Assembly (NCBI RefSeq): GCF_001531445.1
Contig: NZ_LQYA01000004.1
Coordinates: 1-64,000 of the forward strand
Length of the DNA: 64,000 nucleotides
From: Sporosarcina koreensis
GTDB lineage: Bacteria > Bacillota > Bacilli > Bacillales_A > Planococcaceae
Direction: 5' to 3'
Shown: positions 1 to 64,000 of the stretch, in pieces
Position numbering within the stretch: position 1 is the first letter of the stretch
Layout: every line of letters starts with the position of its first letter
The notes under the pieces: model-generated
The model's database searches: none
What the model was told of the DNA's origin: nothing
Seen by the model: the letters and a program-made list of their open reading frames with translations, nothing else
Translations under genes and position numbers: made by a program

Positions 1-240
1 TTTGGACGCAGGATGACCTGCTTTGGACGCGGAACGACTCGCTTTGGACGCAGGATGACCTGCTTTGGACGCGGAACGACTCGCTTTGGACGCAGGATGA
101 CCTGCTTTGGACGCGGAACGACTCGCTTTGGACGCAGGATGACCTGCTTTGGACGCAGAACGACTCGCTTTGGACGCAGGATGACCTGCTTTGGACGCGG
201 AACGACTCGCTTTGGACGCAGGATGACCTGCTTTGGACGT
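1..240. repeat. Tandem array D: 21-bp units alternating in two forms
   Basis: Eleven complete 21-bp units and a partial twelfth run from the window edge. Every unit starts with TTTGGACGC. Odd units continue with a GCAGGATGACCTGC-like inverted repeat and even units with GCGGAACGACTCGC, so the higher-order period is 42 bp. Only one internal substitution is visible (even unit at 148-168). The array must extend left of the window. An 80-codon frame is open through it only because 21 is a multiple of 3 and the units lack stops; I do not call it a gene. It lies beyond the terminator of desR. Confidence 0.9.
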
Positions 241-250
241 GATACTTCAA

Positions 251-285
251 AATAAAAAAGGCAAAGGAAATAAACTCCTTCACCT
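251..285 (-). terminator. Terminator after desR
   Basis: On the minus strand a 10-bp stem (259-268 with 276-285, two G-U pairs) is followed by a T-rich run. It lies just downstream of the desR stop. Confidence 0.7.
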
Positions 286-296
286 GCTAACACAAC

Positions 297-902
297 CTAT
301 TTAAACCATCCCTTTTCCTTGAAACGGGAAATCGCTTCAATCCGATTGCCGACCTCCAGCTTTTCAAGAATGACGGATATATAATTCCGAACCGTTCCCG
401 GCGTCAAAAAGAGCTCACCTGCGATTTCCTTCGTCGTCTTCCCTTCTGCTACAAGTCCTAGCACTTGGCTTTCGCGGTCGGTCAGTGGATTTTCGGAGTC
501 GTCCTCGTACGCGATATCGACGAGCTCGGGTGCGTAAATCCGGCGTCCTTCCTGGATCGCATGGATGGAATTGACAAGCTCCTCGATTGGACTGTCTTTC
601 AATAAATAACCGCGGACCTTGGCCTTTCGCGCGCGCTCAAAATAGCCCGCCCGTGCAAACGTCGTCAAGATGATGATTTTACAGTCCATGCCGATGAGTT
701 CCTCCGCCGCATCCAAACCGGTCATGACCGGCATTTCGATATCCATGATGCAAATGTCGGGCTTATGCTCCTTCACAAGGCGGACCGCTTCCTCCCCGTT
801 CCGCGCCATCCCGACGACTTCCATATCGTCTTCCATATTCAAAAGGGAGCCCAGCGCGCCTAACATCATTCCTTGGTCCTCTGCAATGACGATTCGAATC
901 AT
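297..902 (-). CDS. desR: Two-component response regulator DesR (NarL/LuxR family)
   Basis: A 201-aa cytoplasmic response regulator. The receiver domain covers about residues 1-120, with acidic residues near the start (AEDQ) and the phospho-acceptor Asp54 in CIMDIEMP. A LuxR-type helix-turn-helix covers about 137-200 (LTDRESQVLGLVAEGKT). In Bacillus the DesK-DesR pair senses membrane ordering in the cold and activates the des desaturase gene. Here desR overlaps the end of desK by four bases, and des lies just upstream in the same orientation, so I assign DesR on both sequence type and context. A terminator follows at 251-285. Confidence 0.92.
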   Translation of the reverse strand: MIRIVIAEDQGMMLGALGSLLNMEDDMEVVGMARNGEEAVRLVKEHKPDICIMDIEMPVMTGLDAAEELIGMDCKIIILTTFARAGYFERARKAKVRGYLLKDSPIEELVNSIHAIQEGRRIYAPELVDIAYEDDSENPLTDRESQVLGLVAEGKTTKEIAGELFLTPGTVRNYISVILEKLEVGNRIEAISRFKEKGWFK

Positions 903-2029
903 GCCTTCCCCTCCTCCAATTGATGTGTAATGACGATCGGCATTCGGATCGTCAATGTCGTTCCATGCTCTTCTTCGATTTCGAGTGTACCGTTCACAAA
1001 TTCAAGCCGTTCCCGCATGCCCTTCAATCCCGTGCCAACTGATTTTATCGTTTTCATACCTTTGCCGTTATCATGGACGACGATCGACACTTCATCTTCC
1101 GTCTGCTTGATTAGGACATTGCAAACCGTTGCCCCGCTATGCTTCACCACATTCGTCACCGCCTCTTTCAGGCACATGCCGAGGACGTTTTCAAAGTTGG
1201 ATGGGATGTTGGTCACGGCAGGATCCCCTTCAATCCGTAATTCGATTTCCGCAGCCGCAAGAATCTGACGGATGCGCATCACTTCGTCCACAAGCCTTGT
1301 CGCACGCATATCCGCCACAAGCTCTCGCACTTCCTTCAATGCAGTGCTTGCCGTTTGACGGATATCGACCAATTCTCTCTCCGCCTCTTCCGGATTTTTC
1401 GAAATCAATCTTCGGGCCAAGTCGCTCTTCAAACCGATCATCGATAATTTCTGCCCGAGCGTGTCATGCAGATCCCGTGCGATCCTCTCGCGTTCCTCCA
1501 ACAACATCAATTCAGAAATGCGCTCTTTCGCATCCTCCAGCTGGTCTTCAAGTTTCTCACGCTTGCTCCTGTTGTAAAGATTGAAAGGCAGAAGGATGAC
1601 GCCGATCACCGTAATGAGGATGAAATGGACTTGCGACAGAAAGAGGTTGATTTCCAAGAAAAAGCCCGTGACAATCGCGCCAACCGTGAAAAAGATATGT
1701 AGGCCATACATGATGAAGAACCCAACTGTCGATCGTATATTGCCGATGAAAAACGCAGTAAAAATCGACAGGTACACATAGCCGAACAGAAGTGTCATGA
1801 CAATATTGATCACGATTTCGAAACTGATCCACATATAGACGAGGCCACTTTTTGATTTGAATGAAAAGAAATAAGAGATGAAGAAAAGTACCAATAATCC
1901 AGTGCCGACCGAAATGTCGACCGCCGACCATGACCGGAAGATGAAAAAGAACGGCAATAGGCAAAAAACGGCCCATGCATAAATACTGAGCCATGGGTTT
2001 TTAGGGAAAATACTGTACCATTTTTGCAT
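899..2029 (-). CDS. desK: Membrane-thickness sensor histidine kinase DesK
   Basis: A sensor kinase of 376 aa. Several hydrophobic segments fill roughly residues 12-150, followed by a coiled-coil linker and the HisKA_3-type motif RERIARDLHDTLGQ. The ATPase domain has DNGKGM and GTGLKGMRERL. The frame stays open to 2116, but I place the start at the ATG at 2029: it follows an AGGACGG ribosome site, avoids the hairpin at 2062-2098, and puts the phospho-acceptor at His188, the number known for Bacillus subtilis DesK. It pairs with desR downstream, and the two probably form a separate transcript from des. Confidence 0.9.
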   Translation of the reverse strand: MQKWYSIFPKNPWLSIYAWAVFCLLPFFFIFRSWSAVDISVGTGLLVLFFISYFFSFKSKSGLVYMWISFEIVINIVMTLLFGYVYLSIFTAFFIGNIRSTVGFFIMYGLHIFFTVGAIVTGFFLEINLFLSQVHFILITVIGVILLPFNLYNRSKREKLEDQLEDAKERISELMLLEERERIARDLHDTLGQKLSMIGLKSDLARRLISKNPEEAERELVDIRQTASTALKEVRELVADMRATRLVDEVMRIRQILAAAEIELRIEGDPAVTNIPSNFENVLGMCLKEAVTNVVKHSGATVCNVLIKQTEDEVSIVVHDNGKGMKTIKSVGTGLKGMRERLEFVNGTLEIEEEHGTTLTIRMPIVITHQLEEGKA

Positions 2030-2053
2030 CCAGTTCACCGTCCTATTTCTTCC

Positions 2054-2098
2054 ATTGTACCAAAAACATGCAGCCGCCTCATCGAAAGGCGGCTGCAT
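2054..2098 (-). terminator. Terminator between des and desK, followed by a -10-like box
   Basis: On the minus strand ATGCAGCCGCC (2098-2088) and GGCGGCTGCAT (2078-2068) form a perfect 11-bp stem followed by GTTTTT. Directly after the T-run comes TGG-TACAAT (2061-2054), which looks like an extended -10 box for desKR. This suggests that des message ends here and that desKR has its own weak promoter. Confidence 0.7.
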
Positions 2099-2102
2099 TT
2101 GT

Positions 2103-3164
2103 TCATTTACTGTCAAAGCTTGTTCGTTTCGGTTTCAATTCATTCAGATCAATGCTTGGCTTGGCACGTTTGACTGCGTTCTTCACTTCTTTGAATGTGA
2201 TGAACCGCTTGTTTTCCGGATCGTATAGTTTGTAACGAAGCGATTCCAAGCTTGTTTTAATATTGATTGTCGTCGCCATTTGAAGCGGAGGAGTTGATTC
2301 ATGCGCCATTTCCAAGTTGTAATTTGGCACACGCGGCGCCAAATGATGGACGTGGTGGAAGCCGATGTTGCCAGTCGCCCATTGAAGGACTTTTGGCAAT
2401 TTGTAATACGAGCTGCCTTCAACTGCCGCTTTCACATAATCCCACTCGGATTCCTCTTCGAAATAGGAATCCTCGAATGTGTGCTGAATGTAGAAAAGCC
2501 AGATGCCTAGCGCTGCAGCGACAAACATGATTGAGCCTTGCACGATGAGGAAGGCTTGCCAGCCGACGAGCCACACCATGAACGCATAGAGCGCTACGAG
2601 GAGGACGTTCGTCAAATATGTGTTATTGCGTTCTTTCCGACGTGCATCTTTCCGGTTGATCCTGCCCGTAATAAGCACCAAATATAAGGGTCCGAGGCCG
2701 AACATAACAATAGGATTCCGATAGCAGCGATACATGAGTCGTTGCCATTTCGATGCTTCCATATATTCCTCAACGGTCATGACCCAAATATCGCCGACGC
2801 CCCGCTTATCCAAGTTGGAGCTTGTCGCGTGATGGATTGCATGCTCGCGTTTCCATTTTTCATATGGGAACAACGTGAGGATCCCAGTAATCGTACCGAC
2901 AATGTCATTCGCTTTTTTATTCTTGAAAAATGAACCATGCGTGCAATCATGGAAGATGATGAATGTCCGGACGACAAAGCCCGCTGTAATGACTGCAATG
3001 CCGATCGTCAGCCAAACGGACACCGACAAACTCTGATACGCCAAAAACCAGAGAAGAAATATGGGTGGAACCGTATTGATCAGTTGGATAACACTCTTTT
3101 TTAAATCCGATTTGGCATAGGGTGCAACATTTTTGTGCAACTGCTTCGTTTTTTCCTTGCTCAT
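2103..3164 (-). CDS. des: Acyl-lipid membrane desaturase (Des)
   Basis: A 353-aa integral membrane fatty acid desaturase that introduces a double bond into acyl chains of existing phospholipids to restore fluidity in the cold. The three histidine clusters of the di-iron centre are present: HDCTH at 72-76, HAIHH at 108-112, and GFHHVHH near residue 268. Hydrophobic segments lie at about 30-75 and 185-225. Length matches Bacillus Des. It heads the des-desK-desR cluster but is separated from desK by a terminator hairpin. The start ATG at 3164 follows GAGGAGG at good spacing. The regiospecificity (delta-5 in B. subtilis) cannot be read from the sequence. Confidence 0.93.
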   Translation of the reverse strand: MSKEKTKQLHKNVAPYAKSDLKKSVIQLINTVPPIFLLWFLAYQSLSVSVWLTIGIAVITAGFVVRTFIIFHDCTHGSFFKNKKANDIVGTITGILTLFPYEKWKREHAIHHATSSNLDKRGVGDIWVMTVEEYMEASKWQRLMYRCYRNPIVMFGLGPLYLVLITGRINRKDARRKERNNTYLTNVLLVALYAFMVWLVGWQAFLIVQGSIMFVAAALGIWLFYIQHTFEDSYFEEESEWDYVKAAVEGSSYYKLPKVLQWATGNIGFHHVHHLAPRVPNYNLEMAHESTPPLQMATTINIKTSLESLRYKLYDPENKRFITFKEVKNAVKRAKPSIDLNELKPKRTSFDSK

Positions 3165-3238
3165 TGTGAACGCCTCCTCGTGAATTTTATGATCTCGTTA
3201 TTATCTATACTAAACGGGAAGCGGGTTTCGCAGAATAG

Positions 3239-3273
3239 ATGAACGTCATAACTTTGCATATGATAAGTGTCAT
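3239..3273 (-). promoter_or_regulatory. Candidate DesR operator upstream of des
   Basis: About 75-110 bp upstream of the des start, the minus strand carries ATGACACTTATCAT and, 8 bp on, ATGACGTTCAT, both near-palindromic with ATGA/TCAT ends. Tandem sites upstream of a promoter with a poor -35 box would fit activation by DesR. This is inference from position and symmetry only. The rest of 3165-3427 shows no gene. Confidence 0.35.
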
Positions 3274-3427
3274 TTATTGTGAAGTTATTCACAAGGAGGG
3301 AGTGCTCGGAAAAGTTTCGCACGAGTTTTAATGGGTTTTGCTCAAGTTTGGGGGGAGTTATGCTCACTTCGGTACTTTTGACCTCTAAGAAATAACGTAT
3401 AAGCGTTCAGTGGATGCCCGTAAAAAT

Positions 3428-3457
3428 GAAAAACAGACACCTTATAAGAGGTGCCTG
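3428..3457 (-). terminator. Terminator after plsY-ytxJ
   Basis: A 9-bp stem with one mismatch (CAGACACCT at 3434-3442, AGGTGCCTG at 3449-3457) is followed on the minus strand by a T-rich stretch, just past the stop at 3464. Confidence 0.7.
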
Positions 3458-3463
3458 CATCTT

Positions 3464-4432
3464 TCATCCGTTCGCTTCGACGGCTGATTTCATATTGCGT
3501 TGGCTGATTTTGGAATGGCTCGCATGCCATACCGCTTCGCCGTCCTTCAGTAAGAAGAGCTGCGGACTTTCATGCTGAATGCCCAATTCGCTTTCCACTT
3601 CATTCGACAGTTTACGGCTTCTTTGGACGATCAAAACGTATTTTGGAATTTCCGTTTCGAACTTGGCAAACGCCCGATAACCCGCGGCGCTAATCGGGCA
3701 TGTCGAGCTATGCTTCATCAGGAAGACCGGCTCTCTTTTCGATTGATTCCGTATTTCTTCCCATTCTTCTATAGATCGGATCTCTTTCATTAGATATTCT
3801 CTCCTTTCCGTTTTTGAATGGCGATTATCCATACTATTAGCGGTCTCAAACGGTTGCTCTACTGACTTCCATACCCCTTTGAGAGCGGTCAAATCTTTCC
3901 GATGGGCAAATATAAGCAAACCTACGACTAGGATGGCGACAACCGATTGCGCCCACTCGTTCGTCAATCCAAACAGGAAAAGCGGCGACAATGCCATCGC
4001 GCTTAACCCAGCGGCCGTGAAGTTTTTAAGAAATGGATAGAGGACGAGGAACATAATTACAAAACAGGCAACTACGAGCGAGTTGAACGCAAGCATTCCG
4101 CCAATGAACGTCGATACCCCCTGCCCGCCGCGGAACTTATGGACGACCGGATAAATATGGCCTGCCATGACGGCAAGGACACACAATAGTTGCAGCCAGT
4201 CGTCCATCCCCAACCATTTGGCAATCAATACGACGGCGGCTCCCTTTACTGCGTCTCCAATGAACGTCAAGACAAAAGCGGTCTTGCCGAGCACCCTTCC
4301 CGCATTGCGCGCGCCCGGGTTTCCACTCCCCGCATTGCGAATATCTCGGCGATATAAAAACTTTCCGATGACCGTTGCCATCAGCAAATTCCCGACCAAA
4401 TAGCCGCTAATAAGCAATAGAGCGATTTTCAT
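3464..4432 (-). CDS. PlsY-type glycerol-3-phosphate acyltransferase fused in frame to YtxJ/BrxC-type redox protein
   Basis: One 322-codon frame carries two proteins normally encoded separately. Residues 1 to about 195 are PlsY-like: five or so membrane segments and the motifs GSGNPGARNAGR and HKFRGGQGVSTFIG; PlsY acylates glycerol-3-phosphate from acyl-phosphate. Residues 215-322 (108 aa) match YtxJ/BrxC, a bacillithiol-linked thioredoxin-fold protein, with the active-site motif TCPIS. No stop separates them. However, the ytxJ part has its own ATG at 3790 behind a strong AAAGGAGAG site, so YtxJ may also, or only, be made alone. A polar linker (about 200-214) joins them. Confidence 0.85.
   Translation of the reverse strand: MKIALLLISGYLVGNLLMATVIGKFLYRRDIRNAGSGNPGARNAGRVLGKTAFVLTFIGDAVKGAAVVLIAKWLGMDDWLQLLCVLAVMAGHIYPVVHKFRGGQGVSTFIGGMLAFNSLVVACFVIMFLVLYPFLKNFTAAGLSAMALSPLFLFGLTNEWAQSVVAILVVGLLIFAHRKDLTALKGVWKSVEQPFETANSMDNRHSKTERREYLMKEIRSIEEWEEIRNQSKREPVFLMKHSSTCPISAAGYRAFAKFETEIPKYVLIVQRSRKLSNEVESELGIQHESPQLFLLKDGEAVWHASHSKISQRNMKSAVEANG
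3788..3811 (-). promoter_or_regulatory. ytxJ: Internal ribosome binding site and start for ytxJ
   Basis: Inside the fused frame, GGAAAGGAGAG lies 7-8 bases before an ATG at 3790 that would start a standard 108-aa YtxJ. Such a good site in mid-gene suggests independent initiation. Confidence 0.65.
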
Positions 4433-4518
4433 TGCCCATCCACTTCCCTTTCCACTTCACTATATGCAACGCCCTGTCTTTTCCTGTACAATATGTCGCA
4501 GAAGAGAGGATGATCTAG

Positions 4519-5178
4519 TTGAAGGAATCACCAATTCGCCCTTTTGTGGCCATTAGTTTATGTATTTTATTCGGCTTCGCCTTTGCCTTTATTGTAACAG
4601 CGATTCTTAACGGAATGATCACCGGTTTTGACCGATCGATCATCGATGCCGTTCAAGGTTTGGAAGCTCCGTGGCTGACGACAATCATGCACACTTTTTC
4701 ATTCATTGGCTCCACGAAAGTCGTCATGCTTCTTATCATCGCAGTGACCGCACTTCTATTGTGGAAATTCCACGTCAGAAGCCAAGCCTATTTCTTTTTC
4801 TTCGCAATGATCGGGACAGGCATATTGAATCAAACCTTGAAATTCATCTTCAAACGGGCACGTCCTGAATTCCACAGGCTTGCCGAAGTGGGTGGCTACA
4901 GCTTCCCGAGCGGTCACACGATGATGGGTTTCAGCCTGTACGCGCTTTTCGCATATTTGCTTTGGCGCCATATCAAGTCAACGGCAGGAAGAGTCGCCTT
5001 GGTACTCTTTGCGATTTTCATGTTCGGCATGATTGCAGTTAGCCGTATCTACCTTGGCGTCCATTATCCGAGCGATATTCTCGGTGGCATGGTCGCAAGC
5101 GCATTCTGGCTCCTCTTTACGATTTTGCTGTTCGACCAATTCCAAAAGCGGAAGAAACGCGGCCTCGTCCAAGACTGA
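4519..5178 (+). CDS. PAP2-family membrane phosphatase
   Basis: A 219-aa membrane protein with about six hydrophobic segments and the full acid phosphatase signature: KFIFKRARP, PSGHTMMGF and SRIYLGVHYPSDILGG. Members hydrolyse lipid phosphates such as phosphatidate, phosphatidylglycerophosphate or undecaprenyl diphosphate; the substrate here cannot be told. The start is a TTG at 4519 behind AGAGAGGA; no better start lies nearby. It is transcribed alone and away from plsY, with a terminator hairpin overlapping its last codons. Confidence 0.88.
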   Translation: MKESPIRPFVAISLCILFGFAFAFIVTAILNGMITGFDRSIIDAVQGLEAPWLTTIMHTFSFIGSTKVVMLLIIAVTALLLWKFHVRSQAYFFFFAMIGTGILNQTLKFIFKRARPEFHRLAEVGGYSFPSGHTMMGFSLYALFAYLLWRHIKSTAGRVALVLFAIFMFGMIAVSRIYLGVHYPSDILGGMVASAFWLLFTILLFDQFQKRKKRGLVQD

Positions 5179-5190
5179 CGAGGCGCTTTT
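5162..5190 (+). terminator. Terminator overlapping the 3' end of the PAP2 gene
   Basis: GCCTCGTC (5162-5169) pairs with GACGAGGC (5177-5184), then CTTTT. The left arm is coding sequence and the stop codon lies at the loop. Confidence 0.75.
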
Positions 5191-5738
5191 CATTCGGCGA
5201 ATTTAGCGGCTTCCTCATCGGATAAAATGCGCGGTTCGAAGTTCCCGAGCTCCATAAATTCGATACGCCCATCCACGGAAATTTTGAAAATATATGGATC
5301 GCTCGTTTTTTCGATTGATTGGACGGTCGATTGCATTTTTTTGTAATAGATGTTTACATGCTGTTCCGCCCAAAACGGCACATCTCCTTCCGGCACGACA
5401 ATCTCCTTCTCCTTCCGCTCTTCCAACCATTGCCGCTTAGCTTCCGGTTCCATGCTGAAATAAATCTTCTGCAAGTAATCAATTACTTCACCAAATCCGA
5501 TGATCAACAATCCGTATAAGAAATGTGTCGCAATAATTCCCAGAAAGGCGAATAATGCTGCGCCCGTAATCCCGCTTGTATACTGCATTTCTCCCCATTC
5601 ATTCATATACTGATCACCCATTTGCGCCATCATCGACAAAGAGAAGATCCCTTGGATAATCCCCCATCCAATCACGACAACTCCGGCGATCTTAATGATA
5701 TATCCGATGAAACTCTGTTTCGTAAATAAGTTGTTCAA
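5190..5738 (-). CDS. Two-segment membrane protein of unknown function
   Basis: I do not recognise a family. The product (about 182 aa) has two long hydrophobic stretches in its first 90 residues (GYIIKIAGVVVIGWGI and AALFAFLGIIATHFLYGLLI) and a charged C-terminal half rich in Glu and Lys (MEPEAKRQWLEERKEKE), probably cytoplasmic. The frame opens at a GTG at 5747, but the TTG at 5738 is spaced 8 bases from GGGAGAG and is preferred. It converges on the PAP2 gene, whose terminator lies at its stop. Confidence 0.7.
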   Translation of the reverse strand: MNNLFTKQSFIGYIIKIAGVVVIGWGIIQGIFSLSMMAQMGDQYMNEWGEMQYTSGITGAALFAFLGIIATHFLYGLLIIGFGEVIDYLQKIYFSMEPEAKRQWLEERKEKEIVVPEGDVPFWAEQHVNIYYKKMQSTVQSIEKTSDPYIFKISVDGRIEFMELGNFEPRILSDEEAAKFAE

Positions 5739-5822
5739 TGTGACCACTCTCCCATTTATATTTTTGCATAACTTGTGTACGATTAAGTGACTTGGATAGT
5801 TTCATAATGAGGAGGAGAGACA

Positions 5823-6149
5823 ATGGTTCCATTTACAGAACGGGTTGTGCGGATTATCCTGGACATTCCTGCCGGCCGGGTGATGACTTATGGACAAGTG
5901 GCAAGCGCTGCGGGTAATTCGCGCGGTGCTAGGCAAGTTGCTCGAATTCTCCATTCGATGAGCGCCAAGTACGAGTTGCCTTGGCATCGGATCATCAACG
6001 CGCAAGGCGGCATCTCAACTCCTTCCGATCGGGAAGAAAAAGGCGGTTTGCAGCGGGAGTTGCTGGAGGCAGAAGGTGTGGAGTTCATGGAGAATGGGAA
6101 AGTGGATCTTCAAATCTATCGGTGGTTTCCTGAAGAGGAATTTGAATAA
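5823..6149 (+). CDS. Alkyltransferase-like (ATL) DNA repair protein, MGMT family
   Basis: A 108-aa protein made only of the DNA-binding domain of O6-methylguanine-DNA methyltransferases. The helix-turn-helix (MTYGQVASAAGNSRGARQVARIL) and the active-site neighbourhood are present, but the acceptor Cys is replaced by Trp: PWHRIIN in place of PCHRV. This Trp exchange defines ATL proteins, which bind O6-alkylguanine without repairing it and hand the lesion to nucleotide excision repair. The start follows GAGGAGGAGAG. Single gene. Confidence 0.9.
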   Translation: MVPFTERVVRIILDIPAGRVMTYGQVASAAGNSRGARQVARILHSMSAKYELPWHRIINAQGGISTPSDREEKGGLQRELLEAEGVEFMENGKVDLQIYRWFPEEEFE

Positions 6150-6155
6150 CACATT

Positions 6156-6377
6156 TCAAATCGCCTTCGGTTCGCGGCTCACTATACGTTGGACAGACAA
6201 GACCCGTTCTATTTTGAATGTGCGTTTTTCATGTCGCAGATGGCAATAAGCCGAGAATGAATCCATGCCGACTGCAAGGATACGGACACGCCTTTTCGTT
6301 AGTGTCCCATCCGCTCGCATATAGATCATTTCCGCCAATTCATGGCGCTGACATATTTTGAGTAAAGCTTGTCGCAT
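6156..6377 (-). CDS. Small WYL-like protein under a LexA-type box
   Basis: A 73-aa product. Its C-terminal half (FSAYCHLRHEKRTFKIERVL) resembles the end of WYL domains, a fold that senses nucleic acid ligands; no DNA-binding domain is attached. I chose the ATG at 6377 because it follows a GGGGGTGG site; the longer frame would run through the promoter. A -10 TATAAT and a LexA-like dyad lie immediately upstream, so I infer SOS control. It converges on the ATL gene, with 6 bases between stops. Exact function unknown. Confidence 0.72.
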   Translation of the reverse strand: MRQALLKICQRHELAEMIYMRADGTLTKRRVRILAVGMDSFSAYCHLRHEKRTFKIERVLSVQRIVSREPKAI

Positions 6378-6397
6378 CGCTTCCACCCCCCCATTAA

Positions 6398-6440
6398 GAA
6401 CATTTGTTCCTATTATATGCGAACAAGTCGAAAAAAACAA
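6398..6440 (-). promoter_or_regulatory. Promoter with LexA/DinR-like operator
   Basis: On the minus strand TTGTTT (6440-6435), a 17-bp spacer and TATAAT (6417-6412) are followed at once by GAACAAATGTTC (6409-6398), a perfect GAAC-N4-GTTC dyad like the Bacillus LexA (DinR) box. A further CGACTTGTTCGC half-site lies in the spacer. It would place the small WYL-like gene, and perhaps the divergent mscL, under SOS control. Confidence 0.65.
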
Positions 6441-6460
6441 CTTGAAAGGAGGTGTGTAGT

Positions 6461-6838
6461 ATGTGGAAAGCATTTAAGGAATTTGCGTTCAAAGGCAACG
6501 TCCTCGACCTTGCAATCGCCGTCGTTATCGGAGCAGCATTCGGCAAAATTGTATCATCGCTAGTCGATAACATCATTATGCCGCTCGTCGTTGCGATTAC
6601 CGGAAAAGTTGACGTATCCAAGCTAGAGGTGACAATCGGGGCGACTCCCCTCAAATATGGTCTTTTTTTACAATCCATTATTGATTTCATCATCATCGCC
6701 TTCTCGATTTTCCTATTCGTCCGTCTACTCATGAAGTTCAAACGGAAAGAAGAGCCCGCGAAGGAAGAAGAGCCTGCGCTTGATGCAAAAGAAGAATTAT
6801 TGAAGGAAATCCGAGATTTATTAAAGGAAAAACAATGA
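6461..6838 (+). CDS. mscL: Large-conductance mechanosensitive channel MscL
   Basis: A 125-aa channel subunit that opens under membrane tension to release solutes on osmotic downshock. The N-terminal signature [21 protein letters not shown] and first pore helix ([19 protein letters not shown]) are typical, then a short periplasmic loop, the second membrane segment ([19 protein letters not shown]) and a charged C-terminal helix. The frame opens 3 codons earlier, but the ATG at 6461 follows GAAAGGAGGTG at ideal spacing. Single gene with its own terminator. Confidence 0.97.
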
Positions 6839-6842
6839 CATA

Positions 6843-6878
6843 AGAAAATGCCGGTCTATCTATAAGCCGGCATTTTCT
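6843..6878. terminator. Bidirectional terminator between mscL and the DUF2207 gene
   Basis: A perfect 12-bp inverted repeat (AGAAAATGCCGG at 6843-6854 and CCGGCATTTTCT at 6867-6878) has A-runs on one side and T-runs on the other, so it can stop transcription from both convergent genes. Confidence 0.85.
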
Positions 6879-6880
6879 TA

Positions 6881-8818
6881 TTAATCTGCGCCTGCACCGC
6901 CACCGCCGCCATCTCCTCCGCCTCCGCCGCTGTAGCCGCCGGAATCATAAGAGCCCCCTCCCCTAGAAGAGCTGCTCTTGTCGACGGACATCGGACCCCA
7001 AGTGGAATAGGTGAAATAAAGCGGATCCACTTGCAACGCGAAAAGGGGTGCGAGTGAAGAGGTTTCTGGCAATACCCGTTTCAACCTCGGAAGTCTTTTC
7101 TTTGATTTATTCAATAAATAAGCACGAGCCATCCAACGGTCTGCTTCTTCCAGGTGAAGAAAATCGGGTATTCCCCGCCTCACACGGTTTCTGAATTTCG
7201 TAATGCTCATCTTTGTATAAAGAGCGGTAAATGAGCTTGGCATTGCTTTCGGAATCGCGAAAAACAGAATTGCCCCACAGACGATTGCGGAAAGGACAGC
7301 ATTCGTTACTTCCGTAGCAACGGGTTGAGCGCCTGCAGAAAACATCCCGATAAAGAACAGGATTGCTGGCCATTTCTTTTCAGGGTTTGTAATGTAAAAG
7401 TAATACATGATGACAGCTACAATAGCAGGAAATGCAATTCCCCAGCCACCTGCACCATCCGCGTAAAATCCGTACATGGTCATTATCGTGAGCAGTAGAA
7501 AGATTGCTGCTTTCACTACTTTTGGCATCTTCGTGGAAAGTGCCCCCGCCTCATCCATAAGACTAAGCACATCGTTATGCCAAGCTTCGTGGTTTTCATG
7601 GAATTGCCGCTGCTTGCGCAGATGGATCCGATTCTTTTTATCTCCATGCACGGAAGCCCCCGCCATGTCATGCAAATGGAATTTCCGATGACCGACCCTC
7701 CCTTTGAATAACCATGTCACCAAATATTGCTCGTGAGGCAGTAAATTTTGTTTTGATTTTTTCAATTGTTCATTTGATTGGGGCAAGCGGAAAACTAATG
7801 TTTTTTCAGGGGCGCCTTTCTTCCCTTGGAAACGTGCTGCCGAATCCGTCAGTTCCACCTTAATGACCCCTTTATCAACGAGCGAAAACAAGCCCGACAG
7901 AAAGCTTTTTCGATTGAATCGGCCATTTTGATCGACAAAAGCCAAATACGTCGGATCAGTCTGCAAGACGAGATCAATGCTGCCGAACAAGGAGAATACC
8001 CGTTGCCTCAGTAAAATAAGCAAGCCGGTCAGTGTAATGAAGAAAACGCTGAGACCATTCGCCGCTTTTTCCACTGCGGGAATTTTCGCCCATCTAGATT
8101 CATTTCTATCGATGCGCTGCTGTTCCTGCCGGATTGCTTCTTCGAACGAGACGGGCTCCGTTATTTTTTGCTGCTCGGTCATAATTATGGAAGGGAACAG
8201 CACGCGGGTCTCCGTCACTGTATGTGCGGCCGACTTGGGCGTATGAAACGAAATGCCGTCGCGATAAACCTTCCGCACCTGCCCTGCCCGGTCGTGCAGA
8301 AACCCATGGATTTGGCCCTCGCCGGCGTCGCCGGGCAATGCGTAGGTGATCTCGACATTATTCAAGTGCTCGTCGTGATTGTCGCCTCCTTCAAAATAAG
8401 TAACGGACAAATCACTGTATGTATCGTATGACGTCACCGCGTTCTGCATCGTGTAGACGTAAAGGACGGATACGATTTCATCCCCCGCCCGAATGGCTGC
8501 CCGGTACGTGCCGCCTTCGCGGGTCACCGGCGCTTTCGTCAAAGCGGACTCCTCGATTTCCCCGACGATAGGATCCAGTCCATCGAGTAGATACGCCTCG
8601 AACTGTTGGACCTGCCCAATATGCTTCTCCGGAAACGATCGCATCAACTGCGAAAACGAGCCATCCAACGTATACGTGAACACCTCATTCACCAACATAT
8701 CACCGTTCGGCTGCACCCACCCCTTGATCTGCACCCGGTCAATTGCGTACGACTTCGCATGGGCAGTGGCTGGTGAAAGGATGAATAATACCATTATGAA
8801 TATGACCATTTTTCGCAC
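6881..8818 (-). CDS. DUF2207-family membrane protein
   Basis: About 645 aa. A signal peptide (VIFIMVLFILSPATAHA) leads into a large exported DUF2207 domain (to about residue 240), a membrane segment (LSVFFITLTGLLILL), a cytoplasmic stretch, two or more further membrane segments (about 440-530), and an extreme C-terminus of Gly-rich low complexity (GGGGGDGGGGG). This is the family pattern; function is not established. The frame opens at a GTG at 8827, but that GTG is part of the AAAGGAGGTG ribosome site; the second GTG at 8818 has proper spacing and is preferred. Single gene. Confidence 0.85.
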   Translation of the reverse strand: MRKMVIFIMVLFILSPATAHAKSYAIDRVQIKGWVQPNGDMLVNEVFTYTLDGSFSQLMRSFPEKHIGQVQQFEAYLLDGLDPIVGEIEESALTKAPVTREGGTYRAAIRAGDEIVSVLYVYTMQNAVTSYDTYSDLSVTYFEGGDNHDEHLNNVEITYALPGDAGEGQIHGFLHDRAGQVRKVYRDGISFHTPKSAAHTVTETRVLFPSIIMTEQQKITEPVSFEEAIRQEQQRIDRNESRWAKIPAVEKAANGLSVFFITLTGLLILLRQRVFSLFGSIDLVLQTDPTYLAFVDQNGRFNRKSFLSGLFSLVDKGVIKVELTDSAARFQGKKGAPEKTLVFRLPQSNEQLKKSKQNLLPHEQYLVTWLFKGRVGHRKFHLHDMAGASVHGDKKNRIHLRKQRQFHENHEAWHNDVLSLMDEAGALSTKMPKVVKAAIFLLLTIMTMYGFYADGAGGWGIAFPAIVAVIMYYFYITNPEKKWPAILFFIGMFSAGAQPVATEVTNAVLSAIVCGAILFFAIPKAMPSSFTALYTKMSITKFRNRVRRGIPDFLHLEEADRWMARAYLLNKSKKRLPRLKRVLPETSSLAPLFALQVDPLYFTYSTWGPMSVDKSSSSRGGGSYDSGGYSGGGGGDGGGGGAGAD

Positions 8819-8940
8819 AGGCGGCACCTCCTTTACATGACATACGACGGACGTCGAGCAAGGGTTTCAAAAGTATAATAAAACGGGCTGTTTGGCATGT
8901 TTACCAACAATAAATTAGTTGTTATCTATCATAGAAATAA

Positions 8941-9010
8941 TTATCTATTGAATCTCTGGAGTTATCTATTGAATCCTTGAACTTATCACCAAATCATGAC
9001 CTTTCACCTA
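8941..9010 (+). repeat. Array A1: 21-bp units TTATCTATTGAAT + 8 variable, with tail
   Basis: Two complete 21-bp units (8941-8961, 8962-8982) and a degenerate one before them, closed by a tail starting TTATCACCAAATCATGACC and ending CACCTA. The tail runs into the stop codon region of the NERD pseudogene. The same unit recurs at 10078-10182 and, inverted, at 16581-16677. Confidence 0.85.
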
Positions 9011-9991
9011 CAAATTGCTGTTTTCTTTAGTAATCGTTCTACATCCTTCAAGCCCGCCATATAAAACCTGCCTCTTTTTTCTCCAAAAGAAGGTATATCC
9101 AAGTGTTTTAATAGACAATTTGCTTTTTGATGGCTATCCAATCGCAAGAAATATCTGCAGTCTTTATTCGTTATTCGATTATTAATTAATATGAAATAGT
9201 CCAGTAGTGACTCCAAGTGTGCATGCTGATCGACATGACCACAAAACTGGCATCTCCATCCTTTATGAATGGATTGCATACCAAATGAGCCGCAATGATT
9301 GCAGCGGACTCCCGTGATTAACTCTGAAGGTGAAATGTTATAGCTAGATGAGAAAGGAAAAGGGTTATAATCGTGGTGGCTCTCCACCAAAGCTGCAGCA
9401 ATGCTGTTCAGCTCATTTTCATCGAAAGTTGGGGATTGTTCTCCGATGTTTCGTAGAAAAATTGGAATTTCAAGGGGAAAAGAACTGTTAGATTATGACG
9501 CAGATTTTCGAAATGCTGTTGCGGTCTTGGAAAAACTACTGCTTTATGAATGGGAATTGCTACATTTTGTGCATTAAGCCAATCTTTCAATAATAGCTGA
9601 TTTCGCTCAAGTTGGATGGAGGGACATTCAAATGAGTCGACTTGTCCATTATCAAGAGTTCGAGTAATTTGATTCTGATTGGCCGGAAAACTAATACGGC
9701 CCGCTATATTCTTCATTTCCAAAATGACCGCTCCTTGCTTACATAGAAAAAGCGTATCAATTTGAAAGTAACCAGTGGATTTTAAATGAAGATCGTGAAA
9801 TATATAATGTTCAAATGGAACCATATATTTTTGAAATATCTCTCCTAATATCCTCTCTCCATTCTCACCAGCTCGTGTTGACCGTAATGCACTTTCAATG
9901 ATTGGAAACCTTGAATGTTGGTCTGGCAACCTTTGCAATAACCTCTCCAAAGCAATCCGCTTAAATGAATTCGTTTTTTCTTAATTATCAA
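9004..9991 (-). pseudogene. Frameshifted NERD-domain protein gene
   Basis: The pieces together encode a NERD (nuclease-related) protein. Residues from the middle piece (9408-9950) carry the NERD core GENGERILGEIF, IDTLFL and AVILEMKNIAG. The last piece (9004-9390) has two CxxC pairs (VRCNHCG, WRCQFCG) and a basic C-terminus. The reading frame changes near 9440, where a run of four C would need a fifth to join them into NNPPTFDENELNS. A second change near 9950 separates the core from a likely start (MIIKKKRIH, TTG at 9991 behind GAGGAGGTGG). Two breaks argue for real decay rather than one sequencing error. Array A copies flank both ends. Confidence 0.72.
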
Positions 9992-10077
9992 TATAAACCA
10001 CCTCCTCGAATGATTGTAGCACGTCAATTATTCTTTTTTCATAAGATTTTCCTCCTTTCAATAGAGCGGCATTAAAT

Positions 10078-10210
10078 TTATCTATTGAAATGGATAAGTT
10101 ATCTATCGAATACCGGTTTTTATCTATTGAATAGAGAAAGTTATCTATTGAATCTGCACATTTATCTATTGAATATCAAAAACTATCACCGGATCATGAC
10201 TTTATAACTA
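10078..10210 (+). repeat. Array A2: five 21-bp units with tail
   Basis: Units begin at 10078, 10099, 10120, 10141 and 10162, exactly 21 bp apart. Each begins TTATCTATTGAAT (one has TATCGAAT) and ends in 8 bases that differ in every unit. The closing tail CTATCACCGGATCATGACTTTATAACTA is the tail of A1 in diverged form (the shared core is TATCACC, then ATCATGAC). Confidence 0.9.
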
Positions 10211-10334
10211 CTCGAGCGCCATCAAAAACCGATGCACGCCCGAATTCCAACATCCTTGTGTCTGCCGTTGCCACCTTTCAAAACTGATGCTACAATGGAA
10301 TGTAGGATTTACGATAAAAAGGAGTGAAGTCTTC

Positions 10335-10427
10335 ATGTGGTTCCTATACATCATGTACGCGCTGTTCGCTTTTATCATCCTTGGTACAACATTTGGTCTT
10401 GTCAGCACATTCAACAATCATAAGTGA
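10335..10427 (+). CDS. 30-aa single-span membrane peptide
   Basis: A 30-codon frame starts with ATG behind AAAAGGAGTGAAG and ends directly in a terminator hairpin. The product begins MWFLYIMYALFAFIILG, is almost wholly hydrophobic to about residue 24, and ends in the polar FNNHK. A good ribosome site, a stop inside the hairpin and its own terminator support a real gene. I do not recognise it. It lies between the decayed NERD gene and the propeptide/receptor pair on the other strand. Confidence 0.6.
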   Translation: MWFLYIMYALFAFIILGTTFGLVSTFNNHK

Positions 10428-10446
10428 TTGTTGAAGTGCTTTTTTT
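10411..10446 (+). terminator. Terminator of the 30-aa peptide gene
   Basis: TCAACAATCA (10411-10420) pairs with TGATTGTTGA (10425-10434); a run of seven T follows at 10440-10446. The left arm is coding. Confidence 0.85.
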
Positions 10447-10476
10447 GTGGAATCGCGTCACAATGACAGCAAATAG

Positions 10477-10516
10477 AAAAGGTGTCCCGCACCCGAAGAG
10501 CTGGGGACACCTTTTT
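10477..10516. terminator. Terminator after the propeptide gene
   Basis: AAAAGGTGTCCC (10477-10488) and GGGACACCTTTT (10504-10515) form a perfect 12-bp stem flanked by A and T runs, directly after the stop of the 52-aa propeptide gene. Confidence 0.85.
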
Positions 10517-10517
10517 C

Positions 10518-10676
10518 TTATGTTTGTGGAGGTAAGACCGATGGTGGAGTTAGATTGTCTTTACCTTTTGCGTTCGTCTCCATGCTGTCATTCGGTTCCA
10601 ATGCAAATCCAGTTCCCATTCCAGCAAATGCGGCAAACATTGCTGTTAGTAAAATAATGGTGATCTTCCGTTTCAT
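10518..10676 (-). CDS. Exported 52-aa propeptide, probable signalling peptide precursor
   Basis: A 52-aa product with a classic export signal: basic start MKRK, hydrophobic core ITIILLTAMFAAFAGMG, and a polar tail of about 25 residues ending NLTPPSVLPPQT. Its ATG overlaps the stop of the receptor gene as ATGA, and a GGGAGAGAAGG site lies within the receptor's last codons, so the two are translationally coupled. This layout, a small exported precursor right behind an HTH-helical-repeat regulator, is that of PlcR-PapR and NprR-NprX. I infer that a short C-terminal fragment, probably Pro-rich, is the signal. Too short for most gene callers. Confidence 0.75.
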   Translation of the reverse strand: MKRKITIILLTAMFAAFAGMGTGFALEPNDSMETNAKGKDNLTPPSVLPPQT

Positions 10677-11911
10677 AATTCCTTCTCTCCCTTGTCATAA
10701 TGATACAAACTATACACTCCCGCTTTTTCGTAATCACCGATGGAGCGGTAATAGTTTGCCAACCTCCATGCGATACTTCTTGCTTCCCCTATATAATCAT
10801 GTTTCTTCAGAAAAGGAAATGCTATTTGTTCACAATAGTTTAAAAGTTCCTGTTGGGAAATTTTAGTCTTTCTAAAGTAATCCAACTGCACCTTTAAATA
10901 CGGGTCTTTTTTCCTTCCCGCTAATACTTCCAATTCATCAAGAAGAGAATCGATCTCTTTATTTTCCTCAACCGCTGTTTGCAATAAATGAATGAGGACT
11001 GCTTGATATAAATCGGCACCCGGTTCCAAAAGCGCCTTCAATTCTTTCAACATATCATATGCCGAGCTATGAAGCTCCCTTCTATTTTGCAACATGGAAT
11101 AGTTATAGAGTGCCCCCTGATACAACTGTTCCATCTGCATCATCCTGGCATTTCGAAGGATAGTTTTGAACAAACCATCCGCCTGCAGGATGAAATCTCG
11201 GTTTGTATAGTTAATGGCCAACAGAAGCTGTGCATGAAGAAGACGGATGTAATTAGAGTCTTTCCGGAAATGGTCGACAGCCATTTCTGCATAGTAAGTC
11301 GACTTGCTATATTGTGCTCTGTTATGAAGCAAATAGGCTCTTTGATAAAACAGTTCCCCCTCGAACATATGGGGAATCCGTTCACGGAATTCCTCTATCC
11401 TTTCCAAGCGATTTTCCGCTTCTGTAAAATTTTGCAAGAAGATATCGTAAATAAGATAAATGACTTTCGATACGCCTTTTTCATATTCCGTGAAGGATGT
11501 CTCCATTCGTTTCAAGATGGAAACTTGTTGTGTCGCGCGAGGCGTGTCCTGTTTGAATAAAAAATAACGCAATTTGTAGAGCTCATATCGATTCACCAAG
11601 TCCGTCGATTGCAAATAGTCTTCATGCGCGGAAAGTTCTTTGTATCCCTCTTCCATCGCTTTCAAGTCATAGTAGACCGAATGCATGATGAATGTTTCCA
11701 ACTTCTCTTTCCAGCCTTCGTATATATCCACTTCACGCTCCCATTCAATGCCCATCCGTTTGAACAGTTCATTGATTGTTTCGTTATGGGGAATGTATTT
11801 ATTCGACTCGATTTTACTTAAATGGGAGATGGAGCATACGCCTTTACAAAGCTCGGCCTGTGTCAAATTGTTTCTCATTCTGTAGTATTTTAGGATGGAT
11901 CCGATATTCAT
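10673..11911 (-). CDS. RRNPP-type transcription regulator (HTH plus helical repeats), peptide receptor
   Basis: About 412 aa. The N-terminus is an XRE helix-turn-helix (IGSILKYYRMRNNLTQAEL, then SISHLSKIESNKYIP). The remaining ~340 residues are continuous helical repeats with TPR-like spacing, for example the closing stretch ANYYRSIGDYEKAGVYSLYHY. This is the architecture and length of PlcR/NprR-like receptors that bind a re-imported peptide. The frame opens at a GTG at 11920 that is part of the AAGGGGGTG ribosome site; ATG at 11914 or 11911 is more likely. The next gene is a coupled 52-aa exported precursor. Targets are unknown; autoregulation is likely by analogy. Confidence 0.85.
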   Translation of the reverse strand: MNIGSILKYYRMRNNLTQAELCKGVCSISHLSKIESNKYIPHNETINELFKRMGIEWEREVDIYEGWKEKLETFIMHSVYYDLKAMEEGYKELSAHEDYLQSTDLVNRYELYKLRYFLFKQDTPRATQQVSILKRMETSFTEYEKGVSKVIYLIYDIFLQNFTEAENRLERIEEFRERIPHMFEGELFYQRAYLLHNRAQYSKSTYYAEMAVDHFRKDSNYIRLLHAQLLLAINYTNRDFILQADGLFKTILRNARMMQMEQLYQGALYNYSMLQNRRELHSSAYDMLKELKALLEPGADLYQAVLIHLLQTAVEENKEIDSLLDELEVLAGRKKDPYLKVQLDYFRKTKISQQELLNYCEQIAFPFLKKHDYIGEARSIAWRLANYYRSIGDYEKAGVYSLYHYDKGEKEL

Positions 11912-12280
11912 CATTAGCACCCCCTTAATAATTTCTTACTATTCGAACATATCACGTTATATACATGAATACATGAGAAAACAGTCCCAGGGGAGTAAGG
12001 GACTGTTTTCAGCCTAATGTATGGGATTTTCATTAGGAGGCTATGTTGATTTTCTTTCAAAAAGCATTTTTCTAGTATTGCTAACTTTACTGTATCAGAT
12101 ATGTTCACTATAGGAAATTGGGAAAAATACGATAGGAATCGACAGCTTTCGCGACTGTGGTCTCTATCTATCCACCCCTAAGAAGGTGTTTGTTTAAATC
12201 CAAAGAACTAGAAAACACCGGCCATTGATGCGGCCGGTGTTGGGCAAATTGTGGAATCCCTATTTGATTATACCTACCAA
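11912..12280. other. Intergenic stretch with three hairpins, no convincing gene
   Basis: It holds a terminator-like stem (AAAACAGTCCC at 11978-11988 with GGGACTGTTTT at 11999-12009), a second inverted repeat (CCTAATG 12013-12019, CATTAGG 12031-12037) and the terminator of the ABC permease gene. The receptor promoter should lie in 11921-11975. A 9-codon frame after AGGAGG at 12036 is too close to its ribosome site to call. Confidence 0.6.
12211..12241 (-). terminator. Terminator of the GntR/ABC operon
   Basis: AACACCGGCC (12214-12223) pairs perfectly with GGCCGGTGTT (12232-12241); a GTTTTC run follows on the minus strand, 40 bases past the last gene of the operon. Confidence 0.8.
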
Positions 12281-13051
12281 TCAGGCAGTAACATCGCGTT
12301 TTACGAATGTTGTAAAGCTGATTACGAGGAAGACTATGATATAAACGGCCAATACGGCGAGCGAAAAAGGCATTGTTAAGTCAGGAACTAGCATCATGCC
12401 CGTCTCAAATTGGGTTAAGTCCATATGTGTAAATAATAAGTATTTCGCGATTTCATACCTTGAAAGAATGGCACTAATCGTAGAGCCTGTAAAATAGATG
12501 AACAGTGATAGTCCAATTGCGAGCGAACTGGAGCGGAAAACACTGCCGATTGCGAACGCGAATGTCGCTGTGATGAATACGTTACCGAATGAAAGAAGCA
12601 ACATATATAGACTTTTGCTCCAAACCGACCAACTTGATATACTTTCGCCTGCACCCGATTTGAATAATAGAAGTGCCAGCAAGACATATACGGCATAACC
12701 GATCACCATAAGGAACATACCAAACACATTCACTGTGAGGAATTTGGACAAAAGAATTTTCCACCGCTTCACTGGACGTGTCAGCAACATTTTAATCGTT
12801 CCCTGCGAAAACTCGGATGCGACAATACCCGCCGCAACGATAACTGTCAGCAATAAAACCGTCCCACCAACCGATGATGGATCCTGAATCATCCCTGCTC
12901 TTGTGAAATTGCCCCCCATATCCTGCTGAATACTTATCCATTTCATCAAGCCCATCATGCCGGCAGTAATAATAATGAGAATGCCTGTCATAACCCACGT
13001 CCCTTTTTTATGCCACAATTTCATCCATTCATTTTGCATAAGCTTCAGCAA
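12281..13051 (-). CDS. ABC-2 type transporter permease
   Basis: About 256 aa with six hydrophobic segments, starting with a cytoplasmic helix (LMQNEWMKLWHKKGTW) that is typical of ABC-2 permeases next to YxlF/BcrA-like ATPases. A cytoplasmic loop has SQGTIKMLLTRPVKRWKIL, the usual coupling region. It is the last gene of the operon and overlaps the preceding ATPase gene. The frame opens at a GTG at 13060 that sits inside GGAGGTG; the TTG at 13051, 8 bases on, is better placed. Substrate unknown. Confidence 0.85.
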   Translation of the reverse strand: MLKLMQNEWMKLWHKKGTWVMTGILIIITAGMMGLMKWISIQQDMGGNFTRAGMIQDPSSVGGTVLLLTVIVAAGIVASEFSQGTIKMLLTRPVKRWKILLSKFLTVNVFGMFLMVIGYAVYVLLALLLFKSGAGESISSWSVWSKSLYMLLLSFGNVFITATFAFAIGSVFRSSSLAIGLSLFIYFTGSTISAILSRYEIAKYLLFTHMDLTQFETGMMLVPDLTMPFSLAVLAVYIIVFLVISFTTFVKRDVTA

Positions 13052-13946
13052 TCTGGCCACCTCCAGTCATCTCTAAGAACTCATCTTCCAATGTCTTGCG
13101 ATGCGGCTGAACCGCAAATACTTGCAGCCCTTCGGCAATGAACGACTCGACCAGCCCTGGAATTTGGTGCTGCTCCGCATTCACGAGTAAGCCGTCTTTA
13201 AACGCTTCCACCGTGAATCCTCCATCCATTAGCATTTGTTTCGCCTTCTCGGCAGGTGTCGCTTCAATATAATAGAACGATTCCCGCGCATCGGACATTT
13301 CACGAATATCAATGAGTTTACCGTTTTGGATAATAGCAATACGGTCGCACATCTGCTCAATTTCGGAAAGCATATGACTCGAAACGAAGACGGACACACC
13401 TTCCGCTTCGGCAATTTTACGCAAATATTGCCGGAATTCGCGGATTCCCGCTGGATCCAACCCATTCGTCGGTTCATCCAAAATCAAGAACTTCGGACTA
13501 TGCAAGAGTGCTTGCGCAAGTCCAAGTCGTTGGCGCATCCCGAGTGAATAGGTCCCCACTTTTTCATGAATGCGATTTTGCATGCCGACTTGGCGGACGA
13601 CTTCATCGATCCGCTCCTTCGTCACGCCTTTATGCATGCGCGCAAAATGAATCAAATTCTTATACCCCGACATGAATTTATACATTTCCGGATTTTCAAC
13701 GATGACGCCTACTTTCGAAAGCCCCTCCTCGAAATCATCACGGAGCGATACGCCATCGATAACGATGTCGCCGCCCGTCTGTTTCATGAGCCCGACCATC
13801 ATCCGGATCGTCGTCGTTTTCCCTGCCCCATTCGGACCGAGGAAGCCCGTGATCTGTCCCGGATACAACGACAAATTCAAATTGTCAATGATCTTCTTGC
13901 TGCGAATCGTTTTGGATAAATTCTTCAATTCCACTACCGGTTTCAT
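13029..13946 (-). CDS. ABC transporter ATP-binding protein (BcrA/YxlF-like)
   Basis: A 305-aa ATPase with Walker A GPNGAGKTT, signature YSLGMRQRLGLAQALL, Walker B FLILDEPTNGLD and the switch His in SSHMLSE. The C-terminal extension of about 90 residues (after 215) is common in antibiotic- and lipid-export ATPases of this group. It overlaps the upstream ATPase gene by ATGA and the downstream permease gene by 23 bases, so it most likely works with that permease. Start ATG follows AAAGGGAG. Confidence 0.9.
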   Translation of the reverse strand: MKPVVELKNLSKTIRSKKIIDNLNLSLYPGQITGFLGPNGAGKTTTIRMMVGLMKQTGGDIVIDGVSLRDDFEEGLSKVGVIVENPEMYKFMSGYKNLIHFARMHKGVTKERIDEVVRQVGMQNRIHEKVGTYSLGMRQRLGLAQALLHSPKFLILDEPTNGLDPAGIREFRQYLRKIAEAEGVSVFVSSHMLSEIEQMCDRIAIIQNGKLIDIREMSDARESFYYIEATPAEKAKQMLMDGGFTVEAFKDGLLVNAEQHQIPGLVESFIAEGLQVFAVQPHRKTLEDEFLEMTGGGQIAEAYAK

Positions 13947-14668
13947 TTTCCCAACTCCCTTTCTTTCTGATCTTTGAATAGTGATACCATCCAGCTTGTT
14001 GCATCCATCCCATAGAAATCCCGGATCTCGTCAACCGATTCATGGGCAATGACGACTCCTCCTCGCATGACGATAATGTCATCCAAAAGGGGCTCGACTT
14101 CCCTGATTTCATGCGTCGACATGATGACGGTCTGACGCTCCGAGTCTGTATATCGAATAAGTCCTTTCGCGATATCATCCCGCACCATCGGGTCCAGCCC
14201 TGAAAACGGTTCGTCCAGTAAATAGATATCGGCTTCCCGCGCAAGTGTTACCGCGATTTTCACACGTCCCCGGTTTCCTTTCGACAAGCTTTTTATCTTC
14301 GAATGTAATGAAACATTCAGGAACTGCAAGATTTCCTTTGCTTTAACTACGTCAAAATCCTCGAATTGCGAAACGTAAAAGTCAACAAGTTGCTGAACGG
14401 TGAAGTACGTGTAGAAATCATCCGTATCAGACATATACGCTACCCGGGCGGCAATCCGCCGTGTAATCAGCTGTCCATCAAACGTCGCGCTCCCTGTGTT
14501 CGGCGTCAATAGTCCTGCCATCAGCTTCAATAACGTCGATTTGCCGCTTCCGTTTTCACCGACAAGCCCGATCACTTTTCCCCTTGGAATCAATAGCGTC
14601 ACATCATTCAACGCCCTTTTACTCCCATATTTCTTCCCGACTTGTTTCAACTCAATCAATTTCGCCAC
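13943..14668 (-). CDS. ABC transporter ATP-binding protein (YtrB-like)
   Basis: About 241 aa. Walker A GENGSGKST, signature SLSKGNRGRVKIA (a diverged LSGGQ), Walker B IYLLDEPFSGLD and switch STHEIRE are present. I chose the GTG at 14668 (VAKLIELKQVGKKYGSK), since the frame upstream of it repeats the end of the GntR gene; the two genes overlap by 17 bases. The order GntR then this ATPase matches ytrA-ytrB, and it probably couples to the two membrane proteins encoded upstream (15023-16455). Confidence 0.87.
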   Translation of the reverse strand: MAKLIELKQVGKKYGSKRALNDVTLLIPRGKVIGLVGENGSGKSTLLKLMAGLLTPNTGSATFDGQLITRRIAARVAYMSDTDDFYTYFTVQQLVDFYVSQFEDFDVVKAKEILQFLNVSLHSKIKSLSKGNRGRVKIAVTLAREADIYLLDEPFSGLDPMVRDDIAKGLIRYTDSERQTVIMSTHEIREVEPLLDDIIVMRGGVVIAHESVDEIRDFYGMDATSWMVSLFKDQKERELGK

Positions 14669-15020
14669 CCCGTTCCTGCAAACACTGTACAATTTCGTCG
14701 GTCGTAAATCCGAATGCTGCCACACTTTGAAGGAATGTCGTCACAAGCTGCTCCTTCATTTCATTGCGAAGCGCTATGATCTTTTCCTGATCCTCTGTCA
14801 CGAACGATCCCTGCCCCCTTCTCGTCTCGGTGATCTCCATCTGTTCCAACTCCTTGTAGACGCGCTGCATCGTGTTCGCATTCACGCCGACTTCTACCGC
14901 GTACTCACGAACGGACGGCAACTTTTCTCCTGTCGCAAGCGTGCCCCGCATAATATCCCCTAATATCCGGTCGATGAGCTGCTGGTAAATCGGCTTATCC
15001 GGTAAGAAATCAATGCTCAT
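14652..15020 (-). CDS. GntR-family transcriptional repressor (YtrA-like)
   Basis: A 122-aa regulator of the short YtrA subfamily: a GntR winged helix at 10-75 (PIYQQLIDRILGDIMRGTL, KLPSVREYAVEVGVNANT, RRGQGSFV) and a C-terminal tail of about 45 residues that in YtrA proteins only dimerises. It sits as the third gene of the operon, between the two membrane proteins and the ATPases. A YtrA-like inverted repeat covers the operon promoter at 16478-16499, so autorepression is likely. In Bacillus YtrA responds to cell-wall-active antibiotics. Confidence 0.9.
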   Translation of the reverse strand: MSIDFLPDKPIYQQLIDRILGDIMRGTLATGEKLPSVREYAVEVGVNANTMQRVYKELEQMEITETRRGQGSFVTEDQEKIIALRNEMKEQLVTTFLQSVAAFGFTTDEIVQCLQERGGEID

Positions 15021-15022
15021 CG

Positions 15023-15676
15023 TCAGTACCTCACTTTCTTTTCAAGCAGGACTGCCCCGCCTGCGAATAATACGATTGAAACGATGATATATATAAAAGT
15101 ACTCGCAGGGAGTTCCAACGTCTCCCATACTGCAATTAGAATTCCCCATGTTATTGCTGCGAAAGAGATGGGAATCAGTGAAATTATCGAGGCCAGCCAA
15201 CCAAGCCTGATTTCTAAAATCTTATAGATCACCCAAATCAGCAGGCCGGCAGAAATGAAGAAAAAAGTATTTACTAGCATCTTTAGCAATGGTGTAAGTC
15301 CAGGAATTCCATCTGCAAAACCACCGATGAAATAGGCACCTACCCCTATTCCGCTCCAAATGATGAAACCTCCCAAAACAAATAGAATCGACGTGAATGC
15401 CTTGACGCCTAAAAGTTTCACAATCGAAAAGGGCGAGTGAAGCCAGACATCCAGCTGCTTCGTATCCGTATGAAGGCTGTGGAGGAAAAACGACGTTGCC
15501 ATAAATATAAGCATCATCGAAAACATTTGAGTGAGATCAATTCCGTCCACAATACCGCCAACCGCCATAGGTGCAAAACTTGATACGGCAATCACGACAA
15601 AGACCACGATAAACGTCACCAGTGAGTACTTCATGAGCACCCACTCTTTTCTCAATAAACCATTCCAGCTCGTCAT
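15023..15676 (-). CDS. Membrane protein of the GntR/ABC operon
   Basis: A 217-aa protein with six hydrophobic segments and an N-terminal cytoplasmic start MTSWNGLLRKEWVLMK. The neighbouring upstream product begins MKQWNGLLQKEWVQWR, so the two are paralogues that probably arose by duplication and may pair as permease subunits with the YtrB-like ATPase. Its start overlaps the preceding stop as ATGA. Substrate unknown. Confidence 0.8.
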   Translation of the reverse strand: MTSWNGLLRKEWVLMKYSLVTFIVVFVVIAVSSFAPMAVGGIVDGIDLTQMFSMMLIFMATSFFLHSLHTDTKQLDVWLHSPFSIVKLLGVKAFTSILFVLGGFIIWSGIGVGAYFIGGFADGIPGLTPLLKMLVNTFFFISAGLLIWVIYKILEIRLGWLASIISLIPISFAAITWGILIAVWETLELPASTFIYIIVSIVLFAGGAVLLEKKVRY

Positions 15677-16455
15677 AGCCTCACCCGCTTCTCAAACAAG
15701 GCGATTGCCAAATAGAACAAGCCGACAGTAAAGAGAATGGCAACTATGATCTCTCCTGCGTACAAAACCGTATTCGTGACGGTGAAATTATCATATTGGA
15801 GATCAATCACCGGGTTCTTAAGAGACATCAAATCGAAACTGCCAACCTGTATGAATTTCTCGTAAAAATCGGAACCCGTAACCTCTCCGTAAATCCTTAC
15901 TGAAATGATGAATAAAATCAATGTAACAACAAAGGAAAACCCTTTAAGAAAAGGCTTCAACAACTGGTCGATGACGATAAAGAAAAATCCGTACACCATG
16001 AACTGTATGGAAGCGAGAAAAACGGCGCTGATCAGCAAACTTCCATAAAATAATAACTCATTGAAAATGGCTTCCGGTTGAGGTGTAATCGCATATCTGA
16101 TTGCAACGACAAGTACCGTAACGAGCAAATATGCCAAGCCCATTCCGGCTGACATCACCATTTTGACCGCGACAAGCTTCACTGTAGAAGCCGTAGAATG
16201 AAACCATAAATCTGGCCGTTTCATGTCCTTGTTGAACATCATGGAGAACGCAATGACAGGAACCAATATGCATGCACCCGCCGCTACGAAACCGATAACC
16301 AGTGTCAATTCAAATACGGGAACTTCCCCTACTGCAAGCAATCCCGCAAAATACGGCAATATAAATAATCCCGCCAATAGCAGGAAGATCAGCACGATGA
16401 TCTGCCCTCTCCACTGGACCCATTCCTTCTGCAATAAACCATTCCACTGTTTCAC
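15673..16455 (-). CDS. Membrane protein, first gene of the GntR/ABC operon
   Basis: A 260-aa protein with about seven hydrophobic segments (for example IIVLIFLLLAGLFILPYFAG and CILVPVIAFSMMFNKDM). It shares its N-terminal motif W-NGLL-KEW with the next gene product. An ABC-2-like loop DLWFHSTASTVKLVAVK precedes the middle segments. It is the promoter-proximal gene of a six-gene operon running to 12281. Likely a permease subunit. Confidence 0.8.
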   Translation of the reverse strand: MKQWNGLLQKEWVQWRGQIIVLIFLLLAGLFILPYFAGLLAVGEVPVFELTLVIGFVAAGACILVPVIAFSMMFNKDMKRPDLWFHSTASTVKLVAVKMVMSAGMGLAYLLVTVLVVAIRYAITPQPEAIFNELLFYGSLLISAVFLASIQFMVYGFFFIVIDQLLKPFLKGFSFVVTLILFIISVRIYGEVTGSDFYEKFIQVGSFDLMSLKNPVIDLQYDNFTVTNTVLYAGEIIVAILFTVGLFYLAIALFEKRVRL

Positions 16456-16477
16456 CCGTCTACCTCCTTCTGTATCG

Positions 16478-16510
16478 GTGTATTAGTTATATAGTACACT
16501 ATGATATGCA
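16478..16510 (-). promoter_or_regulatory. Promoter and YtrA-like operator of the GntR/ABC operon
   Basis: GTGTA (16478-16482) and TACAC (16495-16499) form an inverted repeat with a 12-bp spacer whose outer parts are also symmetric (yTA..TAr). It resembles the AGTGTA-N-TACACT site of Bacillus YtrA. On the minus strand a TTTACA/TACTAT pair places the core promoter across it, so binding would block transcription. It lies 23-44 bases before the first gene. Confidence 0.65.
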
Positions 16511-16560
16511 GAAGTGTAAAGGAATTTGTGTAAGTCGTCTGAAATGATTCGTAAGTCCCT

Positions 16561-16677
16561 TTTTGGTGATAAGATTTCTTATTCAATAGATAACTCCTGC
16601 TATTCAATAGATAACACTTCTGATTCAATAGATAACTTCCACTATTCAATAGATAAGTTTCCATATTCAATAGATAA
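16561..16677 (-). repeat. Array A3: five 21-bp units in inverted orientation
   Basis: ATTCAATAGATAA starts at 16581, 16602, 16623, 16644 and 16665, exactly 21 bp apart, with 8 variable bases between. On the minus strand the units read TTATCTATTGAAT and end in TTATCACCAAA (16573-16561 region), the start of the A1/A2 tail. It occupies the gap between the ABC operon and the VOC gene. Confidence 0.9.
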
Positions 16678-16838
16678 AGAGCTCCCTCTAGTTTGCCAAG
16701 ATTATTCCATTGCCCGTACTTATCATATAACTCGTTACCCATAAGATAACCTTATACTTATCGTTTCATATCCCGTCATAGCTTCTCCTTTCCAACTCAT
16801 CTACACTAGAGATAACAATAGAAAAGGGGCGAATGATT

Positions 16839-17207
16839 ATGACTCAATTTCTCACCGGCATCGACCATATCCAAATCGCGGCACCTCCTCACTCAGAGGA
16901 ACAGGCACGTGAATTTTATGGCGAGCTTCTTGGAATGAAGGAAATTCCAAAGCCGGAGAACTTGCAAGCGCGTGGTGGCTGCTGGTTCCAATGCGGGGCG
17001 CAGGAGGTCCATATCGGTGTCCAGGCCGATTTCACGCCCGCCAAAAAAGCGCACCCCGGCTTTACCGTACGTGCGCTTGAACAATTGAAATCCCGATTGA
17101 AAGCTGCTAGATATGAAATTTCAGAAGAACCGCCGATTGCAGGACGGGCCCGTTTCTTCACTCACGACCCATTCGGCAATCGGATCGAGTTTTTGGAATT
17201 TGATTAA
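16839..17207 (+). CDS. VOC (glyoxalase/dioxygenase superfamily) protein
   Basis: A 122-aa single-domain vicinal-oxygen-chelate protein. Metal-ligand-like positions are in GIDHIQIAAP, VHIGV and RIEFLEF; ending DPFGNRIEFLEF is the usual closing strand. Members are glyoxalases, dioxygenases or resistance proteins; nothing here tells which. The ATG at 16839 is better spaced from AAGGGG than the one at 16833. Monocistronic; its stop overlaps the convergent coiled-coil gene by 4 bases. Confidence 0.8.
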   Translation: MTQFLTGIDHIQIAAPPHSEEQAREFYGELLGMKEIPKPENLQARGGCWFQCGAQEVHIGVQADFTPAKKAHPGFTVRALEQLKSRLKAARYEISEEPPIAGRARFFTHDPFGNRIEFLEFD

Positions 17208-18154
17208 GACACAATAATATCCTTCTCCTGCTGGTCCAGCCGACTCAATTCTTCCATTGCTTCATCTCGTTTCCGCCGCAACTGATCCTGTACGCGGCGG
17301 ACGTCGTGGAGTACGGTGTTCAACTTGCTCTTCGCGTCCGTAATCCGCGAATGAACCGCCCAGTCGGAGAAGATGTTATCGAAGAAAATATCCGTAAATG
17401 TAAAAAAGTCATTATGATTCACATTGAATGATTCCGTTGCCGCATTTTGGACATCCATCAATTCTGTCTCATAATGGCGAAGAGCCCGTTGTGCGCGGTG
17501 AACTAGATCGTCCGAGCTGTTCATTTCCGAATACTTCATTGCAGAAACGATGAGCCCGCCGCCTAAAAACGTGTCCCACATCGAAAGCCCTTCCGCATTG
17601 CCAAGTTTGTCGAGTGCAGCGTCCAGCGTTCGTTTCGCTTTATCCCCCGCTTCATACGCCTCGTCGATTTCCCTCACTAACGACCGGACACGCACCCGGT
17701 CATCGGCAATTTTCTGTAGCGTCCCATTTGCCGCCGTATCATTTTGCCGGATCCACGCCTCTTTCTCCTTCAAAAAGTCCGCCCAATCCTCTTCGATGTA
17801 GATAAATTCTTCCCGATTCATCCCAGTGCGCAGCCGCCCGACTTCGGCTGCCAAGTCTGTCACCGTCTTTTCGGCTTCATTGTATTTCAGCTCAGCTTCT
17901 GCGACTTCATTGATTTCCTTTTCCATCTGCTCATCCCATTTGCCCGTCCACTCTTTGATTTTATTCGCAAATGAAAACTTGCCTAACTTCACGACATCCT
18001 GCTGCTCCTTCGACAGCTGCCGGTGAAGACGGTCACGCAATTGGACCGCCTCCTTGTATTGGCTCTCCGCTCCATCGAGCCTGCGCTTCACTCGATTTCG
18101 CTCATTCCGGAGCATCGTCAGCTCCATTTGCCGTTCATGAATATCCGCTCTCAT
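17204..18154 (-). CDS. Coiled-coil protein of unknown function
   Basis: About 316 aa, dominated by heptad-rich charged helices (MELTMLRNERNRVKRRLDG, then ELKYNEAEKTVTDLAAEVGRLR; C-terminal RRVQDQLRRKRDEAMEELSRLDQQEKD). A short less charged centre holds LSMWDTFLGGGLIVSAMKYSEM. No signal peptide or clear membrane segment. I do not recognise a named family. Start ATG at 18154 follows AAAGGGG at 8 bases; the GTG at 18163 overlaps that site. Single gene. Confidence 0.75.
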   Translation of the reverse strand: MRADIHERQMELTMLRNERNRVKRRLDGAESQYKEAVQLRDRLHRQLSKEQQDVVKLGKFSFANKIKEWTGKWDEQMEKEINEVAEAELKYNEAEKTVTDLAAEVGRLRTGMNREEFIYIEEDWADFLKEKEAWIRQNDTAANGTLQKIADDRVRVRSLVREIDEAYEAGDKAKRTLDAALDKLGNAEGLSMWDTFLGGGLIVSAMKYSEMNSSDDLVHRAQRALRHYETELMDVQNAATESFNVNHNDFFTFTDIFFDNIFSDWAVHSRITDAKSKLNTVLHDVRRVQDQLRRKRDEAMEELSRLDQQEKDIIVS

Positions 18155-18452
18155 CGCGCTCACCCCTTTCCTTTTATACGGAAAAAGCAGTTAGAAGTTT
18201 CAACAAAATAAGCTGATGGCTTAACGCGGTAAGACTTTACCTGCAAGTAAGCTGATTCTCGCGCCTAATGCCTTTGACATACTAAAGACGAACTGTGGAT
18301 GTGGCAGGCCAAAAGCCCCGAGATGAGCATAACCGCCAACGCCCTTCGGCAAGCCCCATAGTTCAACCCCTTAATCTGTCAAAAGCATTTATCGCGAACG
18401 GCAAATCCATGTATGAAAAGATCTCCGCGATTCGATTTTCATTTCCCCATGC
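18155..18452. other. Intergenic stretch with a partial copy of element E
   Basis: No gene seen. At 18375-18402 lies CTGTCAAAAGCATTTATCGCGAACGG, close to the first half of the dispersed element E found at 28709, 51740 and 61766; the CTTCCC half is missing. Confidence 0.5.
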
Positions 18453-18480
18453 AAAAAGCCGCCCTTGCCAGGCGGCTTTC
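18453..18480 (-). terminator. Terminator of the thioesterase gene
   Basis: AAAGCCGCC (18455-18463) pairs with GGCGGCTTT (18471-18479), followed by TTT on the minus strand, directly past the stop at 18483. Confidence 0.8.
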
Positions 18481-18482
18481 CT

Positions 18483-18959
18483 TCAATGCTTGATTTCCCT
18501 GCGCAGCTTCCGGTGATTCCGGCGAGCAGGGCCTGTTTCAAATAACCGTTTTTCCGCTTCGGTTTCCGGGTAGACGCCCGGGACCGGTGTCGGTTTGTTG
18601 TTTTCATCCATCGCGACCATCGTCAGGAATGATTCCGTCGTCAGCTTTTTTTCGCCTGTCAACAGATCCATCGAATGCACCGAGACGAACACTTCCATCG
18701 ACGTGCGGCCCGTCGAACTGACGACCGCTTCGAGTTCGAGTACATCCCCGACCTTCGCGGACGATAGGAAGTCGACCGAATCGATGGAGGCTGTGACGGC
18801 AGCCGCCTTGTTCGAATGCTTCATCGCCGTAATGGCAGCAATTTCATCTATGTACGCCAGGACCTTCCCACCAAAAATCGTCTGCATGTGGTTCGTGTCC
18901 GGCGGCAATACAAGCTTTGAAATAATTGTGCGTGATTGACTCATCGGTCGTTGCTCCAT
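18483..18959 (-). CDS. Acyl-CoA thioesterase (YkhA-like hotdog protein)
   Basis: A 158-aa hotdog-fold thioesterase of the cytosolic acyl-CoA hydrolase type. Typical motifs: LPPDTNHMQTIFGGKVLAYID, the helix with the catalytic Asp (AYIDEIAAITAMKHS), and SIDSVDFL. It hydrolyses acyl-CoA to free fatty acid and CoA. The frame opens at 19007, but the ATG at 18959 follows AAAGGGAGA and removes 16 unrelated residues. Single gene with its own terminator. Confidence 0.9.
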   Translation of the reverse strand: MEQRPMSQSRTIISKLVLPPDTNHMQTIFGGKVLAYIDEIAAITAMKHSNKAAAVTASIDSVDFLSSAKVGDVLELEAVVSSTGRTSMEVFVSVHSMDLLTGEKKLTTESFLTMVAMDENNKPTPVPGVYPETEAEKRLFETGPARRNHRKLRREIKH

Positions 18960-19092
18960 TGTTCCATCTCCCTTTCCATACTCTTTGCCAGTATACCCAC
19001 TCTCCAATTGGTTCTACAAGCCTAATCGAATATCGTAAGGGAATTGGATTTATGAATGAAAAGAGCAGAAATTCTCCATATTTCCATGATTC

Positions 19093-19905
19093 TTATATGA
19101 GTGCTGCCAATTCGGAAAATACGCGCTTCATTTCTTGCTGAAGTCTCCATTGATTGACACCAAGAAAACGGCAATGTACCGCATTTCCCGAAAGCCTTGT
19201 TATGCCTGCACGCAATCCGTCCCCGACCTTCATCGCTTCTTGGATTGCCCGCAGATCGATTTCATCCGCTTTCTCTGAAACGAGCCAAATGGAGCCGACA
19301 TACAATGCCTCTTCAAGTAAACCAAGTCCATTGAGATGCAGATTCTCAGGGACGAAATGTAGGCTGTCGAAAGCGAGCAGCTCCCCTTCGACATAAATCT
19401 TCATCATTGATTTCAATGAAGAGAAATCGAATACCTCCCCGCGCATTTCCCTGCCTGGAGCGATGATTTCACCCCACAGAAAGGTGGCGCTTTTTTCCAG
19501 ACGGATCGTCGTTTCCATCTGGAACTTAGAATCGGCGAATGGGATGATCACTTCCGGCATCCAATCAAGTCGCGCCTTTTCCGCAACTTCCACATCGATC
19601 GACTGCACGCAAGTTTCACCTGTATGCGACTTGTACACCTTCAATGCCGATTGCTGGATGATACGCGCCTTGCTTCCCGGCAACAGGCGGATTGAAATGT
19701 CATTGCGGTCGCCCGCCACCATGCCGCCCGACGACTCCATCACATACACCGTCGCCGTGGGGTCATTGCCTTCGTAGAGCTCGCGGCTCGCCTTCAAAGG
19801 AGGCTGCTGGAACACATGCGGCATCCGGGTAAAGCCTCTTCTCGGCTCAAACACCATATCCAGCACACCGTTATGGTGTCTACGTGCCACTTTACTCGCC
19901 AGCAC
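19093..19905 (-). CDS. ureD: Urease accessory protein UreD (UreH)
   Basis: Last gene of the urease operon. UreD is the scaffold that binds apo-urease and recruits UreF and UreG for nickel insertion. Family features: [31 protein letters not shown], then [13 protein letters not shown], and SALKVYKS. The frame is open to 19992 but that part overlaps ureG; likely starts are the GTG at 19905 or at 19890, both overlapping or touching the ureG stop. Which is used cannot be decided. No clear terminator follows. Confidence 0.9.
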
Positions 19906-20521
19906 TTGTCGTTCCCGCGCCTTCCAGCAACATATTCCGTTTGATCCAATTGACGATCTGGTCGACATTTTTACGTGTCCGGACATCCGCAAGGACGTAA
20001 GGACGGCCGCCTCTCATCTTCTTCACGTCGCTCTCGTACACTTCAAGATCGACGCCGACATGCGGTGCAAGGTCTGTTTTATTGACCAGCAAAAGATCGG
20101 ATCTTGTCAAAGCTGGACCGCCTTTTCTCGGAATATCCTGTCCTTCCGCAACGTCGATCACGTAAATATACCCGTCCACAAGCTCAGGGCTGAATGTCGC
20201 CGAGAGGTTATCGCCGCCGCTTTCGACAAAAACGATGTCAAGGTCCTTGAAACGTTCCTTAAACTCATCGATTGCCGCAAAGTTCATAGAAGCATCTTCA
20301 CGGATTGCCGTATGCGGACATCCGCCAGTCTCTACCCCGATGATCCTATTTTCATCCAACACTCCGTGATTCATTAGGAATTGGGCATCCTCACGTGTAT
20401 ATATATCATTCGTAATAACTGCAACATTATAGTCTTCATGCATTGCGCGAGTCAACGCGTCGACGAGCGATGTCTTGCCCGATCCGACCGGACCCCCGAT
20501 GCCAATACGTACTGGTTTCAT
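19892..20521 (-). CDS. ureG: Urease accessory GTPase UreG
   Basis: A 209-aa SIMIBI-class GTPase that powers nickel delivery to urease. P-loop [15 protein letters not shown] at about 8-22, the metal-binding CPH motif in [31 protein letters not shown], and the guanine-specificity motif [10 protein letters not shown]. Length and order are normal. It starts 19 bases after ureF and its end overlaps ureD. Confidence 0.96.
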
Positions 20522-20539
20522 ATATAGAAACGCCTCCTG

Positions 20540-21280
20540 TCATGAAATAAATAATCTTGAGAATAAATACTCGTGCTTCATTGACGCAAGCTCGACGCCT
20601 AGCGCATTGTTGCTAATGTCCACTTCCGTCAAACCGGCAACAATTCCAGCAGCCACAACGACCTCTTCCGCCAGCTGATGCATCGCCTGCACACCTGCAT
20701 TTTGCCCGAACGGCACTGCACGCACGGCGTTCTGGACAAGCCCGTTCACCGAAGAAAATAAATAAGAAAGGACTGAATAATGCGCATCGATATCATTGAC
20801 AGCGCAATAAATACCGTACAGAATCGCATAATGCCCTTTGATTTCATTCGCGTTGATCCGGTTTTTCCACTCGTCGAAAAAAGCATCCTCGACGAGCGGG
20901 GAAATTGTCCGGATGAACTGCCTGCCTAAATTCACGCTCGCATCTCGGGATTCCTTCGCGAGTTTAATGGCGCCGCAAAGGTTTTCCAAATGAAGCAGCC
21001 GATTGGGATCACGATTTTCCGCTGCCTTATGCGCTTCCTGAATGAGAATCGCATCGCCATACACGAGATTCTGATGTAGAAAGGTTGAACAGAAAGCAAT
21101 CAACTCATCCTTCGTTCGGATTGCATCCTCCTGGATATATGTCTCCATCCCGTATGATTGCGTATACGTGCCGATTGGGAATGCCGAATCGTGGATTTGA
21201 AGCAACCTCAGAAACTGTATATCAGTGGGAATGGCCGCGGTATTTGAAAGGTTGTTTGAATCTGCGTTCAGTTGTTTCAT
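20540..21280 (-). CDS. ureF: Urease accessory protein UreF
   Basis: About 246 aa, all-helical; works in the UreDFG complex and gates UreG GTPase activity. The family core is DSAFPIGTYTQSYGMETYIQE near residue 35, then VYGDAILIQEAHKAAE and PFGQNAGVQAMHQL. I chose ATG 21280 (MKQLNADSN) behind GAGGTGGGTG; the frame further upstream repeats the end of ureE. It still overlaps ureE by 59 bases, which suggests translational coupling. Confidence 0.94.
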   Translation of the reverse strand: MKQLNADSNNLSNTAAIPTDIQFLRLLQIHDSAFPIGTYTQSYGMETYIQEDAIRTKDELIAFCSTFLHQNLVYGDAILIQEAHKAAENRDPNRLLHLENLCGAIKLAKESRDASVNLGRQFIRTISPLVEDAFFDEWKNRINANEIKGHYAILYGIYCAVNDIDAHYSVLSYLFSSVNGLVQNAVRAVPFGQNAGVQAMHQLAEEVVVAAGIVAGLTEVDISNNALGVELASMKHEYLFSRLFIS

Positions 21281-21668
21281 AGTCCACACCCACCTCATCC
21301 AATAATGGTGCCAATGTGTGATCCGCACGAACTACAATTTCATCTTTTTCGATTAATGCAGGAGTATGGCGATTGCCAAGCTCGAATGCGGTCTTGCCCA
21401 TTTCGACCATATCTTTCGGACGGATGACGATGACCGGTTCCATTTTCGTTCGGATCACGATGCATCGCTCGTCGTCTTCGAACAATAAATCACCGTATTG
21501 CAACGGCTCTTCCTGATCGATGCGCAATGCGACATCCGTTCCTTCTGTCGTCTCTGTCCGCAAAATCCGCTTGCTTAATTCTTCCCATTCCAGTTCGACC
21601 CATTCGATGCGCTTCCCTGGAATTTCTTCTGTATCACCGATATTGCCTATGATTTTTTCAATTAGCAT
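21222..21668 (-). CDS. ureE: Urease accessory protein UreE (nickel chaperone)
   Basis: A 148-aa nickel-binding metallochaperone. The N-terminal peptide-binding domain (to about 70) and the C-terminal metal domain with ELGNRHTPALIEKDEIVVRAD are clear; the His in GNRHTP is the conserved metal ligand. The C-terminus ends YRGHSH, a short His-containing tail and not the long His-rich tail of some species. Confidence 0.94.
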   Translation of the reverse strand: MLIEKIIGNIGDTEEIPGKRIEWVELEWEELSKRILRTETTEGTDVALRIDQEEPLQYGDLLFEDDERCIVIRTKMEPVIVIRPKDMVEMGKTAFELGNRHTPALIEKDEIVVRADHTLAPLLDEVGVDYETTERRFKQPFKYRGHSH

Positions 21669-21746
21669 CTTGCATTCTCCTTCTCTGCAAAGACTATGGT
21701 TTTATTAGAATAACTTTCAGACTCCGGGTACTAGGCACCCTTCGCT

Positions 21747-23462
21747 TTAGAATAAAAAGTACCTTTGTGCCATCGGTAGAACGTCGACCGGTTCGCACGT
21801 TGCTAGTTCGCCGTCAATCTTCACTTCGTATGACTCCGGATCGACATCGATGACCGGCATTTCACTATTATGTTTCATATCAGCCTTCGACACGTTGCGG
21901 CAATTTTGCACCGTTCCGATCATCTTCTTCAGCCCGAGCTGTTCCGGAAGTCCTTCTTCCACAGCAATTTTCGGCAGGAAAGTCATCGCGGCATTCTGAG
22001 GGCCTTGTCCATGATAGCCGTACATCCGGCGGCCCATCAACGGCTGTGGCGTCGGAATCGAAGCGTTCGGGTCGCCCGTCATCGCGTACACGGCAATTCC
22101 GCCTTTAATAACAACTTGTGCTTTCACGCCAAAAAATGCCGGATCCCATAAAACGATATCCGCTAATTTCCCGTCCTCAATCGAACCGACTTCGTGCGAA
22201 ATCCCTTGGGCGATTGCAGGGTTAATCGTATATTTTGAGATATAACGCTTGACCCGGTAATTGTCATGGCCCTTTCCTTCATCCTGCGGGAGCGGACCGC
22301 GCTGCTTCTTCATCTTATCCGCAGTCTGCCACGTCCGGATCGCCACTTCTCCAACCCGGCCCATCGCCTGGGAGTCTGATGACATAATGCTCAAGATTCC
22401 AAGGTCCTGCATAATATCCTCAGCAGCAATCGTCTCTGGACGGATACGTGAATCCGCGAAAGCAACGTCTTCCGCCACATCGCGCTTCAAATGGTGACAC
22501 ACCATGAGCATGTCCATATGCTCATCGATCGTATTCACCGTGAACGGTTTCGTCGGGTTCGTCGACGCAGGCAATACATTCGGCAATGATGCCATCTTCA
22601 ACTGGTCCGGCGCATGGCCCCCGCCCGCTCCTTCCGTATGGAACACGTGGATGACACGTCCATTGATCGCATTGATCGTATCTTCGACGAATCCAGCCTC
22701 ATTCAACGTATCGGAGTGCAAGGCGATCTGCACGTCATATTCATCCGCAATCGTCAAGCTTTGGTCCAATGCGGACGGAGTCGCCCCCCAGTCCTCATGG
22801 ATTTTCATACCGATTGCACCCGCCCGGATCTGCTCAACGAGAGGCGCCGGGAAAGCAGAGCTTCCTTTACCGAATATACCGATATTCAACGGAATATCTT
22901 CAATTTGCTGAAGCATCCGATGCAAATGCCATTTCCCTGGCGTCACCGTCGTCGCAGTGGAACCTGCCGCTGGGCCTGTTCCGCCGCCGATGAATGTCGT
23001 CGTACCGGCATTTAGTGCCACGTCCACCTGCTGTGGGCTGATAAGGTGGATATGCGTGTCAATCGCACCCGCTGTCGCAATCAAACCTTCACCCGCATAT
23101 ACTTCCGTACCGACACCGATGATCATCCCTTGATCGACGCCGTCCATCGTATTCGGATTCCCCGCCTTGCCGATGCCGGCGATTCTTCCGTTCTTGATTC
23201 CGATATCCGCCTTCACGATCCCTGTGTGATCAATGATTGTCGCATTCGTAATAACCGTATCCAACACGCCGTCTTCGGAAGTCTTTTCACCGTTCTGGCC
23301 CATCGAAACGCGAAGGGATTTCCCGCCGCCAAAAATGCCCTCATCTCCATATGTCGTGTAATCCTTTTCAATTTCAATCCATAAATCAGTATCCGCCAAA
23401 CGGACCTTGTCGCCCACAGTCGGGCCGAACATCCTTGCATATTGTTCGTGAGTAATTTTCAC
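21747..23462 (-). CDS. ureC: Urease alpha subunit UreC
   Basis: The 571-aa catalytic subunit hydrolysing urea to ammonia and carbamate. Active-site elements are all present: the nickel-ligand pair in [11 protein letters not shown], the carbamylated Lys in [25 protein letters not shown], the mobile flap [10 protein letters not shown] with the catalytic His, and the Asp ligand in [12 protein letters not shown]. Standard length. The start directly follows the ureB stop. Cytoplasmic; assembled as (alpha-beta-gamma)3. Confidence 0.98.
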
Positions 23463-23828
23463 TTAACTGTCAGCTCCTTTAAATCCGCCATCCGACGCCT
23501 TCTCGACAATTTCGTCTTTTTTATGAGTGGAACCTTCCGTCAATTGATTCAAACCGAACACATGGCGCCTTCCGCCAAACTCGACAAGTTCCACTTCCTT
23601 CTCCTCGCCCGGCTCAAAACGCACCGCTGTCCCGGAAGGAATATTCAAATGCATCCCGACCGCCTGCTCACGATCGAATTCAAGAAATTTATTCACTTCA
23701 ATGAAATGGAAATGAGACCCGACTTGAATCGGACGGTCGCCTGTATTCGCAACCGTCACTGTCTTCGTATCACGTCCCACATTGATTTCAATCCATCCTT
23801 CAGCCGGTTTGATCTCTCCTGGTTTCAA
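23463..23828 (-). CDS. ureB: Urease beta subunit UreB
   Basis: A 121-aa structural subunit. The family N-terminus [18 protein letters not shown] is followed by [21 protein letters not shown] and ends with a Lys-rich tail ([14 protein letters not shown]). The frame is open to 23900, but only the TTG at 23828 gives the usual start of UreB and lies 7 bases after GAGGGGG. It starts 17 bases after ureA stops. Confidence 0.95.
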
Positions 23829-23845
23829 ACGAAAAACCCCCTCTA

Positions 23846-24148
23846 TTATTGAATTGGGTGATGAACTGTGACCAGTTTGGTCCCGTCCGGAAACGTGCAC
23901 TCGATTTGCACATCTTTCACCATATCGCCGACACCTTCCATCACATCGTCCACCGTCAGCACTTTCTTCCCTTCACTCATCAGCTGCCCGACAGATTTTC
24001 CGTCACGCGCACCTTCCATAATGAAATGACAAAGAAGAGCAACAGCCTCAGGGTAATTCAACTTTACCCCGCGAGCCTTCCGTTTCAACGCAAGCTCACC
24101 TGCCACATGCAACATTAATTTTTCCTGTTCAACTGGTGATAACTTCAA
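23846..24148 (-). CDS. ureA: Urease gamma subunit UreA
   Basis: A 100-aa structural subunit, standard length, with the family start [19 protein letters not shown] and [21 protein letters not shown], ending in VTVHHPIQ. First gene of ureABCEFGD. It starts with TTG at 24148 behind GGGGGTG. No nickel transporter or urea channel gene is in the cluster. Confidence 0.97.
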
Positions 24149-24199
24149 TGAAAAACACCCCCGACATTTAATCAGACATTTTAGACAACTATAGACAGT

Positions 24200-24228
24200 A
24201 TTCTACTCCGTCTACTAATTCTATTCAA
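24200..24228 (-). promoter_or_regulatory. Probable promoter of the urease operon
   Basis: On the minus strand TTGAAT (24228-24223), a 17-bp spacer and TAGAAT (24205-24200) form a good sigma-A promoter about 50 bases before the ureA start. Between it and ureA there are repeated TGTCT words (GTCTATAGTTGTCTAAAATG) that might bind a regulator; this is a guess. Confidence 0.6.
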
Positions 24229-24229
24229 T

Positions 24230-24490
24230 TTTTTCGATTTTCTAGTGATGCAAGAACATGCAATTATGGGCAGACGCCCGATAGATTGGGACCTGGCGCG
24301 ATGCAGGTCGAAAGAGGGAATTGAGGGATTACAACTACACTATTATAAGATATGCGAAATCGCTTGGCAACATATTCAGAATGCAGACACCTTCTCGTGT
24401 TAATCGCGTCGTTGTCGGATGCAGCGCCATACAGAATCCCGCATTCATCTCGAATCGCGGCACCTTATGAAGGAAGATTGCCAGTTCACG
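24230..24490. other. Intergenic stretch, nothing recognised
   Basis: Between the urease promoter and the ykfD terminator I see no frame with a ribosome site and no known RNA motif. Confidence 0.5.
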
Positions 24491-24493
24491 GCT

Positions 24494-24524
24494 ATAAAAA
24501 AATCGCCCTGATCAAATCAGGACG
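24494..24524 (-). terminator. Terminator of the dpp-ykf operon
   Basis: A stem (24504-24512 with 24516-24524, one weak pair) overlaps the ykfD stop codon and is followed by a run of T on the minus strand. Confidence 0.75.
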
Positions 24525-25530
24525 ACCCTACTGGAACCTTTACCGCATCCGACCGCTTCATCACTTCCTCATCATGCAAGTGGCAGGCGACGAAATGACC
24601 CTCTTCCTTTTCAAGCCATTTCGGCTTCAGCTCACTGCAGACCGGCATCGCATATGGACAGCGTGTCCGAAAAACACATCCGGACGGCGGATTGATTGGG
24701 CTCGGCAGCTCACCTTGCAAAAGAATCCTTTCCCGCGATTCCTCAATATCCGGATCCGGAATCGGAATTGCCGACAACAGTGCTTCCGTATAAGGATGCA
24801 ACGGCTTATCATACAGCTGCGCGCTCGTCGTAAGCTCCACCATATGCCCCAAATACATGACGCCAATCCGACTGGAAATGTATTTGACCATCGACAGATC
24901 ATGGGCGATGAACAAATACGTCAAACCCTTCTCCCGTTGGAGACGCTGAAGCAGCTTGACGACTTGCGCCTGCACGGACACGTCGAGCGCGGATATCGGT
25001 TCATCCGCGATGATGAATTCCGGATCGAGTGCTAACGATCGGGCGATGCCGATACGTTGCCGTTGACCGCCGGAAAATTCATGCGGATAACGGTTGGCGT
25101 GATCACGGTTCAGACCGACGTCTTCAAGCAATTCATTGACACGTGCACGCATTTCCGCCTGCGTCTTATACATGCCGTGGATCTGCATCGGCTCGGCGAC
25201 GATCTCGTATACAGTCGAACGGGGATTCAACGAAGCATACGGATCCTGGAAGATCATCTGCATCTTCTTCAGGAAACGCTGCCGTTCGTTGTCGGTCATC
25301 GTATGGACGCTGCGACCTTCGTACAGCACCTCGCCGTCCGTTTTATTGTATAGGCCCAGAATCGTCCGTCCTGCAGTCGATTTTCCGCAGCCCGATTCAC
25401 CGACAAGCCCGAACGTCTCTCCTCTTAAGATGTCGAAGCTGATGCCATCGACCGCCTTCAGCTTCATCCCTTTGCCTACGTCAAAATGGCGTTTCAAATC
25501 CTTTACGGATAAAATCACATCTCCTGCCAT
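24517..25530 (-). CDS. ykfD: Oligopeptide ABC transporter ATP-binding protein YkfD (OppF-like)
   Basis: A 337-aa ATPase with Walker [10 protein letters not shown], signature FSGGQRQRIGIARSL, Walker B EFIIADEPISALD, switch HDLSMVKY, and the C-terminal oligopeptide-transporter extension with a Cys cluster (CVFRTRCPYAMPVC, then VACHL) as in OppF/DppF. It closes the dpp-ykf operon and probably pairs with DppD to power the DppBC channel. The stop of ykfC abuts its start. Confidence 0.9.
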   Translation of the reverse strand: MAGDVILSVKDLKRHFDVGKGMKLKAVDGISFDILRGETFGLVGESGCGKSTAGRTILGLYNKTDGEVLYEGRSVHTMTDNERQRFLKKMQMIFQDPYASLNPRSTVYEIVAEPMQIHGMYKTQAEMRARVNELLEDVGLNRDHANRYPHEFSGGQRQRIGIARSLALDPEFIIADEPISALDVSVQAQVVKLLQRLQREKGLTYLFIAHDLSMVKYISSRIGVMYLGHMVELTTSAQLYDKPLHPYTEALLSAIPIPDPDIEESRERILLQGELPSPINPPSGCVFRTRCPYAMPVCSELKPKWLEKEEGHFVACHLHDEEVMKRSDAVKVPVGSS

Positions 25531-26475
25531 TCAATCTCCCCCTTCATCGTCGCCGTACCGGCGGACTGCGCACAATTCCCGTTCCAGCTTCGAACCCTCA
25601 AGCTTCAATAGCTCGATCGATTGCCCGGTCGATGGTGAATGCAGAAGCAACCTATTTCCATAATAAAACCCGACGTGCCGGACATTGCCTTTCCCTTCAT
25701 CATTCGCGAAAAATAACAGATCCCCTTTTTCCCATCGTTCCGGCTTATCCACCGGCACTTCCACGCCGCTCTTCGCCTGATCGCCTGCATCCCGTGGAAT
25801 GAAATGCCCGCAAGCCTTCAGCATATTGTATGTGAATCCCGAGCAATCAAAACCGTACGAGGACATACCGCCCCAGAAATACGGGAGATCCAAATAGGCG
25901 AGCCCCTCTTCGACAGCGGCGGACGCATTCCGCTTTTTAAATTGATGAACAGATGGCGCCCGCACAATATCCGTTTTCAACACCAATGCCTCTCCGTCCG
26001 GCGTCTCCACTTGGAAATGGTCTTCACTTTCATCAGTCAACGGCATAATCGTATTAAACGGTACAATGATGAGCGGCATCCCATCCGTATTCCATAATTG
26101 CGATTTCCCGACTGCCACTCTCACGAATCCACCGGCCTCCGCTAACGGAGACGCCTTTTTCAATTGGCGCAACGGCATCCATCCCGGGTAGCCCCTTTCA
26201 TCCTTCTTTGACGGTTGCCATACCGCAATGACTTTCGCCCACTCACCGGCAATTTCGTCGACGATGACCGGTTCGCCGTATAATAGTTGTGTCTGTACAC
26301 GGTTTCCATTGCAAAGGTCGAGCCGTTCCTCATAAGCGAGCTTCTCCAGCCATTTATTCAGGTGGAGCGGATTGGAAACACCATCGGCATCCATCTCGCG
26401 TGCGGATTCCGGAGAAGTCCACACCGTCGCGACTGGTACTGCGCACGTATACATATTCACTGTCAACTCGTTCAT
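25531..26475 (-). CDS. ykfC: NlpC/P60 gamma-D-glutamyl-L-diamino acid endopeptidase YkfC
   Basis: A 314-aa Cys peptidase that cleaves murein peptides between D-Glu and the diamino acid. The first ~180 residues are SH3b-like (ATVWTSPESAREMD, EIAGEWAKVIAVWQPS). The NlpC/P60 domain follows: YGFDCSGFTYNML with the catalytic Cys, KGDLLFFAN and VRHVGFYYGN with the catalytic His. No signal peptide is seen, in line with a cytoplasmic role on imported peptides. It overlaps ykfB by 4 bases. Confidence 0.9.
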   Translation of the reverse strand: MNELTVNMYTCAVPVATVWTSPESAREMDADGVSNPLHLNKWLEKLAYEERLDLCNGNRVQTQLLYGEPVIVDEIAGEWAKVIAVWQPSKKDERGYPGWMPLRQLKKASPLAEAGGFVRVAVGKSQLWNTDGMPLIIVPFNTIMPLTDESEDHFQVETPDGEALVLKTDIVRAPSVHQFKKRNASAAVEEGLAYLDLPYFWGGMSSYGFDCSGFTYNMLKACGHFIPRDAGDQAKSGVEVPVDKPERWEKGDLLFFANDEGKGNVRHVGFYYGNRLLLHSPSTGQSIELLKLEGSKLERELCAVRRYGDDEGGD

Positions 26476-27578
26476 TGTCCTTCCACCTTCCTGATTAATC
26501 CCATCGCTTCCTGATCCAATCCAAGGCCTGGTCCTTCAGGCAGCCGGATGACCCTTCCCTCATAGACAATTCCTCCGGCGACAATATCCTCTGCCAACAT
26601 AAGTGGCGCATCGAAATCGAATCTCGTAATGTTCGGCTGGCTTGCCGCCAAATGGGCTGCAGCCGTAATTCCAAGCTTCGTCTCGATCATGCTGCCGACC
26701 ATACATTCAACACCATACATTTCAGCCAATGCATTGATCTTCAATGCCTCATGGATGCCGCCTGATTTCATAAGCTTAATATTAATCAAATCCGCCGCCC
26801 GCAATTGCAAAGCTCGGAGCGCATCCTTCGCGGAAAACACACTTTCATCCGCCATGATTGGCGTAAGCGTATGATTCGTCACATACGCAAGACCGTCGAC
26901 ATCATCCGCCGCCACCGGCTGTTCAATCAATTCGATATCGAGCCCTGCATCCTCCATCTTGCCAATTGCGAAAACCGCTTCTTTCGGTTTCCATCCTTGG
27001 TTCGCGTCCAGCCGGATTTTCGGCGTCGAACCGACCCTTTCCCGGATCGCCTGGATACGTGCGATATCCTCGCCAATATCCCCGATGCCGACTTTCACTT
27101 TCAACACGTTGAAGCCGTCAGCAATATAACGCTCTGCGTCATCCGCCATTTCAACTGCATCATTGACACTCACCGTGAAGTCGGTTTCGATTTTCTCGCG
27201 GAATCCACCAAGCAATTGATACAGCGGCAATCCCGCCAACTGGCCAAGCAGATCATGGATAGCCATGTCTACTGCAGCCTTGGCGCTTGTATTGCGGACG
27301 ATTGACCGTTTCAGCAGATGGAAGACTTCCTCGCGATTCCGGACATCCAGCCCTACCAAAAGTGGCGCAATCACCTCTTCAATCGCGTATGTAATGCTGC
27401 CGAGCGAATCGCCTGTGATGACGTGAGTCGGAGGCGATTCCCCCCAACCTGCACGCCCGTCGTCAGTCGTCACTTTCACATAGATAGCATAGGCCGTCGT
27501 CACTGTCCGCAACGCCGTTTTAAACGGTTTCGTCAACGGAACAGCGACTGGAATTGTTTCGATTGCTTGAATCCGCAT
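26472..27578 (-). CDS. ykfB: L-Ala-D/L-Glu epimerase YkfB (enolase superfamily)
   Basis: A 368-aa dipeptide epimerase that converts L-Ala-D-Glu from murein to L-Ala-L-Glu. Enolase-superfamily catalytic parts: VLKVKVGIGD with the KxK lysines, metal ligands in IRLDANQGW, ELIEQPV and MADESVFS, and the second lysine in INIKLMKSGG. It fits the order ykfA-B-C of Bacillus, turning wall peptides into usable amino acids. Confidence 0.93.
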   Translation of the reverse strand: MRIQAIETIPVAVPLTKPFKTALRTVTTAYAIYVKVTTDDGRAGWGESPPTHVITGDSLGSITYAIEEVIAPLLVGLDVRNREEVFHLLKRSIVRNTSAKAAVDMAIHDLLGQLAGLPLYQLLGGFREKIETDFTVSVNDAVEMADDAERYIADGFNVLKVKVGIGDIGEDIARIQAIRERVGSTPKIRLDANQGWKPKEAVFAIGKMEDAGLDIELIEQPVAADDVDGLAYVTNHTLTPIMADESVFSAKDALRALQLRAADLINIKLMKSGGIHEALKINALAEMYGVECMVGSMIETKLGITAAAHLAASQPNITRFDFDAPLMLAEDIVAGGIVYEGRVIRLPEGPGLGLDQEAMGLIRKVEGQ

Positions 27579-28502
27579 TCATTCCACCCCCGGCAATATC
27601 GTCAATGTCTTATGATCTGCGTCCAGCTTTGCATCGACCCCTAGCGGAATCGCGAAATGCGGCTCGCAGTGGCCTATCTTGAAGCCCTCCACAACCGGCT
27701 TCCCCAAGCCACCCAAATAATGATGGAACACGTCATCCAACGACAAGGTCCTCTGTTGTTTCTTCGGCTCAACTTCCGAGAAATCCCCGATGACGATGCC
27801 CGCTGCATCTGCAAGTTTCCCAGCCATTCGCAGCTGGTTCAGCATCCCATCGACCCGGTACGGCTCCTCGCCAACATCTTCGATAAAGAGCAGCTTATCC
27901 TTCGTATCAATCTCAAATTTCGTCCCGATCGTGTCCGCAAGCAGCGACAAGTTGCCGCCGACAATCTCACCTTGCGCACTGCCCCCGGCAAGGGATGTCA
28001 ACGGGGAAATGTCGTCTGTATAGTGAAGCTCCATCGGTTCGAATAGTTGCTGGAACATTTTTGCAGACAGCTCATGGAATGTATCTTTGCCGACGCATGA
28101 AGCGAGCATCGGACCATGGAAGGTAACGAGATTCGAGTAAAGACCCATGGCGGTATGGAGGAATGTGATGTCGCTGAATCCCCAAAACACTTTCGGATTT
28201 TCCCGGATCAGCTGCAAATCCAACCGATCCGTGTAGCGTGCGGAGCCGTAACCTCCTCCCGCACAAATAATGCCACTGATGGACGGATCCTCGAACATAT
28301 CTTCCAAGTCCTGCAGCCGTTCATCATCCGTCCCTGCTAAATAGCCATTGACGCTTTTCACATGTTGCCCGAATTTCCATTTCAAGCCGAGCTGTTCCAG
28401 AAAAGCGAGGGAACGCTCCAGGTTTTCTTGATTCGGCGGGCTCGACGGCGCGACGATTCCGATCGTATCCCCCTTTTGAAGCCTTTTCGGTCGTATTCTC
28501 AA
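27579..28502 (-). CDS. ykfA: LD-carboxypeptidase YkfA (peptidase S66)
   Basis: A 307-aa Ser peptidase removing the terminal D-Ala from murein tetrapeptides. Family features: IVAPSSPP near the start, CAGGGYGSARYTDRLD, GFSDITFLHTA, the Glu of the triad in LLFIEDVGEEPYRVDGML, and the His in KIGHCEPHFAIPLG. No signal peptide. It is the first ykf gene and is separated from dppE by 312 bases holding a terminator, element E1 and array B1, so the ykf genes may be expressed partly apart from dpp. Confidence 0.9.
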   Translation of the reverse strand: MRIRPKRLQKGDTIGIVAPSSPPNQENLERSLAFLEQLGLKWKFGQHVKSVNGYLAGTDDERLQDLEDMFEDPSISGIICAGGGYGSARYTDRLDLQLIRENPKVFWGFSDITFLHTAMGLYSNLVTFHGPMLASCVGKDTFHELSAKMFQQLFEPMELHYTDDISPLTSLAGGSAQGEIVGGNLSLLADTIGTKFEIDTKDKLLFIEDVGEEPYRVDGMLNQLRMAGKLADAAGIVIGDFSEVEPKKQQRTLSLDDVFHHYLGGLGKPVVEGFKIGHCEPHFAIPLGVDAKLDADHKTLTILPGVE

Positions 28503-28540
28503 TCTCCTACACCTCTTTCAATCAAAAATCATAATTAGCA

Positions 28541-28720
28541 CGCATAATTTCATCCAAAAACGCATAAGTAGCTGGAATCACGCATAACGACGTTCAAACA
28601 CGCATAAATTTCGTTTTTCGTGCATAAATCCTTGAATTGGTTCATAAATCGCCGGATTCGCGCATAAATCCTTCGAAACGCGCATAATGCCCGCAACTAG
28701 TTCATGAATTGTCGAAAGGC
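28541..28720 (-). repeat. Array B1: nine units of exactly 20 bp, CGCATAAATC + 10 variable
   Basis: Units start at 28541 and then every 20 bases to 28701. Each begins with CGCATAA or a variant (TGCATAAATC, TTCATAAATC, TTCATGAATT) and ends with 10 bases different in every unit. On the message strand the conserved half reads GATTTATGCG. The last unit runs into element E1. Located between dppE and ykfA. Confidence 0.92.
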
Positions 28721-28766
28721 ATTTTGCGCGACTAGCAGTTTAAATTAATTTAGACTTCCCGCGTAC
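28709..28766. repeat. Dispersed element E, copy 1
   Basis: Starts TTGTCGAAAGGCATTTTGCG and ends CTTCCCGCGTAC; distance from TTGTC to CTTCCC is 46 bases. After GCGCG a short inverted repeat ACT-AGC-AGT lies where the other copies have different but also self-complementary bases. Copies 2 and 3 are at 51740 and 61766. Confidence 0.7.
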
Positions 28767-28769
28767 ATC

Positions 28770-28809
28770 AAATTGGAAAGTCGCGGCGCCATGACGGACA
28801 CCGCGACTT
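28770..28809 (-). terminator. Terminator-like hairpin after dppE
   Basis: AAGTCGCGG (28778-28786) pairs with CCGCGACTT (28801-28809), 6 bases past the dppE stop. The T-run on the minus strand is short (TTTCCAATT), so it may only attenuate transcription into ykf. Confidence 0.65.
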
Positions 28810-28814
28810 GTGCA

Positions 28815-30482
28815 TTAGTTCTTATCTGCGTATTTCAAGTCGACATAGCCGACAGGGTGGCGCAGGATACCGGATACGCCCGGTTTTTCAAGTGATGTCG
28901 AGTTGTAGAAGTATAATGGGAATACAGGCATTTCATCCATTAGAAGCGTATCTGCCTGCATCAGCAATTCCCAACGTTTGTTTTCGTCCGTTTCATTTTT
29001 AATGTCTGCAATGAGCTTATCGTATTCCGCGTTCGACCATGTCGTACGGTTCATGGAAGAGTCAGTGATAAAGCTTTCAAGCGCGTTCACAGGATCCGCA
29101 TAGTCATGCAGGAATGAGGAACGGGACATTTGGTATTTGAACTCTTTTTGCTCGGAAAGGAATACTCCGCTTTCCACGTTTTGCAGCTCGGCGTCAACCC
29201 CTAGTACTTCCTTGAACTTGGATTGAAGAGCAATTGCGATGTTCTGATGCGATTCGCTTGTTGAATAGGAAAGTGTCACTTTCGGAAGTTCCGTATAGCC
29301 TTCCTCTTTCATTCCTTCTTCCAAAAGCTGTTTCGCTGTTTCCGGATTGTAGGAAACGAGGTCGCCTACCGTTTCACGGAATTCTTTCCCGTCTGGTCCG
29401 ATAAATCCATATGTGACGAAGCCATGAGCCGGCTTCTCCCCATTCTTCGTTACAAAATTGACGATTTCCTCTTGATCAACCGCAAATGCGAATGCTTGAC
29501 GGATCTTTTTGTTCGTGAATGGTTCCATCGATGTGTTGAAGCGATAGAAATACAAGCCCGCTTGGTCATCGATGCGAAGCTCTTCGCTATCCTTCAATTG
29601 ATCTGCAATTTCCGACGGTACACCTGTCACATCCAACTCATTTGCTTGGTACATTTGATAGGCAGTTGTATCGTCGTTTACCATCGCCCAGTGGACTTTA
29701 TCCAACTTGACTGCACCCGCATCCCAATAATGTTCGTTCTTTTCAAACTCGAAGCTGACATCATGGCTCCATGCAGCCAATTTAAACGGCCCATTCCCTA
29801 CGAATGTTGCGGCTTCTGTATGCCACTTCGGATCTGCGGATGCCACTTTTTCGTTGATCGGGAAGAAGCTTGGATTTGTGATGATATTCAAGAATGCTTC
29901 GTTCGGTGACGTCAATTTGACGACGAACGTCTTTTCATCTTGCGCTTCGATCGCGATGTCATCAGCGGAGCCTTCGCCGGTGTTGTATTCTTCCGCTCCT
30001 TCGATGAAGTAGGCAAGGAATGCTGCAGGTGACGCTGTTTCCGGGTTCAACATATGCTTCCAGGCGAATACGAAATCGCCGGCTACGACCGGATCACCGT
30101 TCGACCATTTCGCGTTATCGCGGATTGTGAATGTATATGTTAATCCGTCATCGGAGATATCGATTTTTTCAGCTGTCGCCTCGACCGCTTTGTGATCTTC
30201 ATCCATGCGCGTTAGACCTTCCATAATATTGTTAAGCGCGCTCCAGGATACTGCGTTGAAGCCGATGGAAGGATCGAACGATGTCGGCTCTTCCCCATTG
30301 TTCATTAAGAGTATTTTCTCTCCGGAAGTCGCTTCCTCTGTCTTGCCTTCTTCTTTTCCTTCATCCGTCGACGTCGTATCCGCCGGTTCTTCCGGCTCCT
30401 TGCCTGCATCCTTGTTTGCAGTACATGCCGCAAGAACGAGCGCAAGCATAGCCACCATCAAAAATGTCAACCATTTCTTCAT
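28815..30482 (-). CDS. dppE: Oligo/dipeptide ABC transporter substrate-binding lipoprotein DppE
   Basis: A 555-aa family 5 solute-binding lipoprotein. The signal and lipobox (MVAMLALVLAACTANKD) anchor it to the outer face of the membrane; then an acidic linker (EPEEPADTTSTDEGKEEGK) and the SBP_bac_5 domain with FTIRDNAKWSNGDPVVAGDF and NPSFFPIN. By position it is DppE of the dppABCDE-ykf operon and delivers peptides, including murein peptides, to DppBC. Confidence 0.92.
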   Translation of the reverse strand: MKKWLTFLMVAMLALVLAACTANKDAGKEPEEPADTTSTDEGKEEGKTEEATSGEKILLMNNGEEPTSFDPSIGFNAVSWSALNNIMEGLTRMDEDHKAVEATAEKIDISDDGLTYTFTIRDNAKWSNGDPVVAGDFVFAWKHMLNPETASPAAFLAYFIEGAEEYNTGEGSADDIAIEAQDEKTFVVKLTSPNEAFLNIITNPSFFPINEKVASADPKWHTEAATFVGNGPFKLAAWSHDVSFEFEKNEHYWDAGAVKLDKVHWAMVNDDTTAYQMYQANELDVTGVPSEIADQLKDSEELRIDDQAGLYFYRFNTSMEPFTNKKIRQAFAFAVDQEEIVNFVTKNGEKPAHGFVTYGFIGPDGKEFRETVGDLVSYNPETAKQLLEEGMKEEGYTELPKVTLSYSTSESHQNIAIALQSKFKEVLGVDAELQNVESGVFLSEQKEFKYQMSRSSFLHDYADPVNALESFITDSSMNRTTWSNAEYDKLIADIKNETDENKRWELLMQADTLLMDEMPVFPLYFYNSTSLEKPGVSGILRHPVGYVDLKYADKN

Positions 30483-30537
30483 TTCAATAACCCCCTTTGT
30501 TTATATATGACTTGCTAAGCACTTTCGTGCGAAAAAC

Positions 30538-31629
30538 CTAGTTGTGACCAAAAACTTTCTTTGCCCGTTCATCCTGCAGCCAGCAATCCACAGCGTGGGT
30601 AGCGGATAAGCCGGTCGTAGCTGGATAGATGCGGTCACAAACCTCCATGGCGAATGGGCATCTTGCCGTGAATGGACATCCTATCGGCGGTGCGAATAAA
30701 TCCGGCGGCGTCCCTTCAATCGGCTGAAGCTCTTCTTCCTTCAGATCGAGCCGCGGAACCGATGCAAGCAATCCTTTTGTGTACGGGTGCTGCGGTGAAT
30801 AGAACACCTCGCGCTTCTCACCGATTTCAATGACTTTTCCTGCGTACATGACCGCGATCCGATCTGCAATCTTCGCAACGACCCCCAAATCATGCGTGAT
30901 AAGAATGATCGAAACGCCCGTCCGCTCCTGAATTTCTTCGAACAGCTCGAGAATCTGTGCCTGGATTGTGACATCCAGCGCAGTCGTCGGCTCGTCTGCG
31001 ATGAGCAGTTCAGGCTCGCAGATCAAAGCGATTGCAATAACAATCCGTTGCCGCATTCCTCCTGAAAATTGATGAGGATACTGCTTCATCCTTTCTTCAG
31101 GATTCGGAATGCCGACCACTTCCAGCAATTTAATCGCTTTTTGGCGGGCTTCGGTTTTACTCACTTTTTGGTGTGTGCGCAGCCCCTCCGTCAACTGCTC
31201 GCCGATTTTGAGCGTCGGATTCAAGGCGGTCATCGGATCTTGGAAGATCATCGAGATGTCCACCCCTTGCACTTTCCTCATTTCGGATTTATCGAGCTTC
31301 GTCAAATCCTTTCCTTTAAAGAGGACATTTCCATTTTTAATACGGCCAGCCGGTTTTGGTATCAGCCCCATGATTGTATTCGCAGTGACACTTTTCCCAC
31401 AGCCCGATTCTCCAACGATGGCAAGTGTCTCTCCTTTGTATAGATCGAATGAAACGCCGCGAAGAGCTTGTACTTCCCCTCCGAATGTCTTAAATGATAC
31501 ATGCAGGTCCCGGACGGAAAGCATGACATCCGTAAACGTTTTATTGCGCTTGCGCAATCGGGCCGGTTCCTGCGCGACTGCTGTGCCGCCTTGGTTTTCA
31601 TCAATCGGTGCAAATTTTCTACTTTCCAA
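30538..31629 (-). CDS. dppD: Dipeptide ABC transporter ATP-binding protein DppD
   Basis: About 363 aa. Walker [10 protein letters not shown], signature [15 protein letters not shown], Walker [13 protein letters not shown], switch HDLGVVAK and the C-terminal Cys-bearing extension ([14 protein letters not shown]). About 35 residues rich in charged and small residues precede the ABC domain ([11 protein letters not shown]). I prefer the TTG at 31629, 8 bases after GAGGGGG; a GTG at 31638 overlaps that site. Confidence 0.9.
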
Positions 31630-31634
31630 TCCAC

Positions 31635-32573
31635 TCACCCCCTCAGTTTCGGATCAAGCGCGTCTTGCATACCGTCTCCGAGGACGTTAAATGCAAACAT
31701 TGTCATTGAAATGAAGAACGCAGGGAAGAATAACCTCCACCAATGTCCTGACAAGATAACAGGCAATGCGTCATTCGCCATGACCCCCCAGCTTGCAACT
31801 GGTGCTTGGATCCCAAGTCCGATGAAGCTTAGGAAGGCTTCCGCAAAGATGGCACTCGGCACGGTCAATGTCATTTGGACGATAATCGGTCCCATTGTAT
31901 TCGGCAGCAAGTTCTTCCGAATGATCCTAGGTGTCTTTGCTCCGAATGATTTCGAGGCAGTCACAAATTCATAATTCTTAATCTGAAGCACTTGTCCCCT
32001 CACAATCCGGGCCATTCCGACCCAGCCGGTGATCGTTAGCGCGACAATGATCGTCGTTAAACTCGGCCCCATGATGACCATCAACAGAATGACGACAAGC
32101 AGATGAGGAAGCCCGTAAAGAATTTCAATGATTCGCATCATGATGGTGTCTGTCCTGCCGCCTTTATAGCCGCTGATTCCGCCGTAGATAATGCCGATGA
32201 AAAAGTCGATCAACGCAGCGGCAACACCGACGAACAATGACACACGAGCACCATGCCAAGTTCTTGTAAAGACGTCCCATCCCTTATCATCTGTGCCAAA
32301 CCAATGTGTCGAAGATGGCGGCAAGTTCTGGTTTGCATATTGAGTCGTTTCTATATTATGCGGCGATAATATCGGAGCGAAAATCGCAAACAGCGTCAGG
32401 ATGATTAAAAATACCAAACCGCCCATCGCCATTTTATTCTTCCGTAATCTACGCCAGGCGTCTTTCCAATAGGATAGCGACGGACGCACGACCGACTCCG
32501 CTTTCTCCGCGTCCTTCCCTTTCTGCTGGAACCATTCATCCGGGATTTGTACGTTTTGCTGATGACTCACCAT
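31635..32573 (-). CDS. dppC: Dipeptide ABC transporter permease DppC
   Basis: A 312-aa permease with about six membrane segments and a cytoplasmic N-terminal arm (SYWKDAWRRLRKNKMAMGG). The EAA loop is seen as FVTASKSFGAKTPRIIRKNLLPN. It pairs with DppB. Starts overlap the dppB stop; ATG 32573 follows AAAGGAAGGTG better than the GTG three bases upstream. Confidence 0.92.
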   Translation of the reverse strand: MVSHQQNVQIPDEWFQQKGKDAEKAESVVRPSLSYWKDAWRRLRKNKMAMGGLVFLIILTLFAIFAPILSPHNIETTQYANQNLPPSSTHWFGTDDKGWDVFTRTWHGARVSLFVGVAAALIDFFIGIIYGGISGYKGGRTDTIMMRIIEILYGLPHLLVVILLMVIMGPSLTTIIVALTITGWVGMARIVRGQVLQIKNYEFVTASKSFGAKTPRIIRKNLLPNTMGPIIVQMTLTVPSAIFAEAFLSFIGLGIQAPVASWGVMANDALPVILSGHWWRLFFPAFFISMTMFAFNVLGDGMQDALDPKLRG

Positions 32574-33508
32574 CACGCATCACCTTCCTTTCGGTGAAGT
32601 TTAATGCGCGGATCAAGGAATCCATAGACGATATCTACTAAAAACAACATGAATACGAGGAACGCGCTATAGAATACGGTCGAACCCATGATGACCGGGT
32701 AATCCCGGTTATTGATGCTCTCGACGAAATATTTCCCCATGCCCGGTATCGCAAAAATCTTTTCAATGACGAATGTTCCCGTCAAAATTCCTGCAAGCAT
32801 CGTCCCCATAATAGTGACGACCGGCATTAATGCATTGCGCAGTGCATGCCGAAGCACAATACGCATCGGCGATAACCCTTTCGCTCTCGCCATTTTCATA
32901 TAATCCTGCGTCAGTACCTCAAGCATGCTCGATCGTGTCAGACGTGCGATGATTGCTGTTGGACCTGTCGCAAGCGCCAATGTCGGCAAAATCATATGTA
33001 GAGGGCTGCTCCATGTTGCCGGCGGGAGAAGGTTCCAGTTGACCGCTAATTGTTGGATCAGCACCGTTGCCAATACGAAGTTCGGGACCGATATCCCTAC
33101 GACCGCAAACGCCATCGCCGCATAATCGATAATGCCGTTATGTCGCAAGGCGGCAAATGTCCCTAATGTAATTCCCGATATGACAGCGACGAGAATCGTT
33201 ACCATTCCTAACTCGAGTGATATCGGAAAGCCTCTGGCAAGCAATTTATTCACTGAGTCATTCGGCTTTTTAATGGAAGGTCCGAAGTCGAATGTCGCAA
33301 TTGATTTCAAATAATGAATGTATTGCACATGTGTTGGTTGGTCCAGTTTATAGAACTTCTCCAGGTTCGCCTGGATCGTCGGGTTCGATGTCCGTTCTTC
33401 ATCGAACGGCGATCCAGGTATTGAATGCATTAAGAAAAATGTTAGTGTCGCGATGATGAGGATTGTCGCAATCATCATGAAGAATCTTTTTACTATGTAA
33501 ATTGCCAT
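32573..33508 (-). CDS. dppB: Dipeptide ABC transporter permease DppB
   Basis: A 311-aa permease. The family start MAIYIVKRFFMMIATILIIA and IPGSPFDEER, the EAA loop DYMKMARAKGLSPMRIVLRH and the end SINNRDYPVIMGSTVFYSA are typical. The frame is open to 33601 but that part lies within dppA; ATG 33508 is 13 bases after the dppA stop. Confidence 0.93.
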   Translation of the reverse strand: MAIYIVKRFFMMIATILIIATLTFFLMHSIPGSPFDEERTSNPTIQANLEKFYKLDQPTHVQYIHYLKSIATFDFGPSIKKPNDSVNKLLARGFPISLELGMVTILVAVISGITLGTFAALRHNGIIDYAAMAFAVVGISVPNFVLATVLIQQLAVNWNLLPPATWSSPLHMILPTLALATGPTAIIARLTRSSMLEVLTQDYMKMARAKGLSPMRIVLRHALRNALMPVVTIMGTMLAGILTGTFVIEKIFAIPGMGKYFVESINNRDYPVIMGSTVFYSAFLVFMLFLVDIVYGFLDPRIKLHRKEGDA

Positions 33509-33521
33509 GCGCCATCCCCCC

Positions 33522-34346
33522 TTAGCAGAACTTTGTTTGCATTGCCAATTCAACCATGACGAGCATCGCCCGGTACGCTTCCAGAATGTCCTTCGCTTCA
33601 AATTTCACGATGGTTGTTCCCGGCTCAATTTCACATCCTGGCATAAGCGCGGCCCACTCGGCCTGACCATAATTCGTGAATTCAATGCGCAAAACTGGAT
33701 TCTCAGGTGGTACTAACGGTTGGATTGTTGATCGTTTAGCAATTGCTTCTGCAGTCTTCTCTTCGATTAATGCGTGTGCCTTCGTCGGATGCAGTGTCTT
33801 CACCGCAGAACGGGATATAGATTGCTTAACTGCAGCAGTCACAACTCCGGGAATCAAGGCTTCCGCTTCTTGACATGCACGATCATCCCCAGCGACCATG
33901 ATGACAGGCACTCCGTAATAGCCCGCGACATAGGCGTTCAATCCAAGTTCGCCAATCGCCACGTCATTGATATGCATATTCCTGACGCCGAATGTCATCG
34001 AATGGCTCATAACACCTGGTTGACCGGCCCTTGCATGGTATCCGGCAAATATCGCCCCATCGAATGATTCATTCACTGCCTGCACCATTGAAAACGCTTT
34101 CAAATCTCCTGTTATCAAATCCGCATCTGGATGCAACTCCTCAACAAGAAGATTGTTCATTTTAGAATGGCTGTCATTGACAAGCACTTGCTCGGCTCCT
34201 TCTCGGATTGCCGCGCGGATGATGGCGTTCGCCTCCTCTGTCATAATACGTCGGGCACGTTCATAATTATGCCTAGCCGAGTCGACAAACGTATAATCGG
34301 GAAGTCCCGTAATCCCTTCCATATCGACGGATACATAAATTTTCAA
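33522..34346 (-). CDS. dppA: D-aminopeptidase DppA (peptidase M55)
   Basis: A 274-aa zinc-dependent D-aminopeptidase, a self-compartmentalising decamer in Bacillus, acting on D-Ala-containing peptides. The zinc-site start VSVDMEGITGL, NDSHSKMNNL, AGYHARAGQPGVMSHSM and GDDRACQEAEAL are family motifs. First gene of dppABCDE-ykfABCD. It starts with TTG behind GGGGGAAT; the promoter and a CodY-like box lie upstream. Confidence 0.93.
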   Translation of the reverse strand: MKIYVSVDMEGITGLPDYTFVDSARHNYERARRIMTEEANAIIRAAIREGAEQVLVNDSHSKMNNLLVEELHPDADLITGDLKAFSMVQAVNESFDGAIFAGYHARAGQPGVMSHSMTFGVRNMHINDVAIGELGLNAYVAGYYGVPVIMVAGDDRACQEAEALIPGVVTAAVKQSISRSAVKTLHPTKAHALIEEKTAEAIAKRSTIQPLVPPENPVLRIEFTNYGQAEWAALMPGCEIEPGTTIVKFEAKDILEAYRAMLVMVELAMQTKFC

Positions 34347-34406
34347 ATCGATTCCCCCATTTCTTCTATCTCTCTAAAAACTTTAACTGACTAATTGGTA
34401 ATTTCA

Positions 34407-34452
34407 ATACTATCAAACTTCTACACTTAATTCAACGAGATTTCAGAAAATA
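34407..34452 (-). promoter_or_regulatory. dpp promoter with CodY-like box
   Basis: On the minus strand TTGAAT (34435-34430), 17 bp and TAGTAT (34412-34407) make a sigma-A promoter. Two bases upstream, TATTTTCTGAAATCT (34452-34438) matches the CodY consensus AATTTTCWGAAAATT at 12 of 15 positions. dpp is a CodY target in B. subtilis, so repression in rich medium is likely. Confidence 0.65.
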
Positions 34453-34706
34453 AAGAAACAGAATAATAGAGTTAGAACACGAAAACCGCCGCTTAAGTAA
34501 ATGGCTGATTCTAATGTACATATGCGAAGATGGGAACAATCGGGGTCTTTTGGCAAGTGAGAAATTGGAGTGAGAAAGAAATTGCAAAAGGCAAGCTTTC
34601 AAAAAAGGGATTATTTTATCGTCAATGAAAAAGAAACGGGCCTCGAATCGATGACCGGTAATTTATAGAAGTTCACGATTAAACAACTGTGGGTTGCCGG
34701 GTAAAA
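34453..34706. other. Intergenic stretch upstream of the dpp promoter
   Basis: No frame with a ribosome site and no repeat family of this window is seen here. Confidence 0.5.
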
Positions 34707-34749
34707 ATGTAAAAAGTGAAATTGGCATGTCCAATTCCACTTTTTATTT
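34707..34749 (-). terminator. Terminator of the 56-aa peptide gene
   Basis: AAAAAGTGAAATTGG (34711-34725) pairs with CCAATTCCACTTTTT (34731-34745) with one mismatch; T-rich on the minus strand. Lies 33 bases past the stop. Confidence 0.85.
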
Positions 34750-34781
34750 GGTGTTAGTTGTCCAAGCCACGTAATATTGAC

Positions 34782-34952
34782 TTATGGATCCAGTTGATGA
34801 CATCCTACATTACAACCATTTCCTGGAGGCGGCCCCGCGGGTCCTCGGTTATCGGTTGACTCATTATGCGGCCCTTGGGCATTTGCAATCGGTGCAAATA
34901 CAAGCAAGCATAACAGCATTCCCGAGAATAGGATATTTCTCTTTTTCTTCAT
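34782..34952 (-). CDS. Small secreted peptide with two cysteines (56 aa)
   Basis: A 56-codon frame behind an ideal AAAGGAGGTGAAAC site, closed by its own terminator. The product has a signal peptide (MKKKRNILFSGMLLCLLVFA, cleavage likely after PIANA) and a mature part of about 31 residues, rich in Gly, Pro and Asn, ending PGNGCNVGCHQLDP with two Cys four residues apart. I do not recognise a family. It could be a signal, an antimicrobial or a wall peptide; no modification or immunity genes lie beside it. The decayed group II intron lies just upstream. Confidence 0.7.
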   Translation of the reverse strand: MKKKRNILFSGMLLCLLVFAPIANAQGPHNESTDNRGPAGPPPGNGCNVGCHQLDP

Positions 34953-35184
34953 ATTCTAGTTTCACCTCCTTTTTCTTTATCATCTACAATATTCTACTTA
35001 TTCCAACAAATACCTTCATACTTACGTATCATTTAAATAAACGAGCCAATAGTCCTAGCCAGGAGTTCCTGCATATGTTAAATTGACTTAATCGAGTAGG
35101 AGGCTAACCATTAATTGATTAGCCAACCTCTCAGTCGTGTAGCCAATGGGAATTTCACCCAAAGGCTCTCACAGAACCGTACGT

Positions 35185-36777
35185 CAGACTGTCTAACAAA
35201 TGGTTCTGGGTACTGTTATAAAATTGTTTTTATGCAATTTTACTTAAATAAACGTGATGAATAGTAAATTTTGAAAGGGATCGTTCTCTGAAGAGGCGTA
35301 TGAGATCCTGAACTCCATTTATTTTAATCATTCTTTTTAAATTATAGGCAAGACAAATCAGGGTGGTCTCAGTACCTACTGATGCCAACCCTCGTGTTAA
35401 AAAGTATGTGTAACCCCAGTGACGTTTCATCGTCCCGAAAGGGTGCTCCACGATTGCCGCTCTTTGTTTATAGATATGACTTTGATTAAGTGTATTTTCG
35501 GCAATCCGTTCGATTACTTCTTCGTCATTGAGCCTAGTTACCGACCTCCCTCCTTTGGCAGTCGTACAGAACTCTTTTTTTCCACAAATATCGAAAGTTT
35601 CACAGGTGTAACGTCTATACTCTTTCCCATCTTGTTTTCCATTCCACTTGAAAGGTAATTCATAACCCAGCGGGCAAATATATCTATCGTTTAGGGCGTT
35701 ATATTCAAAGCGCTCTTTATCAAATCCACTTTCCACTTTGTTTTTCTTTCCTTTTTGCGGCTTAATTAGAAGTTCGGTGCTATCGTTAACTACTTCAATC
35801 ATTTGAAGGTAATTATAATAGCCTGTATCGGCTAGAAATGTGGTTTTCTGATCATGAAAAACTTGCTTTGCTTTTCTCACCATATTTGACAGTTGTCCTT
35901 GATCGTTCACGTCGCTGACAGTATCACAGTCCACAATTAGTTTATATTTGCTGTCCACCGCGGTTTGGACATTGAAACAGACTTCATGCTTTCCGTTGTT
36001 TTTCATCGATTCAGCATCCGGATCGGTCACGCACAGCTGATTTTTACCTGTTTCCTTGAGTTCTTGTTTAATTATTTGCAGTTCATGCATTCTTTCTTGA
36101 TAGACGTCTAATGTTTCTATGATTTCCCGCTTTTTTTGATGATTATCTTCCCTAAAAAAATCATGCAAATATGCCTCGATTTTTTCATCGATATACCCCA
36201 GCTTTTTACTTAAAATATTGCCATTAAAATGCTGTTTTTCAGAACAGTTCGCTTTTAATTTTGTCCCGTCAATCGCGACAATTTGACCGTCGATTAACCC
36301 AAACCCTTTTAACATTAGGGTAAACTCTTTAAACAGTTTCTTTACGGCCTTTTGGTTGTTTTTCATGAAGGCTGATATAGTACCGTGGTCTGGTTGAAGC
36401 CTACAAATTAGCCACATTAGTTCAATGTTTCTTTTTGTCTCAGTTTCTATCTTGCGAGAGGAGCGGATGCCATTCTTATAACAGTAAAGATAGAGCTTCA
36501 GAAGATCGCTGCGTCGATAAGGTTTTTGTCCAGCTTTGGTGCCTAAATAGACTTGAAAGCCCACTTCTTCTAGGTTCAAACTATCCACATAAGCATCGAT
36601 AACTCGGACCGGGTTTTCTTCATCTACAAAGTCATCCAACGTATTTGGTAGTAATGTAATTTGATATCTATCTTCACCTTCGATATAAGACATATACGCT
36701 CATCTCCTTTTAATATAGAGATTCGACAAAGGTCGTTCATTTCCATGCCAAAAATTAAAAAATTGTTAGACAGTCTG
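35185..36777 (-). mobile_element. IS1182-family insertion sequence
   Basis: A 1593-bp element. Terminal inverted repeats CAGACTGTCTAACAA are identical over 15 bp at both ends (35185-35199 and 36763-36777). ACGT flanks both sides as a probable 4-bp target duplication. The target restored by removing the IS is GAACCGTACGTACGGTTC, a perfect 18-bp palindrome within domain V of the intron. It carries one transposase gene. Confidence 0.85.
35230..36693 (-). CDS. IS1182-family transposase
   Basis: A 487-aa DDE transposase, apparently intact. N-terminal domain LPNTLDDFVDEENPVRVIDAYVD, catalytic-region motifs IVAIDGTKLKAN (first Asp), LIVDCDTVSDVND (second Asp) and EHPFGTMKRHWGYTYFLTRG (Glu), and a Cys-containing insertion (YICPLGYEL, CETFDICGKKEFC). 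Full length for the family, so the element may still move. Confidence 0.92.
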   Translation of the reverse strand: MSYIEGEDRYQITLLPNTLDDFVDEENPVRVIDAYVDSLNLEEVGFQVYLGTKAGQKPYRRSDLLKLYLYCYKNGIRSSRKIETETKRNIELMWLICRLQPDHGTISAFMKNNQKAVKKLFKEFTLMLKGFGLIDGQIVAIDGTKLKANCSEKQHFNGNILSKKLGYIDEKIEAYLHDFFREDNHQKKREIIETLDVYQERMHELQIIKQELKETGKNQLCVTDPDAESMKNNGKHEVCFNVQTAVDSKYKLIVDCDTVSDVNDQGQLSNMVRKAKQVFHDQKTTFLADTGYYNYLQMIEVVNDSTELLIKPQKGKKNKVESGFDKERFEYNALNDRYICPLGYELPFKWNGKQDGKEYRRYTCETFDICGKKEFCTTAKGGRSVTRLNDEEVIERIAENTLNQSHIYKQRAAIVEHPFGTMKRHWGYTYFLTRGLASVGTETTLICLAYNLKRMIKINGVQDLIRLFRERSLSKFTIHHVYLSKIA

Positions 36778-36801
36778 ACGTACGGTTCCGTATACGGCGG
36801 T

Positions 36802-38091
36802 TCAATCTCTTAAGTATCGCGACTCATAAAGTTGGGACATATCCTTTAGTCCCCACTTTGTGAGTCTTTCTTTTGTTATGGCTTGATGGAGTATTTCACT
36901 GCACGATAAACGCCAATATCCCTTTCGGGAATTAGCTAATTTCATGGCATCATCATGGTCTATTCCAAATTTACGAAGCATTTGATATCGAGTCCTTGGC
37001 TTCTTCCATCTCTTCAATATCATTTGTCTTAATCGATAATTTAACCATTGTTGGGTTTGACTGATGAATGTCTTCATACGTCCAATTCCATAGTAGTTAA
37101 TCCAACCTGTTATTGTTTGATTAATCTTTGTGATAATATCAATGAAAGTTCCGGGGTGTTTTCGACTCGTTAAATTTCTAATTTTGTCTTTGAATCGTTG
37201 TTTAGCCGACCCGCTGGGTCGGCAGACTACTTTCCCATGAGGTTCTGAATGTTAAAGCCAAGGAACGTGGCGGATGTAGCCCCGCAAATTCGGCTTTTCT
37301 CTTGGTTAATCGTAAGCTGAAGCTCCCCTTCTATGAACGAAGTAACACTTTCCATCACTCTCTCCAGCCCGTTTGCTTTTCACATAAATGACGAAGTCAT
37401 CTGCGTAACGGATGTAGCGGTGTCCTCTCTTTTCCAGTTCTCTATCTAGCATATTTAAATAAACGTTTGCTAGAATCGGAGATAGAGGCCCACCTTGTGG
37501 TGCACCTTTGGTCGTCTCAATGTAGATGTCCTTATCAAGGATGCCCGAGCGAAGAAATTTCCAAATCAGTTTGAGCACTATCTTATCTGAAATGAAGTAT
37601 TCCAGATATGCCCTCATCCTTTGATGGTGAATGGTATCGAAGTAACTTTTCAGGTCGCAATCTACTACGACTCGGTAGCCTTCTTGATAATACTCTTCGG
37701 CTCGTTTAATGGCCTGGTGGGCACTTCTGCCTTTTCGAAAACCATAGCTATGGTCCGAGAAATGGGGGTCAATAATCGGCTCGATGACTTGAAGTATCGC
37801 CTGTTGGACAACCCTGTCCAGGACACACGGTATACCGAGATATCTTTTTGATCCATCGGGTTTTGGGATGGCAACCTTTTTTTCAGGTTAGGGTTCATAT
37901 GTCCCGTCCCTCAATTTGAGCTTTAGGTGTTGGTAGTATTTCTCCATATGACCTTTCAATTGGTAGACTGTAATTCCATCTACACCCGGAGCACCTTTGT
38001 TTTTCCGTACTTTCTTGTATGCTCCCCAAAGATTATCATCTGTAATAATTTGGTCGATTAAGCTGATACCATCTTGTTCTCTCATATCCAT
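36802..38091 (-). pseudogene. Group II intron reverse transcriptase/maturase, broken
   Basis: The pieces line up as one LtrA-like protein of about 430 aa. Reverse transcriptase parts include GAPGVDGITV, IPKPDGSKRYLGIPCVLD, YGFRKGRSAHQAI, QGGPLSPILANVYLN and the catalytic YIRYADDFVIYV; the maturase/C-terminal part ends GYWRLSCSEILHQAITKERL. Three lesions: an in-frame TAA at 37888-37890 between Pro codons; a 2-bp loss (or 1-bp gain) in a GA run near 37359-37366; and a 1-bp loss in a G run near 37231-37237 that restores the first frame. The protein cannot be made intact. Confidence 0.85.
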
Positions 38092-38611
38092 GTGACATCC
38101 CTACGCACTCCTATGTACCCTTCAGTTTCATACTTATCTCTCCATAGGTAGCCATCTATTCGGTCTTTACCACGATGTTTTCTGCGTTTAGGCGGCGATG
38201 TCTACACCTCCCTGTTTTCCAAGATTTAAGATTGTTCGGTCCTTCATTTCCGTAAGGAAATTACTATGACGTCTGCTGACTTCTCACGATTCATCGAATT
38301 ATCACTAAACCGATTGTTAATTGAATAACCCTCGTGAGACCTCCCCGGGTAAGGGCTATAACCTTCCTCCCATGTAACTGCTGTATTTACTGTATGGAAC
38401 TCGGGCAGTATAGGACTTCGTTTTGTAATGCAAACTCGTCCATTCCAATTCAGCCTTATATACAGTTTCTGTCCGTCAGTTGGGGATTTTGCCTTCGGCT
38501 TCCTTCAGATTCCACCTCACGGTGGACACCCTTGCCTTCAGCTAACAGTTCCTACTGCCAAGCCTGTAGTGGACTTTCACCACCAAGTTATAGCCCATGC
38601 CGGGCACACAT

Positions 38612-38650
38612 CAAGAAAACCGCCACCCAGTTTCCCGGATGGCGGTTTAT
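38612..38650 (-). terminator. Terminator of the opp operon, intron insertion site
   Basis: AAACCGCCA (38617-38625) pairs with TGGCGGTTT (38640-38648); TTTTCTTGAT follows on the minus strand and the intron starts at the next base or two. Confidence 0.88.
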
Positions 38651-38680
38651 CGATTACTGAGGTTGCTCAATAATCAACTA

Positions 38681-40516
38681 TTATTCAGTTACGCCCCACT
38701 TCCACAGACGAAGGTCTGTGCCTGTTTCGATAGAGTAGTTTGTAACACGCTTGTTAACACCCATTAGGTAGTAACGGAATACTGTTGGTGCAACTGGAAC
38801 TTCATCAACCATGAGCTGTTGCCATTCGCTGAACTTTCCAGCACGGTATTCAGAATCCAAGGACTGCTCGCCTGAGATAGCATCAAGAAGCTCAGTGTTC
38901 TTATCGCTTGTAAAACGAGTATAGTTGAACGCAGCATCTTTACCATATAGACCAGATGGGTTCGGGTCAGAACCAACACTCCAAGCACCTTGGTAGATAT
39001 CGATATCCGGATCGTCAGCCTCTACTCTATCATAGAACGAGTTGAACTCATGCAGACGCCCTTCAAGAAGTTGTACTTTAATACCTACGTCAGCCCAGTT
39101 TTGCATGTAGAACTGTGCAATCGGCTCAGCAGTTTCTCCACCTGACATGGAAGCGAAGTTAAGAACGAATTGCTCACCTTTGTCGTTTTCACGGAAACCA
39201 TCTCCGTCAACGTCAACATATCCAGCTTCGTCAAGAAGTGCTTTCGCCTTCTCAGGGTCATAAGATGGTGTTTCAATGCTTGAATCATGGAAAGTAGAGA
39301 ATACAGGTACAATTAGAGTTGTCGCTGGGAAACGAAGACCGTGATAAAGTTCTTTACCGATTGTTTCGTTGTCCATTGCGTACCACATAGCTTGACGAAC
39401 AAGTTTGTTACCCATTTTTGCGTTGGGATCAGTTACGTTTGTTTTGTTATCTGCATCCCATTTACCAAGTTTGAACCCAATGTACGTATAGGCAATATCA
39501 ACTTCCGCTAGCAATTCGATATTATCGACTTCTTTAGCGTTCAAGTACTGGTCAACTGGAACCGAAGCGATATCTACATCGCCTTTCTTAAGTGCTTCAA
39601 GAATAGACGCAGAGCTTACTACTTTCAATACGATTGAATCTAGCTGAGGTTTGCCTCTCCAGTAATCATCGTTGCGCTCATAAAGAACAGATTCACCCGG
39701 TACGATTTTTGCAATTTTGTATGGTCCAAAACCGATAGGGTTTGTGCGGATTTTATCAGAAGCAGCAAGTTCTTCAATCGTAAGTTCACCTGTCATAACA
39801 TCTCCGACATGGTGTCTTGGTGTTGGATAAGCCCAAATACCTGACAATAGTGACGGAGTCGCTTCAGTGTAAGTGATTGTAATTGTTTTGTCATCATCAG
39901 AAATCTTAATACCGGAAATTTCAGTTGTTTCACCGTTATGGTATGCAGGCATACCTTCAACGTTTTCGATCATGAATGTGTAACGAGTTCCCGTGTAGTC
40001 AGGGTGACCAAGTAATTGGTAAGAGTAAAGAAGGTCGCTTGCTTTAACAGGCTCGCCATCATGCCAGTTTACATTATCACCGATTTTGATTGTAATCGAT
40101 TTTTTATCATCAGAAACTTCGTATGTTGCAGCGCCGTCATTAGTGATCAAGAAGTCGCCATCAGTAGTGAACAAGTTTTCATCAAAAAAGCTCAATACAG
40201 TGGAATCTGGTGTACCAGAATATAAGACTCGGCTTAGAGTACCTTCGAATGGAGTGTCGGAAACAAGTGCATAGTTCAACTCTCCACCATCGATTGGAGT
40301 TCCTGTGTTAGAAACTGTCAGTGGGAACTCTAGACCCGCGTTCGGATCATCAACTTCCTCTGGATCCTCTTCATTTTCTGTTCCTTCTGTTTTCTCTGGA
40401 TCTTTAGATGGTTCTTTCTCAGTAGCACCATCTTTGTCTTTGCCTGTACATGCAGCTAAAAATACGCTGAGAACAAGCAATAGACTTGCAAGTAGCATAA
40501 ATTGCTTCTTTGCCAA
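38681..40516 (-). CDS. oppA: Oligopeptide ABC transporter substrate-binding lipoprotein
   Basis: A 611-aa family 5 solute-binding lipoprotein. Signal and lipobox MLLASLLLVLSVFLAACTGKD; a very acidic linker follows (KEPSKDPEKTEGTENEEDPE), then the SBP_bac_5 domain (KIGDNVNWHDGEPVKASDL, IRTNPIGFGPYKIAKI). Last gene of an oppDFBCA operon, with a TTG start at 40516 behind GGGGAGG. Base composition is a little more AT-rich than in its neighbours, as is usual for highly expressed lipoproteins here. The second peptide transporter of this window. Confidence 0.9.
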   Translation of the reverse strand: MAKKQFMLLASLLLVLSVFLAACTGKDKDGATEKEPSKDPEKTEGTENEEDPEEVDDPNAGLEFPLTVSNTGTPIDGGELNYALVSDTPFEGTLSRVLYSGTPDSTVLSFFDENLFTTDGDFLITNDGAATYEVSDDKKSITIKIGDNVNWHDGEPVKASDLLYSYQLLGHPDYTGTRYTFMIENVEGMPAYHNGETTEISGIKISDDDKTITITYTEATPSLLSGIWAYPTPRHHVGDVMTGELTIEELAASDKIRTNPIGFGPYKIAKIVPGESVLYERNDDYWRGKPQLDSIVLKVVSSASILEALKKGDVDIASVPVDQYLNAKEVDNIELLAEVDIAYTYIGFKLGKWDADNKTNVTDPNAKMGNKLVRQAMWYAMDNETIGKELYHGLRFPATTLIVPVFSTFHDSSIETPSYDPEKAKALLDEAGYVDVDGDGFRENDKGEQFVLNFASMSGGETAEPIAQFYMQNWADVGIKVQLLEGRLHEFNSFYDRVEADDPDIDIYQGAWSVGSDPNPSGLYGKDAAFNYTRFTSDKNTELLDAISGEQSLDSEYRAGKFSEWQQLMVDEVPVAPTVFRYYLMGVNKRVTNYSIETGTDLRLWKWGVTE

Positions 40517-40538
40517 TTGTATTACCTCCCCTTATTTT

Positions 40539-41453
40539 TTAGGCTAATCTTTGCCTTGCGTCTGACGCGCGTTTGACCGCTTGCCCGACATAATTTATAC
40601 ACAGCATCATTACTAGAATCAGTAATGCTGCAGGTAACCATACCCACCACTTATTCTTGACAATATCAGGATTCCTTGCAAACGCAACAAGCGTTCCAAG
40701 TGAAGGAGTTCCAGCAGGCAAACCGAAGCCTAGGAAAGTAAGACCCGTTTCTATCCCGATATTTGATGCAAGCGTAAGTGTCATATTTACAATGACGAGT
40801 GAACTCAAGTTAGGAAACATTTCAAAGAACATGATTTTCCAACTTGGGGTTCCTAACGTCTTGGAGGCATTGATATAGTCAAGCTCCCTTTCCTGCAATG
40901 CTCTAGATCGGATAAGCCTCGCTTTTCCGAGCCATAAGAAAACACTCATAATAAGAATGAATGTGAAGACATTATAGTTTGGAATAATTGTTACGAACAC
41001 GATGATGAACATCGTAGTTGGCAATACCATCATGAATTCAAGAAAACGCATCATGATATTATCGACGCCGCCACCGTAAAAGCCCGAGATCAATCCGTAT
41101 GAAAGCCCTATCATTCCTGCAATCACCGTAATAGCGATGCCGATTGTAAATGAGTTGCGCGCACCTATCATCAGTTGTCCGAATACATCACGACCACCGT
41201 CATCAGTTCCAAGCCAGTTCGCTGCGGAAGGTGGCTTCCAAGTATTCAGGAAGTTCACACGCGTCAATGCAGCTTGGTCAATAAAAAGTGGTGATAGGTA
41301 TGCAGTTGACAAAAGGATTATAAGCAAAATTAATGAACCGAGAGCCATCTTATCATGTAAAATTTCTCTCCAAATCGTTTTCATAAACGATGGATTATTC
41401 AGCTTCTCTCTAGCAATCAGTTCTTTTTCGTTTAATGTGACTGTATCTTTCAT
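40539..41453 (-). CDS. oppC: Oligopeptide ABC transporter permease (OppC-like)
   Basis: A 304-aa permease with a long cytoplasmic arm (LIAREKLNNPSFMKTIWREILHDKMALGS), six membrane segments and the EAA loop DYINASKTLGTPSWKIMFFEMFPN. Start ATG follows GAGGAGGGG. Fourth gene of the opp operon. Confidence 0.92.
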   Translation of the reverse strand: MKDTVTLNEKELIAREKLNNPSFMKTIWREILHDKMALGSLILLIILLSTAYLSPLFIDQAALTRVNFLNTWKPPSAANWLGTDDGGRDVFGQLMIGARNSFTIGIAITVIAGMIGLSYGLISGFYGGGVDNIMMRFLEFMMVLPTTMFIIVFVTIIPNYNVFTFILIMSVFLWLGKARLIRSRALQERELDYINASKTLGTPSWKIMFFEMFPNLSSLVIVNMTLTLASNIGIETGLTFLGFGLPAGTPSLGTLVAFARNPDIVKNKWWVWLPAALLILVMMLCINYVGQAVKRASDARQRLA

Positions 41454-41483
41454 CGGTGTTCCCCTCCTCTTCTTCCTTTTCCA

Positions 41484-42452
41484 TTATTCAATTCGGATAC
41501 GCGGATCGACTAGGCTCAAGATGATATCCGACAGCATAGTACCGACGACTACAGCAGTCCCCGATATCAAGACAAGCGCTGTCACAACGGTAAAGTCGCG
41601 TAAGTTGATGGATTGAATGAAAAGTTGTCCAAGGCCCTGATAACTGAAAATGGTTTCGATGAAGACCGAACCACCGATCAAACCTGTAATTTCATACCCG
41701 AGGAAAGCAGCAATTGGTAAAAGTGAATTCCGCAATATATGACGTGAATACACCCTTCCTTCAGGCACTCCTTTGGCACGGGCTGTTTTTATATATTCCT
41801 TAGTCTTCTGATCGATAATATCGTTTCGTAAATACTGTATCGTTCCGACTGTACCAATTATCGCTCCGGACATGACTGGTAAGACTAAGTGCTCCGCCCT
41901 GCTCACCATATAGGCCCACGTTCCCGACTCGATTTTTATATCAACACTTCCGGTGTACGGAAACCACCCTAATACGAAAGCAAAAACGAATAACATCAAT
42001 AGAGCAAAAACAAAAGTTGGTGTAGCAAATGCAACATAGTTATAAGTGACGATTAACTTATCCGCCCATGAATCTGTCCAGCGTCCCGCTATAATACCGA
42101 GAGGAATGGCAATTAAATAGATCATTATTGCGGTGAATAATGAAAGTAGCACCGTATTTTCAACCCGGCCCGCTATCAAAGTTGTAACAGGCTGTTGGTG
42201 GGTATACGACATTCCAAAATCACCTTGTACCGCTTTTCCAAGCCATCGTCCATATTGGACATACCATGGATCGTTCAAGCCGAATTTTTCACGTATCTTC
42301 TCTATTTGTTCAGGTGTAGCATCAGGATTCCCCATGAACGCTCCCGTTATCGCATCCCCCGGCATCGCTTTTGCGAGCATGAAGATGACGAGACTCAGGA
42401 GGATGAGCTGCGGAATCATGAGCAATGTTCTTCGTAAAATGAACTTCAACAT
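41484..42452 (-). CDS. oppB: Oligopeptide ABC transporter permease (OppB-like)
   Basis: A 322-aa permease. Start MLKFILRRTLLMIPQLILLS, AMPGDAITGAFMGNPDATPEQIEKIREKFGLND (the usual extracytoplasmic region after segment one), and EAA loop EYIKTARAKGVPEGRVYSRH. Start ATG follows GGGGGATGATG. Third gene of the operon. Confidence 0.93.
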   Translation of the reverse strand: MLKFILRRTLLMIPQLILLSLVIFMLAKAMPGDAITGAFMGNPDATPEQIEKIREKFGLNDPWYVQYGRWLGKAVQGDFGMSYTHQQPVTTLIAGRVENTVLLSLFTAIMIYLIAIPLGIIAGRWTDSWADKLIVTYNYVAFATPTFVFALLMLFVFAFVLGWFPYTGSVDIKIESGTWAYMVSRAEHLVLPVMSGAIIGTVGTIQYLRNDIIDQKTKEYIKTARAKGVPEGRVYSRHILRNSLLPIAAFLGYEITGLIGGSVFIETIFSYQGLGQLFIQSINLRDFTVVTALVLISGTAVVVGTMLSDIILSLVDPRIRIE

Positions 42453-42466
42453 TTACATCATCCCCC

Positions 42467-43393
42467 TTATTGCATAGCGACGGAATGCGTATCCGAGATT
42501 CTCTTCAAATCGAACATCCGCCCATCTTTATCGAAATAGCTATTGTATTCAGTTTGGTATTCCTGATTGATCGCCTGACGCAAATGCATTTTCTCGAAAC
42601 GCTTTTCAGGGTTCATTTCCGGGATCGCCGCAATCAATCGCTTTGTATAGACGTGCTGTGGATTGTTGTAAATCTCGTCTGCAGTTCCTTCCTCTACGAA
42701 ACGACCACGATACATAATGCCAATCCGATCGCACATATGCTGGATAATGCCCAAGTCATGCGAGATGAAGAGATACGTCAAGTTGAATTCCTCTTGGATT
42801 TCTTGCATGAAGTTCAATACTTGCGCTTGAACAGATACGTCCAATGCAGATACAGGCTCATCCGCAATAATCAGCTTCGGGTTCAATGCGAGCGCCCGGG
42901 CAATCCCAATCCGCTGTCTTTGCCCACCGGAGAATTGGTGAGGATATTTATAGATCGATTCAGGACTTAGCCCGACACGTGCGACTAACTCTTGCACTCT
43001 CAACAACTCTTCTTTCGCTGATAGCCTTTCAAAATTGCGAAGCGGTTCAGCAATGATGTTGAGCACATTTTTCCGCCCGTTCAGCGATGAATACGGGTCT
43101 TGGAAAATCATCTGTATGTCTTTCGTATAATTCCGTCTTTCGGATCTACTCAATTTGGCAAGGTCTTTTCCTTCGAAAAGCATTTCCCCGCTCGTAGCTT
43201 TGTTCAATCCGATGAGCGCGCGACCAGATGTCGTCTTGCCGCATCCCGACTCTCCAACCAGTCCATAAGTCTCGCCAGGCTGTAATTCGAAGCTGATGCC
43301 GTCAACCGCTCTGACATGGTCTACGACTTTACGGAAAAAACCGCCTCGTATCGGATAATGAATCTTCAAATCATTAACTGTTAGTAGCGACAT
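42467..43393 (-). CDS. oppF: Oligopeptide ABC transporter ATP-binding protein (OppF-like)
   Basis: A 308-aa ATPase: Walker A GESGCGKTTSGRALIG, signature FSGGQRQRIGIARAL, Walker B KLIIADEPVSALD, switch HDLGIIQH. The C-terminus is shorter than in YkfD and lacks the Cys cluster seen in the other three ATPases of this type here. It overlaps oppD by 20 bases. Confidence 0.9.
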   Translation of the reverse strand: MSLLTVNDLKIHYPIRGGFFRKVVDHVRAVDGISFELQPGETYGLVGESGCGKTTSGRALIGLNKATSGEMLFEGKDLAKLSRSERRNYTKDIQMIFQDPYSSLNGRKNVLNIIAEPLRNFERLSAKEELLRVQELVARVGLSPESIYKYPHQFSGGQRQRIGIARALALNPKLIIADEPVSALDVSVQAQVLNFMQEIQEEFNLTYLFISHDLGIIQHMCDRIGIMYRGRFVEEGTADEIYNNPQHVYTKRLIAAIPEMNPEKRFEKMHLRQAINQEYQTEYNSYFDKDGRMFDLKRISDTHSVAMQ

Positions 43394-44399
43394 ATTCTCT
43401 CTCTCCTACTCTGTCCTCCGGAAAGTAGAACGTTTTATAGCATGAGCATCGGACAAAATGATTCGGTGCCGCTTCATGCATTTCCGGTGTTTCCTCATGA
43501 TCCTCTTGAGGGATCCAAGCGATCCGCGGTGCGAAACGGCATCCATTGCGGTCCAGATTCTGAAGGGATGGAACGATTCCATCAATGACATGCAATTTTT
43601 CTTTTGACTCCATATTGGAAGGGATTGAATTCAATAAAGAGCGGGTATATGGATGCAAAGGGTTTTCAAACAACTCTTTAACATCCGCTATTTCAACGAC
43701 TTCACCTGCATACATGACGACGACGCGGTCCGCCATTTCAGCGACAACTCCAAGGTCGTGTGTGATCAGGATGATACCTGTTTTCATCTGGTTTTGCAGT
43801 TCTTTCATCAAATCCATAATTTGCGCCTGAATTGTAACGTCCAAAGCCGTCGTAGGCTCATCCGCGAGAAGTAGAACCGGGTCGCATGCTAGCGCGATGG
43901 CGATGACGACACGTTGCCTCATCCCGCCCGATAGTTCATGCGGATATTGCTCATAGACGCGTTGTTCGTTTTTAATGCCTACCCGTCTCAATAGTTCCAA
44001 GGTACGCTTTTTCTTTTCACTTGCGGATAGCTTCATATGGTAATCCATTGGCTCCTCAATCTGCCGTCCGATTGTCGCGAGTGGATTCAAAGCGGTCATC
44101 GGATCTTGGAAGATCATCCCGATGTCTTTCCCTCTTACTTTATCGAGACGCGAACGTGTTAGCGTCAGCAAATTTTGCCCACCAAAATTCACTTGTCCAT
44201 CAAGCTTCGTGTTCTTCTGTTCATGCAGGCCCATGACGGATAGGGCCAATGCGCTTTTACCACAGCCTGATTCGCCGACGATTGCAACGACTTCATTTTC
44301 GTGGACAGTAATGGAAACTCCATCTACCGCAGCATAATAGTCGCCCTTAATGTTGAATGACGTCCGTAGATCTTTTATTTCCAAAACTGGGTTTTTCAA
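43374..44399 (-). CDS. oppD: Oligopeptide ABC transporter ATP-binding protein (OppD-like)
   Basis: About 341 aa: Walker [17 protein letters not shown], signature [15 protein letters not shown], Walker [14 protein letters not shown], switch [11 protein letters not shown]. The C-terminal region has Cys residues ([21 protein letters not shown]) but spaced unlike DppD. First gene of the operon. I choose the TTG at 44399 ([15 protein letters not shown]), 8 bases after AAGGAGG; the upstream frame reads through the leader. Confidence 0.9.
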
Positions 44400-44480
44400 C
44401 AGAACTTCCTCCTTACCAACTACTAACTGACACTTTCCCAAATAACTAATTTTCAGATTTCGTTTAAAGTTATTGAACTC

Positions 44481-44509
44481 AATATACTACACAACATTAG
44501 TCCTGACAA
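44481..44509 (-). promoter_or_regulatory. Promoter of the opp operon
   Basis: On the minus strand TTGTCA (44509-44504), 17 bp and TATATT (44486-44481) each match consensus at 5 of 6. Downstream, CTGAAAATT near 44446-44454 is a half CodY-like box; I give it little weight. Confidence 0.7.
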
Positions 44510-44578
44510 TACTGTTTTTTTAGAATATCAAAATCTTGTATTATTTCTAATATGACAAATATGTTACAAACATTGCCG

Positions 44579-44592
44579 CGTAAGCGTTTTCA
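44579..44592 (-). promoter_or_regulatory. Candidate catabolite-responsive element (cre)
   Basis: TGAAAACGCTTACG on the minus strand matches the CcpA consensus TGWAARCGYTWNCW at 13 of 14 positions. It lies about 70 bases upstream of the opp -35 box, a position used for CcpA activation in some Bacillus genes. Confidence 0.45.
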
Positions 44593-44641
44593 CTGAGATA
44601 ATTTATACGTAAGTTTTTTTCGTTCTTTTGTCCCGACCAAT

Positions 44642-44694
44642 AAAAAAACAGGCAGAAAAAGCCATTGTTGTATGACAACAGCTTCTTCTCCTGC
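44642..44694 (-). terminator. Terminator of the DUF4003 gene
   Basis: A long imperfect stem (GCAGGAGAAGAAGC with GGCTTTTTCTGCCTG) topped by TTGT-CAT-ACAA is followed by seven T on the minus strand. Confidence 0.7.
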
Positions 44695-44716
44695 TCATAA
44701 TATTATTTAATACCAA

Positions 44717-45691
44717 TCATCCATTCGACGAGGTCGCTGCCGATGACGCCGCGACTGCAGCAACCGTGGCAGCCATCACCGCTTGTTGCGCCTGAAGAAT
44801 CATTTCGACTGATGCGGCAAGACTAACACTTACCTGATCGGCACTTTCCGTCAGCTGGTGCATGACATAACCAATCGCGACCGACAAGGCCATTTCCTTG
44901 TTCCATTTGAACCGTTTGGATTGTTCCAATTGCTTCGCCAGTTGAATGATTTCACTAATCTTTTCATCCCCGACATCGAACACGGTCAGGAATCCAACCA
45001 TCGGATAATGAACAGGCTTTGCTTTCGATTCTTCACGGAGCATTTCAAAAATCGTCCAAGCCCTTTTAACAAGCCGTTGCTGGAAAGAGATGTCTATATA
45101 CGTCATGACTTGTGACAGCCATTGGAGCTCATTCCCCGTCCGGAAGCCCTCTTCACGGAGTGCATCGTAATAAGAACGCATTGCCTTGGCATGCTCTACG
45201 GGGTCCTCCCCCATTTTACCAAGCAGCATGGCATATGCATAATCATCATCCGACGTGAGAAAATAATGCTGTTTTTTCATCGCATCATATAGCTTTTTGG
45301 CACGGTCTGCCTCTTCCTGGAATCGAGCGGCATCATTGTCCATGAGCATTGCAGCAAGGTAGGAATGAATGGTATTTCGGAAACCGGCCTGCTTCAACGT
45401 CCTCTGTTTATCCATTAGCCGTTCTGCTTCCCCTTCCACCGATGCGTCAGATTGCGTAAGAAATGCGGCCATCATCGGCAACAGATTCCCCCGCAACGGC
45501 GAAAACCAGCCCGCTCTTTCCTTCAAAGCGGCCAAGGCACGGCTGAAAGCGACAGCATCGAATTCCTTCTCCGCCGTCACATAATACGAAGTAATCGTCA
45601 ACACGACATTTTTGTCGACGCTCCAACCCGCCAAGGATTTCACTTTGTCATATGTCGTTTCCACTTCCTGCCTGATCATATCCATTTCCAT
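44717..45691 (-). CDS. DUF4003-family protein
   Basis: A 324-aa soluble, all-helical protein resembling DUF4003, a Bacillales family without known function. Typical stretches: VVLTITSYYVTAEKEFD, LLPMMAAFLTQSDAS, FRNTIHSYLAAMLM and ELQWLSQVMTYID. The C-terminus ends in an Ala/Ser run (TVAAVAASSAATSSNG). ATG 45691 follows AAAGGAG at 9 bases, better than the one at 45700. It follows trpA on the same strand by about 48 bases, so it may be read through from the trp operon. Confidence 0.75.
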   Translation of the reverse strand: MEMDMIRQEVETTYDKVKSLAGWSVDKNVVLTITSYYVTAEKEFDAVAFSRALAALKERAGWFSPLRGNLLPMMAAFLTQSDASVEGEAERLMDKQRTLKQAGFRNTIHSYLAAMLMDNDAARFQEEADRAKKLYDAMKKQHYFLTSDDDYAYAMLLGKMGEDPVEHAKAMRSYYDALREEGFRTGNELQWLSQVMTYIDISFQQRLVKRAWTIFEMLREESKAKPVHYPMVGFLTVFDVGDEKISEIIQLAKQLEQSKRFKWNKEMALSVAIGYVMHQLTESADQVSVSLAASVEMILQAQQAVMAATVAAVAASSAATSSNG

Positions 45692-45739
45692 GCCGTACAA
45701 CTCCTTTGCTATATGTACGTCATAGCCTCCTGAAAAGTT

Positions 45740-46534
45740 TCAATGTAAATTGACAATTTCAAATTTCTCTACACCGGCTTGCACCAATTTACGGATCCTA
45801 TCCAGCTCATTCTGATGGAAGGCTTCGACAATCGTGCTGCCGACGATAACGCCATCCGTATGATTGCCCATTTCCTTCACTTGTGTTTGCGTTGAAATGC
45901 CGAACCCCGCCAATACTGGCACATCGCTCATTTGCTTCACCCGTTGCAGATGGGAGTGGAGTTCCTCGCCGAATTCATTTCGCTCACCTGTAATTCCATT
46001 CACGGTTACCGCATATAAAAATCCTTCGGCACTCTCCGTTATCCTTTTAATCCGTTCGTCAGGGCTTGTCAATGAAACAAGAGGAATCAATGCGATATCT
46101 GTCCCGTCTAATTCATCGCGAAGCGGTCCGCTCTCCTCAAGCGGCAAATCCGGGATAATCACTCCAACAATCCCCGCTCGTTGGCACACTTCGACAAATT
46201 GCGGCACACCGAACGCCAAAACTGGGTTCAAATACGTCATGACGACTAAAGGAACCGCCACTTCCCCTTTGCATCTTTCAAGCTCCCCCAATACATTACG
46301 GAGCGTCACCCCTTCCGCAAGTGCACGCGCTCCCGCCTGTTGAATCGCTTCCCCATCTGCCACCGGATCTGAAAACGGAATGCCGATCTCAATTGCCGTT
46401 ACGCCGGCTTCCTGTAAAAAGAGGAGCTTTTCCTTCAACGTCGCTAAACCGCCATCGCCGGCCATCATATAGGACACAAACGCCTTTCTGCCTTCTGCCA
46501 TACTTTCACGGATTCTCTTCTCCAACGTCTTCAT
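45740..46534 (-). CDS. trpA: Tryptophan synthase alpha chain
   Basis: A 264-aa TIM-barrel enzyme cleaving indole-3-glycerol phosphate to indole, passed by tunnel to TrpB. Catalytic Glu and Asp lie in [15 protein letters not shown] (the Asp is in PFSDP), and [11 protein letters not shown] and the phosphate loop [18 protein letters not shown] are clear. It overlaps trpB by 4 bases. Last gene of trpEDCFBA. Confidence 0.97.
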
Positions 46535-47724
46535 TCAACTTCGCCTCCAAGCGCATCACGTACCGTTTGCATATCCTTGTCACCGCGACCGGACAAACAG
46601 ACGACGATAGCTTGCTCTTTTTCCATACTTTTCGCCAGCTCCGACGCAAACTGGACGGCATGCGCACTTTCTAACGCCGGGATGATGCCCTCCGTCCTCG
46701 ATAGAAGCTGCAATCCTTCCAACGCACCCGCATCCGTCACAGCCTCATATTTCACCCTGCCGATATCATGCAAATGGCAATGCTCCGGTCCGACCGCCGG
46801 GTAATCAAGCCCTGCGGAAATCGAATGCGCTTCCTGGATAAAGCCGTTATCGTCCTGCAGCACATACATAAATGCCCCATGCAAGACGCCTTCCTTCCCG
46901 TCAGCGATTGCAGCTGCATGAAGACCTGTCGCTATTCCGCTCCCCGCCGCTTCGACACCGTACAATGCAACTTCCTCATCTCCGACAAACGGGTGGAACA
47001 TGCCGATCGCATTGCTTCCGCCCCCGATACACGCAACGACCGCATCAGGTAAACGACCTTCCTTCTCGACAATCTGACGCCTCGTCTCCACGCCAATCAC
47101 CCGCTGAAAATCACGCACAATTTCCGGGAACGGATGCGGACCGAGCGCTGAGCCTAAAATATAATGCGTATCCTCCACATTCGCGACCCAATAACGAAGC
47201 GCTTCATTGACGGCATCCTTCAACGTGCCCGTACCCTTGTCGACCGACACGACCTTTGCCCCAAGCAGCTCCATCCGGAACACATTCAGCTCCTGCCGGC
47301 GGATATCCTCCTTACCCATGAAGACAACGCACTCCAATCCGAACAGCGCACAAGCCGTCGCAGTTGCCACGCCATGCTGTCCGGCGCCAGTCTCCGCCAC
47401 GATTTTCCGTTTGCCCATCCGCATCGCAAGCAACGCCTGCCCAAGCGAATTATTGATCTTATGCGCGCCCGTATGATTCAAATCTTCCCGCTTCAAGAAA
47501 ATTTTTGCGCCGCCGATCTTCTCTGTCAATCGTTCTGCAAAATAGAGCGGGTTCTCCCTGCCGACGAAATCACGTAAATAGTAATCCAATTCCTTCGCAA
47601 ACGTCGGATCGGCCTTCGCCTCCCCATACGCCTTCTCCAATTCGATCAGCGCAGACATTAACGTTTCCGGCACATACTGTCCGCCGAACTTTCCATACCT
47701 TCCTTTTCTCATCTCAACCGCCAT
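46531..47724 (-). CDS. trpB: Tryptophan synthase beta chain
   Basis: A 397-aa PLP enzyme joining indole and serine. The PLP Lys is in [19 protein letters not shown], the carboxylate loop in [19 protein letters not shown], and the phosphate loop in [11 protein letters not shown]. Standard TrpB1 type and length. Starts one base after the trpF stop. Confidence 0.98.
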
Positions 47725-47725
47725 C

Positions 47726-48337
47726 TTAGCTCTCCTCCTCTTTCACCGTGCGAATGAACTCGCGAATCAACGTCGCATCTTTTCTACGTTCAATCTCAAC
47801 TCCGCTCGACACGTCTACCATGTAGGGACGCACTTGCCGGATCGCTTCCTTCACATTTTGTGCATTCAGTCCGCCCGCTAGTATCACCCGCTCCCGCGAC
47901 ACATTCCCTTCGAGCAAATTCCAGTCAAACACCCGCCCGCTCCCTCCTCTGAATTCAATGCCCGGCGTATCGAATAATACAAATTCCGTGTTGTATCCAT
48001 TCATCCTTTCTACATCTTCATCACCATGAACTGATAATGCTTTAATGGAAGGAAGTCCGATTTTTTTAATGAACTCTGCCGTCTCATTGCCATGATGTTG
48101 GACATAATCGAGCGGCACTTCCCGGAAAACCCGCTCCAATTCCTCTCGCTCCGCATCAACAAAAACACCTATCTTCATCACGTGATCCGGAACAAAGCTT
48201 GCCAGTTCCTTCGCTTGCGCAATCGCGATACGACGTCTGCTCGGTGCAAATACGAATCCGACCGCATCCACGCCCGCGTCCACCGCAGCTTTGACGTGCT
48301 CCGACTCCATCAATCCGCAAATCTTCACTTTTGTCAT
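47726..48337 (-). CDS. trpF: Phosphoribosylanthranilate isomerase
   Basis: A 203-aa TIM barrel. Catalytic Cys in [12 protein letters not shown] and Asp in [20 protein letters not shown]; phosphate loop [15 protein letters not shown] and VDVSSGVE. Isomerises PRA to CdRP. Overlaps trpC by 4 bases. Confidence 0.96.
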
Positions 48338-49128
48338 AGCGGCACACCTGCCTTCGGAACTTGCAACGAACGGAGTGAGTCTTCAACGGAAGCGCTCCGC
48401 ATGAGCGACTCTCCTACTAAGACAGCACTCGCTCCAGCTGCAGCCGCTCGTTTTGCATCCTCTGCACCCATAATTCCGCTTTCACTTATAAAGACACGGG
48501 CTTCATGGAAGGGAAAATGATTTGCCACCTCTTCGGTTCTGAAGAGATCCACATCGAATGTCTTTAAATCTCGATTGTTGACGCCAACCAGTTTTGCATT
48601 TACTGCGAGTGCACAATCCAATTCTTTTGCATCATGGACTTCCACAAGCACTTCAAGCCCAAGGTCAGTCGCATAACGATGAAGCCGTTGCAAAGTTGCA
48701 TCATCGAGCGCAGCTACAATGAGCAAAATGACGGAAGCTCCTGCTTGTTTCGCGCGGTCAATCTGCACTTCATGGATGATGAAATCCTTGCAGAGCAACG
48801 GGATTGCGACAGCTTCAGCTACCTCCGCCAAGTCATCAAAGGAACCTTTGAAAAAGGTCGAATCCGTCAATACAGAGACGCATGCTGCTCCAGCTTGTTC
48901 ATACGCCTTTGCCTGCGCGACCGGATCCGTCTCGACTATCATCCCCTTTGAAGGCGAAGCTCGTTTCATCTCCGAAATGACTTCCAAACGATCTGATTCT
49001 CGTAAAGTTTCAAAAAGGGAAGAACGTTTCGGCATTGTTTCACATGAAACGACACATTCCTCCATTAGCAGCTGCTTCACTTCGAGCCGTTTCGTCTGCA
49101 AAATCTTTTCTAAAATCGTCATCGTCAT
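48334..49128 (-). CDS. trpC: Indole-3-glycerol phosphate synthase
   Basis: A 264-aa TIM barrel. ISEMKRASPSKGMI with the catalytic Lys, LLCKDFIIHEVQIDRAKQAGASVILLI, VGVNNRDLKTFDVD, ISESGIM and AVLVGESLMR are the family signatures. Stands alone, not fused to TrpF as in enterobacteria. Its ATG overlaps the trpD stop (ATGA). Confidence 0.97.
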   Translation of the reverse strand: MTMTILEKILQTKRLEVKQLLMEECVVSCETMPKRSSLFETLRESDRLEVISEMKRASPSKGMIVETDPVAQAKAYEQAGAACVSVLTDSTFFKGSFDDLAEVAEAVAIPLLCKDFIIHEVQIDRAKQAGASVILLIVAALDDATLQRLHRYATDLGLEVLVEVHDAKELDCALAVNAKLVGVNNRDLKTFDVDLFRTEEVANHFPFHEARVFISESGIMGAEDAKRAAAAGASAVLVGESLMRSASVEDSLRSLQVPKAGVPL

Positions 49129-50156
49129 CTCACCATCGCCTCCTGTCCAATCTGTTCACTGAACGCAACGACCGCCTCCAATTTCCGTAGCGCATTGCCT
49201 GAAAGAATGCTGTCCGTCGCCTGTTCAATCCCTTCCTGTATCGAATCTGCCACACCGTTCGTGAACAATCCTAAACCAGCATTGAACACGACTGTGTCAA
49301 AACGCGGACCCCGTTCGCCTTGCAATACGGAACGTATCATGATTGCATTCTCCTCTGGGGTTCCGCCACGGATTGCAGATAGAGGAGCATATGAAAGTCC
49401 TACATCTTCTGCTTTTAGTGAAAAAGGGATTAAATCACCCCTATCCATCAGGACAAACGAGTTTTGTCCGGCTAGCGACGCCTCATCCAAATCTCCCGCC
49501 CCTGATACGACAAGTGCCCGTTCCCTGCCAAGCATTCGCATAACGGATGCGTATTCCATAATGAAATCAGGACGGTTGATGCCTGTGAACTGCGTTTCCA
49601 GTGGAACGGGGTTCGTCAACGGGCCGACGAGATTGAAGATTGTCGGCTTTCCGATCATTGCTCGCACTTCGCCAATCCGCTTCAATTTCGGATGGATAAT
49701 AGGCGCGAATAAAAACGCAATTCCTTCCTCCTGAAGCATCCTTCCCATATCGTCAGGTGTAAAGCGTGAATGGATGCCGAGCGCATCGAGCACATCTTGG
49801 CTGCCCGCTGCACTTGTGACTTTCCGGTTGCCGTGCTTCGCTACATTTACACCAGCACCTGCTAAAACGAAAGCCGATGTCGTACTAATATTGAATGTGT
49901 TCGATCCATCGCCGCCTGTTCCACAATTATCCAAATAACGAGCAGCCGGTACGTCCATCTCTATTGCATGGGACGTCATGACCGAAGCCAACGCCGCCAC
50001 TTCAGTCGCTGTTTCACCTTTCTTAGATAACGTGACAATAAACGCCACCATTTCCTCTAGATCTGCATCTTCCGAAAACATCCGACTGGCCGCATTCTCC
50101 ATCTCTTCATACCGTAAGTTTCGGCCTTCCTCTACTATTCTCGTATAATTTTCCAC
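49125..50156 (-). CDS. trpD: Anthranilate phosphoribosyltransferase
   Basis: A 343-aa enzyme attaching phosphoribose to anthranilate. PRPP loop DNCGTGGDGSNTFNIST, VAKHGNRKVTS, GVNVAKHG and FNLVGPLTNP are clear. Stand-alone, without an N-terminal TrpG domain. Starts about 30 bases after trpE. Confidence 0.97.
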   Translation of the reverse strand: MENYTRIVEEGRNLRYEEMENAASRMFSEDADLEEMVAFIVTLSKKGETATEVAALASVMTSHAIEMDVPAARYLDNCGTGGDGSNTFNISTTSAFVLAGAGVNVAKHGNRKVTSAAGSQDVLDALGIHSRFTPDDMGRMLQEEGIAFLFAPIIHPKLKRIGEVRAMIGKPTIFNLVGPLTNPVPLETQFTGINRPDFIMEYASVMRMLGRERALVVSGAGDLDEASLAGQNSFVLMDRGDLIPFSLKAEDVGLSYAPLSAIRGGTPEENAIMIRSVLQGERGPRFDTVVFNAGLGLFTNGVADSIQEGIEQATDSILSGNALRKLEAVVAFSEQIGQEAMVR

Positions 50157-50186
50157 TGCTCATCTCTCCTCTTCTATTCTCTTCTT

Positions 50187-51545
50187 TTAATTCAACGCCT
50201 CCAGCAAAGAACGGGCTTTGTTCACTGTTTCCTTATATTCAAGAGCCGGTACGGAATCCTTCACAATCCCAGCTCCCGCCTGCACGGTCGCTCTCCCGTC
50301 TTGCACCATCATCGTCCGGATCGTCAATGCAAAATCGATATTACCGTTCAATCCGATATATCCGATTGCACCTCCATACAAACCGCGCGGCTCATCTTCC
50401 AACTGTGAAATGATATCCATTGCAATCTTTTTCGGTGAACCGGTCACCGTCCCCGCAGGCAATGTCGCCTTCAATGCATCGAGCGCATGTAAACCTGGTG
50501 CAAGTATGCCTTCCACTTCCGAAACGAGATGCATGACATGCTCATATCTCACGGTTTCCATGTACGTCGAAACGTGGACCGACGATGGTTCACAGACCAT
50601 TTCCATCTCTTTCTTGCTTACTTCGACTAACATGTCATGCTCCGAAAGCTCTTTCGGGTCACTTCGCAACTCTTCTTCCAATGCTTGATCTTCTTCGTCG
50701 CTGCGCCCCCGTCTCCTTGTTCCTGCAATAGGATTGGTTTTGACCGTTCCGTCCGTCACCTTGACGAGACTTTCAGGAGAAACGCCGATGACGGTATGAT
50801 CTCCGAACTCCATATAGTACATATAAGGCGATGGATTCTTTTTACGTAGTCTTCGATACAGTGCAAACGGGTCGCCACCGATATCCGCTTCAAGCTTCCG
50901 GGAGAGGACAACCTGCTCAACCTCGCCTTTTTCAATGAATTGCTGTGCCTGCCGGACACGTTCTTCAAACTCTTTTTGCGAGACCGCACATCGGTAATCA
51001 GAAACGGATACACCCTTCTCTTCTTCTGTTGGACCTGACGTAATCGTATCTGCCAAAGCATTTAAGTCGGGCTTCGTGTATTCCGGATGAATTTCCGTAT
51101 GCAGCAACGTCACTTCATTCAGAAGGTGATCGAAGATGATAACCGTGTCGTAAATATTGAAGTACACATCAGGCTTTTCATTGGAATGAACTGCCGCGTC
51201 CTCCGCCGCCCCATAGCCGACATATCCGACGGCGCCACCCATGAATGGATATTTTCCATGCTCCGCAATCCGCGGCATCAATCTTTTCAGAAGCGTATAC
51301 AAATCCCCTTCATGTACATATGTCTTCCCCGTTGCATACACGAACTCTTCCAACCGGCCATTCCCTCCGCGATACGCCTTCACCGGATCTACCCCGATGA
51401 ACGAATACCGCCCGGATCGCTCATGCTGCGACGAGCTTTCCAATAAAAATCGATGGCGTCCTTGCAACCGCCTGAAAATCAGGATCGGCGTCAGTGAATC
51501 TCCTTCAATTTTCTTCTCTGTAATGCGCAAACTCGTCTTTTCCAT
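50187..51545 (-). CDS. trpE: Anthranilate synthase component I
   Basis: A 452-aa chorismate-binding enzyme. The feedback-site motif LLESSSQHERSGRYSFIG is at about 33-50; the catalytic half has VSPESLVKV, TNPIAGTRRRGRS, HDMLVEVSKKE, ATLPAGTVTGSPK and QAGAGIV. No trpG lies in the operon, so the glutaminase subunit must come from elsewhere, as PabA does in B. subtilis. First gene; ATG follows GAGGAGAG. A long leader with a T-box and repeat modules precedes it. Confidence 0.96.
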   Translation of the reverse strand: MEKTSLRITEKKIEGDSLTPILIFRRLQGRHRFLLESSSQHERSGRYSFIGVDPVKAYRGGNGRLEEFVYATGKTYVHEGDLYTLLKRLMPRIAEHGKYPFMGGAVGYVGYGAAEDAAVHSNEKPDVYFNIYDTVIIFDHLLNEVTLLHTEIHPEYTKPDLNALADTITSGPTEEEKGVSVSDYRCAVSQKEFEERVRQAQQFIEKGEVEQVVLSRKLEADIGGDPFALYRRLRKKNPSPYMYYMEFGDHTVIGVSPESLVKVTDGTVKTNPIAGTRRRGRSDEEDQALEEELRSDPKELSEHDMLVEVSKKEMEMVCEPSSVHVSTYMETVRYEHVMHLVSEVEGILAPGLHALDALKATLPAGTVTGSPKKIAMDIISQLEDEPRGLYGGAIGYIGLNGNIDFALTIRTMMVQDGRATVQAGAGIVKDSVPALEYKETVNKARSLLEALN

Positions 51546-51578
51546 CTCAGCTCTCCTCTTCTCATTGTTCGTGTGTAG

Positions 51579-51711
51579 TTATCGATCATTCCCCAGTGGA
51601 TATCGTTCATTTCCTGGAAGTTATCGATCATTTGGTCGCAGTTATCGTTCATTTCCCAAAAGATATCGATCATTTCCCAGAAATTATCGTTATTTCATAA
51701 CCTTTTACCTA
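51579..51711 (+). repeat. Array C1: five 21-bp units WTATCGATCATTTCCC-type, with tail
   Basis: Units start at 51579, 51600, 51621, 51642 and 51663, exactly 21 bp apart: WTATCGWTCATT followed by TCCC or a variant and variable bases. The tail at 51684-51711 reads TTATCGTTATTTCATAACC and ends TTTTACCTA. Lies in the trp leader between the T-box and trpE, inverted relative to the message. Confidence 0.9.
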
Positions 51712-51739
51712 CCCATCCCCTTCGAATAAAACCTTTTAT

Positions 51740-51796
51740 TTGTCAAAAGCATTTGGCGCGACGAAGCGTCACTGATTCAAACTGCTTCCCGCGGAC
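51740..51796. repeat. Dispersed element E, copy 2
   Basis: Starts TTGTCAAAAGCATTTGGCG and ends CTTCCCGCGGAC; TTGTC to CTTCCC is 45 bases. After GCGC the inverted repeat GACG-AAG-CGTC forms a hairpin. It lies between array C1 and array B2. Confidence 0.75.
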
Positions 51797-51802
51797 CGAT
51801 AT

Positions 51803-51953
51803 TCACGCATAAATCCGTTTAACCGCGCATAACTTCAATAACTCACGCATAATCCGAGACATCCACGCATAAATTGCAAAACTTACGCATAACGCATAAC
51901 ATTCACGCATAAATCGCACAATCCGCGCATAACTCCATGAAATCACGCATAAA
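51803..51953 (-). repeat. Array B2: eight 20-bp units in the trp leader
   Basis: CGCAT occurs at 51806, 51826, 51846, 51866, 51886, 51906, 51926 and 51946, always 20 bp apart, in the frame CACGCATAA with about 10 variable bases. One unit holds an extra internal CGCATAA. The array begins directly at the end of the T-box terminator. Confidence 0.92.
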
Positions 51954-51954
51954 A

Positions 51955-52303
51955 ACAAAAAAGCCCTCTGCAAAAGGACAGAAAAGTCCAGTTGCAGAGG
52001 ACGGATTACCCGCGTTGCCACCTCTATTTGAAGCCATCCCAAAAAAGCTTCCACTCGGCGCGCCTAAAAAGGCACTTCCCGTAACGTGGGAAAAGCGTCC
52101 GTCTGGAAAACTCCAGAAAGCTCTCATAAGTCCATTCACGCCGGCCGCGAATCAGTTTCCACCACCCACTGACTCTCTACATCGCGATTCCGACGTTACT
52201 CCTCTTATTCAACAATTTCTCAGCTATGCTCTTCTCAACTCGACTCATCTGTTCCTGGGCGGCGCCGCTCCCGGCACCTCTACCCTCTCCGAACAAAAAA
52301 GTT
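51955..52303 (-). promoter_or_regulatory. tRNA-Trp T-box riboswitch of the trp operon
   Basis: On the minus strand the leader has a long stem I region with the AGAGAG..GGTGG distal signature, the specifier in GAATGGAC (codon UGG for Trp, 52134-52132), the T-box core GAGGTGGCAACGCGGG (52024-52009) and then a terminator (CCTCTGCAA 51965-51973 with TTGCAGAGG 51992-52000, inner GGAC/GTCC stem) and T-run. Uncharged tRNA-Trp would favour the antiterminator and expression of trpEDCFBA. From the terminator to trpE there are 400 more bases of repeats. Confidence 0.93.
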
Positions 52304-52309
52304 GTACTA

Positions 52310-52338
52310 ACCTTACTATTCATTCAATCAATTGTCAA
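52310..52338 (-). promoter_or_regulatory. trp operon promoter
   Basis: TTGACA (52338-52333), a 17-bp spacer and TAAGGT (52315-52310) on the minus strand, just before the T-box leader. Confidence 0.75.
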
Positions 52339-52368
52339 CCTTTCGATAATATATGTAGTCCCCTGACT

Positions 52369-52397
52369 TTGTATAACTATTGCCCAAGCTGTACAAT
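52369..52397 (+). promoter_or_regulatory. Promoter of the rluF-type gene
   Basis: TTGTAT (52369-52374), 17 bp and TACAAT (52392-52397), about 34 bases before the start codon and divergent from the trp promoter. Confidence 0.7.
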
Positions 52398-52430
52398 AGT
52401 GGGAAAGAAACTCGAAAAAAGGTGAACCCA

Positions 52431-53135
52431 ATGAGAATTAATAAATATTTAAGCGAAGCCGGCATCGTCTCCCGGCGCGGCGCAGATAAATGGATCGAAG
52501 ACGGACGCGTCACAATCAACGGCAAACCCGCTGAACTCGGAAGCCGAGTCGAACCCGGGGATGAAGTCCGTGTCGACGGCAAACCCGTAAAAACCGAAGA
52601 GCAGCTCGTCTATATCGTTCTCAATAAACCCGTCGGCATCACCAGCACGACCGAACGCCACATCGAAGGGAATGTCGTCGATTTCGTCAATCACCCGCTC
52701 CGTATCTTCCATATCGGACGGCTCGACAAAGACTCCGATGGCTTACTCCTTCTGACGAATGACGGCGACATCGTGAATGAAATCCTACGTGAAGAACATG
52801 GCCATGAAAAAGAATATATCGTCACCGTCGATCGCCCCATAACTAAGGAATTCATTCACAAAATGGAATCCGGCGTCGAAATCCTTGATACGATAACGAA
52901 ACCATGCAAAGTGAAACAACTAGGTCCCCGTAAATTCAACATCACGTTGACGCAAGGACTGAACCGCCAAATCCGACGCATGTGCTCAGCACTCGGCTAC
53001 AACGTCAGACGCCTCCAGCGCACACGTATCATGAACATCCATCTCGGCAACTTGCCGATCGGACAGTGGCGCGACTTGACGGAAAAGGAATTGAAGGAAA
53101 TGTTTCAAATGCTTGATTATGAGCCAAAGCGATGA
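52431..53135 (+). CDS. rluF: 23S rRNA pseudouridine synthase RluF-like
   Basis: A 234-aa RsuA/RluB/E/F family enzyme. N-terminal S4 RNA-binding domain ([25 protein letters not shown]), then the catalytic domain with [19 protein letters not shown], where the Asp of GRLDKDSDG is the nucleophile, and [18 protein letters not shown]. The motif [11 protein letters not shown] and overall length fit RluF rather than RluB. Modifies U in domain V of 23S rRNA (U2604 in E. coli). Start ATG follows AAAAAAGGTG. Single gene. Confidence 0.87.
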
Positions 53136-53216
53136 CGATATCCAACCATGAAAATCGCAATTCCTTGCAACAATAATTTAACACTTGTATAATTCATGTA
53201 TAGACTTCATAAATTA

Positions 53217-53252
53217 AAAGAACCACCCAGTTGCGCCTGGGTGGTCAATAAT
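53217..53252. terminator. Hairpin downstream of rluF
   Basis: ACCACCCAG (53222-53230) pairs with CTGGGTGGT (53237-53245). The T-rich side is on the minus strand, so it probably ends leftward transcription as well as being an rluF 3' structure. Confidence 0.6.
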
Positions 53253-53293
53253 AATTGATAGGGTCCCTAAAAGGGGACGGCTAATTCATCTGG

Positions 53294-53340
53294 AATAACC
53301 CATCCGAAAAGAGCTTGCGACTCAAGGATGGGTTATTTCT
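53294..53340. terminator. Second hairpin, convergent region
   Basis: AATAACCCATCC (53294-53305) and GGATGGGTTATT (53326-53337) form a perfect 12-bp stem, T-rich to the right. Lies at the end of the permease-fragment pseudogene. Confidence 0.6.
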
Positions 53341-53463
53341 TTCTATCATTTGACAGTATCATAACAACCAACGTTGCAAAACCAATTGCCACCATTAATA
53401 TTGATGCCATACAAGTTTCTTCTGCCGCAAAATTTTCTTCATTTCAAATTTCAATAAACCCAT
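53333..53463 (-). pseudogene. Fragment: copy of the start of the ABC permease gene, frameshifted
   Basis: Directly after the ABC permease gene, ATG at 53463 behind GGGGGGTG opens a frame reading MGLLKFEMKKILRQKKLVW, nearly the same as the permease start MSLLKFELKKILRQKKFVW. It then hits a stop after HQY; one base shift gives ASILMVAIGFATLVVMILSNDRKK, a hydrophobic segment. I read it as the remnant of a duplicated permease gene, cut to its first membrane segment. A functional 25-aa membrane peptide (ATG in the second frame) is less likely because it has no ribosome site. Confidence 0.6.
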
Positions 53464-53488
53464 AACACTACACCCCCCACTCCAGCAT

Positions 53489-56044
53489 TCACGCTGTTGC
53501 TGTAACCGACTTTCTCCCCTTCACAAATCTCTTCTCAAAACTCAATCCGAAATAAGCCACACCCAAAAGGATAACCGTCGCTACAAGCAACATCGCGCAG
53601 CCCATATATACGCTGATAGCAGGATCGTTCAGCAGTGTCATGATTTCCCCATTGACAACTTTCGGTATGTTTACATAAAGGAAAGGAGAGTACTGTGCGA
53701 GATCGTCCAATTTCCAGCTCAACAAATAGCCCGTTACACTAACCAATCCAGTCAGTGCGTACACGACTAACGGCTGGCGGATGAAGAGGCCCAGGACATT
53801 CGTCAATGCAAGCAGGAACAATGCGATACAAACATATAGCAAAAGGGCCTTCAACAAGTACTCTCCGAGCGGCATGAAATGATACCCTCCCTCGAATGCC
53901 CGCTGTCCTGTAAAATCAAACGATTGGAATTCTCGCCTGCTATGATAATGCAACACCGGATACATCCAGTCGCCGAACCGGTTGAACACCGTTCCGACGA
54001 GCACGGCAAACAGGAAAACAATAATCGCACTCCCGATTGCAATGATAGAACTGAAAAGCACTTTTCCAAGGAAAAGGGAACGCTTCATAATCGGCAATGT
54101 CACAAGCATTTGCAACGTCGGCCTCTTCCCACGCTCGCCTGAAAAACCAGCGCCTACGAGGATTAGGAATAATAGCAATGGAACGAAGTACAGATAGTCG
54201 CGGAAATACATAAAGAGCGAAAATAACCCGCTATGGTCCACTTTCCGGTTCGCCTGTTCATTCCACTTCTTCTCCTTCCGATGTTCCTCTTTCCATTGGT
54301 CATGGATATTCGGCATATAAGTGCCCGAGAAGACCGGTTTAATATCATGGTCTTTCATCCACTCTTTTTGTGCTATCGCTGTTTCATAGCCGAAAATGGT
54401 GAGAGGATCATAATTATGCTTTTTAACCTCTATCAAGTTTTCAAGATATCGATGGTCATTGGACAGCTGATAATCGTATAACGGGGTCCAATCTTGATTT
54501 CCATAAGCCTTCAATGCACGTTCGGCAAGCGCGGCTTCTTCACGGGCAATATCTATATTCCCTTGAATGTATTCAATATTATGTCCATATATGAAATCCC
54601 CGTCTTCACCTCTTGCATTTGCTTCTGCGACCTGCTTCTCCATTTCTTCGATGGCTTCCATAAAGTAACCGATGAGTCCCGTCTCATTCTCCGCATCTTC
54701 TACAATCGACGCTAACCTTTCGAGAGCCTCAGTCTCCTTCTCCTTCGCTTGCTCCGCGAAATAGAAATAGCCGACAATAGCAGCGATGAATAAGACAATC
54801 AAAGACTGCCCGACAAGCCCCCTCCGCTTCGACTTCCGCCATTCAAACAGACTATTATTCCAGACAGGGCGGAGATGTGTCATCTTCCCTTTATAGTACG
54901 GCTTCAGTTCCTCGGCCGATTTAAATAAACCACGTTCGCCTTCGCGCAAGAAAATGGTTGCCGCAAGCAATAAAACGCTCCATAGAAACGCCGAAATTGC
55001 ATACAGCCATATCGGATTGGACGGTATTTCGGTCAAAAACCGGTCTGCGCGGAAAAACTGGAAAGGGTTCCAGGGTGTCTGCGTTATCGGCAGTGCTTCC
55101 GTTAGCACAACGCCAATCATTGTAAGGAAACCCGTCAGCATAATCGTTGAAAAAGAGCTTCTTAATTGTGTACCGATTAAAAGCAATAAGGCAAAAAGGA
55201 ATGCCCCCGCTGCCAGAAATAGAATTGTTGCATTCAACAAATGTTGCCAAACGGGAATGAGGGCGAATGAATCACCTGTTTCCAGAAACGTTGGATACAA
55301 CAAGTCATTGAATGTATCTCCGAAAACAACCGGAATCACCCATCCGCCAATCGCGACGAAAACCAAGTAGAAAAACGTTACGGTTAGCAATCCCGCGTAC
55401 TTTGCAAGCAACAACTCCCGTCTGCGGAGCGGTTGCGTCCTTAACGTCAATAATGTCTGCTGCTCCTTCTCCGAAGTGTAAGCGTTCCCGAAAAGGAGCA
55501 ATAGCAGCAAAAGTCCGGCTGGCCCTAGCAAAATGGGAGCTATCTCACTCATTTGCAAGGCGGGGGACACCGGATCGGTTTCATTGGCATATGGCAAATC
55601 ACGCTTTACCAAATAAGCATTCTTATCGATAGCCTTTTCTCGTTCCACACCCTCTAAGGCAGTAAAGACTCCACCAGTATTCTCGTACTTCCCCAATAGC
55701 GAGTAAAATTCATTCTCGACGAGCGGAATTTCATCCCAACGCTTTCCGTAGATGGCGCTCTTCCATTGAAACGTGGCCGTCGCCATATTGTTCAAGATAT
55801 CGAATTGCTCCGCCTGCACCTCTGTCAGCCTATTCTCCCTGTTCAATGGCAAGAGCTGCGCGTACAGTTGGTCGACTTTGAGAACCACTTGAAGTATTTT
55901 CTCCTCTGCCTCTTTCGACATCAAATCCTGCTCGATCTTGTTTTGATAAAATGTCCATCCAACAGTTAGCAGCACCATAACCAATAACCAAACGAACTTC
56001 TTCTGCCGCAGGATCTTCTTCAGCTCAAACTTCAACAAGCTCAT
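53489..56044 (-). CDS. Large ABC-2 permease with two membrane modules
   Basis: About 851 aa. Two repeats of the same plan follow each other: a cytoplasmic start and first segment (LLKFELKKILRQKKFVWLLVMVLLTV and, near residue 410, FEWRKSKRRGLVGQSLIVLFIAAI), a long extracytoplasmic helical region rich in Glu, and five or so membrane segments (TLRTQPLRRRELLLAKYAG, TLQMLVTLPIMKRSLFLGK as coupling loops). So one chain probably supplies both halves of the channel. ATG 56044 is chosen; the upstream frame repeats the ATPase gene. Substrate unknown. Confidence 0.85.
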   Translation of the reverse strand: MSLLKFELKKILRQKKFVWLLVMVLLTVGWTFYQNKIEQDLMSKEAEEKILQVVLKVDQLYAQLLPLNRENRLTEVQAEQFDILNNMATATFQWKSAIYGKRWDEIPLVENEFYSLLGKYENTGGVFTALEGVEREKAIDKNAYLVKRDLPYANETDPVSPALQMSEIAPILLGPAGLLLLLLLFGNAYTSEKEQQTLLTLRTQPLRRRELLLAKYAGLLTVTFFYLVFVAIGGWVIPVVFGDTFNDLLYPTFLETGDSFALIPVWQHLLNATILFLAAGAFLFALLLLIGTQLRSSFSTIMLTGFLTMIGVVLTEALPITQTPWNPFQFFRADRFLTEIPSNPIWLYAISAFLWSVLLLAATIFLREGERGLFKSAEELKPYYKGKMTHLRPVWNNSLFEWRKSKRRGLVGQSLIVLFIAAIVGYFYFAEQAKEKETEALERLASIVEDAENETGLIGYFMEAIEEMEKQVAEANARGEDGDFIYGHNIEYIQGNIDIAREEAALAERALKAYGNQDWTPLYDYQLSNDHRYLENLIEVKKHNYDPLTIFGYETAIAQKEWMKDHDIKPVFSGTYMPNIHDQWKEEHRKEKKWNEQANRKVDHSGLFSLFMYFRDYLYFVPLLLFLILVGAGFSGERGKRPTLQMLVTLPIMKRSLFLGKVLFSSIIAIGSAIIVFLFAVLVGTVFNRFGDWMYPVLHYHSRREFQSFDFTGQRAFEGGYHFMPLGEYLLKALLLYVCIALFLLALTNVLGLFIRQPLVVYALTGLVSVTGYLLSWKLDDLAQYSPFLYVNIPKVVNGEIMTLLNDPAISVYMGCAMLLVATVILLGVAYFGLSFEKRFVKGRKSVTATA

Positions 56045-56924
56045 TGGACTTCGTCTCTTCCGTGAAGATTTTTCGGTAGCGTTCCTCGGAACCGAACACT
56101 TTCTTCTCGATATCGTCAATGACAATCTTCTCTTGATCCAACAAATAGAACACACGGTCAAGCCCTACATCTTTCCGATATATATGCAATCGCCCATCCA
56201 CTACCTCGACAGGTATGCCTACCTCCGCCAATGACTTTTCCGCCTTCACCACATCGTTAACAGCGATTTGATAACGGACTTGCTCAAACTCCGCCATATT
56301 TTCCTGGATCAAATTCCCCTTCTTCAGGAATAAAATCGATGACGTCACCCGGTCGATTTCCGCTAGATTGTGAGAAGACAGTAAAATAGCCGTCCCCTCT
56401 TCACGCAATGCGAGCAGCAAATTACGTACCCGAATTGCGCTCGTCGGGTCAAGACCGTTCAACGGCTCATCCAAAATCATCAGCTTTGGCTTGTTCACAA
56501 CCGCCATCGCGAGCAGCAAATGCTGTTTCATTCCAAGCGAATAGTTCTTCACTTTTTTATTCAAATAACTTGTTATGCCAATCCGGTCAGCCGTGTCCAA
56601 CAGCTGCTTTTTCGGTAACCCCTGCACATCGCAGATGAACTGCAAATGATCGTACCCCGTCAAATATTCGTATAGCACCGTATTGTCTTGCATGAACGAA
56701 ATCTCCCGGAAAATATTCGGATCCCGATTACTCTTCCCAAAAACCGTCACTTCCCCTTTATCCGCAGGCAACAGATTCGTAATGATGTTCATTAACGTTG
56801 ACTTCCCCGATCCGTTCGGCCCCACCAGCGCAATGATCTGCGGCTCCTCGATTTCAAACGTAATCCCCTTCAACACCTGTTCCTTGCCATATGATTTGTA
56901 CACGTCTTTTACTGATAAAATCAT
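56025..56924 (-). CDS. ABC transporter ATP-binding protein
   Basis: About 299 aa: Walker A GPNGSGKSTLMNII, signature YSLGMKQHLLLAMAV, Walker B KLMILDEPLNGLD, switch SSHNLAEIDR, and a C-terminal extension of about 80 residues. ATG 56924 (MILSVKDVYKSYG) follows GGGGGGAG. It overlaps the two-module permease gene by 20 bases, so both form one exporter. Confidence 0.9.
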   Translation of the reverse strand: MILSVKDVYKSYGKEQVLKGITFEIEEPQIIALVGPNGSGKSTLMNIITNLLPADKGEVTVFGKSNRDPNIFREISFMQDNTVLYEYLTGYDHLQFICDVQGLPKKQLLDTADRIGITSYLNKKVKNYSLGMKQHLLLAMAVVNKPKLMILDEPLNGLDPTSAIRVRNLLLALREEGTAILLSSHNLAEIDRVTSSILFLKKGNLIQENMAEFEQVRYQIAVNDVVKAEKSLAEVGIPVEVVDGRLHIYRKDVGLDRVFYLLDQEKIVIDDIEKKVFGSEERYRKIFTEETKSNELVEV

Positions 56925-57022
56925 GTCCACAACTCCCCCCAATAGTTTGATAAAATCCAATTATCTCCATTCTACTATAATTACAATGATATTTGATTAA
57001 AAATTTAATTTATTTTCCGAAA

Positions 57023-57058
57023 CAAAAAATCCACCTAGCCACCGCTGCCAGGTGGATT
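57023..57058 (-). terminator. Terminator of the yugN-like gene
   Basis: AATCCACCT (57028-57036) pairs with AGGTGGATT (57050-57058); a run of T follows on the minus strand. Confidence 0.8.
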
Positions 57059-57069
57059 ACTTATTCAAT

Positions 57070-57504
57070 TCAACTCGTTTTCAATAAATCTTGCGCATAC
57101 ATGCAATCCATCAAATCTTTCACAGCGACTTCTCCTGCATGGATCCATCTGTTTTTATCAATAATTTTACCGTCCTTATCAATCGGTTGCTGGAATTGGC
57201 TGAAGCCCGTTGCATCCAATAGTGAGCTTTCATCCCGGTCAAGTCCAACATGAACAACATGCTTGATGATGTAAGGCGTGCCGAATTTAATGGAGGCTTC
57301 ATAATGGTCGAGCACGCCATCGGTTACGATAAAAGGAATTCGGATATAGATCGTTTCCCCACCTTCCTGGCATAAAATGTGATCGAAGCATCCTTGATCA
57401 TAATCCCAGTTTCCACCCATATGGTAACCGAGTTCCCGGATGCAATCGCTCACAACACCGAAAGAAGCAGTTTGGCCCTCCAGCCCCGTTTGTAATTTCA
57501 ACAT
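57070..57504 (-). CDS. YugN-like family protein
   Basis: A 144-aa soluble protein matching the YugN family of Bacillales: MLKLQTGLEGQTASFG, LGYHMGGNWDYDQGCFDHIL, IRIPFIVTDGVLD and DATGFSQFQQPIDKDGKI. Function unknown. ATG 57504 lies behind AGAGGAGGAG; the frame open to 57540 adds only leader residues. Single gene with terminator. Confidence 0.85.
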   Translation of the reverse strand: MLKLQTGLEGQTASFGVVSDCIRELGYHMGGNWDYDQGCFDHILCQEGGETIYIRIPFIVTDGVLDHYEASIKFGTPYIIKHVVHVGLDRDESSLLDATGFSQFQQPIDKDGKIIDKNRWIHAGEVAVKDLMDCMYAQDLLKTS

Positions 57505-57639
57505 GATTTCTCCTCCTCTAAATGATTCTTTAGATAGCATTCACAAAAGGAGAGGGAGACATACTATCGAAAGGAGCAGATTACCATTCCTTCCTTACGG
57601 CTATACTTTTAAAAACATCTACAATTGGAGGGGAACTTT

Positions 57640-58146
57640 TTGACAACGATACATAACACGCAATCAAATTCAGGTAACAGAGCGACATTCGCGCGTCGTA
57701 ACCTTTGGTCAGGCATTTTATTCGGATTAGGTTTTGTTGCGTTTCTTGATGAAACATTGTTCCATCAGCTGCTTCATTGGCATAAATTTTACGATAAATC
57801 GACTGTCGCCGTCGGTCTTATTTCAGATGGGCTGTTTCATGCATTTAGCTGGTTTGCGACTGTCGGTGGATTGTTCATTGTTGCCGATTTAAGGAGGCGG
57901 AATGCACTATGGCATAAAATGTGGTGGGGAGGGAAATTGCTTGGCGGCGGGGCTTTCCAGCTTTATGACGGTACAATCCAGCATAAGCTTATGCGCATCC
58001 ACCAAATCCGATACAATGTCGATATTTTACCGTATGACCTTGTGTGGAATATTTCTGCAGCTATTATGATTGTCGTTGGTATCGGTTTGATTGTTAGTGC
58101 TAGACGCGAACGGCGTGAAGGGAGAGGGGTGTTTTCCAATGCATAA
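57640..58146 (+). CDS. DUF2243-family membrane protein
   Basis: About 168 aa with four hydrophobic segments and conserved His residues near the membrane: GFVAFLDETLFHQLLHWHKFYD, GLFHAFSWFATVGG and AFQLYDGTIQHKLMRIHQIRY. DUF2243 genes are often next to ctaG, as here; His-rich membrane spans suggest a metal or haem role, which is inference. The TTG at 57640 follows GGAGGGG at 6 bases. It overlaps ctaG by 8 bases. Confidence 0.85.
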   Translation: MTTIHNTQSNSGNRATFARRNLWSGILFGLGFVAFLDETLFHQLLHWHKFYDKSTVAVGLISDGLFHAFSWFATVGGLFIVADLRRRNALWHKMWWGGKLLGGGAFQLYDGTIQHKLMRIHQIRYNVDILPYDLVWNISAAIMIVVGIGLIVSARRERREGRGVFSNA

Positions 58147-58927
58147 TACTCATTTTCTATTGACCGATCTGCTTTTTGGCATTCCGGCATTGCTTGCGAT
58201 CGGATTTTACATCGGGGCTGTGATAATCACAAACAGACAGGGACGCCTTCGTAAATGGCCATGGCTCCGTACATTCTCTTTTGTTGTAGGTGTACTTTTT
58301 GCCGCAGCAGCATTGATTGGTCCACTCGCTCGACAATCCCATACCGATTTCACAGCCCACATGGCAGGGCATTTACTGCTCGGAATGCTTGCCCCACTTC
58401 TCATTGCACTGGCTGCGCCTATGACCTTATTATTGCGCACGTTAAATGTCCACTGGGCAAGAAAGCTCAGCAGACTGCTGCAAGGTTCGTATGTTGGATT
58501 CTTCACCCATCCGATCGTCGCTTCCGCTTTGAACATCGGTGGCTTATGGCTTCTCTATACGACCAGTTTATATGCAGCGATGCATGCAAACATTTGGCTC
58601 CATATCATCATTCATATCCACGTCTTCCTAGCCGGTTATGTATTCACAATCTCTTTGGTTTATATCGATCCTGTCTCCCACCGTTTCAGCTTCACGTACA
58701 GAACTGTCGTTTTCATTTTTGCACTTGCCGGTCATGGCATCTTGTCAAAATTCATCTATGCGTATCCATCGGCGGGCGTCCCGGTAGAACAGGCAAGGAT
58801 CGGTGCCATGCTGATGTATTACGGCGGTGACGCGGTGGATCTGTTGTTGATTTTTATACTGTTCAAGCATTGGTATCAATCGGTTCGTCCTCGCAAACTT
58901 GTTTCCGTGGCAGGGAAAGCAGTGTAG
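58139..58927 (+). CDS. ctaG: CtaG-type cytochrome c oxidase assembly factor
   Basis: A 262-aa caa3-type CtaG (DUF1404) membrane protein with about seven segments. Conserved His sites: HTDFTAHMAGHLLLGMLAPLL, HPIVASALNIGGLWLLY and HIIIHIHVFLAGYVF. In Bacillus CtaG is needed for copper insertion into cytochrome caa3 oxidase. ATG 58139 follows GGGAGAGGGG. No oxidase genes lie in the window. Confidence 0.88.
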   Translation: MHNTHFLLTDLLFGIPALLAIGFYIGAVIITNRQGRLRKWPWLRTFSFVVGVLFAAAALIGPLARQSHTDFTAHMAGHLLLGMLAPLLIALAAPMTLLLRTLNVHWARKLSRLLQGSYVGFFTHPIVASALNIGGLWLLYTTSLYAAMHANIWLHIIIHIHVFLAGYVFTISLVYIDPVSHRFSFTYRTVVFIFALAGHGILSKFIYAYPSAGVPVEQARIGAMLMYYGGDAVDLLLIFILFKHWYQSVRPRKLVSVAGKAV

Positions 58928-58954
58928 CTGCTTATCAGGGGAGCTTTTTTGATC

Positions 58955-59087
58955 TTATCGATCATTTCCCTGCGGATATCGTTCATTTCCCAAAAGATAT
59001 CGATCATTTGTGTGCACTTATTGATTATTTCCCGAAAGATATCGATCATTTCCCAGGATATATGGTCATTTCGTGACCTTTTACCTA
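58955..59087 (+). repeat. Array C2: five 21-bp units with tail
   Basis: Units start at 58955, 58976, 58997, 59018 and 59039, all 21 bp apart. Tail 59060-59087 begins ATATGGTCATTTCGTGACC and ends TTTTACCTA, as in C3. Follows ctaG on the same strand. Confidence 0.9.
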
Positions 59088-59184
59088 CTTAAAAAACAGA
59101 CTCTCTCTTGCTGATACTTCAATCACTTTCATTTACGTCACCAAAAAACAGCCTTCCCCAGCTCAAACAGGGCTGACTACAAAG

Positions 59185-59254
59185 TTATCGGTCACCTGCA
59201 GTGAGTTATCGATCACTTCGGTAGATTTATCGTCATTCCGTGACTTTTTACCTA
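59185..59254 (+). repeat. Array C2b: two 21-bp units with tail
   Basis: Units at 59185 and 59206 (TTATCGGTCACC-, TTATCGATCACTT-), then a tail TTATCGTCATTCCGTGAC..TTTACCTA at 59227-59254. A shorter second array 98 bases after C2. Confidence 0.85.
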
Positions 59255-59276
59255 TCCGACATATTCACAATTCGCC

Positions 59277-59305
59277 TTGAATTGAACTCTGCAACCCTCT
59301 ATTAT
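59277..59305 (+). promoter_or_regulatory. Promoter of the Xaa-Pro peptidase gene
   Basis: TTGAAT (59277-59282), 17 bp and TATTAT (59300-59305), 60 bases before the start codon. Confidence 0.6.
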
Positions 59306-59364
59306 TTCCACAATTCTTGTGTCATAGTAATAATGGGAATATTTCTATTAATGGGGGTTTAACA

Positions 59365-60429
59365 ATGGACAAGTTAGTGAAGTTACGCGACGCATTTGAC
59401 GGATTGGGAATTGACGGAATGCTTATTACGGATCCGTATAACCGGAGATATTTGACGGATTTCACCGGAACTGCGGGGACAGTGCTCGTGTCGAAAACGG
59501 AGGCGTATTTATTGGTCGATTTCCGTTATGTGAGCCAGGCGAATGCGCAAGAGACTGATTTCACTGTGAAAGAAATCGATCGAGCCATTATTTATGAGGA
59601 AATTTCAACGCTTGCAGAAAGCTTGGGAATCAAGAAGCTCGGATTTGAACAGCAGCACCAATCCTATTTTTATTACTCCCAGCTTTCGAAGGAAGTAAAG
59701 GCGGAGCTTGTTCCTGTCTCGAATGTCGTTGAAAAGCTGCGGATGATTAAAAATGAAACCGAAATGGTCATTTTGAAAAAAGCTGCCGAAATTGCAGACG
59801 CCGCCTTCGAGCATATTTTAACGTTCATTCAACCAGGTCGCACAGAGATTGAAATTGCGAATGAACTGGAATTCCATATGAGGAAATTGGGCGCGACATC
59901 TTCCTCCTTCGATATGATTGTCGCGTCCGGCGTACGTTCTGCGTTACCGCATGGAGTGGCGAGTGACAAAGTAATTGAGCACGGCGATATGGTGACGCTT
60001 GATTTTGGCGCTTATTACAAAGGATATTGCTCCGATATGACAAGAACGGTCGCAGTCGGCGAGCCTGATCCGAAGCTGAAGGAAATCTATTCAATCGTCC
60101 ATGATGCTCTTGAAAATGCGCTGTCGGGTATCAAAGTTGGCATGACTGGGAAAGAAGCGGATGCATTGACCCGCGACGTGATCAGCGAAAAAGGGTATGG
60201 CGATAATTATGGGCACGGCATGGGGCATGGGATTGGTTTATATATTCATGAAGATATTTTCATGAATCCGACATGCGAGCTGCTAGTCGAAGAAGGAATG
60301 GTGTTGACCGTCGAGCCGGGCATTTACATTCAGGGGCTTGGCGGGGTGCGGATTGAGGATGATATTATCGTGAAAAAAGATGGGATTGAGATTATTACAA
60401 AATCGCCTAAAGAGTTGATTATTCTGTGA
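59365..60429 (+). CDS. Xaa-Pro aminopeptidase family (M24) peptidase, YqhT-like
   Basis: A 354-aa peptidase removing N-terminal residues before Pro. A creatinase-N domain (1-125, RYLTDFTGTAGTVLV) precedes the pita-bread domain with all five metal ligands: the two Asp in TLDFGAYYKGYCSDMTRT, His in GHGMGHGIGL, Glu in LTVEPGIYI and Glu in GVRIEDDII. ATG 59365 follows TGGGGG; the open frame upstream is leader. Single gene with terminator. Confidence 0.92.
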   Translation: MDKLVKLRDAFDGLGIDGMLITDPYNRRYLTDFTGTAGTVLVSKTEAYLLVDFRYVSQANAQETDFTVKEIDRAIIYEEISTLAESLGIKKLGFEQQHQSYFYYSQLSKEVKAELVPVSNVVEKLRMIKNETEMVILKKAAEIADAAFEHILTFIQPGRTEIEIANELEFHMRKLGATSSSFDMIVASGVRSALPHGVASDKVIEHGDMVTLDFGAYYKGYCSDMTRTVAVGEPDPKLKEIYSIVHDALENALSGIKVGMTGKEADALTRDVISEKGYGDNYGHGMGHGIGLYIHEDIFMNPTCELLVEEGMVLTVEPGIYIQGLGGVRIEDDIIVKKDGIEIITKSPKELIIL

Positions 60430-60476
60430 TGGTTGCATTATAACCGCCTGATGAAAAAATATATAAAAATCAACGT

Positions 60477-60516
60477 AAAAACAGATGAAGCTATGCTTTC
60501 CTTCATCTGTTTTTTC
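60477..60516. terminator. Terminator between the peptidase and AEC genes
   Basis: ACAGATGAAG (60481-60490) pairs with CTTCATCTGT (60501-60510), A-run left and T-run right, serving both convergent genes. Confidence 0.85.
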
Positions 60517-60532
60517 AATAACTGAGCATCAA

Positions 60533-61459
60533 TCAAACAAACAACACCGCAGACAAGTAGACGACAAATGTCACCGTAATTGCGCTTAACACAGTTGAAA
60601 ACAGAACAGTTTGGGCTGCCAAATCCGGACATACGTCATATTCCAATGCAAGTGTCGAACTGTTTCTTGATGTCGGGAAGGAACTTGCGATGAAGAGCGA
60701 TTGGGCGACAACGCCGTCCAGCCCGAAAATGAAAATGAGGAGCAACGCAACAGCTGGGCCGATAACAAGTCTCCCTAAACTGCTAACTACAATCGTCCGA
60801 TTCACAATTGTCTTTAACTCAATTTGCGCGAGTTGTGCCCCTAGCAATATGAGCGCAATTGCCAAAAATGCATCCGCCAGATGGCTAATGGGCGTCCATA
60901 GAAAATGCGGAATCGGGACTTGCAGCCAATTTAACAGTCCACCAAGAATCATTGCGTGTATAATTGGCATTCTCAAAAGCGACCGTAAAATTTCCAACCC
61001 GGATTTTGTCGCGGATATTAAATTATACAAACCATATGTATACGTTAAAATATTTTGAAAGACCATCACAATAATTTGAATGGAGATGCCGAGAGGATTC
61101 GCTTGGAATAGCAGCTGACTGACCGGTATTCCATAGTTCCCCGAGTTGATCAATGAAATGCTGTTTTTGAATATTGCAGCTTCCCCTCTGTCTAATTTCA
61201 ACAATTTCCCCAATACAGTTGTGACGATGATGATCAATAAACTGAAAGCAACTAAGTAACCGATGATTTCCAATAGGACTTGTACATCAATCTCCGTCTG
61301 ATATAGATTGATGAAAACGGCTGCTGGCATAAGACAGTATGTAATCAGATTCGAAATTGCTTTTAAATTGAATGCAAATTTCCTCTGTAGACCTGCCCCG
61401 ATTATTAATAGGATTAAGATAGGTATAATAATATTAATGAAAATGGTTCCTATGAACAT
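60533..61459 (-). CDS. AEC-family (auxin efflux carrier-like) transporter
   Basis: A 308-aa membrane protein with about ten hydrophobic segments in two halves, as in the AEC family of organic acid exporters (MleP, YwkB). Recognisable: NLITYCLMPAAVFINLYQ, SLINSGNYGIPVSQLLF in the first half and LGRLVIGPAVALLLIF, ASSFPTSRNSSTLALEY in the second. Substrate unknown. Single gene. Confidence 0.87.
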   Translation of the reverse strand: MFIGTIFINIIIPILILLIIGAGLQRKFAFNLKAISNLITYCLMPAAVFINLYQTEIDVQVLLEIIGYLVAFSLLIIIVTTVLGKLLKLDRGEAAIFKNSISLINSGNYGIPVSQLLFQANPLGISIQIIVMVFQNILTYTYGLYNLISATKSGLEILRSLLRMPIIHAMILGGLLNWLQVPIPHFLWTPISHLADAFLAIALILLGAQLAQIELKTIVNRTIVVSSLGRLVIGPAVALLLIFIFGLDGVVAQSLFIASSFPTSRNSSTLALEYDVCPDLAAQTVLFSTVLSAITVTFVVYLSAVLFV

Positions 61460-61567
61460 GACGGCTACCTCCAGTTATGAGGCCTTGTTGTGGAAGTCTC
61501 TTCTATTTGAGTATACAGGAAAGTAATGCATTGTTGTAATTAGGAAAAAGTTATGACAAGGGATAAG

Positions 61568-61602
61568 AAAAGGACTTCCCTCTACTCGGAAGTCCTTTTC
61601 TT
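61568..61602. terminator. Terminator downstream of yfkAB and array C3
   Basis: AAAGGACTTCC (61569-61579) pairs with GGAAGTCCTTTT (61588-61599), T-rich on both strands. For the leftward yfkAB message it would lie after element E3 and array C3, so these would form its 3' untranslated region. Confidence 0.75.
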
Positions 61603-61618
61603 ATGGTAAGTTGTATGG

Positions 61619-61751
61619 ATACCGATCATTTCCCGACATTTATCGATCATTTCCCGAAAGATATCAATCAATTGCGGACAGATATCGATTATTTCCCAAA
61701 TTATATCAATCATTTCCCAAGATATATGGTCATTTCGTGACCTTTTACCTA
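61619..61751 (+). repeat. Array C3: five 21-bp units with tail
   Basis: Units start at 61619, 61640, 61661, 61682 and 61703, each 21 bp, ATATCRATCATTTCCC-like with variable ends. The tail 61724-61751 is almost identical to the tail of C2 (ATATGGTCATTTCGTGACC..TTTTACCTA). Confidence 0.9.
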
Positions 61752-61765
61752 GCAGAGCTCTTTAA

Positions 61766-61822
61766 TTGTCAAAGGCACTTGGCGCGAAACGGGGTTTCCA
61801 TTTCATGTAACTTCCCACGGAC
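61766..61822. repeat. Dispersed element E, copy 3
   Basis: Starts TTGTCAAAGGCACTTGGCGC, then the inverted repeat GAAAC-GGG-GTTTC, and CTTCCCACGGAC at the end; TTGTC to CTTCCC is 45 bases, as in copy 2. It ends 1 base before the yfkAB stop codon and lies 14 bases from array C3. Confidence 0.75.
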
Positions 61823-61823
61823 A

Positions 61824-62954
61824 TCATTCCACTACAATATTCGCCTGCTTCGTAGTGAAGTCTTCCTCTGGATAATACGCGTCTTTCACTAATAGATTCG
61901 GCCCCAAGCATTTCACAGCTGGGCAATGGCAGCCAATCGTTTTTGCAAGCGGACGGTCCAACCATCTGTCGAGCATTTCGGGCAGTGAATCATGCTGGAT
62001 ATTGCCCATCGGAGGTGTGTCGCCGAAATCGGTTACGATGACGTCGCCCGTGAAAATATTGACGTTCAAACGGGAGCGGCCGTCCGGGTCGTTGCGCACC
62101 GAGACGTTTTTACTGCTGTGAATGCGTTTCAACAACTTCAAATCCTCTTCATTTTGGCTGCAAGGATAAAACGGCAATGTGCCGAATAGCATCCACACAT
62201 CTTCATCCCGCATATCTAATAATTGATGGATCGCTTCCCGCGTTTCATCGAGCGACAGCACTTCAAGCTGTGAGGCAAAATCACTTGGGTACATAGGATG
62301 CACCTCGTGCCTCGCGCACTTCATCTCCTCGACGATTTGGCGATGGATATGGCCGAGATGCGGGAGTGTCCGTTTATTCAACATCGTTTCTGCGGAAACC
62401 ATAACGCCAGCCTCTGCTAAAGCGCGGCTATTGTCGATCATGCGTTGGAACTGTTCGGCACGGCGTTCCCTTGGCGGTTTTCTTTCCATATTCGCGAAGC
62501 CGCCATCTACGAAATCATCGACTGTGCCCCAGTTATGGGATATATGCAAAACGTCCAAGTAAGGTGCAATTCCCATATAACGCTCAAGCGGCATCGTTAA
62601 ATTCGAATTCATTTGCGTTCGAACGCCACGTTCATGTGCATATTTCAATAAAGGCAAAACATATTGTTCAACCGACTTTTTGGAGAACATCGGCTCGCCG
62701 CCTGTTATGCTGATCGTCCGTAAATGCGGTATTTCATCGAGTCGGGACAGGAGCAAGTCAATTGGCAATGCGTCCGGATCTTTATGTTGCAGCATATAGC
62801 CGACCGCGCAATGCTCACATCGCATATTGCACAAATATGTAGTTGTAAATTCAATGCTCGATAATGTTAATTTACCATGCTCCTGCACGTCCAAGTAGGC
62901 TTCCCACGGGTCATAGGCAGGTGACATTTTTTTCAATGTTGCTACATTCTTCAT
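61824..62954 (-). CDS. yfkAB: YfkAB radical SAM/CxCxxxxC motif protein
   Basis: A 376-aa radical SAM protein. The 4Fe-4S cluster motif is CNMRCEHC (Cx3Cx2C) near residue 42, followed by SITGGEPMFSKKSV; a second Cys cluster CHCPAVKC lies near the C-terminus, giving the family its name. Also MSAETMLNKRTLPHLG-like central part (VMVSAETMLNK) and VTDFGDTPPMGNI. The reaction is unknown. Single gene; element E3 abuts its stop. Confidence 0.9.
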   Translation of the reverse strand: MKNVATLKKMSPAYDPWEAYLDVQEHGKLTLSSIEFTTTYLCNMRCEHCAVGYMLQHKDPDALPIDLLLSRLDEIPHLRTISITGGEPMFSKKSVEQYVLPLLKYAHERGVRTQMNSNLTMPLERYMGIAPYLDVLHISHNWGTVDDFVDGGFANMERKPPRERRAEQFQRMIDNSRALAEAGVMVSAETMLNKRTLPHLGHIHRQIVEEMKCARHEVHPMYPSDFASQLEVLSLDETREAIHQLLDMRDEDVWMLFGTLPFYPCSQNEEDLKLLKRIHSSKNVSVRNDPDGRSRLNVNIFTGDVIVTDFGDTPPMGNIQHDSLPEMLDRWLDRPLAKTIGCHCPAVKCLGPNLLVKDAYYPEEDFTTKQANIVVE

Positions 62955-63040
62955 TTCTAAGACTCCCTATTAGTTAATTACATTAAAATAGTATGAGCTT
63001 CATTCTGCTCATTTGCAACCTCAGACCCTTATACCAAAAA

Positions 63041-63082
63041 GACAAAAAGTATCAGGAGAGTGTTCTCTCGATACTTTTTGTC
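63041..63082 (-). terminator. Terminator of the second VOC gene
   Basis: GACAAAAAGTATC (63041-63053) pairs with GATACTTTTTGTC (63070-63082), with GGAGAG/CTCTC extending the stem; strong in both directions. Confidence 0.85.
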
Positions 63083-63099
63083 ATAGCTGAAAAATTTCG

Positions 63100-63507
63100 T
63101 TATTCGGATTCCGGAACGATTGGCCAGTCGCTCCAAATGTCTAGTTTGTTTCCATCGGGGTCGTACACATAGAAGTTTTGTCCACAATCATGATTGTCTT
63201 CAATCGCCGTTATTTCCGCGCCATTCACCAGTAGTTCTTCATAAAGGCGATGAAAATCGGTAACTTGCAATGTAATCGAACATTGATCCTCGCCGCCAAT
63301 TTCCGTGAAGTTTGCATTCACCCGATCCTTGCTTTGGATTAAAAAGATGAATTGTCCGGATTCTAATGTGAGTTGGACTTGCGTAGCATCTGATTCGACT
63401 GGACCAAGCGCTTTCAATTTCAAATGCTTGGCATACCAATCTGCAGATGCTTTCGGATTGGCAACCGGCAAATAGATCGTTTCAATTCGTTTGATGAAAC
63501 TAGCCAT
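63100..63507 (-). CDS. VOC (glyoxalase-like) protein
   Basis: A 135-aa vicinal-oxygen-chelate protein: RIETIYLPVANPKASADWYAKHLKLK, SITLQVTDFHRLYEEL and NFYVYDPDGNKLDIWSDWP. Typical of small Bacillales VOC proteins of unassigned substrate. It lies 12 bases after the next upstream gene, so the two are probably cotranscribed. Start ATG follows GGGGGAG. Confidence 0.82.
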   Translation of the reverse strand: MASFIKRIETIYLPVANPKASADWYAKHLKLKALGPVESDATQVQLTLESGQFIFLIQSKDRVNANFTEIGGEDQCSITLQVTDFHRLYEELLVNGAEITAIEDNHDCGQNFYVYDPDGNKLDIWSDWPIVPESE

Positions 63508-63519
63508 CGTTCTCCCCCT

Positions 63520-64000
63520 TTAGTTTCGTAACGGAACAAACAAGTCAATTTCGCTATTTTCGCTTTCCCCTTGATATCGGTCATCCCAATATTCGATGTC
63601 TATTTCCCTCGATGGATCGCAATATTGCGTCCGCATCCATTCAGTGATTCCATCATACGTTTGGTGAATATTCGATTCCGGACCTTGGTGTAAAAAGTGA
63701 GCATAGCGACCCGCCGGTATTCTATACTCCACCATTCCCTCAGGGATGTGCTGATCAGTCGTTGCCCCGACGCCAACTATATTTTCATACGGGATGTCTG
63801 GTGTAAACGCCTTGTCTGTCGGATAAATTTGAATGAGATAGACTCCATCCCCAGTCCGTGCTTCCAATTCAGCCATTCGATTCTTAATCGTGTTATGCAT
63901 ATCCCGCACAAACCCTTTTTCAATGATATTGCGAAGACTGTCGGTTACTGTGAAGCCGATAATACGAACAGTCTCCATTTCTTTCAACTGTATTGGTTTC
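63520..64000 (-). CDS. GyrI-like effector-binding domain protein, cut by the window edge
   Basis: At least 155 residues of a stand-alone AraC_E_bind/GyrI-like small-molecule-binding domain: METVRIIGFTVT, YENIVGVGATTDQHIPEGMVEYRIPAGRYAHFLHQG and the end IDIEYWDDRYQGESENSEIDLFVPLR. The frame has no stop up to the edge (reading KPIQLKEMET), and the visible TTG and ATG have no ribosome site, so the true start is probably beyond 64000. Related proteins bind drugs or dyes. Likely in one operon with the VOC gene. Confidence 0.75.
   Translation of the reverse strand, partial: KPIQLKEMETVRIIGFTVTDSLRNIIEKGFVRDMHNTIKNRMAELEARTGDGVYLIQIYPTDKAFTPDIPYENIVGVGATTDQHIPEGMVEYRIPAGRYAHFLHQGPESNIHQTYDGITEWMRTQYCDPSREIDIEYWDDRYQGESENSEIDLFVPLRN

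Follow-up and report, generated by a model that had tools for sequence, protein, structure and literature searches.

The window, by which we mean the whole 64,000-nucleotide stretch of Sporosarcina koreensis DNA that was analysed, carries on its minus strand a 413-codon reading frame plus stop (10673-11914) for a receptor of the RRNPP type, and, overlapping the end of that gene, a small frame for a predicted exported propeptide. The two genes, their domains and the possible routes of peptide import are laid out as follows:

10673..11914, minus strand: receptor gene, XRE-type HTH, three-helix bundle and TPR superhelix (NprR/Rap architecture), 413 aa
11744..11893, minus strand: HTH_3 DNA-binding domain, receptor residues 8-57 (Pfam E 3.1e-7, above the Pfam cut-off)
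10712..11728, minus strand: peptide-sensing body, receptor residues 63-401, aligned to NprR chains 5dbk/4gpk
10518..10676, minus strand: 52-aa propeptide, predicted exported, ATGA overlap with the receptor gene
10602..10676, minus strand: putative signal peptide, propeptide residues 1-25, from its basic start and hydrophobic run
10521..10547, minus strand: predicted pheromone region PPSVLPPQT, propeptide residues 44-52
about 10477..10516, minus strand: intrinsic terminator 3' of the propeptide, GC hairpin and T-run, found by eye
29055..30185, minus strand: SBP_bac_5 oligopeptide-binding protein, possible import route (context only)
38942..40132, minus strand: SBP_bac_5 oligopeptide-binding protein, possible import route (context only)

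Since the NprR chains in the PDB lack an HTH, we compared the HTH and the body of the receptor separately. Residues 63-401 of the window receptor match NprR at E 5.5e-7 (phmmer), and a family profile of 74 aligned sequences (alignment A1, 74 of the 104 receptor sequences available) matches NprR 4gpk at E 4.9e-55. NprR ranks first with this profile and Rap next among natural regulators, with PlcR far below and designed TPR proteins in between. HTH_3 is found in 73/74 aligned family members and TPR_12 in 34/74; the window receptor itself gives no Pfam match to a TPR. Its AlphaFold model (pLDDT 93.7, pTM 0.88) is all-helical after the HTH, the best Foldseek match is NprR 5dbk, and NprR and Rap structures, several with bound peptide, head the PDB matches. 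A sequence-only reading of this locus had described an XRE HTH followed by helical repeats; the HTH_3 match, the all-helical model and the NprR match bear this out, and the layout of HTH, three-helix bundle and TPR body is that of NprR.

The receptor gene ends in ...GAA TTA TGA, overlapping the ATG AAA CGG that opens the 52-codon frame. GGAGAGAAGGAATT stands directly before this frame, whose product begins with MKRKITIILLTAMFAAFAGMGTGFA and ends in TPPSVLPPQT. A Sec signal is predicted from the basic N-terminus and hydrophobic run by a hydropathy rule, and a polar linker of about 17 residues separates it from the tail. The ATGA-coupled frame with ribosome site, signal, tail and terminator could all be located in the sequence as described in the earlier reading, and its two peptide importers correspond to the two SBP_bac_5 (Opp/Dpp-type) binding proteins; in the whole genome, 20 matched stretches of SBP_bac_5 are listed. 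Facing the propeptide on the plus strand (window 10335-10427) lies a 30-codon hydrophobic ORF (MWFLYIMYALFAFIILGTTFGLVSTFNNHK), the C-terminal part of which recurs with few substitutions at 8/17 Sporosarcina loci and which is a predicted conserved small membrane protein.

Receptors were scored as present at E<=1e-20, which matched 99/261 genomes of the family. With an orthologue limit of 100 bits, 91 loci were counted: 17 in Sporosarcina, 43 in the sister genus g37 and 31 more distant. The tail test required a signal-like ORF downstream of the receptor with [VILM]xPP in its last 16 residues. An adjacent signal-bearing ORF with a [VILM]xPPx tail is present at 87/91 loci (Sporosarcina 17/17, g37 43/43, more distant 27/31), compared with 3/4,550 shuffled downstream regions, a ratio that is optimistic because the tail pattern and the 100-bit limit were set after the peptides had been inspected. 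Signal-like ORFs of any kind occur in 856/4,550 shuffled regions; adjacency of such an ORF is therefore weak evidence in itself, and it is the common tail that carries the argument. Among the four misses, L102 has a peptide (...SVPVHPPV) that the filter passed over, L098 holds decayed remains, and L014 and L113 resemble distant paralogues. A PP tail is absent from all 20 loci that score below 100 bits (0/20), which fall outside the 91 and include the receptors of G007, G010, G020 and G025. The suggestion that receptor and peptide are always adjacent thus describes the orthologues but does not extend to weaker homologues, and the pairing is particular to the subfamily rather than general to NprR-like receptors. 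Peptide counts omit L033 and L034 (same genomes as L008 and L035), and the peptide data exclude the receptor genomes G135, G136, G213, G216 and G224.

These data support a complete signalling pair with a Pro-rich C-terminal signal. The cassette had been ascribed to this genus; 17 Sporosarcina genomes do carry it, yet it is neither universal there (17/68 genomes examined) nor confined to the genus. The pair is present in 43/46 genomes of g37, and in all the tail occurs in eight genera of the family besides Sporosarcina and in one further family. A class-wide sample of 398 genomes yielded receptors in another family, f33 (G493, G350), with tails MPPILPPA and MPPIQPPV; at the other non-family loci inspected (L217, L220, L222, L225) no such tail was found.

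The 52-codon region is coding, as first proposed: no stops or frameshifts occur in it among Sporosarcina relatives, and the small ORF is under purifying selection, with a peptide dN/dS of 0.03-0.49, mostly 0.05-0.25, in pairs with measurable dS, other pairs being saturated. Receptor dN/dS values leave out pairs with differing start codons, which are misaligned. The core P-x-[VI]-[LM]-P-P occurs in 15/17 Sporosarcina and 43/43 g37 peptides and in 0/28 of the others, most of which are PIxPP-like. Sporosarcina tails include PSVLPPQT, PSILPPQV, PTILPPQ(C/V) and PDVMPPQ; those of g37 include PNVLPPI/L, PQVLPPV/L, PHVLPPF/V, PTILPPL and PHILPPL; elsewhere we find IPIHPPIG, IPIYPPVL, IPILPPIG and others. 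Tail types are clade-specific on the receptor tree (a quick tree of 90 rows, on which full tails change 38 times and the residue preceding V/I 12 times), so that tail and receptor vary together as had been anticipated. In L101, L055 and L045 the precursor consists of a signal peptide and PP tail alone (29-33 residues). Tandem copies of the tail are present in the propeptides of L093, L095, L096 and L099, IPIHPPIG three times or FPIHPPIL four times, and NprR propeptides are known to contain pheromone repeats (PMC9765709).

For comparison with known systems we used the five-criterion RRNPP signature of PMC10075063, which the pair fits in receptor length, TPR repeats and adjacent propeptide. At 413 aa the receptor lies inside the range of about 250-500 aa, its TPR body is supported by the structure model and the NprR/Rap matches, and the adjacent propeptide, at 52 aa with an ATGA overlap, falls within 10-100 aa. 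Its Sec export is predicted from hydropathy, and import and binding of the mature peptide would follow the pattern of the class.

Among characterized systems, NprR-NprX of the Bacillus cereus group is the closest, with the same HTH, three-helix bundle and TPR body and, as predicted here, an exoprotease as target. NprA is a neutral protease, and nprX adjoins nprR. NprR activates nprA expression (PMC4970707). The differences lie in the peptide (NprX is SSKPDIVG, in contrast to the PxVLPP core here), in the protease, which here is a subtilase, and in the shared element TTTTCCCAAT found here. At about 18% identity and with uncertain register, NprR R126, W167, H201, N306 and D309 align with window K121, N162, L196, A300 and Y303; Y165 and R343 are likewise unconserved at the aligned positions, and the NprR contact residues are not kept across the family. 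Of the Spo0F-contact positions (D107, Y118, E188, Y223), compared at the same identity of about 18%, Q102 and Y113 are compatible and M183 and K218 are not. An orthodox NprR was rejected: the architecture fits, but the NprX contacts are mostly unconserved. We file the locus as an RRNPP pair of NprR-like architecture that forms a separate subfamily.

PlcR-PapR, also of the Bacillus cereus group, combines an HTH-TPR activator with an adjacent exported propeptide and a nearby protease gene (NprB). The PlcR chain has 293 aa as opposed to 413 aa here, the profile matches it at E 1e-11 compared with 5e-55 for NprR, and the TM-score on the query is 0.31-0.39 for PlcR and 0.58-0.64 for NprR chains; membership of the PlcR family was rejected on length, sequence and fold. 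Rap-Phr of Bacillus shares the three-helix bundle and TPR fold, with peptide-bound Rap structures as the next best fold matches, but Rap lacks the HTH that nearly every member has here. A Gln at the RapH Q47 position (window Q102, codon 11609-11611, minus strand) is found in 16/16 Sporosarcina and 25/25 g37 rows of A1, and is not among the commonest residues in the rows of other genera; a phosphatase side-activity is possible in the Sporosarcina and g37 receptors, to judge from this residue. The window genome encodes a second NprR-like receptor, L002 (G000:C74:69993-70754, minus strand), with a downstream signal ORF ending ...VPKVMKAFSYTIQK; the peptide of its relative L028 in G002 ends ...FTIELLK, and L002 is probably a second pheromone pair with a different code.

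We inspected wide flanks in 40 genomes (17 Sporosarcina, 12 of the 43 g37 and 11 others), and in 35 of these a gene of 419-450 aa lies upstream of the receptor; Sporosarcina and g37 have it on the receptor strand, the other genera in divergent orientation. The three neighbour proteins scanned all contain Peptidase_S8 (3/3; Pfam E 1e-54 to 2e-50), the His and Ser patterns are present in 36/36 and the Asp-region pattern in 34/36. The L116 protease is closest to sphericase 1ea7 (phmmer E 2.3e-143) and the related subtilisin 2gko (E 1.8e-139), and the remaining neighbour proteases are at least 56% identical to it. What differs from sphericase is the setting, as the protease here adjoins an RRNPP-type receptor; literature titles and the openings of abstracts mention no regulator of sphericase/sfericase. 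In the f33 cassettes the same subtilase lies upstream of the receptor on the same strand.

Across the 261 genomes (protease cut-off E<=1e-110, receptor E<=1e-20), 85 have both genes, 14 the receptor only, 2 the protease only and 160 neither, a tally that ignores kinship. The protease lies less than 1 kb from the receptor in 84/87 protease genomes, 54 on the same and 30 on the opposite strand. Kinship inflates the co-occurrence p-value, and it is adjacency kept through a change of orientation that provides an argument beyond ancestry. One genome tallied as receptor-only, G121, has its protease cut by a contig end. In G185 the receptor (L098/L233) is intact, the peptide region is degenerate and there is no adjacent protease; absence of the protease here goes with a degenerate peptide, in an apparent case of circuit decay or of an eavesdropper. 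In L145 and L147 (genus g28) a second receptor-like gene directly follows the pair, spanning roughly +1509 to +2739 relative to the start of the receptor, with no apparent N-terminal HTH and no PP peptide of its own; it may be a Rap-like partner responding to the same pheromone.

The sequence-only reading recognized the pair and overlooked both the neighbouring exoprotease and the candidate operator, because the protease gene has been deleted in the window species. The remains of the gene, and its neighbour, are found upstream of the receptor:

12085..12126, minus strand: retained promoter of the deleted protease, with TTTTCCCAATT (12116-12126) and then TGATACAGT 19 bases after TTTCCCAAT; candidate receptor operator, beside a weak -35
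11977..12010, minus strand: hairpin GAAAACAGTCCC..GGGACTGTTTTC, the protease gene terminator in relatives; single occurrence of the stem pattern in the window genome
12281..13060, minus strand: ABC-type permease-like gene (context only)

The pattern TTTCCCAAT-N19-TGNTA is present in 36/36 protease promoters (35 distinct genomes; L034 is a repeat genome). TGNTA resembles an extended -10, and by eye the element abuts a weak -35. Its distance to the -10 is equal in both gene orientations, and in the divergent genera, again by eye, the receptor promoter has the same copy of the element between its -35 and -10. A tandem duplication of the protease in G160 has the element upstream of both copies. 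In f33, TTTCCCAA precedes the subtilase, and TGATA follows this site at 22 bases, where the spacing is otherwise 20. The 71 kb surrounding 18 distant NprR-like loci contain TTTTCCCAA 10 times (400 anagrams: mean 1.0, maximum 5). Three of these 10 sites are inside receptor genes; outside receptor ORFs there are 7 in 48.7 kb (400 anagrams: mean 0.68, maximum 4), which come from 5/18 loci, among them the close relatives L029 and L030. The enrichment at distant NprR-like loci suggests that the motif is tied to the receptor family, which it seems to track, and we infer that it is the binding site of the receptor, in the position expected of an activator. TTTTCCCAAT could belong to another regulator of the exoprotease; its enrichment at paralogue loci speaks against this.

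In the window genome as a whole, TTTTCCCAATT occurs 5 times compared with 4 for the reversed control, and operator plus promoter spacing 4 times compared with 7, so that no wider regulon is visible by this count. Of the four TTTTCCCAATT sites outside the window, two are intragenic and one (L159) has no clear gene downstream. The site at L156 (G000:C89:69358-69368, plus strand) lies about 70-90 bases before a 424-aa ORF that by eye resembles a Y-family DNA polymerase, and may reflect chance or mark a second target. A further operator candidate, the inverted repeat AAAACAGTCC..GGACTGTTTT a short way upstream of the receptor, was rejected: in g37 its two arms vary in concert and lead into a T-run, which identifies it as the terminator of the protease gene.

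Most protease-bearing Sporosarcina relatives have the protease gene flanked by the ABC permease-like gene and the receptor gene. The window species lacks the protease ORF in that interval and retains its promoter and terminator. The ORF is also missing in G004, G029, G227 and G011, making 5/17 Sporosarcina, and at E<=1e-110 no protease was found elsewhere in the five genomes. TTTCCCAAT is exact in 4/5 of these protease-less species and has one change in G004. Placed on the tree, the absences correspond to four separate losses of the protease, if regain is excluded. That 5/17 Sporosarcina keep the pair without the protease means that the protease cannot be the sole reason for its retention. Between L039 and L010, two related protease-less species, the peptide has a dS of 0.23 and an omega of 0.04, and this constraint suggests that the signal is useful beyond the protease.

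We interpret the locus as a member of an apparently undescribed RRNPP subfamily in which an xPPx pheromone activates an exoprotease, and give this reading a probability of roughly three in four. By analogy with known RRNPP families, the signal peptide would direct the propeptide out of the cell, where trimming would leave a C-terminal pheromone of 7-9 residues with the core P-x-[V/I]-[L/M]-P-P, in the window species PSVLPPQT or PPSVLPPQT. An oligopeptide permease would bring the pheromone back into the cell, where it would occupy the TPR groove of the receptor. With its ligand in place, the receptor is predicted to bind TTTTCCCAAT beside the weak -35 of the target promoter and, given this position, to activate rather than repress it. 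In most relatives the target would be the adjacent secreted sphericase-type subtilase, a product that cells share outside the cell; in the window species, where the protease ORF is deleted, the pair would have to act on its own locus or on other targets. We favour somewhat less firmly the fuller account, namely a new subfamily with an xPPx alphabet and a TTTTCCCAAT operator, forming a self-contained circuit of receptor, pheromone and exoprotease that has been kept through reorientation of the protease and in at least two families, and whose target was lost in four Sporosarcina lineages, including that of the window, while signalling was kept (the DNA site being intact in all but one) and the circuit re-used.

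The strongest competitor accepts the pair as genuine and places the TTTCCCAAT element and the protease under another regulator, adjacency reflecting a common neighbourhood and the receptor controlling other genes or acting mainly through protein contact as Rap does. The five Sporosarcina species that kept the pair without the protease, the L039-L010 constraint and the Gln at the RapH Q47 position all sit comfortably with it. The constant spacing to the -10 in both orientations, the location of the element within the region of the receptor promoter where the genes are divergent and its enrichment at distant NprR-like loci do not, and we consider this explanation unlikely. Less probable again is that the window cassette is an eavesdropper or a relic, decaying after loss of the protease with signalling at an end. 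The protease is indeed missing from the window genome at the threshold used, and G185 exemplifies joint decay of peptide and protease; in the window species, however, both genes of the pair are intact and the operator survives without a change, and the comparison of L001 with the protease-bearing L004 gives an omega of 0.13 (peptide) and 0.09 (receptor). That the 52-codon frame encodes a small secreted protein with a function of its own, as its linker might suggest, is very improbable, since elsewhere the frame is reduced to signal and PP tail or repeats the tail 3-4 times, which fits a precursor and not a folded protein.

A description of the activating, xPPx-type subfamily proposed here was not found in the literature searched, a search of texts apart from supplements and figures. 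By their titles, papers containing the tail strings concern unrelated subjects such as wheat and cereals, and RRNPP together with Sporosarcina gave no literature match; NprR and Lysinibacillus do co-occur, according to the listings. Planococc-, Sporosarcina, Lysinibacillus and Solibacillus are absent from the main texts of the RRNPP papers searched, PMC9765709 and PMC10075063 among them. One of the 21 novel clusters of PMC10075063 may correspond to the subfamily.

For the Planococcaceae, the finding adds a pheromone system with a predicted ligand, operator and target, each of which is directly testable. The predicted target, a secreted enzyme, is a classic public good, and the natural deletions of this target with the signalling pair kept constitute an evolutionary experiment on functional change in quorum sensing. 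The 90 receptor-tail pairs, with their several tail types, provide a data set for decoding peptide specificity.
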